From a virus, in IMG/VR virus record IMGVR_UViG_3300044961_000305, positions 1-39,008 of that record: a DNA stretch of 39,008 bases. One strand, written 5' to 3'. The notes under the pieces were generated by a model. It had not been told where the DNA came from, did not search any database, and worked only from the letters and a program-made list of their open reading frames with translations. Shown here in pieces: positions 1-39,008 of this stretch (its first letter is position 1; every line of letters starts with the position of its first letter). The translations under genes and the position numbers were made by a program.

Positions 1-127
1 CGCCACCTGCTTACCTTCGGCGGCGGCTTCTTTGTGTCCAGCGGCATGATGGATGCGGCCACCCTGGAAACGGCTGTGGGTGCTATTGCCACATTGATCG
101 GCATCGTCTGGTCGGTCCTTAAGAACC
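1..127. repeat. 127-bp terminal direct repeat, left copy
   Basis: Bases 1-127 are identical to 38882-39008. Both copies lie inside one open reading frame that reads correctly across the joint (see the holin entries). This is what a circular genome looks like when an assembler leaves one k-mer of overlap at the ends, so it is an artefact of linearisation and not a biological repeat. Confidence 0.95.
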
Positions 128-144
128 GCAAGCAGGCCCAATGA
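1..144 (+). CDS. Putative holin (3' part; begins at 38852)
   Basis: The frame starting at base 1 is the continuation of the ORF that begins at 38852 across the circular joint. It ends with TGA at 142-144 and overlaps the next ATG at 141 (ATGA), so translation of the spanin gene is probably coupled. The segment contains the GGG-FF turn, the single clear hydrophobic helix and the positively charged C-terminus expected on the cytoplasmic side. The whole protein is 57 residues, short even for a holin. Confidence 0.7.
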   Translation, partial: RHLLTFGGGFFVSSGMMDAATLETAVGAIATLIGIVWSVLKNRKQAQ

Positions 145-371
145 TTGCCTTCCTTAAAATGCTGCTGGCGGCGGCGGGGTACATCGCAAAGTACCTGTCT
201 GATCAAAAGCTGCTGGCGGCCGGAGAGGCCATAGCCATCGCGGGCCAGCTGAGGGAGATTTTGCAAAATGTCGAACAGGCTGAAAAAGCGGCCAACGCCG
301 TGGATCATAACCACCCTAACTATGATGATGATTATGCTCGGCGGGTGCGTGACGCCAACGAGCGGCAATGA
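141..371 (+). CDS. Putative inner-membrane spanin subunit (Rz-like)
   Basis: This is a 76-residue protein with a hydrophobic N-terminus (FLKMLLAAAGYIAKYL). A helical, Gln/Glu/Lys-rich stretch from about residue 25 to 52 (QLREILQNVEQAEKAANAV) could form a coiled coil, and the tail is charged. Its 3' part overlaps in another frame with a lipoprotein gene beginning at 268, the classical Rz/Rz1 arrangement. Inner spanins span the periplasm with the outer-membrane lipoprotein and fuse the membranes in the last step of lysis. It is short for an Rz, and the membrane segment is only moderately hydrophobic, so the assignment rests mainly on context. Confidence 0.6.
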   Translation: MIAFLKMLLAAAGYIAKYLSDQKLLAAGEAIAIAGQLREILQNVEQAEKAANAVDHNHPNYDDDYARRVRDANERQ

Positions 372-495
372 TTACTGCAAAATCGCATCGCGGATAAGCT
401 GGCACGCGACCGATACCGAAATCACGCGCCAGCAAATCCACCAACACAATGCGCGTTACATGTGTGTCTGTGAAAAAATTTGTCCTAATCAATGA
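268..495 (+). CDS. Outer-membrane spanin lipoprotein (Rz1-like)
   Basis: The 75-residue ORF starts inside the preceding gene in a different frame. It has a basic N-terminus (RLKKR), a hydrophobic stretch with a run of methionines, and a lipobox LGGC with the lipidated cysteine at residue 27. The mature part starts CVTPTSGNDYC and has further cysteines, including a CVCEKIC cluster near the end. Small Cys-rich lipoproteins of this form overlap Rz genes in many phages of Gram-negative hosts. It should work with the product of 141-371 to disrupt the outer membrane. GAGGGAG at about 250-256 lies near the start. The overlap runs from 268 to 371. Confidence 0.8.
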   Translation: MSNRLKKRPTPWIITTLTMMMIMLGGCVTPTSGNDYCKIASRISWHATDTEITRQQIHQHNARYMCVCEKICPNQ

Positions 496-507
496 AAGGA
501 ACTGATG

Positions 508-1077
508 ATGAAAAAGTTTATTTCACTGCTGGCCGCCCTGGGCCTGATGGCGTTTGCCGTGCCGCTTCTGGCTATGGAAGCCCCTGGCAACGTAGACCCC
601 GCCCAAGCGATCATGGACGTGCACAACAAGGTCAACAACGTGGCGCAAGGCTGGGCGCTGAATAAATGGAAACTGAATGACGGCGCCGGTCCTGAAGTGA
701 GTTTCACGCTGGCCGATCAGCCTTGCTATCTGACCAAACTTAAATCCGGCAGCGGCTTCAAGCGTGGCTGCGCCATCCCTGAACCGGACGCTAATTCCGC
801 ATCGGCCGTGCAGGATGTGGTTTGGCCGTCGGTGCGCGGCAGCGGTTCTTATGACTGCCTTTATAAGCGCGAGGTGTTGCTGATCGTGATCCCGCAAATG
901 CTGGATCGCCTGGAAGCGGGCGCGGCTTACCGGCCGGTGCTGGAAAACCTGTATGCCTTTGCCGTCGCCTGGAAAGCGGCCTACCCCAGCCTGGGCAACA
1001 TGAAGCCTGGCGGTACTTGCGTGATTGATCAAAGCCGGACGCCGGTGGAATACCAGATTGATTTGCCTGCCCATTAA
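508..1077 (+). CDS. Secreted 4-cysteine protein of unknown function
   Basis: This protein has 189 residues (190 if the ATG at 505 is used). The ATG at 508 has better spacing (7 nt) from the GAAAGGA at 494-500. The N-terminus MKKFISLLAALGLMAFAVPLLAMEA is a typical Sec signal peptide with likely cleavage after LLA. The mature part has four cysteines (QPCYL, RGCAI, YDCLY, GTCVI), consistent with two disulfides and a periplasmic location. It is the last gene of the rightward late transcript, before a strong terminator and after the spanins, so it is either a lysis-associated periplasmic factor or a cargo (moron-like) gene. I do not recognise its family. Confidence 0.75.
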   Translation: MKKFISLLAALGLMAFAVPLLAMEAPGNVDPAQAIMDVHNKVNNVAQGWALNKWKLNDGAGPEVSFTLADQPCYLTKLKSGSGFKRGCAIPEPDANSASAVQDVVWPSVRGSGSYDCLYKREVLLIVIPQMLDRLEAGAAYRPVLENLYAFAVAWKAAYPSLGNMKPGGTCVIDQSRTPVEYQIDLPAH

Positions 1078-1118
1078 GCCGTGACGTTTCCTCCCCAGCC
1101 CTTCCCAGGGCCACCTGA

Positions 1119-1143
1119 CCCCGGCTTCGGCCGTGGTTTTTTT
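1119..1143 (+). terminator. Rho-independent terminator of the late operon
   Basis: A 7-bp GC-rich stem (one internal mismatch) closed by a UUCG tetraloop spans 1119-1136 and is followed by seven T residues (1137-1143). It lies 42 bp after the last rightward gene and should end late transcription before the convergent leftward operon. Confidence 0.9.
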
Positions 1144-1195
1144 ATGGGCCGCCAGTCTGTCAGCCGATAAAAAGGGAGTCAATCCCCGCTAAAAA

Positions 1196-1362
1196 CCGTC
1201 AGACTTTGCGGGCTTTTGGGCATAAAGTTGGACAGTTTCAGGCAGCTAAGTCCTTGAAAAATATAAACCACGGATGGTCTTAAAATCCCTCGCGCGCGGT
1301 CGTCATCTAATTGAAATAAAAAGAAAATGGGGAAACTGTCAGACTGGTTTAAAGTCTGACGG
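1196..1362. repeat. Nested inverted repeats in the convergent intergenic region
   Basis: The outer arms are CCGTCAGACTTT (1196-1207) and AAAGTCTGACGG (1351-1362), an exact 12-bp inverted repeat. The inner arms are GACAGTTTC (1231-1239) and GAAACTGTC (1332-1340), an exact 9-bp inverted repeat. Further GTCAGAC or CTGTCAG words occur at 1156-1163 and 1337-1345. The 242-bp stretch 1144-1385 contains no convincing gene. The symmetry could be a protein-binding site cluster, a cruciform, or part of a bidirectional termination zone between the two operons. Confidence 0.75.
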
Positions 1363-1375
1363 CAGACTTTTTGTT
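1351..1375 (+). terminator. Hairpin with T-tract, possible terminator
   Basis: AAAGTCTG (1351-1358), loop ACGG, CAGACTTT (1363-1370) followed by TT forms a perfect 8-bp stem with five Ts in the + direction. Read on the - strand, the stem is followed by only three Ts. It may serve as a back-up terminator for either operon. The 5' arm is shared with the outer inverted repeat, so two alternative structures compete. Confidence 0.45.
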
Positions 1376-1385
1376 GCCGGGGCGT

Positions 1386-1682
1386 TCATGATTTGGGTTT
1401 GAAATTTTCCAGCCCAGGATGGTAGGCGGCGGGCTGATGAATGGGGTAGCCATCGTAGGTAAAGGTTATGTCGGCCAGACTAAAAACGCCGATCACGCTG
1501 CCCGGTCGGGAGGTGAACGGGGCCAAATCAACGGTGGCGGCCACATGTGTGCTAAGGCGGAAGCAGTCGTTTTTGTCGGCAAATACAATCTTTGGTGGTG
1601 TGGTAATATTTAAATTAATAAGGGCGCGTTGCAGAAGGTAAAGGGCTTGCATCAGGTCTTTCATGGCTGGGTCGGTGGTCAT
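1386..1682 (-). CDS. Unknown 98-aa protein, last gene of leftward operon
   Basis: This ORF of 98 codons starts 3 nt after the stop of its upstream neighbour (1686-2024). It has a mixed alpha/beta look with a helical N-terminal half (MKDLMQALYLLQRALINL) and a sheet-like middle (PKIVFADKNDCFRLSTHVAATVDL). No signal peptide, membrane helix or known motif is visible. It is the distal gene of the transcript that carries the integrase and is probably expressed early. No function can be assigned. Confidence 0.6.
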   Translation of the reverse strand: MTTDPAMKDLMQALYLLQRALINLNITTPPKIVFADKNDCFRLSTHVAATVDLAPFTSRPGSVIGVFSLADITFTYDGYPIHQPAAYHPGLENFKPKS

Positions 1683-1685
1683 TTA

Positions 1686-2024
1686 TCATGCTCCAAAATT
1701 CTCTAGCCATGCCTGCTCGATGGCTTGCATTTCATCGATCCATACGTGGGTGATTTCAGCGGCGGCGGCGCTGGGTGCGGCTGGGTAATCCAGATAATAC
1801 CAGTCCCCCATAAGACCCGTAAATTTCTGAACAAGGGTTCCCTTTGGCGCCTGGTGGGGCTTCGCGCCGGTTATGTAAAAGTGGCATGGGGGCGCTGGAT
1901 CATCGCCAAAGAGGAAGAACGTTGCCCCATCAGGACCGTGGCGGACAGAAAGATGGGTGTCTTTCACGGCTGCCCACATGAGGGCAGTTTCAAGTGCAGA
2001 GGTGGGGTTGCGTTTGCCCTTCAT
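1686..2024 (-). CDS. Unknown 112-aa protein
   Basis: A small acidic-to-neutral protein preceded by a good ribosome site (AAGGAG about 9 nt before the ATG). It begins MKGKRNPTSALETALMWAAVKDTHLSV and has an aromatic-rich middle (GLMGDWYYLDYP). It lies between two other small unknown genes 3 nt apart on either side, in the operon downstream of the integrase. No recognisable domain. Confidence 0.6.
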   Translation of the reverse strand: MKGKRNPTSALETALMWAAVKDTHLSVRHGPDGATFFLFGDDPAPPCHFYITGAKPHQAPKGTLVQKFTGLMGDWYYLDYPAAPSAAAAEITHVWIDEMQAIEQAWLENFGA

Positions 2025-2027
2025 CCT

Positions 2028-2348
2028 TCATTCTCCTTTGGCTTTAAAATATTCCAGCGCGAGCTGGCGGGTAAAGCGGATGAAAAATTCCAGTGTGTCG
2101 CCGGGATCGCAGATGGCGTGTTCCTGGATGGTCGGGGTAACTAAATCTGGCTGCCAAATGAGGTATTCGCCCAGGCCAGGGACGCTGGCGATGCAGCGGA
2201 TAATGTGGAGGTGGTGTTCGGTTGTATCGTCATCGACCGCCCTGATCGTTCTGGTTTCGGCAACTGGAAGATCATGAAGCAACTGCCATTTTGTTGTGCC
2301 TGGCGTGCGGGTGTAGACGGTGGTGCGTTCGGGAATTTGGCTGGTCAT
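2028..2348 (-). CDS. Unknown 106-aa protein directly after integrase
   Basis: The ATG at 2348 lies 4 nt beyond the integrase stop (2353), which decides the start; the frame stays open upstream but only as an integrase shadow. The product begins MTSQIPERTTVYTRTPG and has a beta-rich core (ISO-type pattern TTEHHLHIIRCIASVPG, EYLIWQPDL). No known family. Tight coupling to the integrase suggests co-expression. Confidence 0.6.
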   Translation of the reverse strand: MTSQIPERTTVYTRTPGTTKWQLLHDLPVAETRTIRAVDDDTTEHHLHIIRCIASVPGLGEYLIWQPDLVTPTIQEHAICDPGDTLEFFIRFTRQLALEYFKAKGE

Positions 2349-2352
2349 CCGT

Positions 2353-3501
2353 TCATTCTCCCTTGGCTTTGGCGCGGTTGGCGCGGGCGGTTTCCAGTTT
2401 GGCGATGGCCTGGTCGGCCATCTTTGTCGTGCGCGGCAGGTAGGTTTCCATGATGCGGCTGGTGGCGTCGATGCTGTGGCCGCTGACGGCCGCCACTTCG
2501 GGCACGGTGGCGCCGGCTTCGGCCAGGCGGACGACGCCGGTGCGCCTAAAGTCGCGGAATTGCAGGCGGGCCAGTTCGGCGGCATCCGGGTGCAGCTCCA
2601 TGGCCTTGGCCCTGGTGTGGCGGAAGGCGTGGGACCAGGCGTTTTCGGTGTAGGGCAGCCCGGTGGCCTCGTTCACCAAAATCGTGGCGTGGTTGTGGGT
2701 GGGAAGATAAGCATCCAGGGCGGCGGCCAGTTCGGGCAACGCGCGGACCTGGATCAGCTCGCCAGTTTTGGACTGGTGGAAGGTGAAGCGGCCCTGATTG
2801 TAGCTGGAGCGCAGCATCAGCCGCACATCGGTGGGCCGCTGGGCCAGGTGTGCGGCCATCATCACGCCCACGGCGACACTGGGGCGGCCGAGGCCAAGGG
2901 CGGTGTCCATCAGGGCGTCCATGGCCCGGTCCGACCACACGGCGGCCCGCGCCCCGGTGCCCATCAGCTTGGGCTTTTCCGCCGGGTTGATGGTGATTTC
3001 GCTGAAGTTGTCCACCCCAAAGGCATAAAGCGTGCGGATCATGGTGACCAGGTGGTTGGCGCGGGATGGCGTGCGGCGGTAAAGCTGCTGGTACAATGCC
3101 TGGACCCGCTGGCGGGTGATGGCGGCCATGGGGGCGTCGCCCGCCCATTGGGCGATGACTTTGAGCAGCACCAGATAGCCCTTGCGGGTGTCGGCCGCCA
3201 GGCCCGTGAAGCGGGGGGACGCGGTGTAGGCATCGATGAGGGCCTGGACGCTGCCGGCGGCCACGGGCTGGCCCGGCGTGCCGGGGGTATCTTCGCCCTG
3301 GCGCCAGGCGTCCAGGCGGGCGTTTTGGGCTTCCGCGGCGGCCATGGCGGCGGGCAGCCCCAAGAAATTGCCGTCGGTGTCTTTGAGCGCGAAGCCGGTC
3401 CAGCCCAGGGCGCGGAGCTTGGCGCTGGGCTGCCAGAAACAGCGGGTGGACCCGGCCTTGCCGGGCTTGATGACCAGATGACGGATCTTCAGGGTGGCCA
3501 T
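2353..3501 (-). CDS. int: Tyrosine recombinase / phage integrase
   Basis: A 382-residue site-specific recombinase that should insert the phage genome into the host chromosome and help excise it. Catalytic residues can be placed: Arg222 in AAHLAQRPTDV, Lys245 in HQSKTGE, Arg319 in FRDFRRTG, His342 in VSGHS and the nucleophile Tyr354 in METYLP. The usual first His of the HxxR box is Arg316 here (R-D-F-R), a variation seen in some integrases. Residues 80-180 look like the SAM-like core-binding domain. The ATG at 3501 was chosen because the frame upstream runs through the tRNA gene. The start lies 25 bp from the 3' end of a tRNA-Leu on the same strand, the usual place for attP. Confidence 0.93.
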   Translation of the reverse strand: MATLKIRHLVIKPGKAGSTRCFWQPSAKLRALGWTGFALKDTDGNFLGLPAAMAAAEAQNARLDAWRQGEDTPGTPGQPVAAGSVQALIDAYTASPRFTGLAADTRKGYLVLLKVIAQWAGDAPMAAITRQRVQALYQQLYRRTPSRANHLVTMIRTLYAFGVDNFSEITINPAEKPKLMGTGARAAVWSDRAMDALMDTALGLGRPSVAVGVMMAAHLAQRPTDVRLMLRSSYNQGRFTFHQSKTGELIQVRALPELAAALDAYLPTHNHATILVNEATGLPYTENAWSHAFRHTRAKAMELHPDAAELARLQFRDFRRTGVVRLAEAGATVPEVAAVSGHSIDATSRIMETYLPRTTKMADQAIAKLETARANRAKAKGE

Positions 3502-3525
3502 GGGGCGTGGCTCCTTGGTGCTGCG

Positions 3526-3614
3526 TGGTGCCCCCCGCCGGAGTCGAACCGGCACATCGGTTGCCCAATAACGGATTTTAAGTCCGTTGCGTCTACCAGT
3601 TCCGCCAGGGGGGC
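3526..3614 (-). tRNA. tRNA-Leu (UAA), complete, with encoded CCA
   Basis: A full class II tRNA is present on the - strand. It has a 7-bp acceptor stem (GCCCCCC at the 5' end, GGGGGGC at the 3' end), discriminator A and encoded CCA at 3528-3526. The D-arm is of Leu type (TGGCGGAACTGGTAGAC), the anticodon stem ACGGA/TCCGT has loop CTTAAAA (anticodon TAA), the long variable arm folds as a hairpin, and the T arm is GCCGG-TTCGACT-CCGGC. It lies immediately upstream of int on the same strand, so it is both a likely working tRNA and the likely attachment-site target. All conserved positions look intact. Confidence 0.93.
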
Positions 3615-3630
3615 ACATTGCGGCGCGGGC

Positions 3631-3659
3631 AGACTAGGGGCGGGTCAGGTCAGAGTCAA
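3631..3659 (-). promoter_or_regulatory. Promoter of the tRNA-Leu/int unit
   Basis: On the - strand, TTGACT (3659-3654) and TAGTCT (3636-3631) are separated by exactly 17 nt. The predicted start is about 10 nt before the tRNA 5' end, a normal distance for a tRNA promoter. Transcription would run through the tRNA directly into int. Confidence 0.65.
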
Positions 3660-3696
3660 TTCATTGGTCGCAGCGTAGTCCGGCGGCAGGGAAACG

Positions 3697-3942
3697 TCAA
3701 AAAAGCCCAGGCGGCCGCGCCAGGCTAGGGGCGGCGGCGATCCTGGCATAGTCCGCTTCGACTTTGGTGGCCACTTTGAACCACGAGCTGCGGCGGCAGC
3801 GATTGCAGGTGACGTCCGCCGTGTTGCTGGTGCGATAGCGTGCGCTGACCGGGTGCAGGCCGCAGGAAATGTGCTCGATTTTCATGCCGGGGCGCGGCTG
3901 ATATGACAGATACATGTGATGGATTTTGGGTTCGGCGGTCAC
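3697..3942 (-). CDS. Small putative zinc-ribbon protein
   Basis: An 81-residue protein with a GTG start whose codon overlaps the stop of the gene before it (GTGA at 3942-3939). The sequence has a histidine pair (KIHHMYLSY), a cysteine in HISCGL and a CNRC knuckle followed by RRSSWF, the look of a small phage zinc-binding protein (C...C-x2-C type). Such proteins are common in early operons and their function is usually unknown; DNA or RNA binding is an inference. It is the last protein gene before the tRNA-Leu promoter. Confidence 0.6.
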   Translation of the reverse strand: MTAEPKIHHMYLSYQPRPGMKIEHISCGLHPVSARYRTSNTADVTCNRCRRSSWFKVATKVEADYARIAAAPSLARPPGLF

Positions 3943-4109
3943 GGCTTTGCCTTCCCCTGTTTTAAAAGTTCGAGGCGGTGGCTGGTCAGCATATGGGCCA
4001 CGGTGCCCGCGCGGTCGAATGATGTTTGATAATCGCCCGCCTGCTGGAGCTGGTAGAGCCCCCGGAATAAATCGCCCACGGCTCTTTCAATAAGTTGTTC
4101 GGCGGTCAT
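3939..4109 (-). CDS. Unknown 56-aa protein
   Basis: This short ORF reads MTAEQLIERAVGDLF at the N-terminus and ends KQGKAKP. Its ATG (4109) overlaps the stop of the upstream mini-gene (ATGA), and its stop overlaps the GTG of the next gene, so it is tied into the coupled operon. It looks mostly helical. No known family. Confidence 0.6.
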   Translation of the reverse strand: MTAEQLIERAVGDLFRGLYQLQQAGDYQTSFDRAGTVAHMLTSHRLELLKQGKAKP

Positions 4110-4195
4110 GATGCGGGCCTTTCTGCCTGGGCAGCGGCGGCGATGAGGGCCAAGGGGGCGGTGGTGGGGTCGTTGAGCCAGGTTTGCAGATCCAT
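4106..4195 (-). CDS. Possible 29-aa micro-protein
   Basis: The ATG at 4195 is preceded by AGGAG with 8-nt spacing, and the ORF ends in an ATGA overlap with the next gene. The product reads MDLQTWLNDPTTAPLALIAA and then a short Ala-rich tail. The frame is open upstream to a GTG at 4288, but that start has no usable ribosome site. The strong ribosome site and coupling are the only evidence. The bases 4196-4340 before it hold no gene I can support, though another frame opens at 4278 behind AGGAG. Confidence 0.4.
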   Translation of the reverse strand: MDLQTWLNDPTTAPLALIAAAAQAERPAS

Positions 4196-4340
4196 TGTGT
4201 TATCTCCTGTTGTTGATGCCGGTCGCGGCGGTTTTTCAGGCCATCCCACCGGCGCTGCAGAGTTGTTTGGGTCGGCATCCCGCGACACTCCTGCAGTTGT
4301 CGCAGCCGTTTGCCCGGGAGGTGTGGGCCGGCGGCCAGCC

Positions 4341-4499
4341 TTAGTCGCGTTCCTTTGGTATCGCGGCGGTGGTGGTTAAATCGCAGTTGTTGCAATGATG
4401 GGTGTCGTCGGCCCAGGCGTCGGGCAGGGATTGCCGTTCGGCCTCGTTCAGCGGGCGCAGGTCTGCGGAGCCGCAGTAGTCACAAACAAGACTGGTCAT
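4341..4499 (-). CDS. 52-aa putative zinc-finger protein
   Basis: A short ORF beginning MTSLVCDYCGSADLRPL. It carries two CxxC knuckles (CDYC at residues 6-9 and CNNC near residues 37-40, the second preceded by THH), the pattern of a single four-cysteine zinc ribbon. The ATG overlaps the stop of the upstream gene (ATGA at 4499-4496). The family is unknown; zinc binding is inferred from the cysteine spacing. It may bind nucleic acid or a host protein. Confidence 0.65.
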   Translation of the reverse strand: MTSLVCDYCGSADLRPLNEAERQSLPDAWADDTHHCNNCDLTTTAAIPKERD

Positions 4500-4840
4500 G
4501 CGGGTGTCCTTTCGGTGGTGGTTATTTTGCTGAATTCGCCCATGTCGTAGGGCGTGCAGTTGGCGTTGGCCAGGGCATAGGCGGTGAGGTTGTGCGCCTG
4601 GGCAATTTGGGCGATTTGCGGCCGCAGATCGGGGTGCAGGCGGTGCAGATCGGTGAGCGCCGCCGCCAGCCCGGCGACGTAGGCATTTTGCGCGGCGATG
4701 AGCACGGCGGCGTCGAGGGCATTGTCGATGGCGTGGATCACTGCGCCGGACGGCAGGTCATCGGCGCGCACCCTGGCCCAGAAATTATCCCGGGCCACTT
4801 TCATCAGGCGGGCGCGTGATTGTTTGGGAAGTTGGGTCAT
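4496..4840 (-). CDS. Unknown 114-aa helical protein
   Basis: Starts MTQLPKQSRARLMKVARDNFW, with the ATG overlapping the stop of the DUF5131 gene (ATGA). The middle is a long alanine-rich helical region (DAAVLIAAQNAYVAGLAAAL), followed by a histidine-rich stretch (LHRLHPDLRP). No transmembrane pattern strong enough to call. Coupled on both sides. Function unknown. Confidence 0.65.
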   Translation of the reverse strand: MTQLPKQSRARLMKVARDNFWARVRADDLPSGAVIHAIDNALDAAVLIAAQNAYVAGLAAALTDLHRLHPDLRPQIAQIAQAHNLTAYALANANCTPYDMGEFSKITTTERTPA

Positions 4841-5862
4841 GCGGTTTCCTTTTGGGGGCTGGAAGTTATGGGAAGCTGGTTATATTCGCGGCCGTCCAAC
4901 AGGCGGCCGGTCATCGATTTAGTGGCCCGCAGGTAACTGCCGCACAGCGGTTTCCATAGCTGCCCGTCTGCCCTTCGCTCGCCGGCGGGCAGGTAATCGC
5001 CCCACTGCTTAAAGAAGAACGCCACGCCTGCGGCGCTGCATTGATCGCGGATGTCGTGCGCCCAATCGGGAAATATGGGCCGGGCACCGGGGCCGCTTTC
5101 GCCGCCGACGATGACCCAATGAATACGATTGGGGATTGTGCGGACGGGCGTGCCCAGAAAGTCCATCCCTTCGCCTGTCAAGGCGTTGATGCGTTCGCAA
5201 CCCTTGATGGCCATGGTGTCTATGTTGGTCAAATCCACCGGCCCCAGCATGGGTTCCAGGCTGATGCCGCGCACGGCGGCGGGGGTAGCCAGTAATTGCG
5301 GGATGCGCGCGTTGGCGCTGGGCTGGTCTTCCACGCTAGTCATGGCCCACACGTTGCGCAGCGGGCGGTTCCACGGCTGAAACGCATCGTTTTCGTGATT
5401 GATCTGGCCTGGCGCAAATCCCATGCCGCCCCGACTCTGGGCGCAACTGATGCGCCAATATGTGGCGTCATTTACCAGATAATCCCGCATCCGTTCCGGC
5501 CGCTTAGTCAGCACTTGGTAGGTGTGCTGCGGCGTCAGCGCCATCACCGCGAATACCTGATCGATCCAGTCATCGGGTACCCATTCGGCGAACAGGTCGG
5601 TCATGCTGCACACAAAAACCATGCGCGGTTTTTTCCAGCGCAGCGGGGCCAGCAGGGTTTTTTCGTCCAGGAAGATATCGACCATGGCGCGGTCTTGGGC
5701 GGCGTAGCGGATGGGGTTTTTAAAGCGCGGCTGAAAGGTTTCGGCGTAGCAGTTGCGGCAGCCATCGGACACCTTGACGCAATAATGCCCCGTGCCGCCG
5801 GTGGCCTTGTTGCGGGCGCGGATGGGGTTCCAGGTTTTGTCCGTCCATTCGATTTTGGTCAT
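4837..5862 (-). CDS. DUF5131 / phage Gp37-Gp68 family protein
   Basis: A 341-residue protein starting MTKIEWTDKTWNPIRA, the hallmark N-terminus of the Gp37/Gp68 (DUF5131, PF07505) family. A cysteine cluster CVKVSDGCRNCYAE follows at about residues 28-41, similar to the CX6CX2C arrangement of that family, in which an iron-sulfur or radical-SAM-like fold has been proposed. Later blocks such as MVFVCSMTDLFAEWVPDDW, QVLTKRPERM and WVIVGGESGPGARP also fit the family. The substrate and role are unknown to me. It is commonly carried in phage accessory operons. The ATG at 5862 overlaps the upstream stop and is preferred over an upstream in-frame ATG inside the neighbouring gene. Confidence 0.88.
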   Translation of the reverse strand: MTKIEWTDKTWNPIRARNKATGGTGHYCVKVSDGCRNCYAETFQPRFKNPIRYAAQDRAMVDIFLDEKTLLAPLRWKKPRMVFVCSMTDLFAEWVPDDWIDQVFAVMALTPQHTYQVLTKRPERMRDYLVNDATYWRISCAQSRGGMGFAPGQINHENDAFQPWNRPLRNVWAMTSVEDQPSANARIPQLLATPAAVRGISLEPMLGPVDLTNIDTMAIKGCERINALTGEGMDFLGTPVRTIPNRIHWVIVGGESGPGARPIFPDWAHDIRDQCSAAGVAFFFKQWGDYLPAGERRADGQLWKPLCGSYLRATKSMTGRLLDGREYNQLPITSSPQKETA

Positions 5863-6215
5863 ACCTGCGCCTGCCTTTCGATAATCAGCGGATCGTATTT
5901 TTGCGCCGCCATGTTCCAGGTGGAAATCACCGTGTCGCCCTGGCCGTAGGCGTGGAGGTAGCGCCGGGCAATGGCGAAGCAGGTTTCCAGGGTGCGCAAA
6001 GACCCGCCTTCGATGACGCGGGCGGTGCGGCCCATGGGGTGGCGTTGCAGCAGCGGGCCCCATTCGCACGCCGGGCCGTGCAAGGCATGGCTGATGTGCA
6101 TGATCCAGCCATCGCCATCGTAGTTGATGGTGACGGTGAGCGCGTCATCGGCATATTGAAAATCCCATTCGGCGATGGGGATGCGGCAGTGCATTTCGTG
6201 GGGGAGCTGTGTCAT
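5859..6215 (-). CDS. Unknown 118-aa protein
   Basis: Starts MTQLPHEMHCRIPIAEWDF, with an ATG that overlaps the stop of the HTH gene upstream and a stop that overlaps the DUF5131 start, so it sits in a chain of coupled genes. It has a beta-rich first half (ADDALTVTINYDGDGWIMHISHAL) and a helical second half. No known domain. It may function with DUF5131, but only proximity supports that. Confidence 0.65.
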   Translation of the reverse strand: MTQLPHEMHCRIPIAEWDFQYADDALTVTINYDGDGWIMHISHALHGPACEWGPLLQRHPMGRTARVIEGGSLRTLETCFAIARRYLHAYGQGDTVISTWNMAAQKYDPLIIERQAQV

Positions 6216-6685
6216 GCGGCTTGCCCGGCGCTGAACAGGTGGGCCTGATGCAGGGTGTGGATGATGTCGCGCACGGCCTGGCGCAAGTGGCCGGGCAGTG
6301 CGTTGAATTCATCGGTGGCCAGCAGCAGCTTGCGGTGGTGACCGCCGTGGCGGGGCGCGGCGGTGATGACGTTGGCGGGATCGCCCGGCAGCAGGGCGGT
6401 GACGGGCACATGGAAGATGGCCGCCAGTTCCACGGCCCGCGCGGCGGACACGCGGTTGTGGGCGGTTTCGTATTTTTGGATTTGCTGGTGGCTTAGGCCC
6501 GCCAGGTTCGCCAGCCCTTCCTGGGTGATGCCACGGGCCACGCGCAATTCGCGGATGCGGTTGCCGATGAACAGATCCACGCTTTGCAGGTGGGCGGGCT
6601 GGCGCGGGCCGCGTGATTTTTTCGCGCGGAGTTTGGCCATGGAAACTTTAGAGGGCGCAGTTTTCGCTTGCAGTTTTTTTGGCAT
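6212..6685 (-). CDS. HTH_3 (Cro/CI-type) transcriptional regulator
   Basis: A 157-residue protein. A lysine-rich leader (PKKLQAKTAPSKVSMAKLRAKKSRG) precedes a Cro/CI helix-turn-helix from about residue 43 to 98: NRIRELRVARGITQEGLANLAGLSHQQ, IQKYETAHNRVSAARAVEL, VPVTALL. The C-terminal tail is helical and His-rich. The ATG at 6685 has GGAG 9 nt upstream, while the longer start at 6700 has none. As the second regulator in the leftward operon it may control later genes in the operon or the lysis/lysogeny choice. It is not the repressor of the divergent switch, which is encoded at 8442-8780. Confidence 0.82.
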   Translation of the reverse strand: MPKKLQAKTAPSKVSMAKLRAKKSRGPRQPAHLQSVDLFIGNRIRELRVARGITQEGLANLAGLSHQQIQKYETAHNRVSAARAVELAAIFHVPVTALLPGDPANVITAAPRHGGHHRKLLLATDEFNALPGHLRQAVRDIIHTLHQAHLFSAGQAA

Positions 6686-6724
6686 GGTGTGGGGCTCCAT
6701 GAGTTGGGGTTGAAAGATAAATTT

Positions 6725-7021
6725 CTAAGCAGCGTTTTGGGCGGCGATGGTCGCCGCGCGTTTATCCAGTTCGCTGGCCCATTGATCGCCGGGCGATTGG
6801 GAAGTGGGGCGAAGTGCGGGCGGCATCTGGGCATCCAGCCAGCGGTCGATGGCTTCGCCGTCGTACCTGATTTGGCCTGGCGTGGGCAGCGGCGGGGGGA
6901 AGCCCCTGGCTTCCAGCGCCTTGCGGTTTTTCGCCTTGTAGAGCCAGGGCACGGTGCGGCCGATGCGTAGGGCGGCCTGGCGCAGGGTGAGCACGCGGGC
7001 CATGGGGGCAGGGTGGGTCAT
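6725..7021 (-). CDS. AlpA/excisionase-like HTH protein
   Basis: A 98-residue protein whose region 8-65 reads RVLTLRQAALRIGRTVPWLYKAKNRK, then a proline turn (FPPPLPTPGQIRYDGEAIDRWLDAQM). This is the winged-helix pattern of AlpA and excisionase-type DNA-binding proteins (HTH_17 style, with the Y/W dyad and a terminal W-L). Such proteins act as recombination directionality factors or activators. It lies in the same operon as int, several genes upstream, which makes an excisionase role reasonable but unproven. Its ATG overlaps the upstream stop (ATGA). Confidence 0.72.
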   Translation of the reverse strand: MTHPAPMARVLTLRQAALRIGRTVPWLYKAKNRKALEARGFPPPLPTPGQIRYDGEAIDRWLDAQMPPALRPTSQSPGDQWASELDKRAATIAAQNAA

Positions 7022-7257
7022 TTTTTGGTGTCCTTGTGGTGAGTGGTGTTGGCCTCGGCGGCATCGAGCCATCCGGCCAATAAACATTGATGTAATCTTT
7101 CGGCGGCGCGCAGCGCGGCCAAGGCCAGGCTGGCTTCGTCGCTGCCGTCGGGGATCATGAGCCATACTTCGCGGGCTTTTTTGGCGACGGTGTGGGAGCG
7201 CAGCGCGGCGGTGCGCAGCTGAGGCACGGTCATGGGTTTTTCCTGTTCGGCGGTCAT
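7018..7257 (-). CDS. Unknown 79-aa helical protein
   Basis: Starts MTAEQEKPMTVPQLRTAALRS and is helical throughout, with a cysteine in RLHQCLLAGWL and a polar, lysine-rich tail. Coupled by ATGA overlaps to the membrane protein upstream and the HTH protein downstream. No recognisable family. It is expressed from the first leftward promoter. Confidence 0.62.
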   Translation of the reverse strand: MTAEQEKPMTVPQLRTAALRSHTVAKKAREVWLMIPDGSDEASLALAALRAAERLHQCLLAGWLDAAEANTTHHKDTKK

Positions 7258-7463
7258 TGCGCGCCCCCCAGGCCAGGCGCTTGGGCGGCGATCATGATGA
7301 CCCAGGCCAAGAGGCCCCAGGCGCCCAGGCAGAAGGCCAGGAAGGCCAGCGCGGCCAGGGCGCGCCGGGTGCGCTGCCAGCGCAGATAACGGCGGTGGAC
7401 AGCCTGGTACTTGGTGATGGCCTGGTATAGATCACCGATGGTGGGCGGGGTCTGTGCTGGCAT
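7254..7463 (-). CDS. Small membrane protein, first gene of leftward operon
   Basis: A 69-residue protein. The ATG at 7463 has GGAG with 8-nt spacing and decides the start. Residues 1-30 are polar and basic (HRRYLRWQRTRR), followed by a hydrophobic helix (ALAALAFLAFCLGAWGLLAWVIMIAA). One membrane segment with a basic cytoplasmic N-terminus is predicted. As the first gene under the repressed leftward promoter it resembles small early membrane proteins of other temperate phages. Function unknown. Confidence 0.68.
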   Translation of the reverse strand: MPAQTPPTIGDLYQAITKYQAVHRRYLRWQRTRRALAALAFLAFCLGAWGLLAWVIMIAAQAPGLGGAQ

Positions 7464-7542
7464 CTGGGTTGCTCCATCTGATACGGGCGCTTCGGGTGGC
7501 CAAACACTGGCAAACCTTGGCGCCGGGCTGCGCTGGATGGAG

Positions 7543-7571
7543 AAAGTAACCGTATAAGTTACCAATGTCAA
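7543..7571 (-). promoter_or_regulatory. Leftward early promoter (PL-like)
   Basis: On the - strand, TTGACA (7571-7566) and TACTTT (7548-7543) are separated by 17 nt. The whole spacer is filled by a 17-bp operator (7546-7562), so a bound repressor would block polymerase. Transcription would enter the gene at 7463. Confidence 0.65.
7546..7562. promoter_or_regulatory. Operator O1 (GTAAC-N7-GTTAC)
   Basis: GTAACCGTATAAGTTAC is a perfect 5-bp inverted repeat with a 7-bp centre. It matches operator O4 in 15 of 17 positions when reversed and lies between the -35 and -10 of the leftward promoter. Confidence 0.8.
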
Positions 7572-7578
7572 TTTATTA

Positions 7579-7595
7579 GTAACTGTATCAGTTAT
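7579..7595. promoter_or_regulatory. Operator O2 (GTAAC-N7-GTTAT)
   Basis: GTAACTGTATCAGTTAT has one mismatch from a perfect palindrome. It begins 33 bp after O1 begins (about three helical turns), suited to cooperative binding on one face. It lies just upstream of the leftward -35 and may also affect the rightward gene at 7654. Confidence 0.75.
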
Positions 7596-7653
7596 TGCCG
7601 CTTTAGTGACCGAAAGGAATAAATGTTAAGTGATAAATTTTGGGAGGTAACTT

Positions 7654-7875
7654 ATGGAAAAATACATGATGCCTGCGGTTGTATTGGTGGGAATCTTGAT
7701 GGTGGCACATATGTGGCGCTATGAGTATGTCGAGGTGGGGGTGGTATTGGATCGTTGGACCGGAACAGTTCAGGTTTGCACGGTTGGTCCTTATGAATGC
7801 GTTCAGGTTTTTCCCCTTCCTGACGCGCCGTCGCTGATCTATTCCGCTGGCGGATACCGGCGCATCAGGGAATGA
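7654..7875 (+). CDS. Small membrane-anchored protein
   Basis: A 73-residue protein with an excellent ribosome site (GGGAGG, 7-nt spacing). An N-terminal hydrophobic helix (MMPAVVLVGILMVAHMW) is followed by a small domain with two cysteines (VQVCTVGPYECVQVFPLP) that would face the periplasm. It is the only rightward gene between the leftward operon and the repressor block, and operators O1/O2 lie in front of it. It may be made in lysogens or early. A 33-codon ORF with its own AAAGGA site starts at 7623 and overlaps it out of frame; it could be a leader peptide, but it is not supported further. Confidence 0.65.
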   Translation: MEKYMMPAVVLVGILMVAHMWRYEYVEVGVVLDRWTGTVQVCTVGPYECVQVFPLPDAPSLIYSAGGYRRIRE

Positions 7876-7918
7876 TTTTATTAATTGCGGTGGCGGGAAA
7901 GCGGCGGCGGTGTGGGGA

Positions 7919-8434
7919 TTAGGCTTTGTCTTCCCTGAAGCCTGCTCGAACCCAGTAAAAAGTATTTACCATGAGCGCTGTGCAAACAAGCCCACCCAAG
8001 GCCAAAAGGAGAATTTTTATGCCTTGGTATGTGTAAAAAATTAAGTGGCCAGCCACATTAGAAAACGATCTGTAGGAATGGGGTATTGGTGCAAAGGCTC
8101 GGTCACAAGGCCCTACATTGTTGAGGTCCAAGGGTTCAAAAATGGTAGCGGCCCTTAAATCATCCTTAAATTCGGATAAGTTTCTATCAAGGCCCTTTTC
8201 CTGCCACCATTTTTCGAAACATTCAGCCCGCATCTGGTGCAGTGTTTTGCCATAATGTTTTTTGGCATATCTATTTGAAATTTCAGAGTAAATGCTAGCG
8301 CCCAATTTTATGGCGCCTCCGTTATTTGCAGGAAGTGTCCACCAAGCGGCGATGCTGACGTAAAGGCATGCCAGGACGAAATAAAGTCGCCTTGGGCCCA
8401 TTCCGTGGGGGATAAGTGAGTATCTATGCAGCAT
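7919..8434 (-). CDS. Two-helix membrane protein downstream of repressor
   Basis: A 171-residue protein with a hydrophobic helix near the N-terminus (YFVLACLYVSIAAWWTL) and a second near the C-terminus (GIKILLLALGGLVCTALMV). Between them is a roughly 90-residue soluble loop rich in charged residues with two cysteines (ECFEKWW, GPCDRAF). It begins 7 bp after the repressor stop on the same strand, so it is probably co-transcribed with the repressor in the lysogen. Membrane proteins in this position often alter the host surface or exclude other phages. That role is an inference from position; no family is recognised. Confidence 0.7.
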   Translation of the reverse strand: MLHRYSLIPHGMGPRRLYFVLACLYVSIAAWWTLPANNGGAIKLGASIYSEISNRYAKKHYGKTLHQMRAECFEKWWQEKGLDRNLSEFKDDLRAATIFEPLDLNNVGPCDRAFAPIPHSYRSFSNVAGHLIFYTYQGIKILLLALGGLVCTALMVNTFYWVRAGFREDKA

Positions 8435-8441
8435 ATATTTG

Positions 8442-8780
8442 CTATGCCGCCCGGTTTTCGTTGGCCGGGGTGCAGAAAGCCACCAATAGCCGGAACATTT
8501 TTTCCCGCTCGGCGGCGTCCAGGCCCCGGAAAAGGTTGATCAGCTCGGTTTCCATGTCGTTCAGGCGGTAGGGGTTGTCCTCCTCCACCAATAGATCGGC
8601 GACGGTGCATTGGAAGGCGTCGGCGATCTTGCGCATCCAGCGCAAATTCAGCTCCACCTTGCCGATTTCGATCCGCCCGACCTGTTGTTTGGATGTGCCG
8701 ATCCGGCTGCCCAGCTCCTCCTGGGACATATCCATCATGGTACGGATTTCACGTATCCGGTTCGGTAGATACTCGGTCAT
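8442..8780 (-). CDS. CI-like repressor (HTH_3)
   Basis: A 112-residue DNA-binding protein. Residues 5-60 form a Cro/CI helix-turn-helix: LPNRIREIRTMMDMSQEELGSRIG, TSKQQVGRIEIGKVELN, ADAFQCTVADLL. A helical C-terminal part (LINLFRGLDAAEREKMFRLLVAF) is probably used for dimerisation; there is no LexA-type peptidase domain. The ATG at 8780 lies 10 bp from operator O3, giving a very short leader with only a weak ribosome site. It is flanked by operators O3-O5 and faces a divergent Cro-like gene, the standard lysogeny-switch layout. It is the best candidate to bind the GTAAC-N7-GTTAC sites. Confidence 0.85.
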   Translation of the reverse strand: MTEYLPNRIREIRTMMDMSQEELGSRIGTSKQQVGRIEIGKVELNLRWMRKIADAFQCTVADLLVEEDNPYRLNDMETELINLFRGLDAAEREKMFRLLVAFCTPANENRAA

Positions 8781-8790
8781 GCCGCCAATT

Positions 8791-8807
8791 GTAACAATAT
8801 CCGTTAC
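8791..8807. promoter_or_regulatory. Operator O3
   Basis: GTAACAATATCCGTTAC is a perfect GTAAC/GTTAC inverted repeat with a 7-bp centre. It lies 10 bp upstream of the repressor start codon, suiting autoregulation. Confidence 0.8.
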
Positions 8808-8837
8808 ATTCGCTAGCACCGATATAGTTCCTTTCGC

Positions 8838-8867
8838 TTGACATTGCATAACTTATACCGTTACCGT
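8838..8867 (+). promoter_or_regulatory. Rightward early promoter (PR-like)
   Basis: TTGACA (8838-8843) is followed at 17-18 nt by a weak -10 (TACCGT at 8862-8867). The -35 and spacer closely resemble the leftward promoter (TTGACATTG, then TAACTTATAC), and operator O4 fills the spacer in the same way. The -10 is poor, so the exact start is uncertain. Confidence 0.5.
8848..8864. promoter_or_regulatory. Operator O4
   Basis: ATAACTTATACCGTTAC fits the GTAAC-N7-GTTAC pattern with one arm mismatch. It lies inside the rightward promoter and begins 57 bp from the start of O3. Confidence 0.75.
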
Positions 8868-8871
8868 CCCG

Positions 8872-8905
8872 ATTTAGTGGGGTGGTGAGTTGTTCACCAC
8901 TAAAT
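8872..8905 (+). repeat. Hairpin in the Cro leader
   Basis: ATTTAG (8872-8877) pairs with CTAAAT (8900-8905), and TGGTGA (8883-8888) pairs with TCACCA (8894-8899), around loop GTTGT, with TGGGG bulged on the 5' side. This gives 12 bp of stem. It lies between the rightward promoter and O5, so it may act as an RNA structure or as a second, different operator. Confidence 0.6.
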
Positions 8906-8908
8906 ATT

Positions 8909-8925
8909 GTAACGGCGGCGGTTAC
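8909..8925. promoter_or_regulatory. Operator O5
   Basis: GTAACGGCGGCGGTTAC is a perfect palindromic pair of arms with a GC-rich centre. It starts 61 bp after O4 begins and 8 bp before the Cro-like start codon. It could act as a roadblock or an autoregulatory site. Confidence 0.75.
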
Positions 8926-8932
8926 AAAATCA

Positions 8933-9181
8933 GTGACTACATTCGCAAAATGGCTTGAGGACCAAGGTAAATCAGCGGCGGAAGCGGCTGACGACCTTGG
9001 TTTGTCGCGCATGGCGGTGTGGCGCTACGCCGCCAAAGGCCAGCCGCCCACGGATGCCATCAAAATCCGCATCTGGCAGTACACGGGCGGCGCGGTGGAG
9101 CCGAACGACTGGTTCGACCTGGATCCGAAACACCTGGCTGCCCCAGCCCCCCAACCCCAGCAGATTGGAGAAGCCGCATGA
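8933..9181 (+). CDS. Cro-like regulator
   Basis: An 82-residue protein. Its N-terminal 55 residues read TTFAKWLEDQGKSAAEAADDLGLSRMAVWR, YAAKGQPPTDAIKIRIWQYT, a Cro-type helix-turn-helix, and the tail GAVEPNDWFDL is typical of small phage Cro or YdaS-like proteins. The GTG at 8933 is preferred because operator O5 would lie inside the coding region of the longer form. No strong ribosome site precedes it. It is divergent from the repressor and should compete with it to favour lytic growth. Its stop overlaps the next ATG. Confidence 0.78.
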   Translation: MTTFAKWLEDQGKSAAEAADDLGLSRMAVWRYAAKGQPPTDAIKIRIWQYTGGAVEPNDWFDLDPKHLAAPAPQPQQIGEAA

Positions 9182-9372
9182 CGGCGCACATCCCCGCCCC
9201 TAGCCCGGTGCGCATTCCGCTGCACCTGTCGCCGGATGATCATCGCCGAGAAGCGGATCAACGCCGGTATGACCTGGCCAATTTCATGATCAGCCTGAAT
9301 CCGAAAGGGTTCCGGCCCAACAGCCCCCGGTTGCGCCGCCTGGCCAAGCGGGGTTTTAACCTGGAGGACTGA
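9178..9372 (+). CDS. Unknown 64-aa basic protein
   Basis: A coupled ORF (ATGA overlap with the Cro-like gene) that reads MTAHIPAPSPVRIPLHLSPDD and is rich in Arg and His (DHRREADQRRYDLANF, SPRLRRLAKRGFNLED). No cysteines, signal peptide or membrane helix. The charged character would allow nucleic-acid or protein binding. No family recognised. Confidence 0.6.
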   Translation: MTAHIPAPSPVRIPLHLSPDDHRREADQRRYDLANFMISLNPKGFRPNSPRLRRLAKRGFNLED

Positions 9373-9376
9373 CGGC

Positions 9377-9652
9377 ATGGACGAAAGTATGTCTTTTTCG
9401 GCGGCGTTGCTGGAAATCAAGGCTGGCCGCCGGATGGCCCGGCAGGGCTGGAACGGTAAGGACATGTTCATCTTTCTGGTGAACGGGTCGAATTTTAAAG
9501 TGAACCGCCCGCCGCTGTTGGGGATTTACCCCGAGGGCACCGAGGTGGCCTATCACGCCCACATCGATATGAAAACCGCCCAAGGGTACGTGGTGCCCTG
9601 GATCGCCAGCCAGGCCGACCTGCTGGCCGAAGATTGGGTCATTGTGGGATGA
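9377..9652 (+). CDS. DUF2829 / Tad2-like anti-Thoeris candidate
   Basis: A 91-residue protein that matches the DUF2829 pattern along its whole length: MSFSAALLEIKAGRRMAR, QGWNGKDMFIFLVNGSNFKV, NRPPLLGIYPEGTEVAYHAH, IDMKTAQGYVVPWIASQADL, LAEDWVIVG. Tad2, a characterised DUF2829 protein, is a small oligomeric sponge that sequesters the cyclic ADP-ribose isomer made by Thoeris and so blocks abortive infection. Family membership is read from the sequence; anti-defence activity of this copy is an inference. It lies in the immediate-early rightward operon directly after Cro, where early expression would make sense. GGAGG lies 9 nt before the ATG. The internal ATG at 9389 (MSFSA) is another possible start. 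Confidence 0.87.
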   Translation: MDESMSFSAALLEIKAGRRMARQGWNGKDMFIFLVNGSNFKVNRPPLLGIYPEGTEVAYHAHIDMKTAQGYVVPWIASQADLLAEDWVIVG

Positions 9653-9661
9653 CGCACGTTT

Positions 9662-9736
9662 TGCAGGGTGGAGCAGCAGCAGCTCGCCTGGTTCATACCC
9701 AGGAGGTCGCCAGTGCAAGTCTGGCCCCTGCAACCA
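9662..9736 (+). tRNA. tRNA with anticodon CAU (Met-type), aberrant arms
   Basis: A full cloverleaf with encoded CCA is present. Acceptor TGCAGGG/CCCTGCA, D stem GAGC/GCTC, anticodon stem CCTGG/CCAGG with loop TTCATAC (CAT), T stem GCCAG/CTGGC, discriminator A, CCA at 9734-9736. Two oddities stand out. The D loop (AGCAGCA) lacks the conserved GG pair, and the T loop is TGCAAGT with G at the position that is normally T55, so the usual D-loop/T-loop contact must differ. The first pair is U-A rather than the initiator-type mismatch. It could charge Met or, if modified, read AUA. It starts 9 bp after the DUF2829 gene. Confidence 0.82.
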
Positions 9737-9784
9737 ATTTTCCAAGCTATGGCCCGCTGACCTGGCTGGACGGCGGGCCGTGGA

Positions 9785-9816
9785 AGGGGTGGCGCGGCGC
9801 CGCTAGCGCCACCCCT
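9785..9816 (+). repeat. Strong hairpin after tRNA
   Basis: Arms AGGGGTGGCGC (9785-9795) and GCGCCACCCCT (9806-9816) form a perfect 11-bp stem around a 10-nt loop. No T-run follows, so it is not a standard terminator. It could protect or define the 3' end of the tRNA precursor or pause transcription before the gene at 9839. Confidence 0.65.
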
Positions 9817-9838
9817 GCGATATTGGGGGCGCCCGGCC

Positions 9839-10123
9839 ATGCATGACCGGGCGCAAAAGCTGTTTGTGGCCGCCGCCGTGGCGTTTTGGATGGCGCCCAC
9901 GGCGGAACGCCTGGCGGCGCTGGCGCGGGCGGTGGATGAGCTGCCCGAAGACCTGCCCGACGCCTGGGCGGAAGCCCGGCGGGTGACCGGGGAGGTAGTG
10001 GCGCTGGGCCAGGCGGGGACGCTGGAGCCCGGCGTGGTGGATCAATTACAGGCGGCCGTGAACAACGCGCTGCACGTGCCGTGGGACGTGCGCGATACCG
10101 CCAGGGCGGATATTTATGGGTAA
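9839..10123 (+). CDS. Unknown 94-aa helical protein
   Basis: Reads MHDRAQKLFVAAAVAFWMAP, then helical Ala/Leu/Glu-rich sequence (ERLAALARAVDELPEDLPDAWAEARRV), with no cysteines. The first hydrophobic stretch is too short to be a convincing membrane helix. It is the last gene of the Cro-DUF2829-tRNA transcript and converges on the HTH gene at 10131 with only 7 bp between. Function unknown. Confidence 0.6.
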   Translation: MHDRAQKLFVAAAVAFWMAPTAERLAALARAVDELPEDLPDAWAEARRVTGEVVALGQAGTLEPGVVDQLQAAVNNALHVPWDVRDTARADIYG

Positions 10124-10130
10124 GCGGGGA

Positions 10131-10370
10131 TCAGCGCGGCGGGATCAGGTCGGCCAGGCCGTGGCAGTGGTCGCCATGGGTGCGCAGGGCTTGCGCCAGG
10201 TCGGCCATGACGCCGTCCTTGATGCCGCGATCGCCGGCCAGCCACATTTGCACCGTGCGGGGCGTGACATCCAGCGCGCGGGCCAAGGCATGGCCGCCGC
10301 CCACAAGTTCGGCCGCGCGGCGAATGACCGCGCGGCGTTCGGTTTCGGTGAGGGTGGCAAGGGTGGTCAT
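10131..10370 (-). CDS. Small HTH DNA-binding protein
   Basis: A 79-residue protein whose centre reads LVGGGHALARALDVTPRTVQMWLAGDRGI, a helix-turn-helix of the Cro/YdaS type with a W-x-A-G-D motif. An N-terminal helix (TETERRAVIRRAAEL) precedes it. It is the third gene of a leftward transcript starting near 11011 and may regulate that promoter or the neighbouring origin region. Confidence 0.68.
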   Translation of the reverse strand: MTTLATLTETERRAVIRRAAELVGGGHALARALDVTPRTVQMWLAGDRGIKDGVMADLAQALRTHGDHCHGLADLIPPR

Positions 10371-10379
10371 GGGGCGCCC

Positions 10380-10760
10380 TTAAAACATTTCGGTTTGATG
10401 ATCGCCGAACAAGCCGACGTTGCACGGTTTTACGACGCGGGCGGCATCCAAGGCAACATAGCTGATCAGCCCGCTTTCGATCATGGCCAGCTGGCGGGTG
10501 CCGGACTGGCGAACGATGATCAGCGCCGCCAGGTCTTTGCGCTTGCCGGGCAGGATGGCCAGGGCCGGATCGGGATGATCCTTTTCCCGGGTGCCGATGT
10601 ACCAGGCGCGCATTTGTTGCGCGCCCAAGTCGCCGGAATGGACGCCGGGGGAATTCCCCCCGGCGTGGCCCCGGCCCAAACGGTAGCATTCGAGCAAGGT
10701 TTTATCGTGCATGGTGGCGGTGGCGTTGGTGGGAATGTAAAATTCGCGGGTAAGTTTCAT
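10380..10760 (-). CDS. Unknown 126-aa protein
   Basis: Begins MKLTREFYIPTNATATMHDKT and has a glycine-rich centre (GRGHAGGNSPGVHSGDLGAQQ). That centre is encoded over a strong hairpin (ACGCCGGGGG at 10642-10651 with CCCCCCGGCGT at 10656-10666). The second half looks like an alpha/beta fold (ALAILPGKRKDLAALIIVRQ). No known domain. It follows the gene at 10763 by 2 bp, so they are co-translated. Confidence 0.62.
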   Translation of the reverse strand: MKLTREFYIPTNATATMHDKTLLECYRLGRGHAGGNSPGVHSGDLGAQQMRAWYIGTREKDHPDPALAILPGKRKDLAALIIVRQSGTRQLAMIESGLISYVALDAARVVKPCNVGLFGDHQTEMF

Positions 10761-10762
10761 GA

Positions 10763-10954
10763 TCAGGCTCCCACGGTGATGGGGGTCACGTCGGCAATGC
10801 GTGCCCGGGTGGTGAATTTCCCGTCAAGGGTGATGCCGATGACGCAGTCGATTGCGCCAGGCTGTTCTGACACATGGTCGAACATGCCGAACAAACGGGC
10901 GACCTTAAAAACCGTGGTCTGCCCAATTAGCCGAAAATGGGTGAAGTCTTGCAT
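10763..10954 (-). CDS. Unknown 63-aa protein
   Basis: The first gene of the second leftward operon, with an AAAGGA ribosome site 9 nt before the ATG. It reads MQDFTHFRLIGQTTVFKVAR and continues as an apparently beta-rich small domain (IDCVIGITLDGKFTTRARIADVTPITV). Function unknown. Expression should come from the promoter at 11039-11011. Confidence 0.65.
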   Translation of the reverse strand: MQDFTHFRLIGQTTVFKVARLFGMFDHVSEQPGAIDCVIGITLDGKFTTRARIADVTPITVGA

Positions 10955-11005
10955 TATTGTGGTCCTTTCGTTGACCCTTCGGGCGGCCCCATGCCGTCCC
11001 TGTAA

Positions 11006-11025
11006 TGTTCATTTAATAGCGAACA
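11006..11025. promoter_or_regulatory. Palindrome TGTTC-N10-GAACA over a promoter
   Basis: TGTTC (11006-11010) and GAACA (11021-11025) form an inverted repeat around an AT-rich 10-bp centre. It covers the -10 of the leftward promoter at 11011-11039 and differs from the GTAAC/GTTAC operators, so a different regulator is likely, possibly the HTH product of 10131-10370. Confidence 0.6.
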
Positions 11026-11039
11026 AAAAGATAAGTCAA
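11011..11039 (-). promoter_or_regulatory. Leftward promoter of the 10954-10131 operon
   Basis: On the - strand, TTGACT (11039-11034) and TTAAAT (11016-11011) are separated by 17 nt. About 55 nt of leader follows before the first ATG at 10954. Confidence 0.6.
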
Positions 11040-11081
11040 CAAAAAAGAAATAAGCAATTTCAATGGCTTAATAAAATAAGT

Positions 11082-11100
11082 GCGCCGCGACCAGCGGCGC
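11082..11100 (-). terminator. GC hairpin followed by T-rich DNA on - strand
   Basis: GCGCCGC (11082-11088) and GCGGCGC (11094-11100) form a perfect 7-bp stem with a 5-nt loop. On the - strand it is followed by ACTTATTTTATT. It could stop leftward transcription coming out of the origin region. The rest of 10955-11225 holds only the promoter, the palindrome and GC-rich sequence with no supported gene. Confidence 0.4.
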
Positions 11101-11225
11101 GGACATTGGCCCGGCCGCGGCACGCGGCTGGCTTTCATAACAGGTCCGCGCGGCGCGTTAGCGCCCAGGCGCGGCCGCCGTTCATGCTTCCCCTTTCCTC
11201 GACCCACACCCAATAGGCGGCCGTC

Positions 11226-11633
11226 ATGACTACCCCGACCCGCGCCGCCCCATATCTTTCCCCGAAGCCCCAACCCTTTGATATTCAGGCAAATATTCAG
11301 GCGCGCGGCTGTTACGCTGTTACGCCGCTGTTACACTCCACCGTTACGGATAACCAATTGAAATATAACGATTGTTACGCTGTTACGCTGTTACATGCGC
11401 GCGCGTCACGTGGGAGCAAGGGGCAAGGTGTATCCCGTACGCGCGCGTGCGCGAACCGTAACACCGTAACAAGGGTTAAAGGGAGAGAGATATATATAGA
11501 TAATTCAATGGCTTATCCCTGTTACGCTGCCCGTTACGGTGGCGTTACGGTGCGTAACAGCGGCGCTGCCTTGGCCGGGCAAATTGGCCTTAAGGCGCTG
11601 AAAAGAATAAAAAAAGGGGTGAATAATGGCTGA
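11226..11633 (+). CDS. Doubtful ORF across the origin region
   Basis: A 135-codon frame is open from 11226 to 11633, but it translates the iterons into repeats of CYAVT and has no ribosome site. Its composition is unlike a folded protein. It is probably fortuitous, although its end overlaps the start of the gene at 11626. Listed only so that the open frame is on record. Confidence 0.15.
   Translation: MTTPTRAAPYLSPKPQPFDIQANIQARGCYAVTPLLHSTVTDNQLKYNDCYAVTLLHARASRGSKGQGVSRTRACANRNTVTRVKGREIYIDNSMAYPCYAARYGGVTVRNSGAALAGQIGLKALKRIKKGVNNG
11311..11558. other. Probable replication origin with GTTAC iterons
   Basis: GTTAC starts at 11311, 11319, 11330, 11343, 11374, 11382, 11390, 11521, 11533 and 11544, and the reverse GTAAC at 11458, 11466 and 11554. 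That is 13 pentamers in 248 bp, where about half of one is expected by chance. Several are spaced exactly 8 bp (unit GTTACGCT). They flank an AT-rich segment near 11475-11515 that includes GATATATATAGATAATTC. Iterons around a melting region, just upstream of a primase and helicase, match origins initiated by phage- or island-encoded helicases. No initiator has been shown; the helicase at 13461 is the first candidate. Confidence 0.72.
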
Positions 11634-12114
11634 AGAAACGGGGGTGGCGAAGGTTTTGGACGAGATCGTCCCGCGCGGGCCGCTGATCCCGGCGGAACAG
11701 CTGGACATGCTGGCCGATGAGATGCCGGGCACCACGGCCTTTGATCGGGTCCAGGCGGCCAAAGGCCGGGGGCGGCCAAAGGGCAGCGCGAACCGCCGCA
11801 CCCGCGACTTTGCCGAATACCTGCTGGCCCGCTATCCCGACCCGCGGGAAGTTATGGCGCAGACCTATGCCCGGCCGGTGGATGAGCTGGCCGCGGAACT
11901 GGGCTGCACCAAGCTAGAGGCATTCCAGCTGCAACAGCGCGCCGCCGCTGAGCTGGCGCCCTACCTGGCCAGCAAGATGCCGGTGGCGGTGTCGGTCAAT
12001 CATCGGGGCATTGCGCTGGTCATTCCGGGGATGAATTTCGACCAGGCGGCCACGGTTGAGGAAGCCGCCGCCATGCTGGAAATAAGCAATGAAAATCAAG
12101 GGGATAGCGAATGA
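11626..12114 (+). CDS. Putative small terminase-like protein
   Basis: A 162-residue protein with a ribosome site AAGGGGTG six nt before the ATG. A basic motif GRGRPKGSANRRTRDFAEYLL lies around residues 47-67. It is followed by a helical region (LGCTKLEAFQLQQRAAAELAPYLASKMP) and a C-terminal beta part. The GRPKGSxNRRT sequence and the following LL-x-YP-x-P are often seen in phage genes near terminase, and a TerS-like packaging recognition role is possible. Against this, primase and helicase genes lie between it and TerL, so a replication-associated DNA-binding role is also plausible. Confidence 0.5.
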   Translation: MAEETGVAKVLDEIVPRGPLIPAEQLDMLADEMPGTTAFDRVQAAKGRGRPKGSANRRTRDFAEYLLARYPDPREVMAQTYARPVDELAAELGCTKLEAFQLQQRAAAELAPYLASKMPVAVSVNHRGIALVIPGMNFDQAATVEEAAAMLEISNENQGDSE

Positions 12115-12422
12115 CCAATTTTCGAGTTGGACAATGGCTGTCTGACAGTTGCGAAGAAGCCATTTCATTTCAAGGGCTTGTGCGGATTGTCAGAGGGATT
12201 GAACATCCTTCTGCGCCCACCGGCCAGGCCATGGCCTGGCCGGCCAGCCCGGCGCCGCCGCCGCGCGCGGCCAGGGGGGGGGCCCCCCCCTTTTCAGCCG
12301 TCGCTCATCCCCCCTGCCTGTCGCCCGAGGGTCTCAAAAATTCTGGAAGCCGGGATTTTTACCCCGCGAAAATTTTACGGTCTTTTCCGCGTGGGTCGGG
12401 GGTGGGGAGCCAGTGGCCATGA
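12111..12422 (+). CDS. Uncertain 103-aa ORF
   Basis: It has ATGA overlaps at both ends, which favours a real gene, but the middle is low-complexity Ala/Pro coded by a GC-rich tract containing a run of nine G and eight C (12274-12290). Slippage or sequencing error there would change the frame. The N-terminal part (TNFRVGQWLSDSCEEAISFQGL) looks more natural than the rest. An overlapping frame 12127-12579 is an alternative reading. No family recognised. Confidence 0.35.
   Translation: MTNFRVGQWLSDSCEEAISFQGLVRIVRGIEHPSAPTGQAMAWPASPAPPPRAARGGAPPFSAVAHPPCLSPEGLKNSGSRDFYPAKILRSFPRGSGVGSQWP
12274..12290. repeat. G9C8 homopolymer palindrome
   Basis: Nine G residues followed directly by eight C, then TTTT. 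Such a tract is rare in coding DNA. It can fold into an extremely stable hairpin with a short T-run and is prone to length change. It could act as a terminator or attenuator before the primase gene, or be a sequencing trouble spot. Confidence 0.7.
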
Positions 12423-13477
12423 GCCAGCTTATTTCCATCGCCGAAATTGCCCGGCTGCTGGCGGAGCGGACGCCGTCCCTGGTGGCCGACCTGCTGCCCA
12501 ATGGCATTCGGGAGGGGGCGGAATGGCGCGTGGGATCGTTGGCGGGGGAACCGGGCCGGTCGATGGCGGTGCATCTTAGCGGATCGCGGGCGGGCGTGTG
12601 GAAAGATTTTTCGGGTGGGGAAAGCGGCGACGCCCTGGACCTGGTGGCGGCCGTGCTGTTCGGCAACGACAAGGCGCGGGCGGTGGAATGGTCCAAGCGC
12701 TGGCTGGGGCTGGATGACCGTGATCCCCGCGCCATTGCCCAGGTGCGCCGCAAGGCGGCCAAATTGGCGGAAAAGGCCGATGCGGACCGGGAACGGGAAG
12801 AAGCCAAAATCCTGGTGTCGGCACGGCGGATTTGGTTGACGGCCAAGCGCGACATCCGGGGCACCCCGGCGGAAGACTATTTGCGGGCGCGGTGTATCGA
12901 TGTGCGCCGTCTGCCCAAGGTGCCGGGCGCGCTGGCGTTCCATCCTGCTGTTTGGTGCAAGGAGGTGCAGGGCACGCTGCCGGCGCTGGTGGCGGGGATC
13001 TTCCGGCGCGGCGAGCTGGTGGGTGTGCACCGCACCTACCTGGACCCGGCCCGGCCGCAAAAGGCGCAGCTGGTGGACGCCAAGTTGTCACTGGGCCGCT
13101 ATCTGGGCGGCTGCATCCCGTTGACGCGGGGCATCACCCGGGTGCGGTGGAATGATTTGTGGGACCAAGAAATTCCGGAAAGCATCGTGCTGGCGGAAGG
13201 CATCGAAACGGCGTTGTCCGTGGCGCTGGTGCTACCGCGCCGCCGGGTGGCGGCGACGGTGAGCCTGTCCAACATGGCGTCGGTGGAGCTGCCGCCGTGC
13301 ATCCGGGAAGTGATCCTGGCCCGCGACAATGACACGGCCAAGGCCGCCATCCGGGGCTTTGATCGCGCCGTCGCGGCGCACCAGGAAAAGGGCCGCAAGG
13401 TCCGCATCGCCGCGCCCGCCCAGGGCAAGGATTTTAACGATTGGTTGAGGGAGTTAGCGCGTGACCGGGTTGCCTGA
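12419..13477 (+). CDS. Toprim-domain primase
   Basis: A 352-residue protein that should synthesise primers for phage DNA replication. The N-terminal half (HLSGSRAGVWKDFSGGESGDALDL) is the zinc-less counterpart of a primase binding domain, and the middle is a charged coiled region. The Toprim part carries LAEGIETALS (invariant Glu near residue 259) and LARDND (acidic pair near residues 302 and 304). The ending GKDFNDWLRE is typical of Toprim_3-type phage primases. The ATG at 12419 overlaps the previous stop; an in-frame GTG lies 6 nt upstream. It overlaps the helicase start by 17 bp. Confidence 0.85.
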   Translation: MSQLISIAEIARLLAERTPSLVADLLPNGIREGAEWRVGSLAGEPGRSMAVHLSGSRAGVWKDFSGGESGDALDLVAAVLFGNDKARAVEWSKRWLGLDDRDPRAIAQVRRKAAKLAEKADADREREEAKILVSARRIWLTAKRDIRGTPAEDYLRARCIDVRRLPKVPGALAFHPAVWCKEVQGTLPALVAGIFRRGELVGVHRTYLDPARPQKAQLVDAKLSLGRYLGGCIPLTRGITRVRWNDLWDQEIPESIVLAEGIETALSVALVLPRRRVAATVSLSNMASVELPPCIREVILARDNDTAKAAIRGFDRAVAAHQEKGRKVRIAAPAQGKDFNDWLRELARDRVA

Positions 13478-15239
13478 CAAAAATCCAATTGCCGAGGCCA
13501 TCGAGGGCGCGCCGGAAGCGCCGCCGAAGTCCGGGCCAAAATCGCCGAATAAGAAAAACGGCCATGGCGTTGATGACCTGCTGCATGTGCCGGATGACTT
13601 GCCGGTGCAGCCGTTGGGCTGCAATGCCGGGATTTATTATTACCTGGACGGCTTGTATTCGTTCCGCACGCTGGAAGCGCCCGAACATTCGCGGTCCAAC
13701 ATCATGAGCCTGTTCGCGGGCCATGAGGGTTATCTGCTGACAAAATATGGCCGCACGGACAAGCGCGGTTTTCACAACGGCGGCCTGCACACCGACATGG
13801 TGGCCAACGTGCTGATGGCGGCTTGCGCCGAGATCGGCACCATGGACCCGGCGGAACAGGTGCGCGGTGTGGGCGCTTGGACGGACAGCAACGGCGGACT
13901 GGTGCTGCATTGTGGCGATCACGTCTGGATTGATGGCGAGTTTAAAAAACCCGGCCGGTATGGCGATCATGTGTATCCAAGTTGTCCGGGCACGCTTCGT
14001 CCGGCGCGGGAGCCGCAAAAAAACGACGTGGCGGAAGAACTGCTGACGATCCTGAATACCTGGAACTGGCAATCACCGCTGCACGCCTATTTGACGCTGG
14101 GGTTCATGGCGCAAGGCTTTGTGGCGGGCGCGGTGCCGTGGCGGACCCACCTTTATGTGGACGGGGAAGCTGGATCGGGCAAGTCTACGCTGCAACGGTT
14201 GATCCGGGGCGTGTTTCATCGCTGGTGCCTGGACACCACGGACACCACGGCAGCGGCGCTTTATCAATTGATGCAGGGCCGCGCCCAGCCGGTGCTGATT
14301 GACGAATTCGAGCCGGGCGACAACCCCATGCGCAAACAGGCGACGCTGCAAGCGCTGCGCCAGGCGTCATCGGGCGGGCGGGTGAGCCGAGGGGGTGATC
14401 AGCATGTGGGCCGGACGTTTTCGGTACAATTCCCGGCGCTGTTGACCAGCATCGTGACGATCCCGTTGCCGCCCCAGGATGAAAGCCGGATCGTGCGTGC
14501 GCGGCTGGACCCCGTCCAACCGGGCACCATGGTGCCGAATTTATCGTTGGCGCGGTTAAGTGAGCTGGGCACCAAGCTGATGCGCCGGTTGTTGGATCAA
14601 TGGCCCAGGTTTGGCGATACCTTTGCCGCCTATCGCGGCGCGTTGCGGCAATACGCCGGGTTTGATGATCGTCTGCAAGATACCTATGGCACGCTGCTGG
14701 CGTGCGCGGACCTGGCCTTGAATGATTTCGCGCCATCGGGCGATGACCTGCATGATCTGGCCAGCCAGATTGCGGCGCTGACGGCGCCCATGCAGGCGGA
14801 AAAACTTTCAGACAACGCGCGCTGCCTGCAACACTTGCTGGATATGACCATCGATCGCGGCGCGGGTGTGCGCCGCACGGTGGCAAGCTGGCTGGTGGAG
14901 GCGCACGCGGATCTGTCCGTATCGAAAAGTAATCAACTGAATTACAACGTCGATAATACGCAACAACCGGCACAGGACGCACTGGCGGGCATCGGGCTGC
15001 GGCTGGTGGAAATCGCACCGGACATGTTTGGATTGTTTGTGGCCAACACCCATCCGGCGCTGACGCGGATTTACATGGATACCAGTTGGCCAGGCAAGGC
15101 CGGTGCGGCGGGCGCCTGGCGGGACGTGCTGCGGCGCATTCCTGGCGCGGTGGCGCATGGTCCCACCCGCCTGGGCGGCGCCATTCATCGCGGCACGTTG
15201 GTGCCGCTTAATGGCTTCATTCAGTGGTTTGAAAAATGA
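13461..15239 (+). CDS. P-loop replicative helicase / ATPase
   Basis: A 592-residue protein, GTG start behind GAGGGAG with 9-nt spacing. The N-terminal 200 residues form an unassigned domain like those found before ATPase modules in phage and island helicases (DUF927-like arrangement). The ATPase core has Walker A GEAGSGKST near residues 235-243 and Walker B PVLIDEFE near 277-284, followed by a sensor-like region (LTSIVTIPLPPQDESRIVRARL). Together with the upstream primase and iteron origin it probably unwinds, and perhaps recognises, the phage origin. Its stop overlaps the terminase ATG (ATGA). Confidence 0.82.
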   Translation: MTGLPDKNPIAEAIEGAPEAPPKSGPKSPNKKNGHGVDDLLHVPDDLPVQPLGCNAGIYYYLDGLYSFRTLEAPEHSRSNIMSLFAGHEGYLLTKYGRTDKRGFHNGGLHTDMVANVLMAACAEIGTMDPAEQVRGVGAWTDSNGGLVLHCGDHVWIDGEFKKPGRYGDHVYPSCPGTLRPAREPQKNDVAEELLTILNTWNWQSPLHAYLTLGFMAQGFVAGAVPWRTHLYVDGEAGSGKSTLQRLIRGVFHRWCLDTTDTTAAALYQLMQGRAQPVLIDEFEPGDNPMRKQATLQALRQASSGGRVSRGGDQHVGRTFSVQFPALLTSIVTIPLPPQDESRIVRARLDPVQPGTMVPNLSLARLSELGTKLMRRLLDQWPRFGDTFAAYRGALRQYAGFDDRLQDTYGTLLACADLALNDFAPSGDDLHDLASQIAALTAPMQAEKLSDNARCLQHLLDMTIDRGAGVRRTVASWLVEAHADLSVSKSNQLNYNVDNTQQPAQDALAGIGLRLVEIAPDMFGLFVANTHPALTRIYMDTSWPGKAGAAGAWRDVLRRIPGAVAHGPTRLGGAIHRGTLVPLNGFIQWFEK

Positions 15240-16705
15240 CGGCGTTGATGAAACAGCCCGCCGCCGGTCCGGTGGCCCATGCGTTTACCCGGTCACAGAA
15301 ATTTCTGACCGGGATCATGGGGCCCATTGGCAGTGGCAAAACCACGGGCTGCATCCAGAAGTGCATCTGGGCGGTGCTGTGGCAAAATCCCGGCCCGGAT
15401 GGCATCCGCCGCGCCCGCGTTGTGGTGGTGCGCGACACATATCCGAACCTGGACACCACGACGTTGCGATCCTGGCACGGGTGGTTTCCGCCCACCATCG
15501 GCCGCTGGGTGGGTGACAGCCCCCGTCTGCACGAACTGACATTTGATTTCAAGCGGCCGGGTGATTGCCGGTTGGAAATGGTGTTCGTGGCCATTGGCGA
15601 CAAGCGGGCGGAAGATGTGCTGCGCGGGCTGGAGCCCACGGCCATTTGGCTGAACGAAGCGGACCTGTTGAGCAAAGAGGTGCTGGATTACGCCCGCGGC
15701 CGGGTGGGCCGTTATCCAGGTGTGTCATTGGGCGGCTGCGCCTGGTCGGGCATCTGGTGTGATTTCAACGCGCCGGACATCGATAATTATTGCTATGACA
15801 TTTTCGTGGAAAACCCCACCGAGGACACGGAATTCTTCCGCCAGCCATCGGGCTTTTCGCAGCAGGCGGAAAACGTGCACAACCTGCCGAAGAATTACTA
15901 CACGCGCCAGGCGGCCGGGATGCCGGAAGATAAAATCCGCCGCCTGATCATGAACGAATTTGGCTTCACGCGGGACGGCCAGCCGGTCTACCCGGAATTC
16001 CAGGACACGCTGCATGTGGCGCGGGAACCGCTGGTGGCTCATCCTGACTTGAAACTGATTGTTGGGATTGACGGCGGATCGACACCGGCCGCGGCTTTTC
16101 TGCAGAAAGATACACTAGGGCGCTGGCGTTGTTTGGATGAGATGGTGGTTTTCCCCACCAAAGAAGCAATGTTGACGAGCATGGGGCCGACGCGGTTTGG
16201 TGGTATGCTGAAGCAAAAGCTGCAAACAGAGTATGGCCATTTTTATGGCCATCAGGACCGGCTGGAGATTTGGGCCGACCCGGCCACCGGCGCCGGGGCG
16301 GATGTGGAGGCGGGCGATTTAAGCTGGCGGCTGATTGTTCAGCGCGAGACAGAGGTGCCGGTGCGGCCGACATACACCAACGATCCGACGATCCGGCAGG
16401 AAGCAGTGCGCGGGCCGCTGACGCGGATTGTGGAAGGTAAGCCGGGATTTCTGTTGTCGCCCAAGTGCAAAATTTTGCGCAAAGGATTTAACAGCGGCTA
16501 TCACTATCGCCGGATCAACCTGGTGGGCGCTGGTGGGTACATCCGGCAGGAAGATAAGCCCAACAAAAACGAATACAGCCATCCCCATGACGGATTGCAG
16601 TACGGCATGCTGGGCGGCGGTGAAGGCCGTGTGGCGCTGCATGGCCAGAATTGGACGCCCCACGTTCCGCAAGTGGACACAGATTATGCCTATTTTGGAG
16701 GGTGA
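15236..16705 (+). CDS. terL: Terminase large subunit
   Basis: The 489-residue DNA-packaging motor. The ATPase domain has Walker A GPIGSGKTT at residues 29-37 and Walker B TAIWLNEADLL at 135-145 with catalytic Glu141. The C-terminal RNase H-like nuclease has acidic residues at Asp279 (GIDGGSTP), Asp348 (EIWADPAT) and Asp452 (SHPHDGLQYG). It cuts concatemeric phage DNA and pumps it into the prohead through the portal. It lies directly after the helicase gene, which is unusual. No clear small subunit adjoins it; the gene at 11626 is the candidate. Confidence 0.93.
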   Translation: MTALMKQPAAGPVAHAFTRSQKFLTGIMGPIGSGKTTGCIQKCIWAVLWQNPGPDGIRRARVVVVRDTYPNLDTTTLRSWHGWFPPTIGRWVGDSPRLHELTFDFKRPGDCRLEMVFVAIGDKRAEDVLRGLEPTAIWLNEADLLSKEVLDYARGRVGRYPGVSLGGCAWSGIWCDFNAPDIDNYCYDIFVENPTEDTEFFRQPSGFSQQAENVHNLPKNYYTRQAAGMPEDKIRRLIMNEFGFTRDGQPVYPEFQDTLHVAREPLVAHPDLKLIVGIDGGSTPAAAFLQKDTLGRWRCLDEMVVFPTKEAMLTSMGPTRFGGMLKQKLQTEYGHFYGHQDRLEIWADPATGAGADVEAGDLSWRLIVQRETEVPVRPTYTNDPTIRQEAVRGPLTRIVEGKPGFLLSPKCKILRKGFNSGYHYRRINLVGAGGYIRQEDKPNKNEYSHPHDGLQYGMLGGGEGRVALHGQNWTPHVPQVDTDYAYFGG

Positions 16706-16707
16706 CG

Positions 16708-16968
16708 ATGGCGGGTGCAGTTAAAGCGGTGGGTAAGGTTTTTAAGGGCGCGCTAAAAGCGCCGTTGAAAGTGCTGGGGATCAGCAAACCCAAGGCGCCC
16801 TTGCTACCGGCGCCGCCCGGCGTGCCCATGCGGGATGAAGCGGCGGCATCCGCAGAACGTCGTGACACGGTGGCCAACCGTTCCGGGAGGGCATCAACGT
16901 TGTTATTGGGGGAGTTGGGCGAGGAAGCCGCCGGCACCGCCAGCAAACGCTTATTAGGGAGCAATTGA
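16708..16968 (+). CDS. Small 86-aa protein after terminase
   Basis: GGAGG with 7-nt spacing precedes the ATG. It is a basic N-terminal helix (AGAVKAVGKVFKGALKAPLK) followed by a Pro/Ala-rich linker and a helical tail ending TASKRLLGSN. Small proteins of this form follow TerL in several podophages and are probably virion-related, but no specific function is known to me. Confidence 0.65.
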   Translation: MAGAVKAVGKVFKGALKAPLKVLGISKPKAPLLPAPPGVPMRDEAAASAERRDTVANRSGRASTLLLGELGEEAAGTASKRLLGSN

Positions 16969-16969
16969 T

Positions 16970-17275
16970 ATGGTTAAACTTTATGTGACGGAATACGCCT
17001 ATCTGCAACAGGATGAGAATGGCCGCGTGATGAATGTGCCGCAAGAACCGGCGGCGGTGGAGCAAACGCCCATTACTATATCCGGCGCGTCGGCACAATC
17101 GGCGGCGTTCGGCGCTAAGACGCGGATCGTGCGGGTGCATACCGATGCCATCTGTTCGATTGTCTTTGGCGACAACCCCACGGCGACAACAAACCACAAG
17201 CGGCTGGCGGCGGACCAGACGGAATATTTTGGCGTCGCGCCAGGGCAAAAGCTGGCGGTGATTGCGAACACATAG
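16970..17275 (+). CDS. Unknown 101-aa probable structural protein
   Basis: Starts 1 bp after the preceding stop. The sequence is beta-rich (PITISGASAQSAAFGAKTRIVRVHTDAI) and ends with GVAPGQKLAVIANT, as in small beta-barrel or decoration-type phage proteins. It is part of the block between TerL and portal. Virion location is inferred from context. Confidence 0.6.
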   Translation: MVKLYVTEYAYLQQDENGRVMNVPQEPAAVEQTPITISGASAQSAAFGAKTRIVRVHTDAICSIVFGDNPTATTNHKRLAADQTEYFGVAPGQKLAVIANT

Positions 17276-17283
17276 GGTGGAGC

Positions 17284-17610
17284 ATGGGCATCAAGGAAAA
17301 AATCAAGGCGGCGTTCCGTCGCGAACCAGCGGTGACGGTGGATGATCCGGCGCCGCCGGTGCGGCATATCCCGCCGCGCGTGGGCATGTGGGTGATGACG
17401 CCGGATGGCGTCGGAATTCTGCAAGGCTTTGTGCCGGGGGCATCTAATGGATCGGCGGCCAAGGTGGCGAGCTTCAACAAGGACGGCCTGGTGTCGGCGC
17501 ACCGGATTGTGGACATGAAGGATGTGACTGTGGCGCGTCTGAATGACATCCCTAAGAAAAAGATCAGTCATTTGACGCCGGAGCAAGCCCGGCGGCTGGG
17601 GTATTTTTAA
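17284..17610 (+). CDS. Unknown 108-aa protein
   Basis: Begins MGIKEKIKAAFRREPAV. The middle reads RHIPPRVGMWVMTPDGVGILQGFVPG, like a small SH3-like or KOW-type barrel, and the C-terminus (HLTPEQARRLGYF) is helical. It lies in the structural block; an assembly or virion role is an inference. Confidence 0.6.
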   Translation: MGIKEKIKAAFRREPAVTVDDPAPPVRHIPPRVGMWVMTPDGVGILQGFVPGASNGSAAKVASFNKDGLVSAHRIVDMKDVTVARLNDIPKKKISHLTPEQARRLGYF

Positions 17611-17613
17611 AAT

Positions 17614-18342
17614 ATGGCGTTCCCCGATCCGGCATCAGTCACACAGACAGGGTTTGCCACGGCGGCCAGCAGCCACAGCGTCGCCTATCCGGCGACGGTT
17701 AACAGCGGCGACCTGCTGCTGTTAATTTTCTCGGCGCGGACAAACCCAACCATCACCACGCCGACCGGCTATGACCTGATCGTATCAGGACAGGCAGCGG
17801 GTCCGGCGGCAGGGTGCTTTTCGGGTGTCTACGCCCGCATCGCCGACGGGACGGAGGGCGGCGGATCGGTCAGTGTGAGCATCAGCCTGTCGCGGCAGGC
17901 GGCGGCGCAGGTCTATCGCATCACCGGCGCATACGCCACCACGGCGGGCGTCGAGGGCGCGTTTGTTAACGTCAGTCCATCGACCAACCCCAACCCGCCG
18001 AGTCTGTCGCCGTCCTGGAGCGCTGAGGATACGCTGTGGCTAGCCATATCGTGCTCCGCCGATGATGACGAGGTCGCCACGGCCGCGCCGAGCAACTACA
18101 CGGACCTGACGCAGATTGCGTCAGGCGGTGGTGCCAACGCGGGTGTGTCGGTGATTTCGGCGCGGCGCAAAATTAATGCGGCATCCGAGGACCCTGGATC
18201 GTTTACGCTCAACGAGAGCGGTAACAACGGCTGTTTTACGGTGGCCATCCGCCCGGCGGCGGCTGGCGGGGGTGCGGCTGGGCGGCTGATCGGCGGCAAA
18301 CTGGTCCGCCGTGGGATTTTACAGGGGAGGTTGGCGGCATGA
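17614..18342 (+). CDS. Putative beta-sandwich virion protein
   Basis: A 242-residue protein made mostly of Ser/Thr/Ala-rich beta strands (HSVAYPATVNSGDLLLLIFS, GGSVSVSISLSRQAAAQVYR), resembling Ig-like or lectin-like domains carried on phage particles. The C-terminus is basic and Gly-rich (GRLIGGKLVRRGILQGRL), possibly an attachment segment. Coupled by ATGA to the next gene. A surface decoration role is likely but not proven. Confidence 0.6.
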   Translation: MAFPDPASVTQTGFATAASSHSVAYPATVNSGDLLLLIFSARTNPTITTPTGYDLIVSGQAAGPAAGCFSGVYARIADGTEGGGSVSVSISLSRQAAAQVYRITGAYATTAGVEGAFVNVSPSTNPNPPSLSPSWSAEDTLWLAISCSADDDEVATAAPSNYTDLTQIASGGGANAGVSVISARRKINAASEDPGSFTLNESGNNGCFTVAIRPAAAGGGAAGRLIGGKLVRRGILQGRLAA

Positions 18343-19484
18343 CGATGCATTTAGGCGCGGTTCCGGCGGGGACGACGCTATACATTCCGTTCGCCACCTA
18401 CGCCGGGGCGACCGGAGCCAGCATCACGCTCACCGGGCTGGCCGTGACGGACATCGAGATATATAAAAACGGCTCGGTGACGCAGCGATCCAGCGATGCA
18501 GGCTATGCCCTGCTGGACACCGACGGCATCGATTTCGACGGCATTACCGGCATACACGGATTTTCGATTGACCTGAGCGACAACACGGATGCAGGATTTT
18601 ACTCGGTCGGCGCTTTTTATTGGGTCGTTGTGTCCGCCGTGACGGTGGACAGCCAGACCGTCAATTTCATCGCCGCCACGTTTCGGATCGCCCCGGCTGA
18701 GGGTATCGCTGGCTACCCCAAGGTGGACGTGCACGCGTTTGCCGGGACTGCCGCGACGGTGGCGAGTGGACGGCCTGAGGTCAACACGTCTCACATTGCT
18801 GGAGCGGCGGTGAGCACCACCACGGCGCAAATCGGCGTCAATGTCGTACAGGTGTCGGGCGACGCCACGGCGGCGGACAATCTGGAGGCGGCGGCGGATG
18901 GCACGGGGTATAACCTGGGCGGCGGGCAAGTGGTGGCGGCGAGTGTGACGGCTGGCGTTACCGTGACCACTAACAACGACAAGACGGGGTATGCGCTGAC
19001 GGTTGCGCCCCTTGACGCGGCGGGGACCAGGGCTGCGGTGGGCCTGGCCAGCGCCAATCTGGACACGCAGCTGGCCACCATCGCCGGCTACATCGACACC
19101 GAGGTCGCAGCCATTCTGGCCGCTGTGGATACCGAGGTCGCCGCAATCAAGGCGGACACAGCCGCAATCCTGATTGACACCAACGAGCTGCAAACCGACA
19201 ACGTGCCTGGCTTGATCGCGGCCCTGAATGACATCAGCCCGGCGGAAGTGAATGCCGAGGTGGTGGATGCGCTGACGGTGGACACCTATGCCGAACTGGC
19301 GTCAGTGCCGGCGGCCACGTCCAGCCTGAAAGACAAGCTTACCTGGCTGTTCATGCTGGCCCGCAATCGCACGACACAAATCAGCACCACACTGACGCTG
19401 CGCAATGACGGCAACAGCGCCGATGTTGCTACGGCGACCACTTCGGATGATGGCACCACGACGGTGCGCGGTAAGTACATATAG
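18339..19484 (+). CDS. Putative virion adhesin-type protein
   Basis: A 381-residue protein. The N-terminal domain (TLYIPFATYAGATGASITL, TDIEIYKNGSVTQR) is a pattern I associate with phage structural proteins of unknown role. The middle is beta-rich. From about residue 240 a coiled-coil stretch repeats IDTEVAAILAAVDTEVAAI and LIDTNELQTDNVPGL, and a small C-terminal domain follows. The layout (globular head, coiled coil, globular tail) suits a fibre or decoration protein, but it lies between TerL and portal, not in the tail block. Confidence 0.6.
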   Translation: MTMHLGAVPAGTTLYIPFATYAGATGASITLTGLAVTDIEIYKNGSVTQRSSDAGYALLDTDGIDFDGITGIHGFSIDLSDNTDAGFYSVGAFYWVVVSAVTVDSQTVNFIAATFRIAPAEGIAGYPKVDVHAFAGTAATVASGRPEVNTSHIAGAAVSTTTAQIGVNVVQVSGDATAADNLEAAADGTGYNLGGGQVVAASVTAGVTVTTNNDKTGYALTVAPLDAAGTRAAVGLASANLDTQLATIAGYIDTEVAAILAAVDTEVAAIKADTAAILIDTNELQTDNVPGLIAALNDISPAEVNAEVVDALTVDTYAELASVPAATSSLKDKLTWLFMLARNRTTQISTTLTLRNDGNSADVATATTSDDGTTTVRGKYI

Positions 19485-19493
19485 GAGGCGCAG

Positions 19494-19784
19494 TTGGGCA
19501 TTTTGGGAAAACTGGCGCAGTTGTTTGGCATCGAGCGCAAGACGGCATCGGAGGCCATTGTGGCTTCCGCGGCCGCCTCGCCGGATTTAACGTTGGCTGA
19601 GATGAACGTGTTACGCCGCCGCCGGATGCTGGAAGGCGCGCGGCGGAGATTGGCTAAGGCCCAGGCCCAGGTTGATGGTGGTGACCGGAGCGCCGTGGCG
19701 GTGCTGAAGCGCTGGCAGCACAGGGTGGAGCAGCACGAAATGTTATTGGAAATGGCGAAGCGGAGCTTGCCCCATGGCCATTGA
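19494..19784 (+). CDS. Unknown 96-aa helical protein (TTG start)
   Basis: The TTG at 19494 is chosen because AGGAGG lies 5 nt upstream. It reads GILGKLAQLFGIERKTASEA and then a long charged helix (LRRRRMLEGARRRLAKAQAQ) likely to form a coiled coil. It overlaps the next gene by 11 bp. It may be a structural or assembly factor. Confidence 0.6.
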   Translation: MGILGKLAQLFGIERKTASEAIVASAAASPDLTLAEMNVLRRRRMLEGARRRLAKAQAQVDGGDRSAVAVLKRWQHRVEQHEMLLEMAKRSLPHGH

Positions 19785-20016
19785 TACCAGGGCTAAGCGG
19801 GCATCGATGATGCAGTTTGGTCACCCCTTCATCGTGCACATGATCATCCCGGACGGCACTATTATCCAAGCTGACCGCCAGCACTTCCTGGCGCTTTATG
19901 CCGGGATTTTGGTAGATGCGCCGGTGATTGTGACGGTGCGCCGGCGGGTGGCGGGCATGATGGGCGGGATGTTGAGTTTTGCCCGAATGGGCTTTGTTCA
20001 GGACAAAGGATCGTGA
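19774..20016 (+). CDS. Unknown 80-aa protein
   Basis: Begins MAIDTRAKRASMMQFGHPFIVHMIIPDG, with a hydrophobic C-terminal half (PVIVTVRRRVAGMMGGMLSF). It overlaps the upstream gene by 11 bp and ends 1 bp before the portal start. Small proteins of this type directly precede podophage portals; function unknown. Confidence 0.6.
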   Translation: MAIDTRAKRASMMQFGHPFIVHMIIPDGTIIQADRQHFLALYAGILVDAPVIVTVRRRVAGMMGGMLSFARMGFVQDKGS

Positions 20017-20017
20017 C

Positions 20018-21658
20018 ATGGCGGATAGTATCGCGGATGACATTTTAAGGGATCAGTCCCAGTTGGCGACCGAGCGGGCCAATTGGGAGCCCCACTGGCG
20101 GGAATGCGCGCAATACGTTTTGCCGCGCCAGGATGAATTTTTTGGCAATATCCAACAGGGCAATAAGCGCACCGAGAAGCTGTTTGACAGCACCGCGCCG
20201 CTGGCGTTGGACCGTTTCGCGGCGGCCATGGAAGGTATGTTGATGCCGCGCACCCAGAAATGGCACCGGCTGCGGGCCAGCGATCCGGACCTGAATAAAA
20301 TCCCGGCGGTGCGGCGCTACTTTGATGAAGCCAATGACATTCTGTTTCAGTACCGCTATGCGCCCAAGGCCAACTTTGCGGGCCAGATCGGCGAAACAGT
20401 GGTGAGCCTGGGTGGGTTTGGCACGGGGTGTATCCTGGTGGACGAACTACCAGGCCAGGGGATTTATTACAAGTCCATCCACTTGGGCGAAATTTTCATC
20501 GCGGAAAACTATCGCGGCCTAGTGGATAAAGTGCATCGCAAATACCGCTACACGGCCCGCCAGGCGGCGCAAAAGTGGGGTGCTGAGCGGTTGCCGGACG
20601 ACATTAAGCGGGTGTTAAATTCCGAGCCTGAACGGAAGTTTGACTTTCTGCATTGCGTTAAGCCCAATGATGAGCGGATGCCGTCGCGGGCGGACTGGCG
20701 CGGCATGGAATATACCAGCTACACCGTCGCCATGGAAACCCGCCATCTGGTGAACAGCGGCGGCTATCGCACATTCCCGATGCCGGTGTCACGTTACCGC
20801 ACCAGCCCCAAGGAAACTTATGGCCGCAGCCCGGCCATGGACGCCCTGCCTGGTACCAAGATGCTGAATGAGATGAAAAAGACGCTGCTGCGGGCGGCCC
20901 ACAAAATGGTGGACCCGCCGTTGCTGCTGCATGATGACGGGGTGATCAACCGGCTGCGGCTGGTGCCCAATGGGCTGAACGTGGGCGGTGTGGATGGCGC
21001 CGGGCGTCAGATGATCCAGCCGCTGCAAACCAATGGCCGCATCGACTATGGCGTCAATATGCTGGAGGCGGAACAGCGGACCATCAATGACACCTTTCTG
21101 GTGACGCTGTTTCAAATCCTGGTGAACACCCCGGAAATGACCGCCACCGAAGTTTTGGAGCGGGCCAAGGAAAAGGGCTGGCTGCTGGCGCCCACCATGG
21201 GACGGCAGCAAAGTGAGTTGTTGGGGCCAATCATAGAACGCGAGTTGGATATTCTATCGTCGGCGGGGATACTGCCGCCGATGCCGGGCGAGCTGCGCGA
21301 AGCGCAAGGGGATTACAGCATCGAATATGACAGCCCGCTGAACCGGGCGCAGCGGGCCGAAGAAGCGGCAGGTTTTTTCCGCACCATCGAAGGCTTGACG
21401 CCGCTGGCGTCGCTGAACCCGGACTATGCCAACGCGCTGATGAAAAAGTTCAACCCGGATGCGGTGGTAGATATGTTGGTGGATGTGAACGGTGTGCCGC
21501 AGAAGCTGCTCTATACGCCGGATGAACGTGCCGCGCTGGAAGAGCAGGAGGAAGCCCAAGCCGGCATGCAGGCGCTGCTGGCGGCGGCGCCGGTGGTGGC
21601 CAAATCGGCCAAGGATTTGGCGGCGGCCGAAGTTCAGGCGGGGGCGGCGCGTGTTTGA
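20018..21658 (+). CDS. Portal (head-to-tail connector) protein
   Basis: A 546-residue protein of the podovirus head-tail connector family (PF12236 type). The N-terminus ADDILRDQSQLATERANWEPHW, RECAQYVLPRQDEFFG and the block RLRASDPDLNKIPAVRRYFD are typical. The ATG at 20018 follows AAAGGA with 7-nt spacing; an earlier in-frame ATG at 19979 lies inside the upstream gene. Twelve copies form the ring through which DNA enters and leaves the capsid. The C-terminus is Ala-rich and helical, as expected for a barrel. It overlaps the next gene by 8 bp. Confidence 0.92.
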   Translation: MADSIADDILRDQSQLATERANWEPHWRECAQYVLPRQDEFFGNIQQGNKRTEKLFDSTAPLALDRFAAAMEGMLMPRTQKWHRLRASDPDLNKIPAVRRYFDEANDILFQYRYAPKANFAGQIGETVVSLGGFGTGCILVDELPGQGIYYKSIHLGEIFIAENYRGLVDKVHRKYRYTARQAAQKWGAERLPDDIKRVLNSEPERKFDFLHCVKPNDERMPSRADWRGMEYTSYTVAMETRHLVNSGGYRTFPMPVSRYRTSPKETYGRSPAMDALPGTKMLNEMKKTLLRAAHKMVDPPLLLHDDGVINRLRLVPNGLNVGGVDGAGRQMIQPLQTNGRIDYGVNMLEAEQRTINDTFLVTLFQILVNTPEMTATEVLERAKEKGWLLAPTMGRQQSELLGPIIERELDILSSAGILPPMPGELREAQGDYSIEYDSPLNRAQRAEEAAGFFRTIEGLTPLASLNPDYANALMKKFNPDAVVDMLVDVNGVPQKLLYTPDERAALEEQEEAQAGMQALLAAAPVVAKSAKDLAAAEVQAGAARV

Positions 21659-21947
21659 TAACAGCAAAATCGTTCAGGTCATCCGCCGCAAACGGCATTT
21701 GGGCCGCCGCCGCGCCTGGCGCCAGGTGCTGCTGGATGACAAGGGGGCGCTTTCCGCCGCCGGCCGGGACGCGTTGGCCCATTTGCGGACCTTATGCTAC
21801 GTCCACAAAACAAGCTTTGTGCCGGGGGATCCCACCACCACGGCCTTTAACGAGGGCCGCCGCGACGTGTGGAACCAGATCGTGGGTTACTTAAACTTGA
21901 CGGACCAGGAAATCATTCAATTAACGGAGGATTACGATGACGATTGA
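21651..21947 (+). CDS. Bbp19-like protein
   Basis: A 98-residue protein with a GTG start at 21651. The centre reads GRDALAHLRTLCYVHKTSFV, PGDPTTTAFNEGRRDVWNQI, VGYLNL, which fits the family named after Bordetella phage BPP-1 Bbp19. It lies between portal and scaffold as in BPP-1. Function is not established to my knowledge; a capsid assembly role fits the position. Confidence 0.75.
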   Translation: MFDNSKIVQVIRRKRHLGRRRAWRQVLLDDKGALSAAGRDALAHLRTLCYVHKTSFVPGDPTTTAFNEGRRDVWNQIVGYLNLTDQEIIQLTEDYDDD

Positions 21948-22797
21948 CACTGCAACTGCCGCCGCGCCCGGCGGCCAGGCTGCCGCCACGGCAACACCGC
22001 CCGCGGCTGATCCCGCCGCCGCGCCGCCTGCGGCTGCCGCCCCGGCCCAGGCGGATGCCGCGCCGGAATGGATGAGCGGCTTGCCCGACGCGCTGAAGGG
22101 TGAGGCCACCTTGAAGTTGTTCAAGGACGTGCCGACGCTGGCGCAATCATACCTGGAAACCCGCAAGGTGATCGGCCATGACAAGCTGCCGCTGCCAAAG
22201 GACGACGACGACAAGGCGGGCTGGGAACGTGTTTACAACACCCTGGGCAGGCCGGAAACGGCGGACAAGTATGACCTGCCCGTGGCTGAGGGCGACGACC
22301 CTAAGTTCATGGACAATTTCAAGGCGGCAGCGCACGGCGCTGGGCTGTCGCAAAAACAGGCCAAGGGCCTGGTGGAATGGGTTAATCAGCAGTGGAAGGA
22401 GATGGCCACGGCGGACCAGGCCGCCCGCACCGCCAAACTGACCCAGGAACAATCGGCCCTGAAAGCCGAATGGGGCGCGGCCTATGACGCCAACGACGCC
22501 ATCGCCGGCAAGGCGGCCGTGCGGTTCGGTATGACGGACGAGCATTTCAAGGCGTTCCGGGAAGCTATGGGCTTTGCGGCGGCCATGAAGTTTTTGCACA
22601 CCATCGGCATCGCCATCGGCGAAGATCAATTCACCCATGGAGAGAAAGCGCCAGTAGCCATGACCCCGGCTGCCGCCCAAGAGAAAATCGACGCGCTGAA
22701 AAAAGACGCTGAATTTTCGGCCAAATTGCGCAAGGGCGACGTGGCGGCCCGCAAAGAATGGGACGAGCTGCACCAATGGGCGGTGGCGGGCACCTGA
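21937..22797 (+). CDS. Scaffold / capsid assembly protein
   Basis: A 286-residue protein with an Ala/Pro-rich, disordered N-terminus (residues 1-40), a helical body (LAQSYLETRKVIGHDKLPLP, NFKAAAHGAGLSQKQAKGLV) and a charged helical C-terminus typical of scaffolds that bind the capsid protein. GGAGG with 6-nt spacing precedes the ATG. It should guide prohead assembly and leave before packaging. A strong terminator follows it. Confidence 0.85.
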   Translation: MTIDTATAAAPGGQAAATATPPAADPAAAPPAAAAPAQADAAPEWMSGLPDALKGEATLKLFKDVPTLAQSYLETRKVIGHDKLPLPKDDDDKAGWERVYNTLGRPETADKYDLPVAEGDDPKFMDNFKAAAHGAGLSQKQAKGLVEWVNQQWKEMATADQAARTAKLTQEQSALKAEWGAAYDANDAIAGKAAVRFGMTDEHFKAFREAMGFAAAMKFLHTIGIAIGEDQFTHGEKAPVAMTPAAAQEKIDALKKDAEFSAKLRKGDVAARKEWDELHQWAVAGT

Positions 22798-22820
22798 TCC
22801 GGTTTCCTTCTAGCCCCTTG

Positions 22821-22850
22821 ACGGCCGGGTGATGCCCCGGCCGTTTTTTT
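22821..22850 (+). terminator. Rho-independent terminator before the capsid gene
   Basis: A 9-bp perfect stem ACGGCCGGG (22821-22829) and CCCGGCCGT (22836-22844) with a 6-nt loop, ending in seven Ts (22844-22850). It separates the scaffold transcript from the capsid transcript. Confidence 0.92.
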
Positions 22851-22852
22851 TA

Positions 22853-22893
22853 TTGACAACAGCTTGCTTTTATATCCAGGGCGGTGATAGGAT
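22853..22893 (+). promoter_or_regulatory. Possible capsid-gene promoter
   Basis: TTGACA (22853-22858) directly follows the terminator but has no good -10 at 17 nt. TTGCTT (22864-22869) with TAGGAT (22888-22893) at 18 nt is a second possibility. The 5' leader of the capsid gene, to 23055, is about 160 nt and contains no gene. The position argues for a promoter; the exact one is uncertain. Confidence 0.4.
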
Positions 22894-23055
22894 TCTGCCG
22901 TCAATTTCGGACAATCAGCCGCCATTAGCGCGGTGGACCCGATGCAAGGCGGGAAAGCACCGCCGGCGACGCGGCCGTAAAACGTCAGAACGCGGACCGG
23001 ATATTCCGACAATCCCTTCGATTTTGGTTTCAACCTTAATCCGAGGGACACATCC

Positions 23056-23949
23056 ATGTCGGAAAACCTTGTTAATCTTTATAAAAAACAATTCGCTTCC
23101 AACATTGATTTGGAAGTGCAACGTCATTCCGTGCTGCAAGATACCGTCACGACGGACATGCACCAGGGCGAGCGGGCGTCACCCGTGGACCGCATCGGCA
23201 CCGTGGTGATGCAGCAAATCACCGGGCGCGGCAATCCCATTACCCACCAGCATCCCACGGCCGTGCGCCGCTGGGTGGTGCCAACGGCTTGGGACGGGTC
23301 CAGCCTGGTTGATAGCTTTGACCGGTTGAAAGTGATGACCGATCCGCAATCGGCCATGGTGCAAAGTTTTGCGCTGGCCAAGGGCCGCAAATGGGATGAC
23401 CTGATCATCGAGGCGTTCTTTGCCGCTGCCGCCACCGGGGTGGATGGCAACAGCACCACGAATTTTCTGTCGGGCAACGTGGTGAGCGTGTCGGAAGGCG
23501 CGGCGGCGGCGGTTGGCTTGACCGTGCCGAAGCTGCGGAAAGCCAAGAAAATCCTGATGGCCCACAACGTTAATCTGGACATTGAAGACCTTTATTGTGT
23601 TGTCACCGCCGAACAGCATGACGACCTGCTGGCGGAAGCCCAGGTCATCAGCACCGATTTCAATGACCGGCCCGTTCTGGTGGATGGCAAGATCACGCAG
23701 TTTTTGGGCATCAAGTTCAAACACTGCGAAGGCTTGCAGACCGGCACTGATGACGCCGCCGGTACATCCCGCGCCGTGCCGGTTTACAGCAAATTCGGGA
23801 TGCATCTGGGCAAGTGGAACGACCCGGAACCGGCGGTGGATCAGCGGATCGACCTGCAGGGTCGCCCTTGGCAGGTCTACCAGCAGATGATGGGCGGCGC
23901 CACGCGCACGGACGAAAAACGGGTGGTCAGGATTTGGTGCCGCGAATAG
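23056..23949 (+). CDS. Major capsid protein
   Basis: A 297-residue protein of the phage capsid family PF19821 type. The N-terminus SENLVNLYKKQFASNIDLEV, QRHSVLQDTV and the block SLVDSFDRLKVMTDPQSAMV, QSFALAKGRKWDDLIIEAF are typical. The start has GAGGG eight nt upstream. Its own leader and flanking terminators suggest separate, high expression. It should assemble with the scaffold around the portal into the icosahedral head. Confidence 0.9.
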   Translation: MSENLVNLYKKQFASNIDLEVQRHSVLQDTVTTDMHQGERASPVDRIGTVVMQQITGRGNPITHQHPTAVRRWVVPTAWDGSSLVDSFDRLKVMTDPQSAMVQSFALAKGRKWDDLIIEAFFAAAATGVDGNSTTNFLSGNVVSVSEGAAAAVGLTVPKLRKAKKILMAHNVNLDIEDLYCVVTAEQHDDLLAEAQVISTDFNDRPVLVDGKITQFLGIKFKHCEGLQTGTDDAAGTSRAVPVYSKFGMHLGKWNDPEPAVDQRIDLQGRPWQVYQQMMGGATRTDEKRVVRIWCRE

Positions 23950-23995
23950 GCGGCGGCCATCTGGTTTTGACATTTTTTCAACAGGAGAATGAACT

Positions 23996-24493
23996 ATGGC
24001 CGTAGAACATCGTAAATCCGGGCCGATCACCAGACGCGACGCAGGGACGATCAACAACAGCCGCCTGGTGGATGCGTTTGAGCGGTCCGCCGCCGGCACG
24101 GTGGAAACCGTTAATGCGGATAGCATCGGTTCCACATATCGCTTTTTCCAAGTTCCATCCACTGCCCGGGTCAGTCAGATTTTGTTGTGGGCGGACGACA
24201 TCGGCGCCACCACCGTGGCAGATTTTGGTCTGTACCGTACCACGGCGGATGGGGGCGCTGTGGTGGACGCGGACTTTTTTGCCTCGGCCGTGGTGCTGAA
24301 CGCCGGCCCGCTGAATGCCGTGGACATCACCCACGAAAGCGGCATTTTCAACATCGACGATGCGGAAATGGCCCTTTGGCAAGCCTTGAACCTGCCGGAA
24401 GACCCAAAGATTTTTTATGACGTGGCAGCGACGTTGACGGCGGCGGCGGATGCCGCCGGCACCATCACCCTGAAAGGTAGGTGGACGGCTTAA
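23996..24493 (+). CDS. Putative capsid decoration (cement) protein
   Basis: A 165-residue beta-rich protein (GSTYRFFQVPSTARVSQILL, ADFGLYRTTADGGAVVDADF) directly after the capsid gene with an AGGAG ribosome site. In BPP-1-like podophages a cement protein lies in this position. Sequence similarity to that protein is not evident to me, so the role comes from location and beta content. A terminator follows it, so it shares the capsid transcript. Confidence 0.65.
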   Translation: MAVEHRKSGPITRRDAGTINNSRLVDAFERSAAGTVETVNADSIGSTYRFFQVPSTARVSQILLWADDIGATTVADFGLYRTTADGGAVVDADFFASAVVLNAGPLNAVDITHESGIFNIDDAEMALWQALNLPEDPKIFYDVAATLTAAADAAGTITLKGRWTA

Positions 24494-24512
24494 CCGCTGT
24501 TCCGTGCCCCGG

Positions 24513-24552
24513 CGGACGGCAGTGGGGCTGCCGTCCGTCCCTTACTTTTTTT
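24513..24552 (+). terminator. Rho-independent terminator after decoration gene
   Basis: A 10-bp perfect stem CGGACGGCAG (24513-24522) and CTGCCGTCCG (24528-24537) with a 5-nt loop. The seven-T run follows after an 8-nt gap (24546-24552), so termination may be partial and allow read-through to the tail genes. Confidence 0.7.
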
Positions 24553-24566
24553 GAAGGAATAAACCC

Positions 24567-24791
24567 ATGGCAACACGGCGATATAAAACATCTGCGGGCG
24601 AAGATGACACCGGGGTGGTGGAAGAAGTCGGGGCGGCCACCAATTCCGACACGGTGGAATTAACGGTGGACCTGGCCACCACGCAAGTTGGTGACGGTGG
24701 CAGCACCCGCGCCATCACCCGGGATGAAGTGCTGGCGGGCATCGACCGCATCAAGCGGAAAATATTAAGCGGCAACTGGCCGCCGGCGTAG
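24567..24791 (+). CDS. Unknown 74-aa virion-block protein
   Basis: GAAGGA with 8-nt spacing precedes the ATG. It reads MATRRYKTSAGEDDTGVVEEVG and ends with ITRDEVLAGIDRIKRKILSG. Small proteins of similar type lie between the capsid module and tail tubular A in podophages. Function unknown. Confidence 0.6.
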   Translation: MATRRYKTSAGEDDTGVVEEVGAATNSDTVELTVDLATTQVGDGGSTRAITRDEVLAGIDRIKRKILSGNWPPA

Positions 24792-24808
24792 CAGTAAGGG
24801 GCCGGCCT

Positions 24809-25375
24809 GTGGCGTCTGTTACCAGCATTTGCAATCTGGCGCTGGCCAAGGTGGGGCAGGCCAACAAGATCATCAGCATTGATGAAAACAGTAAGGCTGC
24901 CCGCGCCCTGAACACCGTTTATGAAACGGTGCGGGATCAGTGTTTGCGGGATCATCCCTGGAATTTTGCCACGGCGCGGGCGCAATTGGCCGCCGATGTG
25001 GACAGCCCCGCCTGGGGCTTTACTTATGCCTATACCCTGCCGGCGGATTTTTTGCGGCTGCTGGAAATCAGCGATGTCCAATCCCAGGACTATCTGGTGG
25101 AAGGCGGTAAGGTGCTGACCGACGCCACCGGCCCGCTCAATCTCCGCTATATCCAGCGGGTGACAGACCCGAACCGCTACGATGCACTGTTCATCACCAT
25201 GTTCGCCACGCTGTTGGCGGCGACGGTGAGTTACGAGCTGACCCAATCAAAAAGCCTGAAGGATGGACTGTTCGAGGAATATCAAGCCTGGCGGTTGAGC
25301 GGCAAGAACATCGACGGCCAGGAAAACCCGCCGGAACTACTGCAGGACAATAGTTGGCTGGATGCCCGCCGATGA
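24809..25375 (+). CDS. Tail tubular protein A-like
   Basis: A 188-residue protein, GTG start. ASVTSICNLALAKVGQANKI, ALNTVYETVRDQCLRDHPWN and FATARAQLA are hallmark patterns of the T7 gp11/tail tubular A family (adaptor that docks under the portal). It should form the dodecameric ring between portal and nozzle. Its stop overlaps the next ATG. Confidence 0.9.
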   Translation: MASVTSICNLALAKVGQANKIISIDENSKAARALNTVYETVRDQCLRDHPWNFATARAQLAADVDSPAWGFTYAYTLPADFLRLLEISDVQSQDYLVEGGKVLTDATGPLNLRYIQRVTDPNRYDALFITMFATLLAATVSYELTQSKSLKDGLFEEYQAWRLSGKNIDGQENPPELLQDNSWLDARR

Positions 25376-27579
25376 GTCGCGCCAGCCCCATTCAAACCAG
25401 TTTCAACGCCGGCGAATTATCCCGCCGCATGGATGGGCGGATTGATTTCGAACGCTACCGCGCTGGCTGCCGGTCGCTGTTGAATGTGGTGCCGCTGTTG
25501 CAAGGCCCGGCCTGTAAACGGTCGGGCAGCCGATTCGTGGCGGCAGCCAAGTTCGGCTCAAAAACCACCCGACTGGTGCCGTTCGAGTTCAATGTGACAC
25601 AAGCCTACATCATCGAAATGGGCGACCAGTATTTCCGCTTTTTCACCAACAACGGCCGGATTGAGACGGCGCCAGATACCGCATATGAAGTGAGCCACCC
25701 CTTTCTGGAAGCCCAATTGACGGATGTTGATTACACGCAGAGCGCTGACGTTTTATATTTGGCGCACGGCAGCCATCAGCAGCGCAAATTATCCCGCACT
25801 TCGGCTACCACCTTTGCCCTTTCGGTAATCGCTCTGAAGGGCGGGCCATTCAAGAAGGAAAATGCCGCTGAAGCCGTTACTGTGTACGCCAGCGCCGCCA
25901 CCGGCAACGGGATTACCCTGACAGCGTCGAGTGCGATCTTTCAGGCGGGCCACGTGGGCGCGCTGTTCTATATTGCTCAGAAAGACTTCAAAAGCGTCAA
26001 GGCGTGGGAGCCGGACAAGACCATCGCGGTGAACAATCTGCGCCGATCTGACGGCAAAGTGTATAAAGCCACCGCCATCGGCGCGGGCGCCAAGACCGGC
26101 ACCGTGCAGCCCACCCACACCAAGGGCGAGGCGATTGACGGTGACGACGGTGTGACGTGGGCCTTTCAGCACGCCGGCTTTGGCATTGTGCGCATCACCG
26201 GCTACACTTCTGGCACCGTGGTGACGGCAGACGTAGAAACGCAACTGCCGGAAAGCGTGGTGGGTGGATCAAACACCACGCACCGCTGGGCGCATGCGGC
26301 CTTTTCCGATGTGGAAGGCTGGCCCACGTGCGTGGCCATTCACCAGGAACGGTTGTGGTTTGCCAAGGACGCCACGGTGTATGGGTCTGTGGTGGGCGAT
26401 TATGAAAACTTCGCGGCGCGGGATGCGGGTGGCGTGCTGGCGGCGGACCAGGCCATTACCTGGACCTTGGGCGGCCGCCGGGTGGACCTGATCCAATGGC
26501 TGGAAGCTGATCGGGAATTGTTGATCGGCACCGCCGGGGGGGAGGTGGCGTTGGGCCCGGCAGCCAACAGCGAGGGCTTGTCGCCGTTCAATATCAAGTC
26601 GCCGCCGCAATCCACTTACGGTTCCCGCAAAACCCGCCCGGCGCAGATCGGCGCCAAGGTGATGTTTATTCAGCGGGCCGGGCGCAAGGTGCTGGAAACC
26701 GGCTATGACTTCAATGAAGACCGTTATGTGCCGAATGACATGACCATTTTGGCGACCCACCTGACGGCCAGCGGCCTCCTCGAGCTGGCGTATCAGCAAA
26801 ATCCAGACAACGTTTTATGGTCAGTGCGCGCTGACGGCGTGCTGTTGTCGGCCACTTACAGCAACGAACAGAACGTGCGCGCCTGGGCGCCGCACGTTCT
26901 GGCGGGGCGAAGCGCGGCGGTGAAGTCCGTGGCGTGCATTCCCGATCCTGATGGCGATCTGGATCAACCCTGGCTGATCGTCCGGCGCACGATCAACGGG
27001 GCGACGGTGCAGTTCGTCGAATACCTGGCGCCGCTGTGGGCGGAAGGCGACGTGGTGACCGACGCCTTTTTTGTGGACGCCGGGGCCACCTATGACGGCG
27101 CGCCGGCGACGGTGATTTCCGGCCTGGATTATCTGGAAGGGGAAACGGTGGCGGTGCTGGCGGATGGCGCCGCCCACCCCGACAAAGTGGTCAGTGGCGG
27201 CCAGATCACCCTGGACCGATCGGCGTCCAAGGTACATGTGGGATTATTTTTTCCAGCGCATGTGCAAATCATGCGGCTGGAAGCGGGCGGGGACACGGGG
27301 CCTGCCCAAGGCAAGATCAAGCGCATCCATGAGATGGTGTTGCGCTTCCTGGACACGCTGGGCGTGGAAGCCGGGCCGGACGAAGATCACCTGGATGAAA
27401 TCCTGTTCCGATCCAGCGCCGACGCCATGGATGCGCCGCCGGCGCTGTTCAGTGGTGACGTGGAAATGGGCTGGCCCGGCGATTACGATACCGACGGCTA
27501 TGTCATGGTGAAAAGCGTGCAGCCCTTGCCAATGACGCTGTTGGCGGTGATGCCGCGGCTGGTCACGGCGGAGGGCTAG
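25372..27579 (+). CDS. Tail tubular protein B-like (nozzle)
   Basis: A 735-residue protein. The ATG at 25372 (MSRASPIQTSFNAGELSRRM) overlaps the previous stop and is preferred over a start at 25354. The N-terminal QTSFNAGELS motif and the following LNVVPLLQGPACKRSGSRFV are typical of T7 gp12-like nozzle proteins. The length is near that of the family. It forms the tail tip and binds the spike or fibres. Confidence 0.9.
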   Translation: MSRASPIQTSFNAGELSRRMDGRIDFERYRAGCRSLLNVVPLLQGPACKRSGSRFVAAAKFGSKTTRLVPFEFNVTQAYIIEMGDQYFRFFTNNGRIETAPDTAYEVSHPFLEAQLTDVDYTQSADVLYLAHGSHQQRKLSRTSATTFALSVIALKGGPFKKENAAEAVTVYASAATGNGITLTASSAIFQAGHVGALFYIAQKDFKSVKAWEPDKTIAVNNLRRSDGKVYKATAIGAGAKTGTVQPTHTKGEAIDGDDGVTWAFQHAGFGIVRITGYTSGTVVTADVETQLPESVVGGSNTTHRWAHAAFSDVEGWPTCVAIHQERLWFAKDATVYGSVVGDYENFAARDAGGVLAADQAITWTLGGRRVDLIQWLEADRELLIGTAGGEVALGPAANSEGLSPFNIKSPPQSTYGSRKTRPAQIGAKVMFIQRAGRKVLETGYDFNEDRYVPNDMTILATHLTASGLLELAYQQNPDNVLWSVRADGVLLSATYSNEQNVRAWAPHVLAGRSAAVKSVACIPDPDGDLDQPWLIVRRTINGATVQFVEYLAPLWAEGDVVTDAFFVDAGATYDGAPATVISGLDYLEGETVAVLADGAAHPDKVVSGGQITLDRSASKVHVGLFFPAHVQIMRLEAGGDTGPAQGKIKRIHEMVLRFLDTLGVEAGPDEDHLDEILFRSSADAMDAPPALFSGDVEMGWPGDYDTDGYVMVKSVQPLPMTLLAVMPRLVTAEG

Positions 27580-27580
27580 C

Positions 27581-28006
27581 ATGCAAATCCTGCCGATGGA
27601 ACCTATGGATTTAACAACCTTTCCGATCCAGGCCATCCAACACGCGGATATTCCTGACACCTTGGCGGTGCACGGGGAAAGACTGGTGACCGCCGGCGAC
27701 GCCTGGACGGCGCGGGTGGGCAGCCGAATAATTTGCTGCGCCGGACTGGTGGATCTGGATGATGGCCGCGCCTTGGTGTGGGCATTTCTGGCGGCAGACT
27801 GCGGCAGGTATTTAACCGCCATCACGCGGGAGGTGCGGGCGTATTTGGATGAGGTGCCTTTCCGGCGGATTGAAACGCTGGTGCGTAGCGATTTCAAGGC
27901 TGGCTGGCGCTGGGCGCATTTGCTGGGCTTCCAATACGAAGGCACGCTGCGCGCTTTTTGGCCGGATGGCCGCGACGCGGATTTGTTTGCTCGGATTAAA
28001 AGATGA
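27581..28006 (+). CDS. GNAT-like internal virion protein (T7 gp13-like)
   Basis: A 141-residue protein with an acetyltransferase-like pattern: a beta strand RVGSRIICCAGLVDL, then a helix and RIETLVRSDFKAGWRWAHLLGF, QYEGTLRAFWPDG. In T7-type phages the gp13/internal virion protein A gene lies here and has a GNAT-like fold. GGAGGG with 6-nt spacing precedes the ATG. Catalytic activity is doubtful; a virion assembly role fits better. Confidence 0.72.
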   Translation: MQILPMEPMDLTTFPIQAIQHADIPDTLAVHGERLVTAGDAWTARVGSRIICCAGLVDLDDGRALVWAFLAADCGRYLTAITREVRAYLDEVPFRRIETLVRSDFKAGWRWAHLLGFQYEGTLRAFWPDGRDADLFARIKR

Positions 28007-28019
28007 ATGGGATCAACCG

Positions 28020-28424
28020 ATGAGCGGCGGCATCGAGGCTATTGGTAAGCTTCAGGCGGGCCGCGCCGCCTACAAATCCGGTCTGTACAATGCGGCCGTC
28101 GCGGAAGATCAGGCCAACCTGGAAATCCTGTCGGCGGGTGCGCGGGAAGCCGCCATCCGCCGCTCAGCGCGGCGATTACAGGGCCAGCAATTGACGGCGC
28201 TGGCCGCCAGCGGGGGCGATATTTCCAGCGGATCGGCCCTGGATGTGTTGAAGGACAGCGCCGTGGAAGCGGAACTGGATGCGCTGACGGCCCGGTATGA
28301 AGGGCAATTGCAGGCGCGCAGCCAACGTCAGGGCGCAAAGCTCGCCCGCATGCAGGGCAAGCAGGCGCGCACCGCCAGCTACTTTTCGGCGGCGTCATCG
28401 ATGTTAAGCTTTTTGGAAAAATAG
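28020..28424 (+). CDS. Internal virion protein (T7 gp14-like)
   Basis: A 134-residue helical protein. RRSARRLQGQQLTALAASGG, DISSGSALDVLKDSAVEAEL, DALTARYEGQL follow the pattern of podophage internal virion protein B (an R-G-x-x-A-ASG-x-D-x-x-SGSA-x-x-V motif). The usual longer N-terminus is shortened. The ATG at 28020 starts 11 nt after the preceding stop. It is probably ejected with DNA and helps form the channel in the envelope. Confidence 0.75.
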   Translation: MSGGIEAIGKLQAGRAAYKSGLYNAAVAEDQANLEILSAGAREAAIRRSARRLQGQQLTALAASGGDISSGSALDVLKDSAVEAELDALTARYEGQLQARSQRQGAKLARMQGKQARTASYFSAASSMLSFLEK

Positions 28425-28429
28425 AGCCA

Positions 28430-30469
28430 ATGCCGCGTATTCCCATATACGAACAGCAATCGGTGATCGGTGCCGGTCCCGGTCTGCCGCGGGCGTCGGC
28501 GGATGCCTTTGGCGTCGCTTACGCCGATGCGTTGGGCGACGTGGCGGGGAATGTGCGGGATTTGGAAATCCGCCGGCAGCGCCGCCGCGATGAAACGGCT
28601 TCGGTGGAGGCCGGCGCAAAGGTCGCGGAATTCAATGCCCGCTGGGGCCAAGTGCTGACCGATCGGGAGGCCGCGGCGGAAGCGGATGCCGTGGATTACA
28701 CGCCCAAAGTCCTAGCGGACTTCGACCGGGAAAAAGACGAGTTGCTGGCGGGCATCAATAACGAGCCGGCGCGTTTGTGGGCCACAGATCGCCTTAACGT
28801 GCGGCGTGGTTATGTGGTGGAGCGGTCGTTAGCCTTTGAGGCGTCGCAACGGGTGAGCAAGGAACTGACCGATTTTGGGCGGGCTTTAGATCTGAACCGC
28901 AACGCCCTGCAGGACGATCCCGATCAGTTCGCCGCCATTTACGAAGATACGTTGGGGGTGGTGGCCAGTCTGAATTTGCCGCCGGATAAAAAGGCCGAGC
29001 TGGCCCGCGCCGCCCGGGATGGCCTGGTGCGCTCCACCGTGGTGGGGGAAATATCCCGCGATCCGGAAGCCGCTTTGGAGCGGCTGAAATCCGGCGCGTG
29101 GAACGAGTACATCGATCCCGACACGAAAATCCGCCTGACCAACCAGGCGGAAGCGGAAATTGCCCAACGCCAGGCCGTGGCCCGGCAGGAAGCGTCCGCC
29201 ATGCGGGTGGAGCTGGGCAACCAGCTGGAAGACTTCAAAGCCAACCTGGATGCGGGCGTGCCGGTGAACCCGGCGGAGATTGAGCGCGCGGCCACCACGG
29301 CGCGGGCCATCGGCCGCACCGAGCTGGCCCGGGGCATCGAGCGGATCGGTCGGCGCAACGACCTGACCGCCAGGCTGAACGTGGCGACGCCGGCGGAATT
29401 GCAATCAACCATCAACGAAATGTCGGCGCGCATAACCGCCGCCGGCGAAAATGTTCCGGCCCAGCTGATGGAGGACCGCACCACCGCGGAAGCCCTGCTG
29501 AAAGCCATGAATGCCGGGCTGGCCGCCGATCCGCTTTCCTGGGCAGCCAAGGCGGGCACCGCGCAAGTGGCGCCGCTGGATTTTGACGACGCCGACAGCA
29601 TGGCGACGCGGCGACGGGTGGGCGACGGCGTGGCGGGCTATTATGGCCGTTCCCCCAAATACCTGACCAATGAGGAAGCAGCGCAATTGGCCGACCGATT
29701 GGCCACGGCCACCCCGGATGAAAAGGCGGGCCTGGCGCAAAACATCGTGGCGGGCTTTGGCACCAGGGCTTCCGCCAGGGTGTTCGCTCAACTGGGCCAG
29801 GCGGACCCGGTGTTTGCCCACGCCGGGGCTTTAAGTCTGCTCGGCCCACAACAGGCGCGCACGGCGCGGCAGATTTTTGCCGGGCAAGAGCTGATCAAAG
29901 CCGGCGAAAAGGTGCTGGCCAAGGATGCCACATTAAACCCGCGTGCCCTGGCCATGCAGCCCGTCATGCGGGCGCGGGTGTATGCGGCGGCGCAGGCCAT
30001 TTACACCGCGGAGGCTGTGCGGCGCGGCATTGGTGCCGATGATCTGGACACAAATTTATGGACCGCGAGCTTAAATCAGGCGGTGGGTGGTTCCGTGGGC
30101 GCGGATGGTCAGCTCAGGGGTGGCTTTCACGCGCCGGGCGCCACGGCCTTTGTGCGCCGGGAACGTCAGCCCATCGTGCTGCCGCCGGAAATGACGGCGG
30201 CGGAATTTGACGACCTGGTGTTCAATGCCACGGCGGCGGATGCCAAGCGGGCCTCAGTAGGCGGAGAAGCCCCCAGCTACCTGAACGGGGATCCCGTGGC
30301 CATCGACAAAGGCATTCGGGGCTTTTTGTGGGATGCGGGCGATGGCCGCTACATGGTTAGCGACGACAGGGACGGCCTGGAAATGTGGCGCGGCAGCGGC
30401 CCCGGCGGTTTTTATGTGCTGGACGTGCGCAAGTTGCAGGCAAAAGCCGCCATTGGAGATGAGCCATGA
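28430..30469 (+). CDS. Large internal virion (ejection) protein 1
   Basis: A 679-residue mostly helical protein. The beginning PRIPIYEQQSVIGAGPGLPR and the block RDPEAALERLKSGAWNEYID, PDTKIRLTNQAEAEI are patterns I associate with large podophage ejection proteins in the gp15 position. No catalytic motif is visible. The ATG overlaps nothing and has only a weak ribosome site, so coupling to the previous gene is likely. Overlaps the next gene by 4 bp. Confidence 0.75.
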   Translation: MPRIPIYEQQSVIGAGPGLPRASADAFGVAYADALGDVAGNVRDLEIRRQRRRDETASVEAGAKVAEFNARWGQVLTDREAAAEADAVDYTPKVLADFDREKDELLAGINNEPARLWATDRLNVRRGYVVERSLAFEASQRVSKELTDFGRALDLNRNALQDDPDQFAAIYEDTLGVVASLNLPPDKKAELARAARDGLVRSTVVGEISRDPEAALERLKSGAWNEYIDPDTKIRLTNQAEAEIAQRQAVARQEASAMRVELGNQLEDFKANLDAGVPVNPAEIERAATTARAIGRTELARGIERIGRRNDLTARLNVATPAELQSTINEMSARITAAGENVPAQLMEDRTTAEALLKAMNAGLAADPLSWAAKAGTAQVAPLDFDDADSMATRRRVGDGVAGYYGRSPKYLTNEEAAQLADRLATATPDEKAGLAQNIVAGFGTRASARVFAQLGQADPVFAHAGALSLLGPQQARTARQIFAGQELIKAGEKVLAKDATLNPRALAMQPVMRARVYAAAQAIYTAEAVRRGIGADDLDTNLWTASLNQAVGGSVGADGQLRGGFHAPGATAFVRRERQPIVLPPEMTAAEFDDLVFNATAADAKRASVGGEAPSYLNGDPVAIDKGIRGFLWDAGDGRYMVSDDRDGLEMWRGSGPGGFYVLDVRKLQAKAAIGDEP

Positions 30470-32544
30470 GCATTTGGGCGGAAAACGCCACGGACGTGGC
30501 GGCGGCCAATGCGGGTCCGGCGGCCTTTGCATTGGGACCGGCCAGCAGCTTTGGCGAGAACGTGGGCGCTGGATTTCGCGCCATCCGGGCGGCGGACACT
30601 ACCAACGCGCTGGAGCGCCAGCGCGCGGCGGCGTATGCCCCGATAGTGGACGCGCTGAACGCCGGACTGCCGTGGGCGGAACGGTGGGTCAACCCCTGGG
30701 CCGGGCAAGCCATCCTGCCGGAAGGGGGCAAGGTGCGCCGCCGCAACAGCTTCTTTTCGCCAGCGGTGACGCTGCAAGAGCAGGAAGCAACCCTGTGGGC
30801 GGAAATCGCGCGCCGCCGGGAAACCGATCCGAACTTCCTGCCGGGCCTGCCCAAGACGCGCGAGGAATTCGAGGCGGCCATTCTGCAGGCGGCCAATGAC
30901 ACCCTGGCAGCGGCGGAAGACATCAATTCCCGCGCCACCGCCTTGGGCCATGTCGGCTATTTCCTGGGCGCCATCGGCGGGGCGTTCACGGACCCGGTGA
31001 ACATCATCAGCCTGCCCATCGGCGCCGGCCGCGCCCTGGGGCAAGGCATCGCCCGGGTGATGGCCAAGGAAGCGCTGATCAACATGGGCGTTGAGGCGGC
31101 CAGCCAGCCGGCCATCGCCGAAAATTACGCGGCTTTGGAACGGGACTTCACCGCCGGGAATGCGGCATTCAACATTGCAACCGCTGGCGCCGGCGCGGCG
31201 CTGATCCGGGGCGGCATCGAGATTGCGCCTAAGGCATACGACTGGACCCGGGAAGGCACGGCGGCGCTGGTGGATAAATTACGCGCCAAGCCCAACCGGA
31301 CGCCGGATGAAAACGCGGCGCTTCATGTGCTGGAAGCGGAATTAGAAGTTCGGCAAAGCAACCCTTTTACGAATGATTCACGTGGAACAGCGACGCATGA
31401 CGCCCGTCTGGCGGAAGCCATGGACGATTTGCAGGCCGGCCGGCCGGTGGACCTGCCGGACGTGGACGAGTCCCTGCTGCCGGAACCGTTGCGGCGGGAG
31501 AGTATTGCGCGGGACATGGCGGACCGTGAGGCACGAGAAGCGGCCGAACGGGAAGCTTTTCTGGCGGAAAACCCCATGCCCAAACGCCGCCCGCCGTCGC
31601 TGATTGATGAATTGCGGGCCGAGCTTAAGCGGCGCGGCAAATCCCTGAACTTGCAGGCGGCCATCGATGCGGGCGCGGTCCACCCTGATGACCTGAAATC
31701 CGATGTCAGTTTGAAAATGCTGTTTCGGAAGAATGGCGGTATCCATTTGGACCAGTTGGAAGATTGGTTCCGGCAGCGGGGCTTTGATCCCGACAACGCG
31801 CCGAATATTGAGCCTGAAACCTACAGCGACCTGTTGGATACCCAGGTAATAGCCGATGCCATTCAGCGGGACATCGCCGGGCGCAAAACCGCGCAAGGGG
31901 TTTATTCCCGTGATGGTGAAGTGGAGGCGCAAGCCTACCGGGATTGGCTGGCGGCGGATGAAGCCTGGCAGCGCCGCTACGACCCGCCGGAGATGGAACC
32001 GCCGCCCAGGATTGAAGACCTGACCGATGAGGAGTATCTTGCCCTGGAACGCGAGGCCATCCAGGCCGAGGAATTTGCCGTTCGCGGCGCGGAAGGACTT
32101 TACGATGACATCCCGTTCGATGAAACCGGCGACATTTATCCCGCCCCAGGAGCGGGCCGCGCGGCTGAAATCCCACTTCAATCTGGAACAGAACCGCAAA
32201 TTGGCCGCGGCGACGCTGGCGGACCCGGCGGCCAGCGCGGACCGCAAGAAGGCCGCCCGGCGGCTGATGGCCCACGCGGATTGGGTGGAGCGCGTGACAG
32301 CGCCGCCGCCCAAGAATGGCTAGACAGCTTCGCGGACCCGGCCGGTTCCGGCCAGAAAATCCAGACTGACAGACTGGATCACGACATCCGCGCGGCCATG
32401 GAAGCCGCTGACGAGCTGTTGGCGCTGGACCCGGATTTTGCCGTGCGTCTGGCGGATGATGGCGAGCCGGTTCGGCTGGCGGACCTGCTGGATGAGTTGG
32501 ACAAGGATCAAGCCTTCCTGGCGGACGTGGAGGGCTGCTTATGA
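30466..32544 (+). CDS. Large internal virion (ejection) protein 2
   Basis: A 692-residue protein. A central hydrophobic part (ALGHVGYFLGAIGGAFTDPV, NIISLPIGAGRALGQG) could insert in a membrane. The second half is charged and Glu/Asp-rich (MADREAREAAEREAFLAENP), and the tail after residue 560 is Gly/Pro-rich and probably disordered. No lytic transglycosylase motif was found. Coupled on both sides by ATGA. The ejection role is inferred from location, size and composition. Confidence 0.7.
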   Translation: MSIWAENATDVAAANAGPAAFALGPASSFGENVGAGFRAIRAADTTNALERQRAAAYAPIVDALNAGLPWAERWVNPWAGQAILPEGGKVRRRNSFFSPAVTLQEQEATLWAEIARRRETDPNFLPGLPKTREEFEAAILQAANDTLAAAEDINSRATALGHVGYFLGAIGGAFTDPVNIISLPIGAGRALGQGIARVMAKEALINMGVEAASQPAIAENYAALERDFTAGNAAFNIATAGAGAALIRGGIEIAPKAYDWTREGTAALVDKLRAKPNRTPDENAALHVLEAELEVRQSNPFTNDSRGTATHDARLAEAMDDLQAGRPVDLPDVDESLLPEPLRRESIARDMADREAREAAEREAFLAENPMPKRRPPSLIDELRAELKRRGKSLNLQAAIDAGAVHPDDLKSDVSLKMLFRKNGGIHLDQLEDWFRQRGFDPDNAPNIEPETYSDLLDTQVIADAIQRDIAGRKTAQGVYSRDGEVEAQAYRDWLAADEAWQRRYDPPEMEPPPRIEDLTDEEYLALEREAIQAEEFAVRGAEGLYDDIPFDETGDIYPAPGAGRAAEIPLQSGTEPQIGRGDAGGPGGQRGPQEGRPAADGPRGLGGARDSAAAQEWLDSFADPAGSGQKIQTDRLDHDIRAAMEAADELLALDPDFAVRLADDGEPVRLADLLDELDKDQAFLADVEGCL

Positions 32545-35018
32545 GCATGTCCGCCTGTCTGACCAAGTTGCTGCGGGAAGGCAAGATCGATGCTGGGCGC
32601 GCCCGGGCGGCCCAGGAAACTTATGACGAAATTTATGCCGACCTGGCGCAATCCATGGACCCGGTGCAGGCCGAGCTGGCGGCCACCGAACGGGCCTTAA
32701 AATCGCTGCAATCGGAAACCTTGGAGAAGCGCCGCCAGGCTTTGCTGCAAGCCCGCGTCCAGGCCGAACGGCTGAAAGACATCCAATCGTTTGGTGATGG
32801 ATCGGCGCGCGCCATGGCCACCGCCGCCACGGCGCTGCTGGACCGCTACGAAGGGGCGACCTTTTCCAACGTCACGGCCAGGAAGGCGGCGATCCTGAAC
32901 CGGGCGCACGCCCGCATGACCGAGGTGCTGGCGACCTTCCGCCGCAATCTGGTGGGCAACGTGCGCGCCCCGGCGCAATTGGACAACCTGGTGCGGGAAA
33001 TTTTTGGCCAGAACACCGGCGACGCGGCGGCCAGGGAGATGGCGCAGGCGTGGGCCCAGACCGCCGAATGGCTGCGCACCAAATTCAACGCCGCCGGCGG
33101 CCGCATCCCTAAGCGCGCCGATTGGGGGATGCCGCAGGCGCACGATAGCGTGGCGGTCAGGAAGGCCGGTTTTGACGCCTGGCGGGCGGACATCCTGCCG
33201 CGGCTGGACAGGGCCAAAATGATTGACGAAGTGACCGGCGCGCCGTTCAGCCCGCAAGGACTGGAAGCGGCGCTGCGCAGTGTGTACGACACCATCGCCA
33301 CCGACGGCTTTATCAAGCTGCGGCCCGGCCAGGTGGGCGGCAAGAAGCTGGCCAACCGGCGGCTGGATCACCGCTTTCTGGTGTTCAAATCGGCGGACGA
33401 TTGGTTGTCATACCAAAAGCGGTTTGGATTGGGCACGCCGTTTGACGTGATGCTGGGCCACATGGACGGCATGGCCCGCGACATCGCCGCCCTGGAGATT
33501 TTGGGGCCTAATCCCACCGCGACCCTGCGCTGGCTGGCGGACACGGTGAAGCGCCAGGCCGCCATCGAGGATGCGGCCGCCGGTGGCGAGGCCGCCATGA
33601 ACGCGGCCAGGAAGGCCGAACTTTTGAACAGCGCCATGTGGGGCCACCACACCGGCGAGGTGAACGCGCCCATCAACGGCAAGGTGGGGCGCGGCTTTGC
33701 CATGACCCGGTCACTGCTGACAGCGGCGCAGTTGGGATCGGCGGCGCTATCCGCCATCACCGACGTGGCGTTTCAACGCCAGGCGGCCCGCTTCAACGGC
33801 TTGTCCACCGCCCGGGTGCTGGCGAATTATTTCAAGCTGCTGTCGCCGGGGGTGACGGAAAACCAGAAGCTGGCGGTGCGGTTGGGCCTGGTGGCCGACG
33901 GGTGGAGCCAGATCGCCGCCGCGCAGCAACGCTATGTGGGGGAAGTGAGTGGCCCGGAATGGTCGCGGCGCTTATCCGACGGGGTGTTGCGGCTGTCGGG
34001 TTTGTCTCCCTGGACACAAGCGGGCCGCTGGGCCTTCGGCATGGAATTCCTGGGCCATCTGGGCGACATGGCGGGTAAGACATTCGCAGAGCTGGAGCCG
34101 CCGTTGCAGCGCGCCTTGGAGCGTTACCGCATTGGCGCTTCCGCCTGGGACACCATCCGGGCCACGGACCTGTACCGGCACGAAGGCGCGGCGTTTTTGC
34201 GGCCCGAGGATGTGGCGGCGCGCACTGACATTGCGCCGGGCCTGGCGGACGACCTGGCCACCCGGCTGTTGGAAATGGTGGCGACCGAAACCAATTTCGC
34301 GGTGCCCACCGCATCCTTGCGCGGCCGGGCGGCGCTGGGCGGCGCGGCCCCGGCGGGATCGCTTTGGGGGGAAATTCAGCGCTCCGCCCTAATGTATAAA
34401 TCCTTCGGCGTGACGCTGATTTACACCCATGTCATGCGCGCCCTGGCGCAAAAAGGCTTGGGCGGCAAGGCCAGTTCCGCCGCCAATCTGATCATCGCCA
34501 CCACCTTATTCGGCGCGCTGGCGCTGCAGATGAAGCAGATCGCCGCCGGCAAAGACCCGCGGCCCATGGATGACGGTGAATTTTGGGGCGCGGCGATGCT
34601 GCAAGGCGGCGGCTTTGGCATTTTTGGCGACTTCCTGTTTTCCGACGTGAACCGCTTTGGCGGCAGCGCGGCGGTAACGCTGATGGGGCCGGTAGTGCAG
34701 CTGGGCGATGACGTGCGCAAGCTGACCGTGGGGAACATCATGCAACTGCCCGGCGATGATCCCACCAATGCGGGCCGCGAAGCCACGAATTTCGTCCGCC
34801 GTTATTTGCCCGGCGGCTCCATCTGGTATGCGCGCCTGGCGTTGAACCGCATCGTGTTCGATGAGCTGCAAAAGGAGCTGGATCCGAATTACGCGGCCAG
34901 CTTCCGCCGCATGGAAGCCCGTGCGCGCAATGAATTCGATCAGGATTTCTGGTGGCGGCCGGGTGAAACATCACCGGATCGCGCGCCGGATTTTGAAAAT
35001 GCATTGGAGGGAAATTAG
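32541..35018 (+). CDS. Large internal virion (ejection) protein 3
   Basis: An 825-residue protein with a long helical N-terminal part (ALKSLQSETLEKRRQALLQA). Hydrophobic segments occur around residues 650-690 (SAANLIIATTLFGALALQM, then a Gly-rich stretch). The C-terminal block LPGGSIWYARLALNRIVFDE and RARNEFDQDFWWRPGE is of a type I know from many podophage ejection proteins. It is the equivalent of gp16 by position and should extend the DNA conduit through the inner membrane. The start ATG at 32541 overlaps the upstream stop. Confidence 0.75.
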   Translation: MSMSACLTKLLREGKIDAGRARAAQETYDEIYADLAQSMDPVQAELAATERALKSLQSETLEKRRQALLQARVQAERLKDIQSFGDGSARAMATAATALLDRYEGATFSNVTARKAAILNRAHARMTEVLATFRRNLVGNVRAPAQLDNLVREIFGQNTGDAAAREMAQAWAQTAEWLRTKFNAAGGRIPKRADWGMPQAHDSVAVRKAGFDAWRADILPRLDRAKMIDEVTGAPFSPQGLEAALRSVYDTIATDGFIKLRPGQVGGKKLANRRLDHRFLVFKSADDWLSYQKRFGLGTPFDVMLGHMDGMARDIAALEILGPNPTATLRWLADTVKRQAAIEDAAAGGEAAMNAARKAELLNSAMWGHHTGEVNAPINGKVGRGFAMTRSLLTAAQLGSAALSAITDVAFQRQAARFNGLSTARVLANYFKLLSPGVTENQKLAVRLGLVADGWSQIAAAQQRYVGEVSGPEWSRRLSDGVLRLSGLSPWTQAGRWAFGMEFLGHLGDMAGKTFAELEPPLQRALERYRIGASAWDTIRATDLYRHEGAAFLRPEDVAARTDIAPGLADDLATRLLEMVATETNFAVPTASLRGRAALGGAAPAGSLWGEIQRSALMYKSFGVTLIYTHVMRALAQKGLGGKASSAANLIIATTLFGALALQMKQIAAGKDPRPMDDGEFWGAAMLQGGGFGIFGDFLFSDVNRFGGSAAVTLMGPVVQLGDDVRKLTVGNIMQLPGDDPTNAGREATNFVRRYLPGGSIWYARLALNRIVFDELQKELDPNYAASFRRMEARARNEFDQDFWWRPGETSPDRAPDFENALEGN

Positions 35019-37394
35019 ATGACGGTGCAAACCACGGCGGCGCGGGTGCAATACACCGGCAACGGTGTGACCACGGCCTTCGCCACCAGTTTCAAATTCA
35101 TCGCTGCCACCGACCTGGTGGTGACGTTGACCAACACCACGACGGGAGTGGACACGGCGCAAACGCTGAACACCCATTACACGGTGACCGGCGCTGGCGT
35201 TGCAACCGGCGGCACGGTGACATTCATCACACCGCCCGCCGCCAGCCAGCGGGTGACCATCGAGCGCGTGACCACGCCCACCCAGGAACTGGATTACGTG
35301 CCCAATGATCCGTTTCCGGCGGAAAGCCACGAAAGCGGTCTCGATAAACTGACGATGCTGATCCAGGAAAATCAAGTATCCAACAATCGCGTGTTGCGCC
35401 TGGGGGCCGGCGACTTGCCGACAACGCTGAACGCTCTGCCGTCGCAATCGGCCCGCGCGTCGCGGCTGCTGGGCTTTGCCGCCACGGGCCAGCCCATGGC
35501 GGGTCCGCTGATCGCCAACATCGACGCCGCCATTGCGGCGTATCTGGGGGGCGTTTCCATCGGTGAAATTTCCAGCGTGGGCGATCACGAAGCGCTGGAA
35601 GCGCTGACCGGGATGCTGGACCGCCAAGTGATTTTCATGGTGGGCTATCACACCGGCTCCCGCGTTGGCGGCGGCTATTTTCAGTTTGTGGCGGGATCAT
35701 CGGCCACGGTGGATGATGGCCTGGTGTTCACGGCTGTGGGCGGCCGGTGGTTCCGTGTCTTGCATCAAGATTGGTTGCCGGCGGCGGCCTTCGGCTTCAA
35801 GACCGACGGCAGCCTGAACGACACGGCGATGACGAATTTCCTGGCGTCTACTTTGCGGGAGTTGGTGTTTCAATCAGGGTCCACATACACGTTCGGCGCA
35901 CGGATTAACATCACTGTCAACAACAAGCGGTTGCGGGCGGATGGCCCGGATTACGCCTATTTCAACTTTCCGGGTGTGCTGGGGGTCTCGTCTGGAACCG
36001 CCCATCTGATCTACGGCACCGGCCGCAGCAACGTGTCGCTGGAGGGCATCTCCGCCGCCGGAGACGCCACCTCGTTTGTTAATAACGGCTTTGACACCTA
36101 TGGCATTCTGTTCACGTCATCCAGCAATATCCACCTGAAGCGCGTGCGGGCCACGGGCGTAGAAAACGGCGTGATATTCGGTTCCGGCATGTCAGACAGC
36201 AGCATGGAGGATGTGGTTGGATATAACTGCTATTATCATTCAGTCGGGTCGTGGGGCACCAGTGGAAACCCCAACCGCCGCCTGACCCTGAAGAACCTGC
36301 GCGGCTATTCCAACCAATCTGTTGAACATTTAGCGCCCGTGTCGGGTGTTTATGTGGAGGAAACCTACGATTCCCACCTGGAAAACCTGACCGGCCACGA
36401 CTCCATCCTTGGCGTCCGCATTGAAAACAGTTGCGACAATACAATTATCGGTGTGCAGGGCTATGAAAACTGGTCGTCTGGCGCGGAACTCTATAACGTG
36501 GCGCAGCGCAACACATGTACGGGCGTGCGGGTTTGGAACAACAATCGCGGCAACCGCGACGCCATCGACACAACGACGCGCGGGAACGATAACACCAAGT
36601 GTTCCGGCTTAAATATTGAGGGCACGTCCGATAATAACGTGGGTGTTGGCGTCATAGCGTTCCAGACCAAGGCCACCCTGATCCCCTTTAATTCCGGCAG
36701 CGTGGAGCCGTGGCTGGGGAGCATGCTCCAGGGGGCCACCAGCAACAAATTGGGCCGTGTAAGACGTATCGTTGTCACCAGCGGCACCTGGGGCGGGGGT
36801 GATGCCGCCGGTGTGTTTCATGTGGTGGAAAACAACGGCGCGTTCAACGCTAGCGAAATCATCAAGAACGTCACCAGCCGCGTGCCTTATAACTCAGGCA
36901 GCGACAAGCCGCGCGCGGGTGACACCTTGACAGGGGCCACCAGCGGGGCCAGCGGCACCGTGCTGTGGGTTTCGCAGCAGTCCGGTGCGGCGGGCGATTG
37001 GTCGCTGGGCAATAGCGATGGGTATATCTACCTCACGGGCGTAACAGGCACGTTCAACGCCTCGGAAAACCTCAACAACACCACACTCTCTCAGAACAAC
37101 ATCGCCACCACCAATGGCGCTGCCACCGCCGCCGCTGCCGACATCGCCACCACCAACGGCGCGACTACTTTGGGCCGCGCCAACAGCGACGGCACCTATG
37201 GACGTGGTTTTCAGAAGTACGGCATCGGCATTAACATCCGTAACTTGCCGACTGTCAATGATGGAGATAGTTACAACGTCCTCACCGGCGTTCAGTGCTT
37301 CAACAACGACGTGGCCCAGATCAGCGACCGGGGCTACATGAACGTCATTGAAGCGATGAATGAATTAAATGTTAGCCTGATCAGGAGCGCTTAA
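35019..37394 (+). CDS. Tail spike with beta-helix and duplicated module
   Basis: A 791-residue receptor-binding protein. The N-terminal 120 residues (QYTGNGVTTAFATSFKFIAA, DFVPNDPFPAE-like block) resemble the T7 tail-fibre particle-binding domain. Residues about 245-545 show a right-handed beta-helix pattern (ILFTSSSNIHLKRVRATGVE, LENLTGHDSILGVRIENSCD) like pectate-lyase-type spikes. Two copies of a roughly 65-residue module follow at about 553-615 and 621-687 (PFNSGS..GATS..GVFHV..FNASE; PYNSGS..GATS..YIYLT..FNASE), then a short C-terminal part. Spikes of this kind bind and often cleave capsule or LPS. No catalytic residue can be assigned. Confidence 0.82.
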   Translation: MTVQTTAARVQYTGNGVTTAFATSFKFIAATDLVVTLTNTTTGVDTAQTLNTHYTVTGAGVATGGTVTFITPPAASQRVTIERVTTPTQELDYVPNDPFPAESHESGLDKLTMLIQENQVSNNRVLRLGAGDLPTTLNALPSQSARASRLLGFAATGQPMAGPLIANIDAAIAAYLGGVSIGEISSVGDHEALEALTGMLDRQVIFMVGYHTGSRVGGGYFQFVAGSSATVDDGLVFTAVGGRWFRVLHQDWLPAAAFGFKTDGSLNDTAMTNFLASTLRELVFQSGSTYTFGARINITVNNKRLRADGPDYAYFNFPGVLGVSSGTAHLIYGTGRSNVSLEGISAAGDATSFVNNGFDTYGILFTSSSNIHLKRVRATGVENGVIFGSGMSDSSMEDVVGYNCYYHSVGSWGTSGNPNRRLTLKNLRGYSNQSVEHLAPVSGVYVEETYDSHLENLTGHDSILGVRIENSCDNTIIGVQGYENWSSGAELYNVAQRNTCTGVRVWNNNRGNRDAIDTTTRGNDNTKCSGLNIEGTSDNNVGVGVIAFQTKATLIPFNSGSVEPWLGSMLQGATSNKLGRVRRIVVTSGTWGGGDAAGVFHVVENNGAFNASEIIKNVTSRVPYNSGSDKPRAGDTLTGATSGASGTVLWVSQQSGAAGDWSLGNSDGYIYLTGVTGTFNASENLNNTTLSQNNIATTNGAATAAAADIATTNGATTLGRANSDGTYGRGFQKYGIGINIRNLPTVNDGDSYNVLTGVQCFNNDVAQISDRGYMNVIEAMNELNVSLIRSA

Positions 37395-37847
37395 ATGACA
37401 TTACGAACGCCGCCGCCTGCTTTCCAAATTTGGTGCCCGCAGGTTATTGACCTGTCCGGCTCTGCCGTGACATATGATTTTCCCATTGCTCCGGCGGCCC
37501 TGCCGCTGGCCTGGGGCAATCGCAGCTCTACCTGCGTGCTGATCATCAAAGAACTTTTGGTGTTATACACCGAAGCTACAGCCGCAGCTGGCACCAACAA
37601 CATTCTGATCGGCAGCGAAGATGATAACGACTACCATCACAGTTTCAGCACCCAGAACGGTAAGGCGGTGGGGGACTTGACCATTGTCAACCAATCGTCA
37701 TTTGCGGCGGAGTCCCGTGTATTCAACACCGAGAACACGTTGCGGGTGCACTGCATCGGCGGGCTGGGTGCGGCGGGGGAAATTCGCGTCGGCCTGACCG
37801 TGGTGGCGGACTACAGCCAGTGGAAGAGCTTTAATCCGACAGCGTAA
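37395..37847 (+). CDS. Unknown 150-aa protein after spike
   Basis: The ATG directly follows the spike stop. The sequence looks like a beta-sandwich (VTYDFPIAPAALPLAWGNRS, STCVLIIKELLVLYTEA) with an Asp/His-rich turn (GSEDDNDYHHSFSTQ). It may be a tail accessory, chaperone or second receptor-binding subunit. Only position supports that. Confidence 0.6.
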   Translation: MTLRTPPPAFQIWCPQVIDLSGSAVTYDFPIAPAALPLAWGNRSSTCVLIIKELLVLYTEATAAAGTNNILIGSEDDNDYHHSFSTQNGKAVGDLTIVNQSSFAAESRVFNTENTLRVHCIGGLGAAGEIRVGLTVVADYSQWKSFNPTA

Positions 37848-37856
37848 GAGGTGACG

Positions 37857-38123
37857 ATGACACTGCCTCGTAACTGGACTGATAAATTAGGTGGCTGGCG
37901 CAAGCAAGTCATCGACCAGACGTTGCATTTTGCCTGGGGGCTGCTGATTGCCCTGCCGCTGGCATATTACAGCGCGCCGTTATGGGTGTGTGTTACAGCG
38001 CCGATAATTGCCATGTTGCCGCGTGAAGTGGTGGATCAGTGGCCAGTGAATAGTTGGAATGACACGCTTGTCGATCTGGCATTCTTTGGTGCTAGCGGGT
38101 TTTTGGCTAAGTTAATCTTTTAG
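37857..38123 (+). CDS. Small membrane protein of the lysis block
   Basis: An 88-residue protein. The ATG at 37857 follows AGAGG and is preferred over the GTG at 37851. A hydrophobic stretch at residues about 26-55 (WGLLIALPLAYYSAPLWVCV, TAPIIAML) and another at the C-terminus (LAFFGASGFLAKLIF) give two membrane segments. It may be an additional holin, an antiholin or a membrane factor in lysis. Confidence 0.65.
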   Translation: MTLPRNWTDKLGGWRKQVIDQTLHFAWGLLIALPLAYYSAPLWVCVTAPIIAMLPREVVDQWPVNSWNDTLVDLAFFGASGFLAKLIF

Positions 38124-38139
38124 TTTGTGAAGGGGTGCC

Positions 38140-38379
38140 ATGGCAGAAAAAACCATCGCGGGAATAAGATTTGATCCGGTTGTTACCTGGGGGCATGTAC
38201 TGCAAACCGTGGCGATTATATCGCCTATGATTGTTTGGGGTGCAACGGTTGAAAACCGCCTGGATCAATTGGAGGGGCGCTCAGTGGAGCAGGTGCGCGT
38301 CATGGAAAAATTTGTTGATCGGGTGGAGTCGCGATTGATCCGAATGGAAGACAAATTGGATAAGAAGCTGGACAAATGA
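38140..38379 (+). CDS. Membrane-anchored coiled-coil protein
   Basis: A 79-residue protein with one hydrophobic segment (HVLQTVAIISPMIVWGATV) and a C-terminal coiled coil (EQVRVMEKFVDRVESRLIRM, EDKLDKKLDK). AAGGGG lies upstream. The single helix plus coiled coil resembles spanin-like or holin-associated proteins of lysis cassettes. Its stop overlaps the endolysin ATG. Confidence 0.65.
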   Translation: MAEKTIAGIRFDPVVTWGHVLQTVAIISPMIVWGATVENRLDQLEGRSVEQVRVMEKFVDRVESRLIRMEDKLDKKLDK

Positions 38380-38855
38380 ACCTGTCCCCCAACTTCACCT
38401 TGGCCGAATTGACGCGCAGCCGGATCGCCGCGCAGCACGGGATTGACAACACGCCGCCCCCGGAAGCGATTGAAAATCTGAAGATATTGGCGCGAGACAT
38501 TTTGCAGCCGATCCGGGATATGGTGGGAAAGCCGATCTTGGTAACATCCGGCTATCGCTGCGAGGCGCTGAACAAATTGGTGGGCGGCGTTTCTGCTTCC
38601 CAGCACCAAACGGGTGAGGCGGCGGACATCAAGTGTCCCGGCATGAGCACGGTAGCATTGGCCAAGGCCATCAAGGACGCTGTGCCGCCGATCACTTACG
38701 ATCAACTGATTTTGGAAATGTACCGGCCCGGCGTGCCGCATTCGGGCTGGGTGCATGTGAGTGTAGCCGTGAGGGGCATGACGCGCCGCCAGGCCCTGAC
38801 CTATGACGGCAAGCAGTATCTGGCGGGCATTCCCAGCGAAAGGACTTTGACATGA
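38376..38855 (+). CDS. Endolysin, M15-type D,D/L,D-peptidase
   Basis: A 159-residue zinc peptidase of the Peptidase_M15 type (PF08291-like). The motif SGYRCEALNKLVGGVSASQH, QTGEAADI gives zinc ligands His77 and Asp84. The WVH motif (SGWVHVS) gives His127, and Glu114 in LILEMY is a candidate for the catalytic acid. It should cut cross-links in peptidoglycan. No signal sequence, so it needs a holin to reach the wall. The ATGA overlaps at both ends (38376 and 38852) link it to the coiled-coil protein and the holin. Confidence 0.9.
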   Translation: MNLSPNFTLAELTRSRIAAQHGIDNTPPPEAIENLKILARDILQPIRDMVGKPILVTSGYRCEALNKLVGGVSASQHQTGEAADIKCPGMSTVALAKAIKDAVPPITYDQLILEMYRPGVPHSGWVHVSVAVRGMTRRQALTYDGKQYLAGIPSERTLT

Positions 38856-39008
38856 ATTTTAACACTATTCTCGGCTTTGTACGCCACCTGCTTACCTTCG
38901 GCGGCGGCTTCTTTGTGTCCAGCGGCATGATGGATGCGGCCACCCTGGAAACGGCTGTGGGTGCTATTGCCACATTGATCGGCATCGTCTGGTCGGTCCT
39001 TAAGAACC
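38852..39008 (+). CDS. Putative holin (5' part; continues at base 1)
   Basis: The ATG at 38852 overlaps the endolysin stop (ATGA). Joined to bases 1-144 it gives a 57-residue protein. After a short N-terminus comes an RHLLTFGGGFF stretch, then the hydrophobic segment VGAIATLIGIVWSVL, and it ends in a basic tail (KNRKQAQ). The arginine-histidine-LLT-GG pattern followed by one hydrophobic helix resembles the small holins grouped with Pam3 gp28. Holins permeabilise the inner membrane and release the lysin or trigger lysis. The position between endolysin and spanins fits. The family call rests on remembered motif similarity; the membrane character is visible directly. Confidence 0.7.
   Translation, partial: MNFNTILGFVRHLLTFGGGFFVSSGMMDAATLETAVGAIATLIGIVWSVLKN
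38882..39008. repeat. 127-bp terminal direct repeat, right copy
   Basis: This is an exact copy of bases 1-127. If one copy is removed, the unique circular genome is 38,881 bp. A physical terminal redundancy of the packaged DNA cannot be excluded from sequence alone, but an exact 127-base length is a common assembly k-mer size. Confidence 0.95.

Follow-up and report, generated by a model that had tools for sequence, protein, structure and literature searches.

The stretch at positions 11311-11558 of the window, an IMG/VR virus record of 39,008 bases, is very probably an iteron replication origin of the P4/SaPI type, to which the helicase encoded from position 13461 would bind through its C-terminal domain, probably in the form of two hexamers. 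We observed an array of short repeats, an array geometry that is conserved among related phages, its nearness to AAA+ helicase genes, and a covariation of the fourth repeat base with residue 575 of the helicase; we infer that the helicase binds, that its hexamers are loaded and the DNA is melted, and that replication proceeds in both directions. An iteron-type phage origin served by an encoded helicase had already been proposed in the initial annotation, and this proposal is now supported by comparative evidence, namely the dyad layout, the AAA+ helicase neighborhood, the covariation at base 4 and a match to P4.

The presence of an integrase gene (2353-3618, match to phrog_1) together with T7-like head-tail adaptor and tail genes in the window indicates a temperate podovirus-like phage. 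A DUF5131 gene (phrog_2045; 4837-6069, minus strand) lies between the integrase and repressor-type genes. Three palindromes of the form GTAAC-N7-GTTAC (7546-7562, 8791-8807 and 8909-8925) are located around a CI/Cro-type HTH gene (Table 1); these palindromes look like repressor operators, with a half-site that is common to the putative origin iterons, and were no general feature among the relatives.

The array comprises thirteen GTTAC/GTAAC pentamers within 248 bp, in agreement with the original count, which is far above chance expectation (Poisson tail of about 10^-18); when pentamers of any sequence were screened for clustering, this was the strongest cluster in the window. The complete 39-kb window contains 42 such pentamers versus 28 +/- 5 expected from shuffles. 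The exact 8-bp tandem repeats described earlier correspond to the 8-mer GTTACGCT, which is found four times (at 11311, 11374, 11382 and 11521), twice in direct tandem. The sites are arranged in four near-symmetric groups with the orientations ++++, +++, -- and +++-, and the inner-right position, a doublet in the window, is occupied by two or three sites in most relatives. The resulting 7 + 6 sites, compared to 6 + 6 in a typical relative, are counted against the origin interpretation. The AT-rich core that had been placed around 11475-11515 is indeed AT-rich (11471-11520), but it constitutes one of two flanking spacers, while the true center of the array is GC-rich. An open reading frame spanning the array (11226-11633) was without a family match and is probably not a gene. 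Four site groups with AT-rich spacers occur in the window, and AT-rich spacers also in its relatives, in keeping with the sets of multiple short iterons around AT-rich DNA that characterize P4/SaPI-type origins. A plasmid origin of the RepA type, with direct-repeat iterons of 17-22 bp and a RepA/TrfA-type initiator, was rejected because the sites here are of 5-8 bp and in both orientations, and no RepA-type gene was present among the scanned replication genes of the window. GC skew, which the initial annotation had named as a check, did not turn at the array in the window.

Table 1. Coordinates of the iteron array and of associated genes in the window.
Feature	Position	Strand	Remarks
CI/Cro-type HTH gene	8442-8849	minus	
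Outer-left iteron group	11311-11347	+	four GTTAC (11311, 11319, 11330, 11343)
Left AT-rich spacer	11348-11373		26 bp, GC 0.27
Inner-left iteron triad	11374-11394	+	8-bp pitch (11374, 11382, 11390), directed at center
Center	11395-11457		63 bp, GC 0.70, alternating purine-pyrimidine (CGCGCG-type) tracts
Inner-right iteron doublet	11458-11470	-	8-bp pitch (11458, 11466)
Right AT-rich spacer	11471-11520		50 bp, GC 0.34
Outer-right iteron group	11521-11558	mixed	four sites (11521 +, 11533 +, 11544 +, 11554 -)
Small AT-hook protein (GRGRPKGSANR), TerS-like by position	11626-12114	+	in relatives usually just before large terminase gene
Primase, DUF7146 + Toprim_3	12413-13477	+	
AAA+ (D5/SF3-like) helicase, proposed self-loading initiator	13461-15239	+	phrog_21086
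Codons of C-terminal beta-hairpin, residues 564-582	15150-15206	+	covarying I575 codon 15183-15185
Large terminase subunit (TerL)	15236-16705	+	phrog_2; control in covariation test

The helicase gene begins about 1.9 kb downstream of the array, which lies ahead of the TerS-like gene, the first gene to follow it. Both replication genes that had been recognized nearby were recovered, the Toprim primase by matches to DUF7146 and Toprim_3 (E 9e-25 and 5e-17) and the P-loop helicase by a match to phrog_21086 (E 3e-71). The product of the gene at 11626 obtained no Pfam, NCBIfam or fold identification and, for its relatives, only an unnamed PHROG; its predicted structure is all-helical with a low pTM, an AT-hook is present, and we refer to it as TerS-like on the grounds of synteny only. 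In the mechanism that we propose, the array would represent two inverted half-origins around the GC-rich alternating center, each consisting of an inner and an outer site group with an AT-rich spacer between them. The C-terminal beta-hairpin domain of the AAA+ helicase would read the pentamers, most likely with one hexamer per half (6 + 6 sites in a typical relative), and the two hexamers would melt the AT-rich spacers and then depart in opposite directions, with the Toprim primase providing the primers.

Relatives were fetched by protein without regard to the motif, yielding 80 loci by helicase and 61 by TerS-like protein; a related-locus search with the window helicase alone returned nothing. 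In most of the loci fetched by protein, an array of short repeats separates the helicase gene from the TerS-like gene, with a repeat spelling that varies by phage. After dereplication, 93 phages possessing an array, a helicase, a TerS-like protein and a TerL were compared, a handful of which came from the motif-selected set. A grouped array with a center and two spacers was found in all 93, typically with about 12 sites. The pentamer follows the form GT+NNN in about 25 kinds (GTTAC, GTTCC, GTTAG, GTTGC, GTTCT, GTGTC, GTAAG, GTCTA and others), a GT start that is built into our naming of iteron types and is thus not independent of this choice. Across the 93 phages the spacers mostly measure 35-40 bp (median GC 0.47 on the left and 0.38 on the right), and the center has a median length of 59 bp and a GC of 0.64, versus 0.66 for the locus. 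In 67 of them its purine-pyrimidine alternation lies at or above the 95th percentile of random segments from the same locus. The clearest layouts consist of dyad-symmetric triads (3+3 and 3+3) with a pitch of 8 bp inside and about 11 bp outside, a symmetry that two helicase rings would be expected to require. The inner sites face away from the center in some phages and toward it in others, including the window; the polarity of GTTAC itself is ambiguous since its reverse reads GTAAC, with A as base 4 in both readings.

Origins of the P4/SaPI type lie near the initiator helicase gene and typically 3' of it, a placement that is seen in many relatives and in other helicase families. In the window and in L231, L256, L265 and L313 the array lies just 5' of the TerS-like gene even though the helicase gene is located downstream, which we count against the origin interpretation. 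Among phages with a window-type helicase, the array directly follows the primase gene in Bdellovibrio phage phi1422, just precedes it in Acinetobacter phage Acjo_20 and lies about 1.7 kb after it in Serratia phage MQ-4. A like array of GTTAG repeats is found in Pseudomonas phage ZRG1 (L208, 12199-12498) in a gene-free gap away from the primase gene, and one of GTGAG repeats directly 3' of the helicase gene in Synechococcus phage MinM1 (L211, 7679-7897).

Since the iteron differs between relatives, the protein that reads it should change alongside. At the level of whole proteins, the nearest neighbor had the same iteron for 43 of the 93 phages when chosen by helicase, for 35 when chosen by TerL and for 31 when chosen by TerS-like protein, a modest predictive power that is suggestive but too weak to decide on the reader. 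A column-by-column test on the helicase, TerS-like and TerL proteins of the 93 phages used only distantly related pairs. The top column for iteron type across all three proteins was helicase residue 575 (576 in stop-to-stop frame numbering), with a z of 13.3 (highest value among 1000 permutations of the labels, 11.5), and stricter identity cut-offs gave permutation p values of 0.003-0.005; such permutations remove shared ancestry incompletely. The association of this residue with base 4 of the iteron was particularly strong (mutual information 0.69 bits, z 15-19, versus about 9 for the next column in any protein). Base 4 is accompanied by Lys/Arg in 15 of 27 cases, or by Ser/Gly, when it is C, by Asn/Gln/His in 9 of 12 when it is T, by small or hydrophobic residues of the Ala/Thr/Val type in 27 of 34 when it is A, and mostly by Gly/Ser or small residues when it is G. 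The window, with Ile575 and base A, fits this pattern. On a tree built without the helicase C-terminus, Lys/Arg and base C require nine changes each. Of 30 pairs of sister phages, 12 differ at base 4, and 8 of these also differ in residue class, as do 4 of the 18 with a constant base. Loci outside the 93 agreed in part (GTTCC with Lys, GTTCT with Ser, base A in only about 9 of 15, the last of which we count against the reading). Taken together, the covariation points to the helicase as the reader of the iterons and to a presumed contact between residue 575 and base 4.

In the predicted helicase structure (AlphaFold model, mean pLDDT 90.6), this residue begins the second strand of a beta-hairpin in the C-terminal part of the protein (564-571/574-582). 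The nearest solved folds identified by Foldseek were AsfvPrimPol, poxvirus D5/E5, NrS-1 and PriRep1 (7pds, E 2.8e-7), the last of which is a SaPI protein. An HMM of the helicase C-terminus gave no significant recovery of the C-terminal domains of VapE, DUF5906, NrS-1-like or DUF927 helicases, and a common recognition domain across these helicase families is thus not established.

Similar features are found in phage P4, whose alpha protein binds iterons via its C-terminal domain. The annotated ori type 1 repeat of P4, TGTTCACC, fits GT+NNN as GTTCA, and the relative L281 has the identical GTTCACC. By pentamer count, P4 ori1 consists of four sites, 35-37 bp of AT-rich DNA and two sites, and each of the two crr repeats of two sites, 37 bp and four sites, so that site groups are parted by an AT-rich spacer of 35-37 bp at all three; moreover, crr lies just beyond the 3' end of the gene for the alpha primase-helicase. 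However, P4 has three half-units at two places about 4.7 kb apart (ori1 and the double crr), whereas the phage studied here fuses two as an inverted pair within 250 bp, and primase and helicase form a single protein in P4 but two separate proteins here. P4 therefore appears to use singly a half-unit that the present lineage would join in inverted pairs.

Likewise, the origins of SaPIs and other PICIs are located 3' of rep and have their iterons in two sets that surround AT-rich DNA (PMC6092414), and the C-terminal domain of Rep recognizes the iterons, apparently as two hexamers (PMC7581432). The fold of the window helicase matches PriRep1; in contrast, the array here has four site groups, two AT-rich spacers and a GC-rich center. 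In SCCmec elements the AAA+ self-loading helicases Cch and Cch2 read 5-bp direct repeats just downstream of their own gene by a C-terminal domain (PMC7581432). Cch-type DUF927 helicases similarly adjoin GTTAC arrays, although at the Cch2 site the iterons number only three and read AAGTG, and the primase is a different one. The origins of SV40 and papillomaviruses, with T antigen and E1, respectively, possess inverted pentamer-type sites that load a double hexamer. The inverted arrangement of pentamer-type sites provides an analogy only, as these are eukaryotic viruses with an N-terminal origin-binding domain (PMC7581432). A literature search for GTTAC iterons, the coverage of which excluded most subscription journals, found nothing on such an array.

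Arrays of this kind also occur beside other helicases. When viral contigs were scanned for GTTAC triplets spaced at 8 bp, at least 119 stretches were found, most of those listed with 7-14 sites per 300 bp in DNA of 30-68% GC, and in many of the matches listed a GTTAC triad stands opposite an inverted triad. Among the matches listed, the neighboring helicases of these motif-selected loci belong to the VapE, DUF5906/D5, DUF927 and NrS-1-polymerase-like primase-helicase families, in one case with the Cch HTH_56 domain on a DUF927 helicase, and many of the arrays follow just after the helicase stop codon. When DUF927 loci were collected irrespective of the motif, 34 of the 77 with enough downstream DNA had an array, mostly of GTTAC, directly 3' of the helicase gene; it was not found beside about half of the DUF927 loci and lay elsewhere in the genome in one subgroup. 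Several DUF927-helicase phages carry a pair of GTTAC arrays separated by about half the genome (L044/L066, L086/L182, L114/L179 and L115/L180 in G006, G020, G021 and G038), one between neck and scaffold genes and the other in the early region, possibly two origins. In Pam3-like cyanophage-type and other contigs (L008, L010, L102 and about 30 loci like them) a GTAAC array with another arrangement directly precedes a Terminase_2-like gene, and no AAA+ helicase of that sort was seen nearby. Finally, a scan of genome contigs for inverted triads returned prophages and, on contigs from Bacteroidota, Ignavibacteria, Acidobacteria and Verrucomicrobia, several simple tandem arrays of GTTACnnn for which no helicase was found; dense tandem arrays in inverted pairs (L127, L128, L129, L132, L139, L140, L150 and L155, from Ignavibacteria, Alistipes, Limisphaerales, Kapaibacterium and Acidobacteria) were on contigs in which no helicase was recognized.

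The persistent adjacency of the array to the TerS-like gene might indicate that the origin overlaps with a recognition region for the AT-hook TerS-like protein, which would couple replication to packaging or late transcription. Such a dual role, which is compatible with the origin interpretation, is possible but rather unlikely. It would be in line with the AT-hook motif beside AT-rich spacers and with the top-10 covarying columns of the TerS-like protein, which exceeded all 200 permutations. However, the TerL control columns exceeded the permutations too (p 0.045), suggesting shared ancestry as the likely cause of the TerS-like signal, and the adjacency may merely mark the boundary between early and late genes.

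Because a TerS-like gene adjoins the array, a packaging site is a serious rival and in fact the strongest one, which the initial annotation had not considered; it was first suggested by the motif-selected loci. In this case the array would be a terminase pac/cos site, with the 11626 protein binding the pentamers, the DNA wrapped on a protein ring, to which the 8-bp pitch could be suited, and the large terminase cutting nearby. In most of the lineage the array directly precedes the TerS-like gene, even after changes in gene order; this location and the cyanophage-type arrays, near which no such helicase was seen, are consistent with packaging, but we consider this explanation improbable. Dyad symmetry is unexpected for a directional packaging site, the array of the DUF927 phage L091 is 3' of the helicase with the terminase genes kilobases away, and some phages have two arrays rather than one site per genome. 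Moreover, the strongest covarying column is in the helicase rather than in the TerS-like protein, and P4, with matching iterons and spacer, is annotated as having replication ori/crr sites. An operator cluster for the phage repressor, to which the palindromes with the same half-site flanking the repressor region might point, is most improbable of all, given an array geometry without the N7 palindrome, the lack of enrichment of iteron-matched palindromes outside the arrays of relatives (5 versus 13.6 in the control) and the P4 and SaPI parallels that favor replication.

Beyond the origin itself, the data can tentatively be read as defining a class of phages with a single origin chassis (about 12 sites, a dyad and fixed spacers), the address of which is rewritten by the helicase hairpin, with 12 sites that would each seat the DNA-binding domain of one subunit in a double hexamer; we regard this as a plausible reading with slightly less than an even chance of being correct. 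As part of it, and equally tentatively, residue 575 would read base 4 in a simple code that on the opposite strand pairs Lys with G, Asn/Gln with A and Ala/Thr/Val with T. If true, each phage would possess a private origin, and co-infecting phages could make less use of it. For most tailed phages in metagenomes the origin has yet to be mapped, and the array layout described here is recognizable from sequence alone. An organization that was described as peculiar to PICIs (PMC6092414) would thereby be extended to numerous full phages whose AAA+ helicases differ. The covariation offers a testable, nearly one-residue recognition code for self-loading replicative helicases, with a natural set of about 25 specificities, and suggests how related phages may keep their origins separate within one cell.
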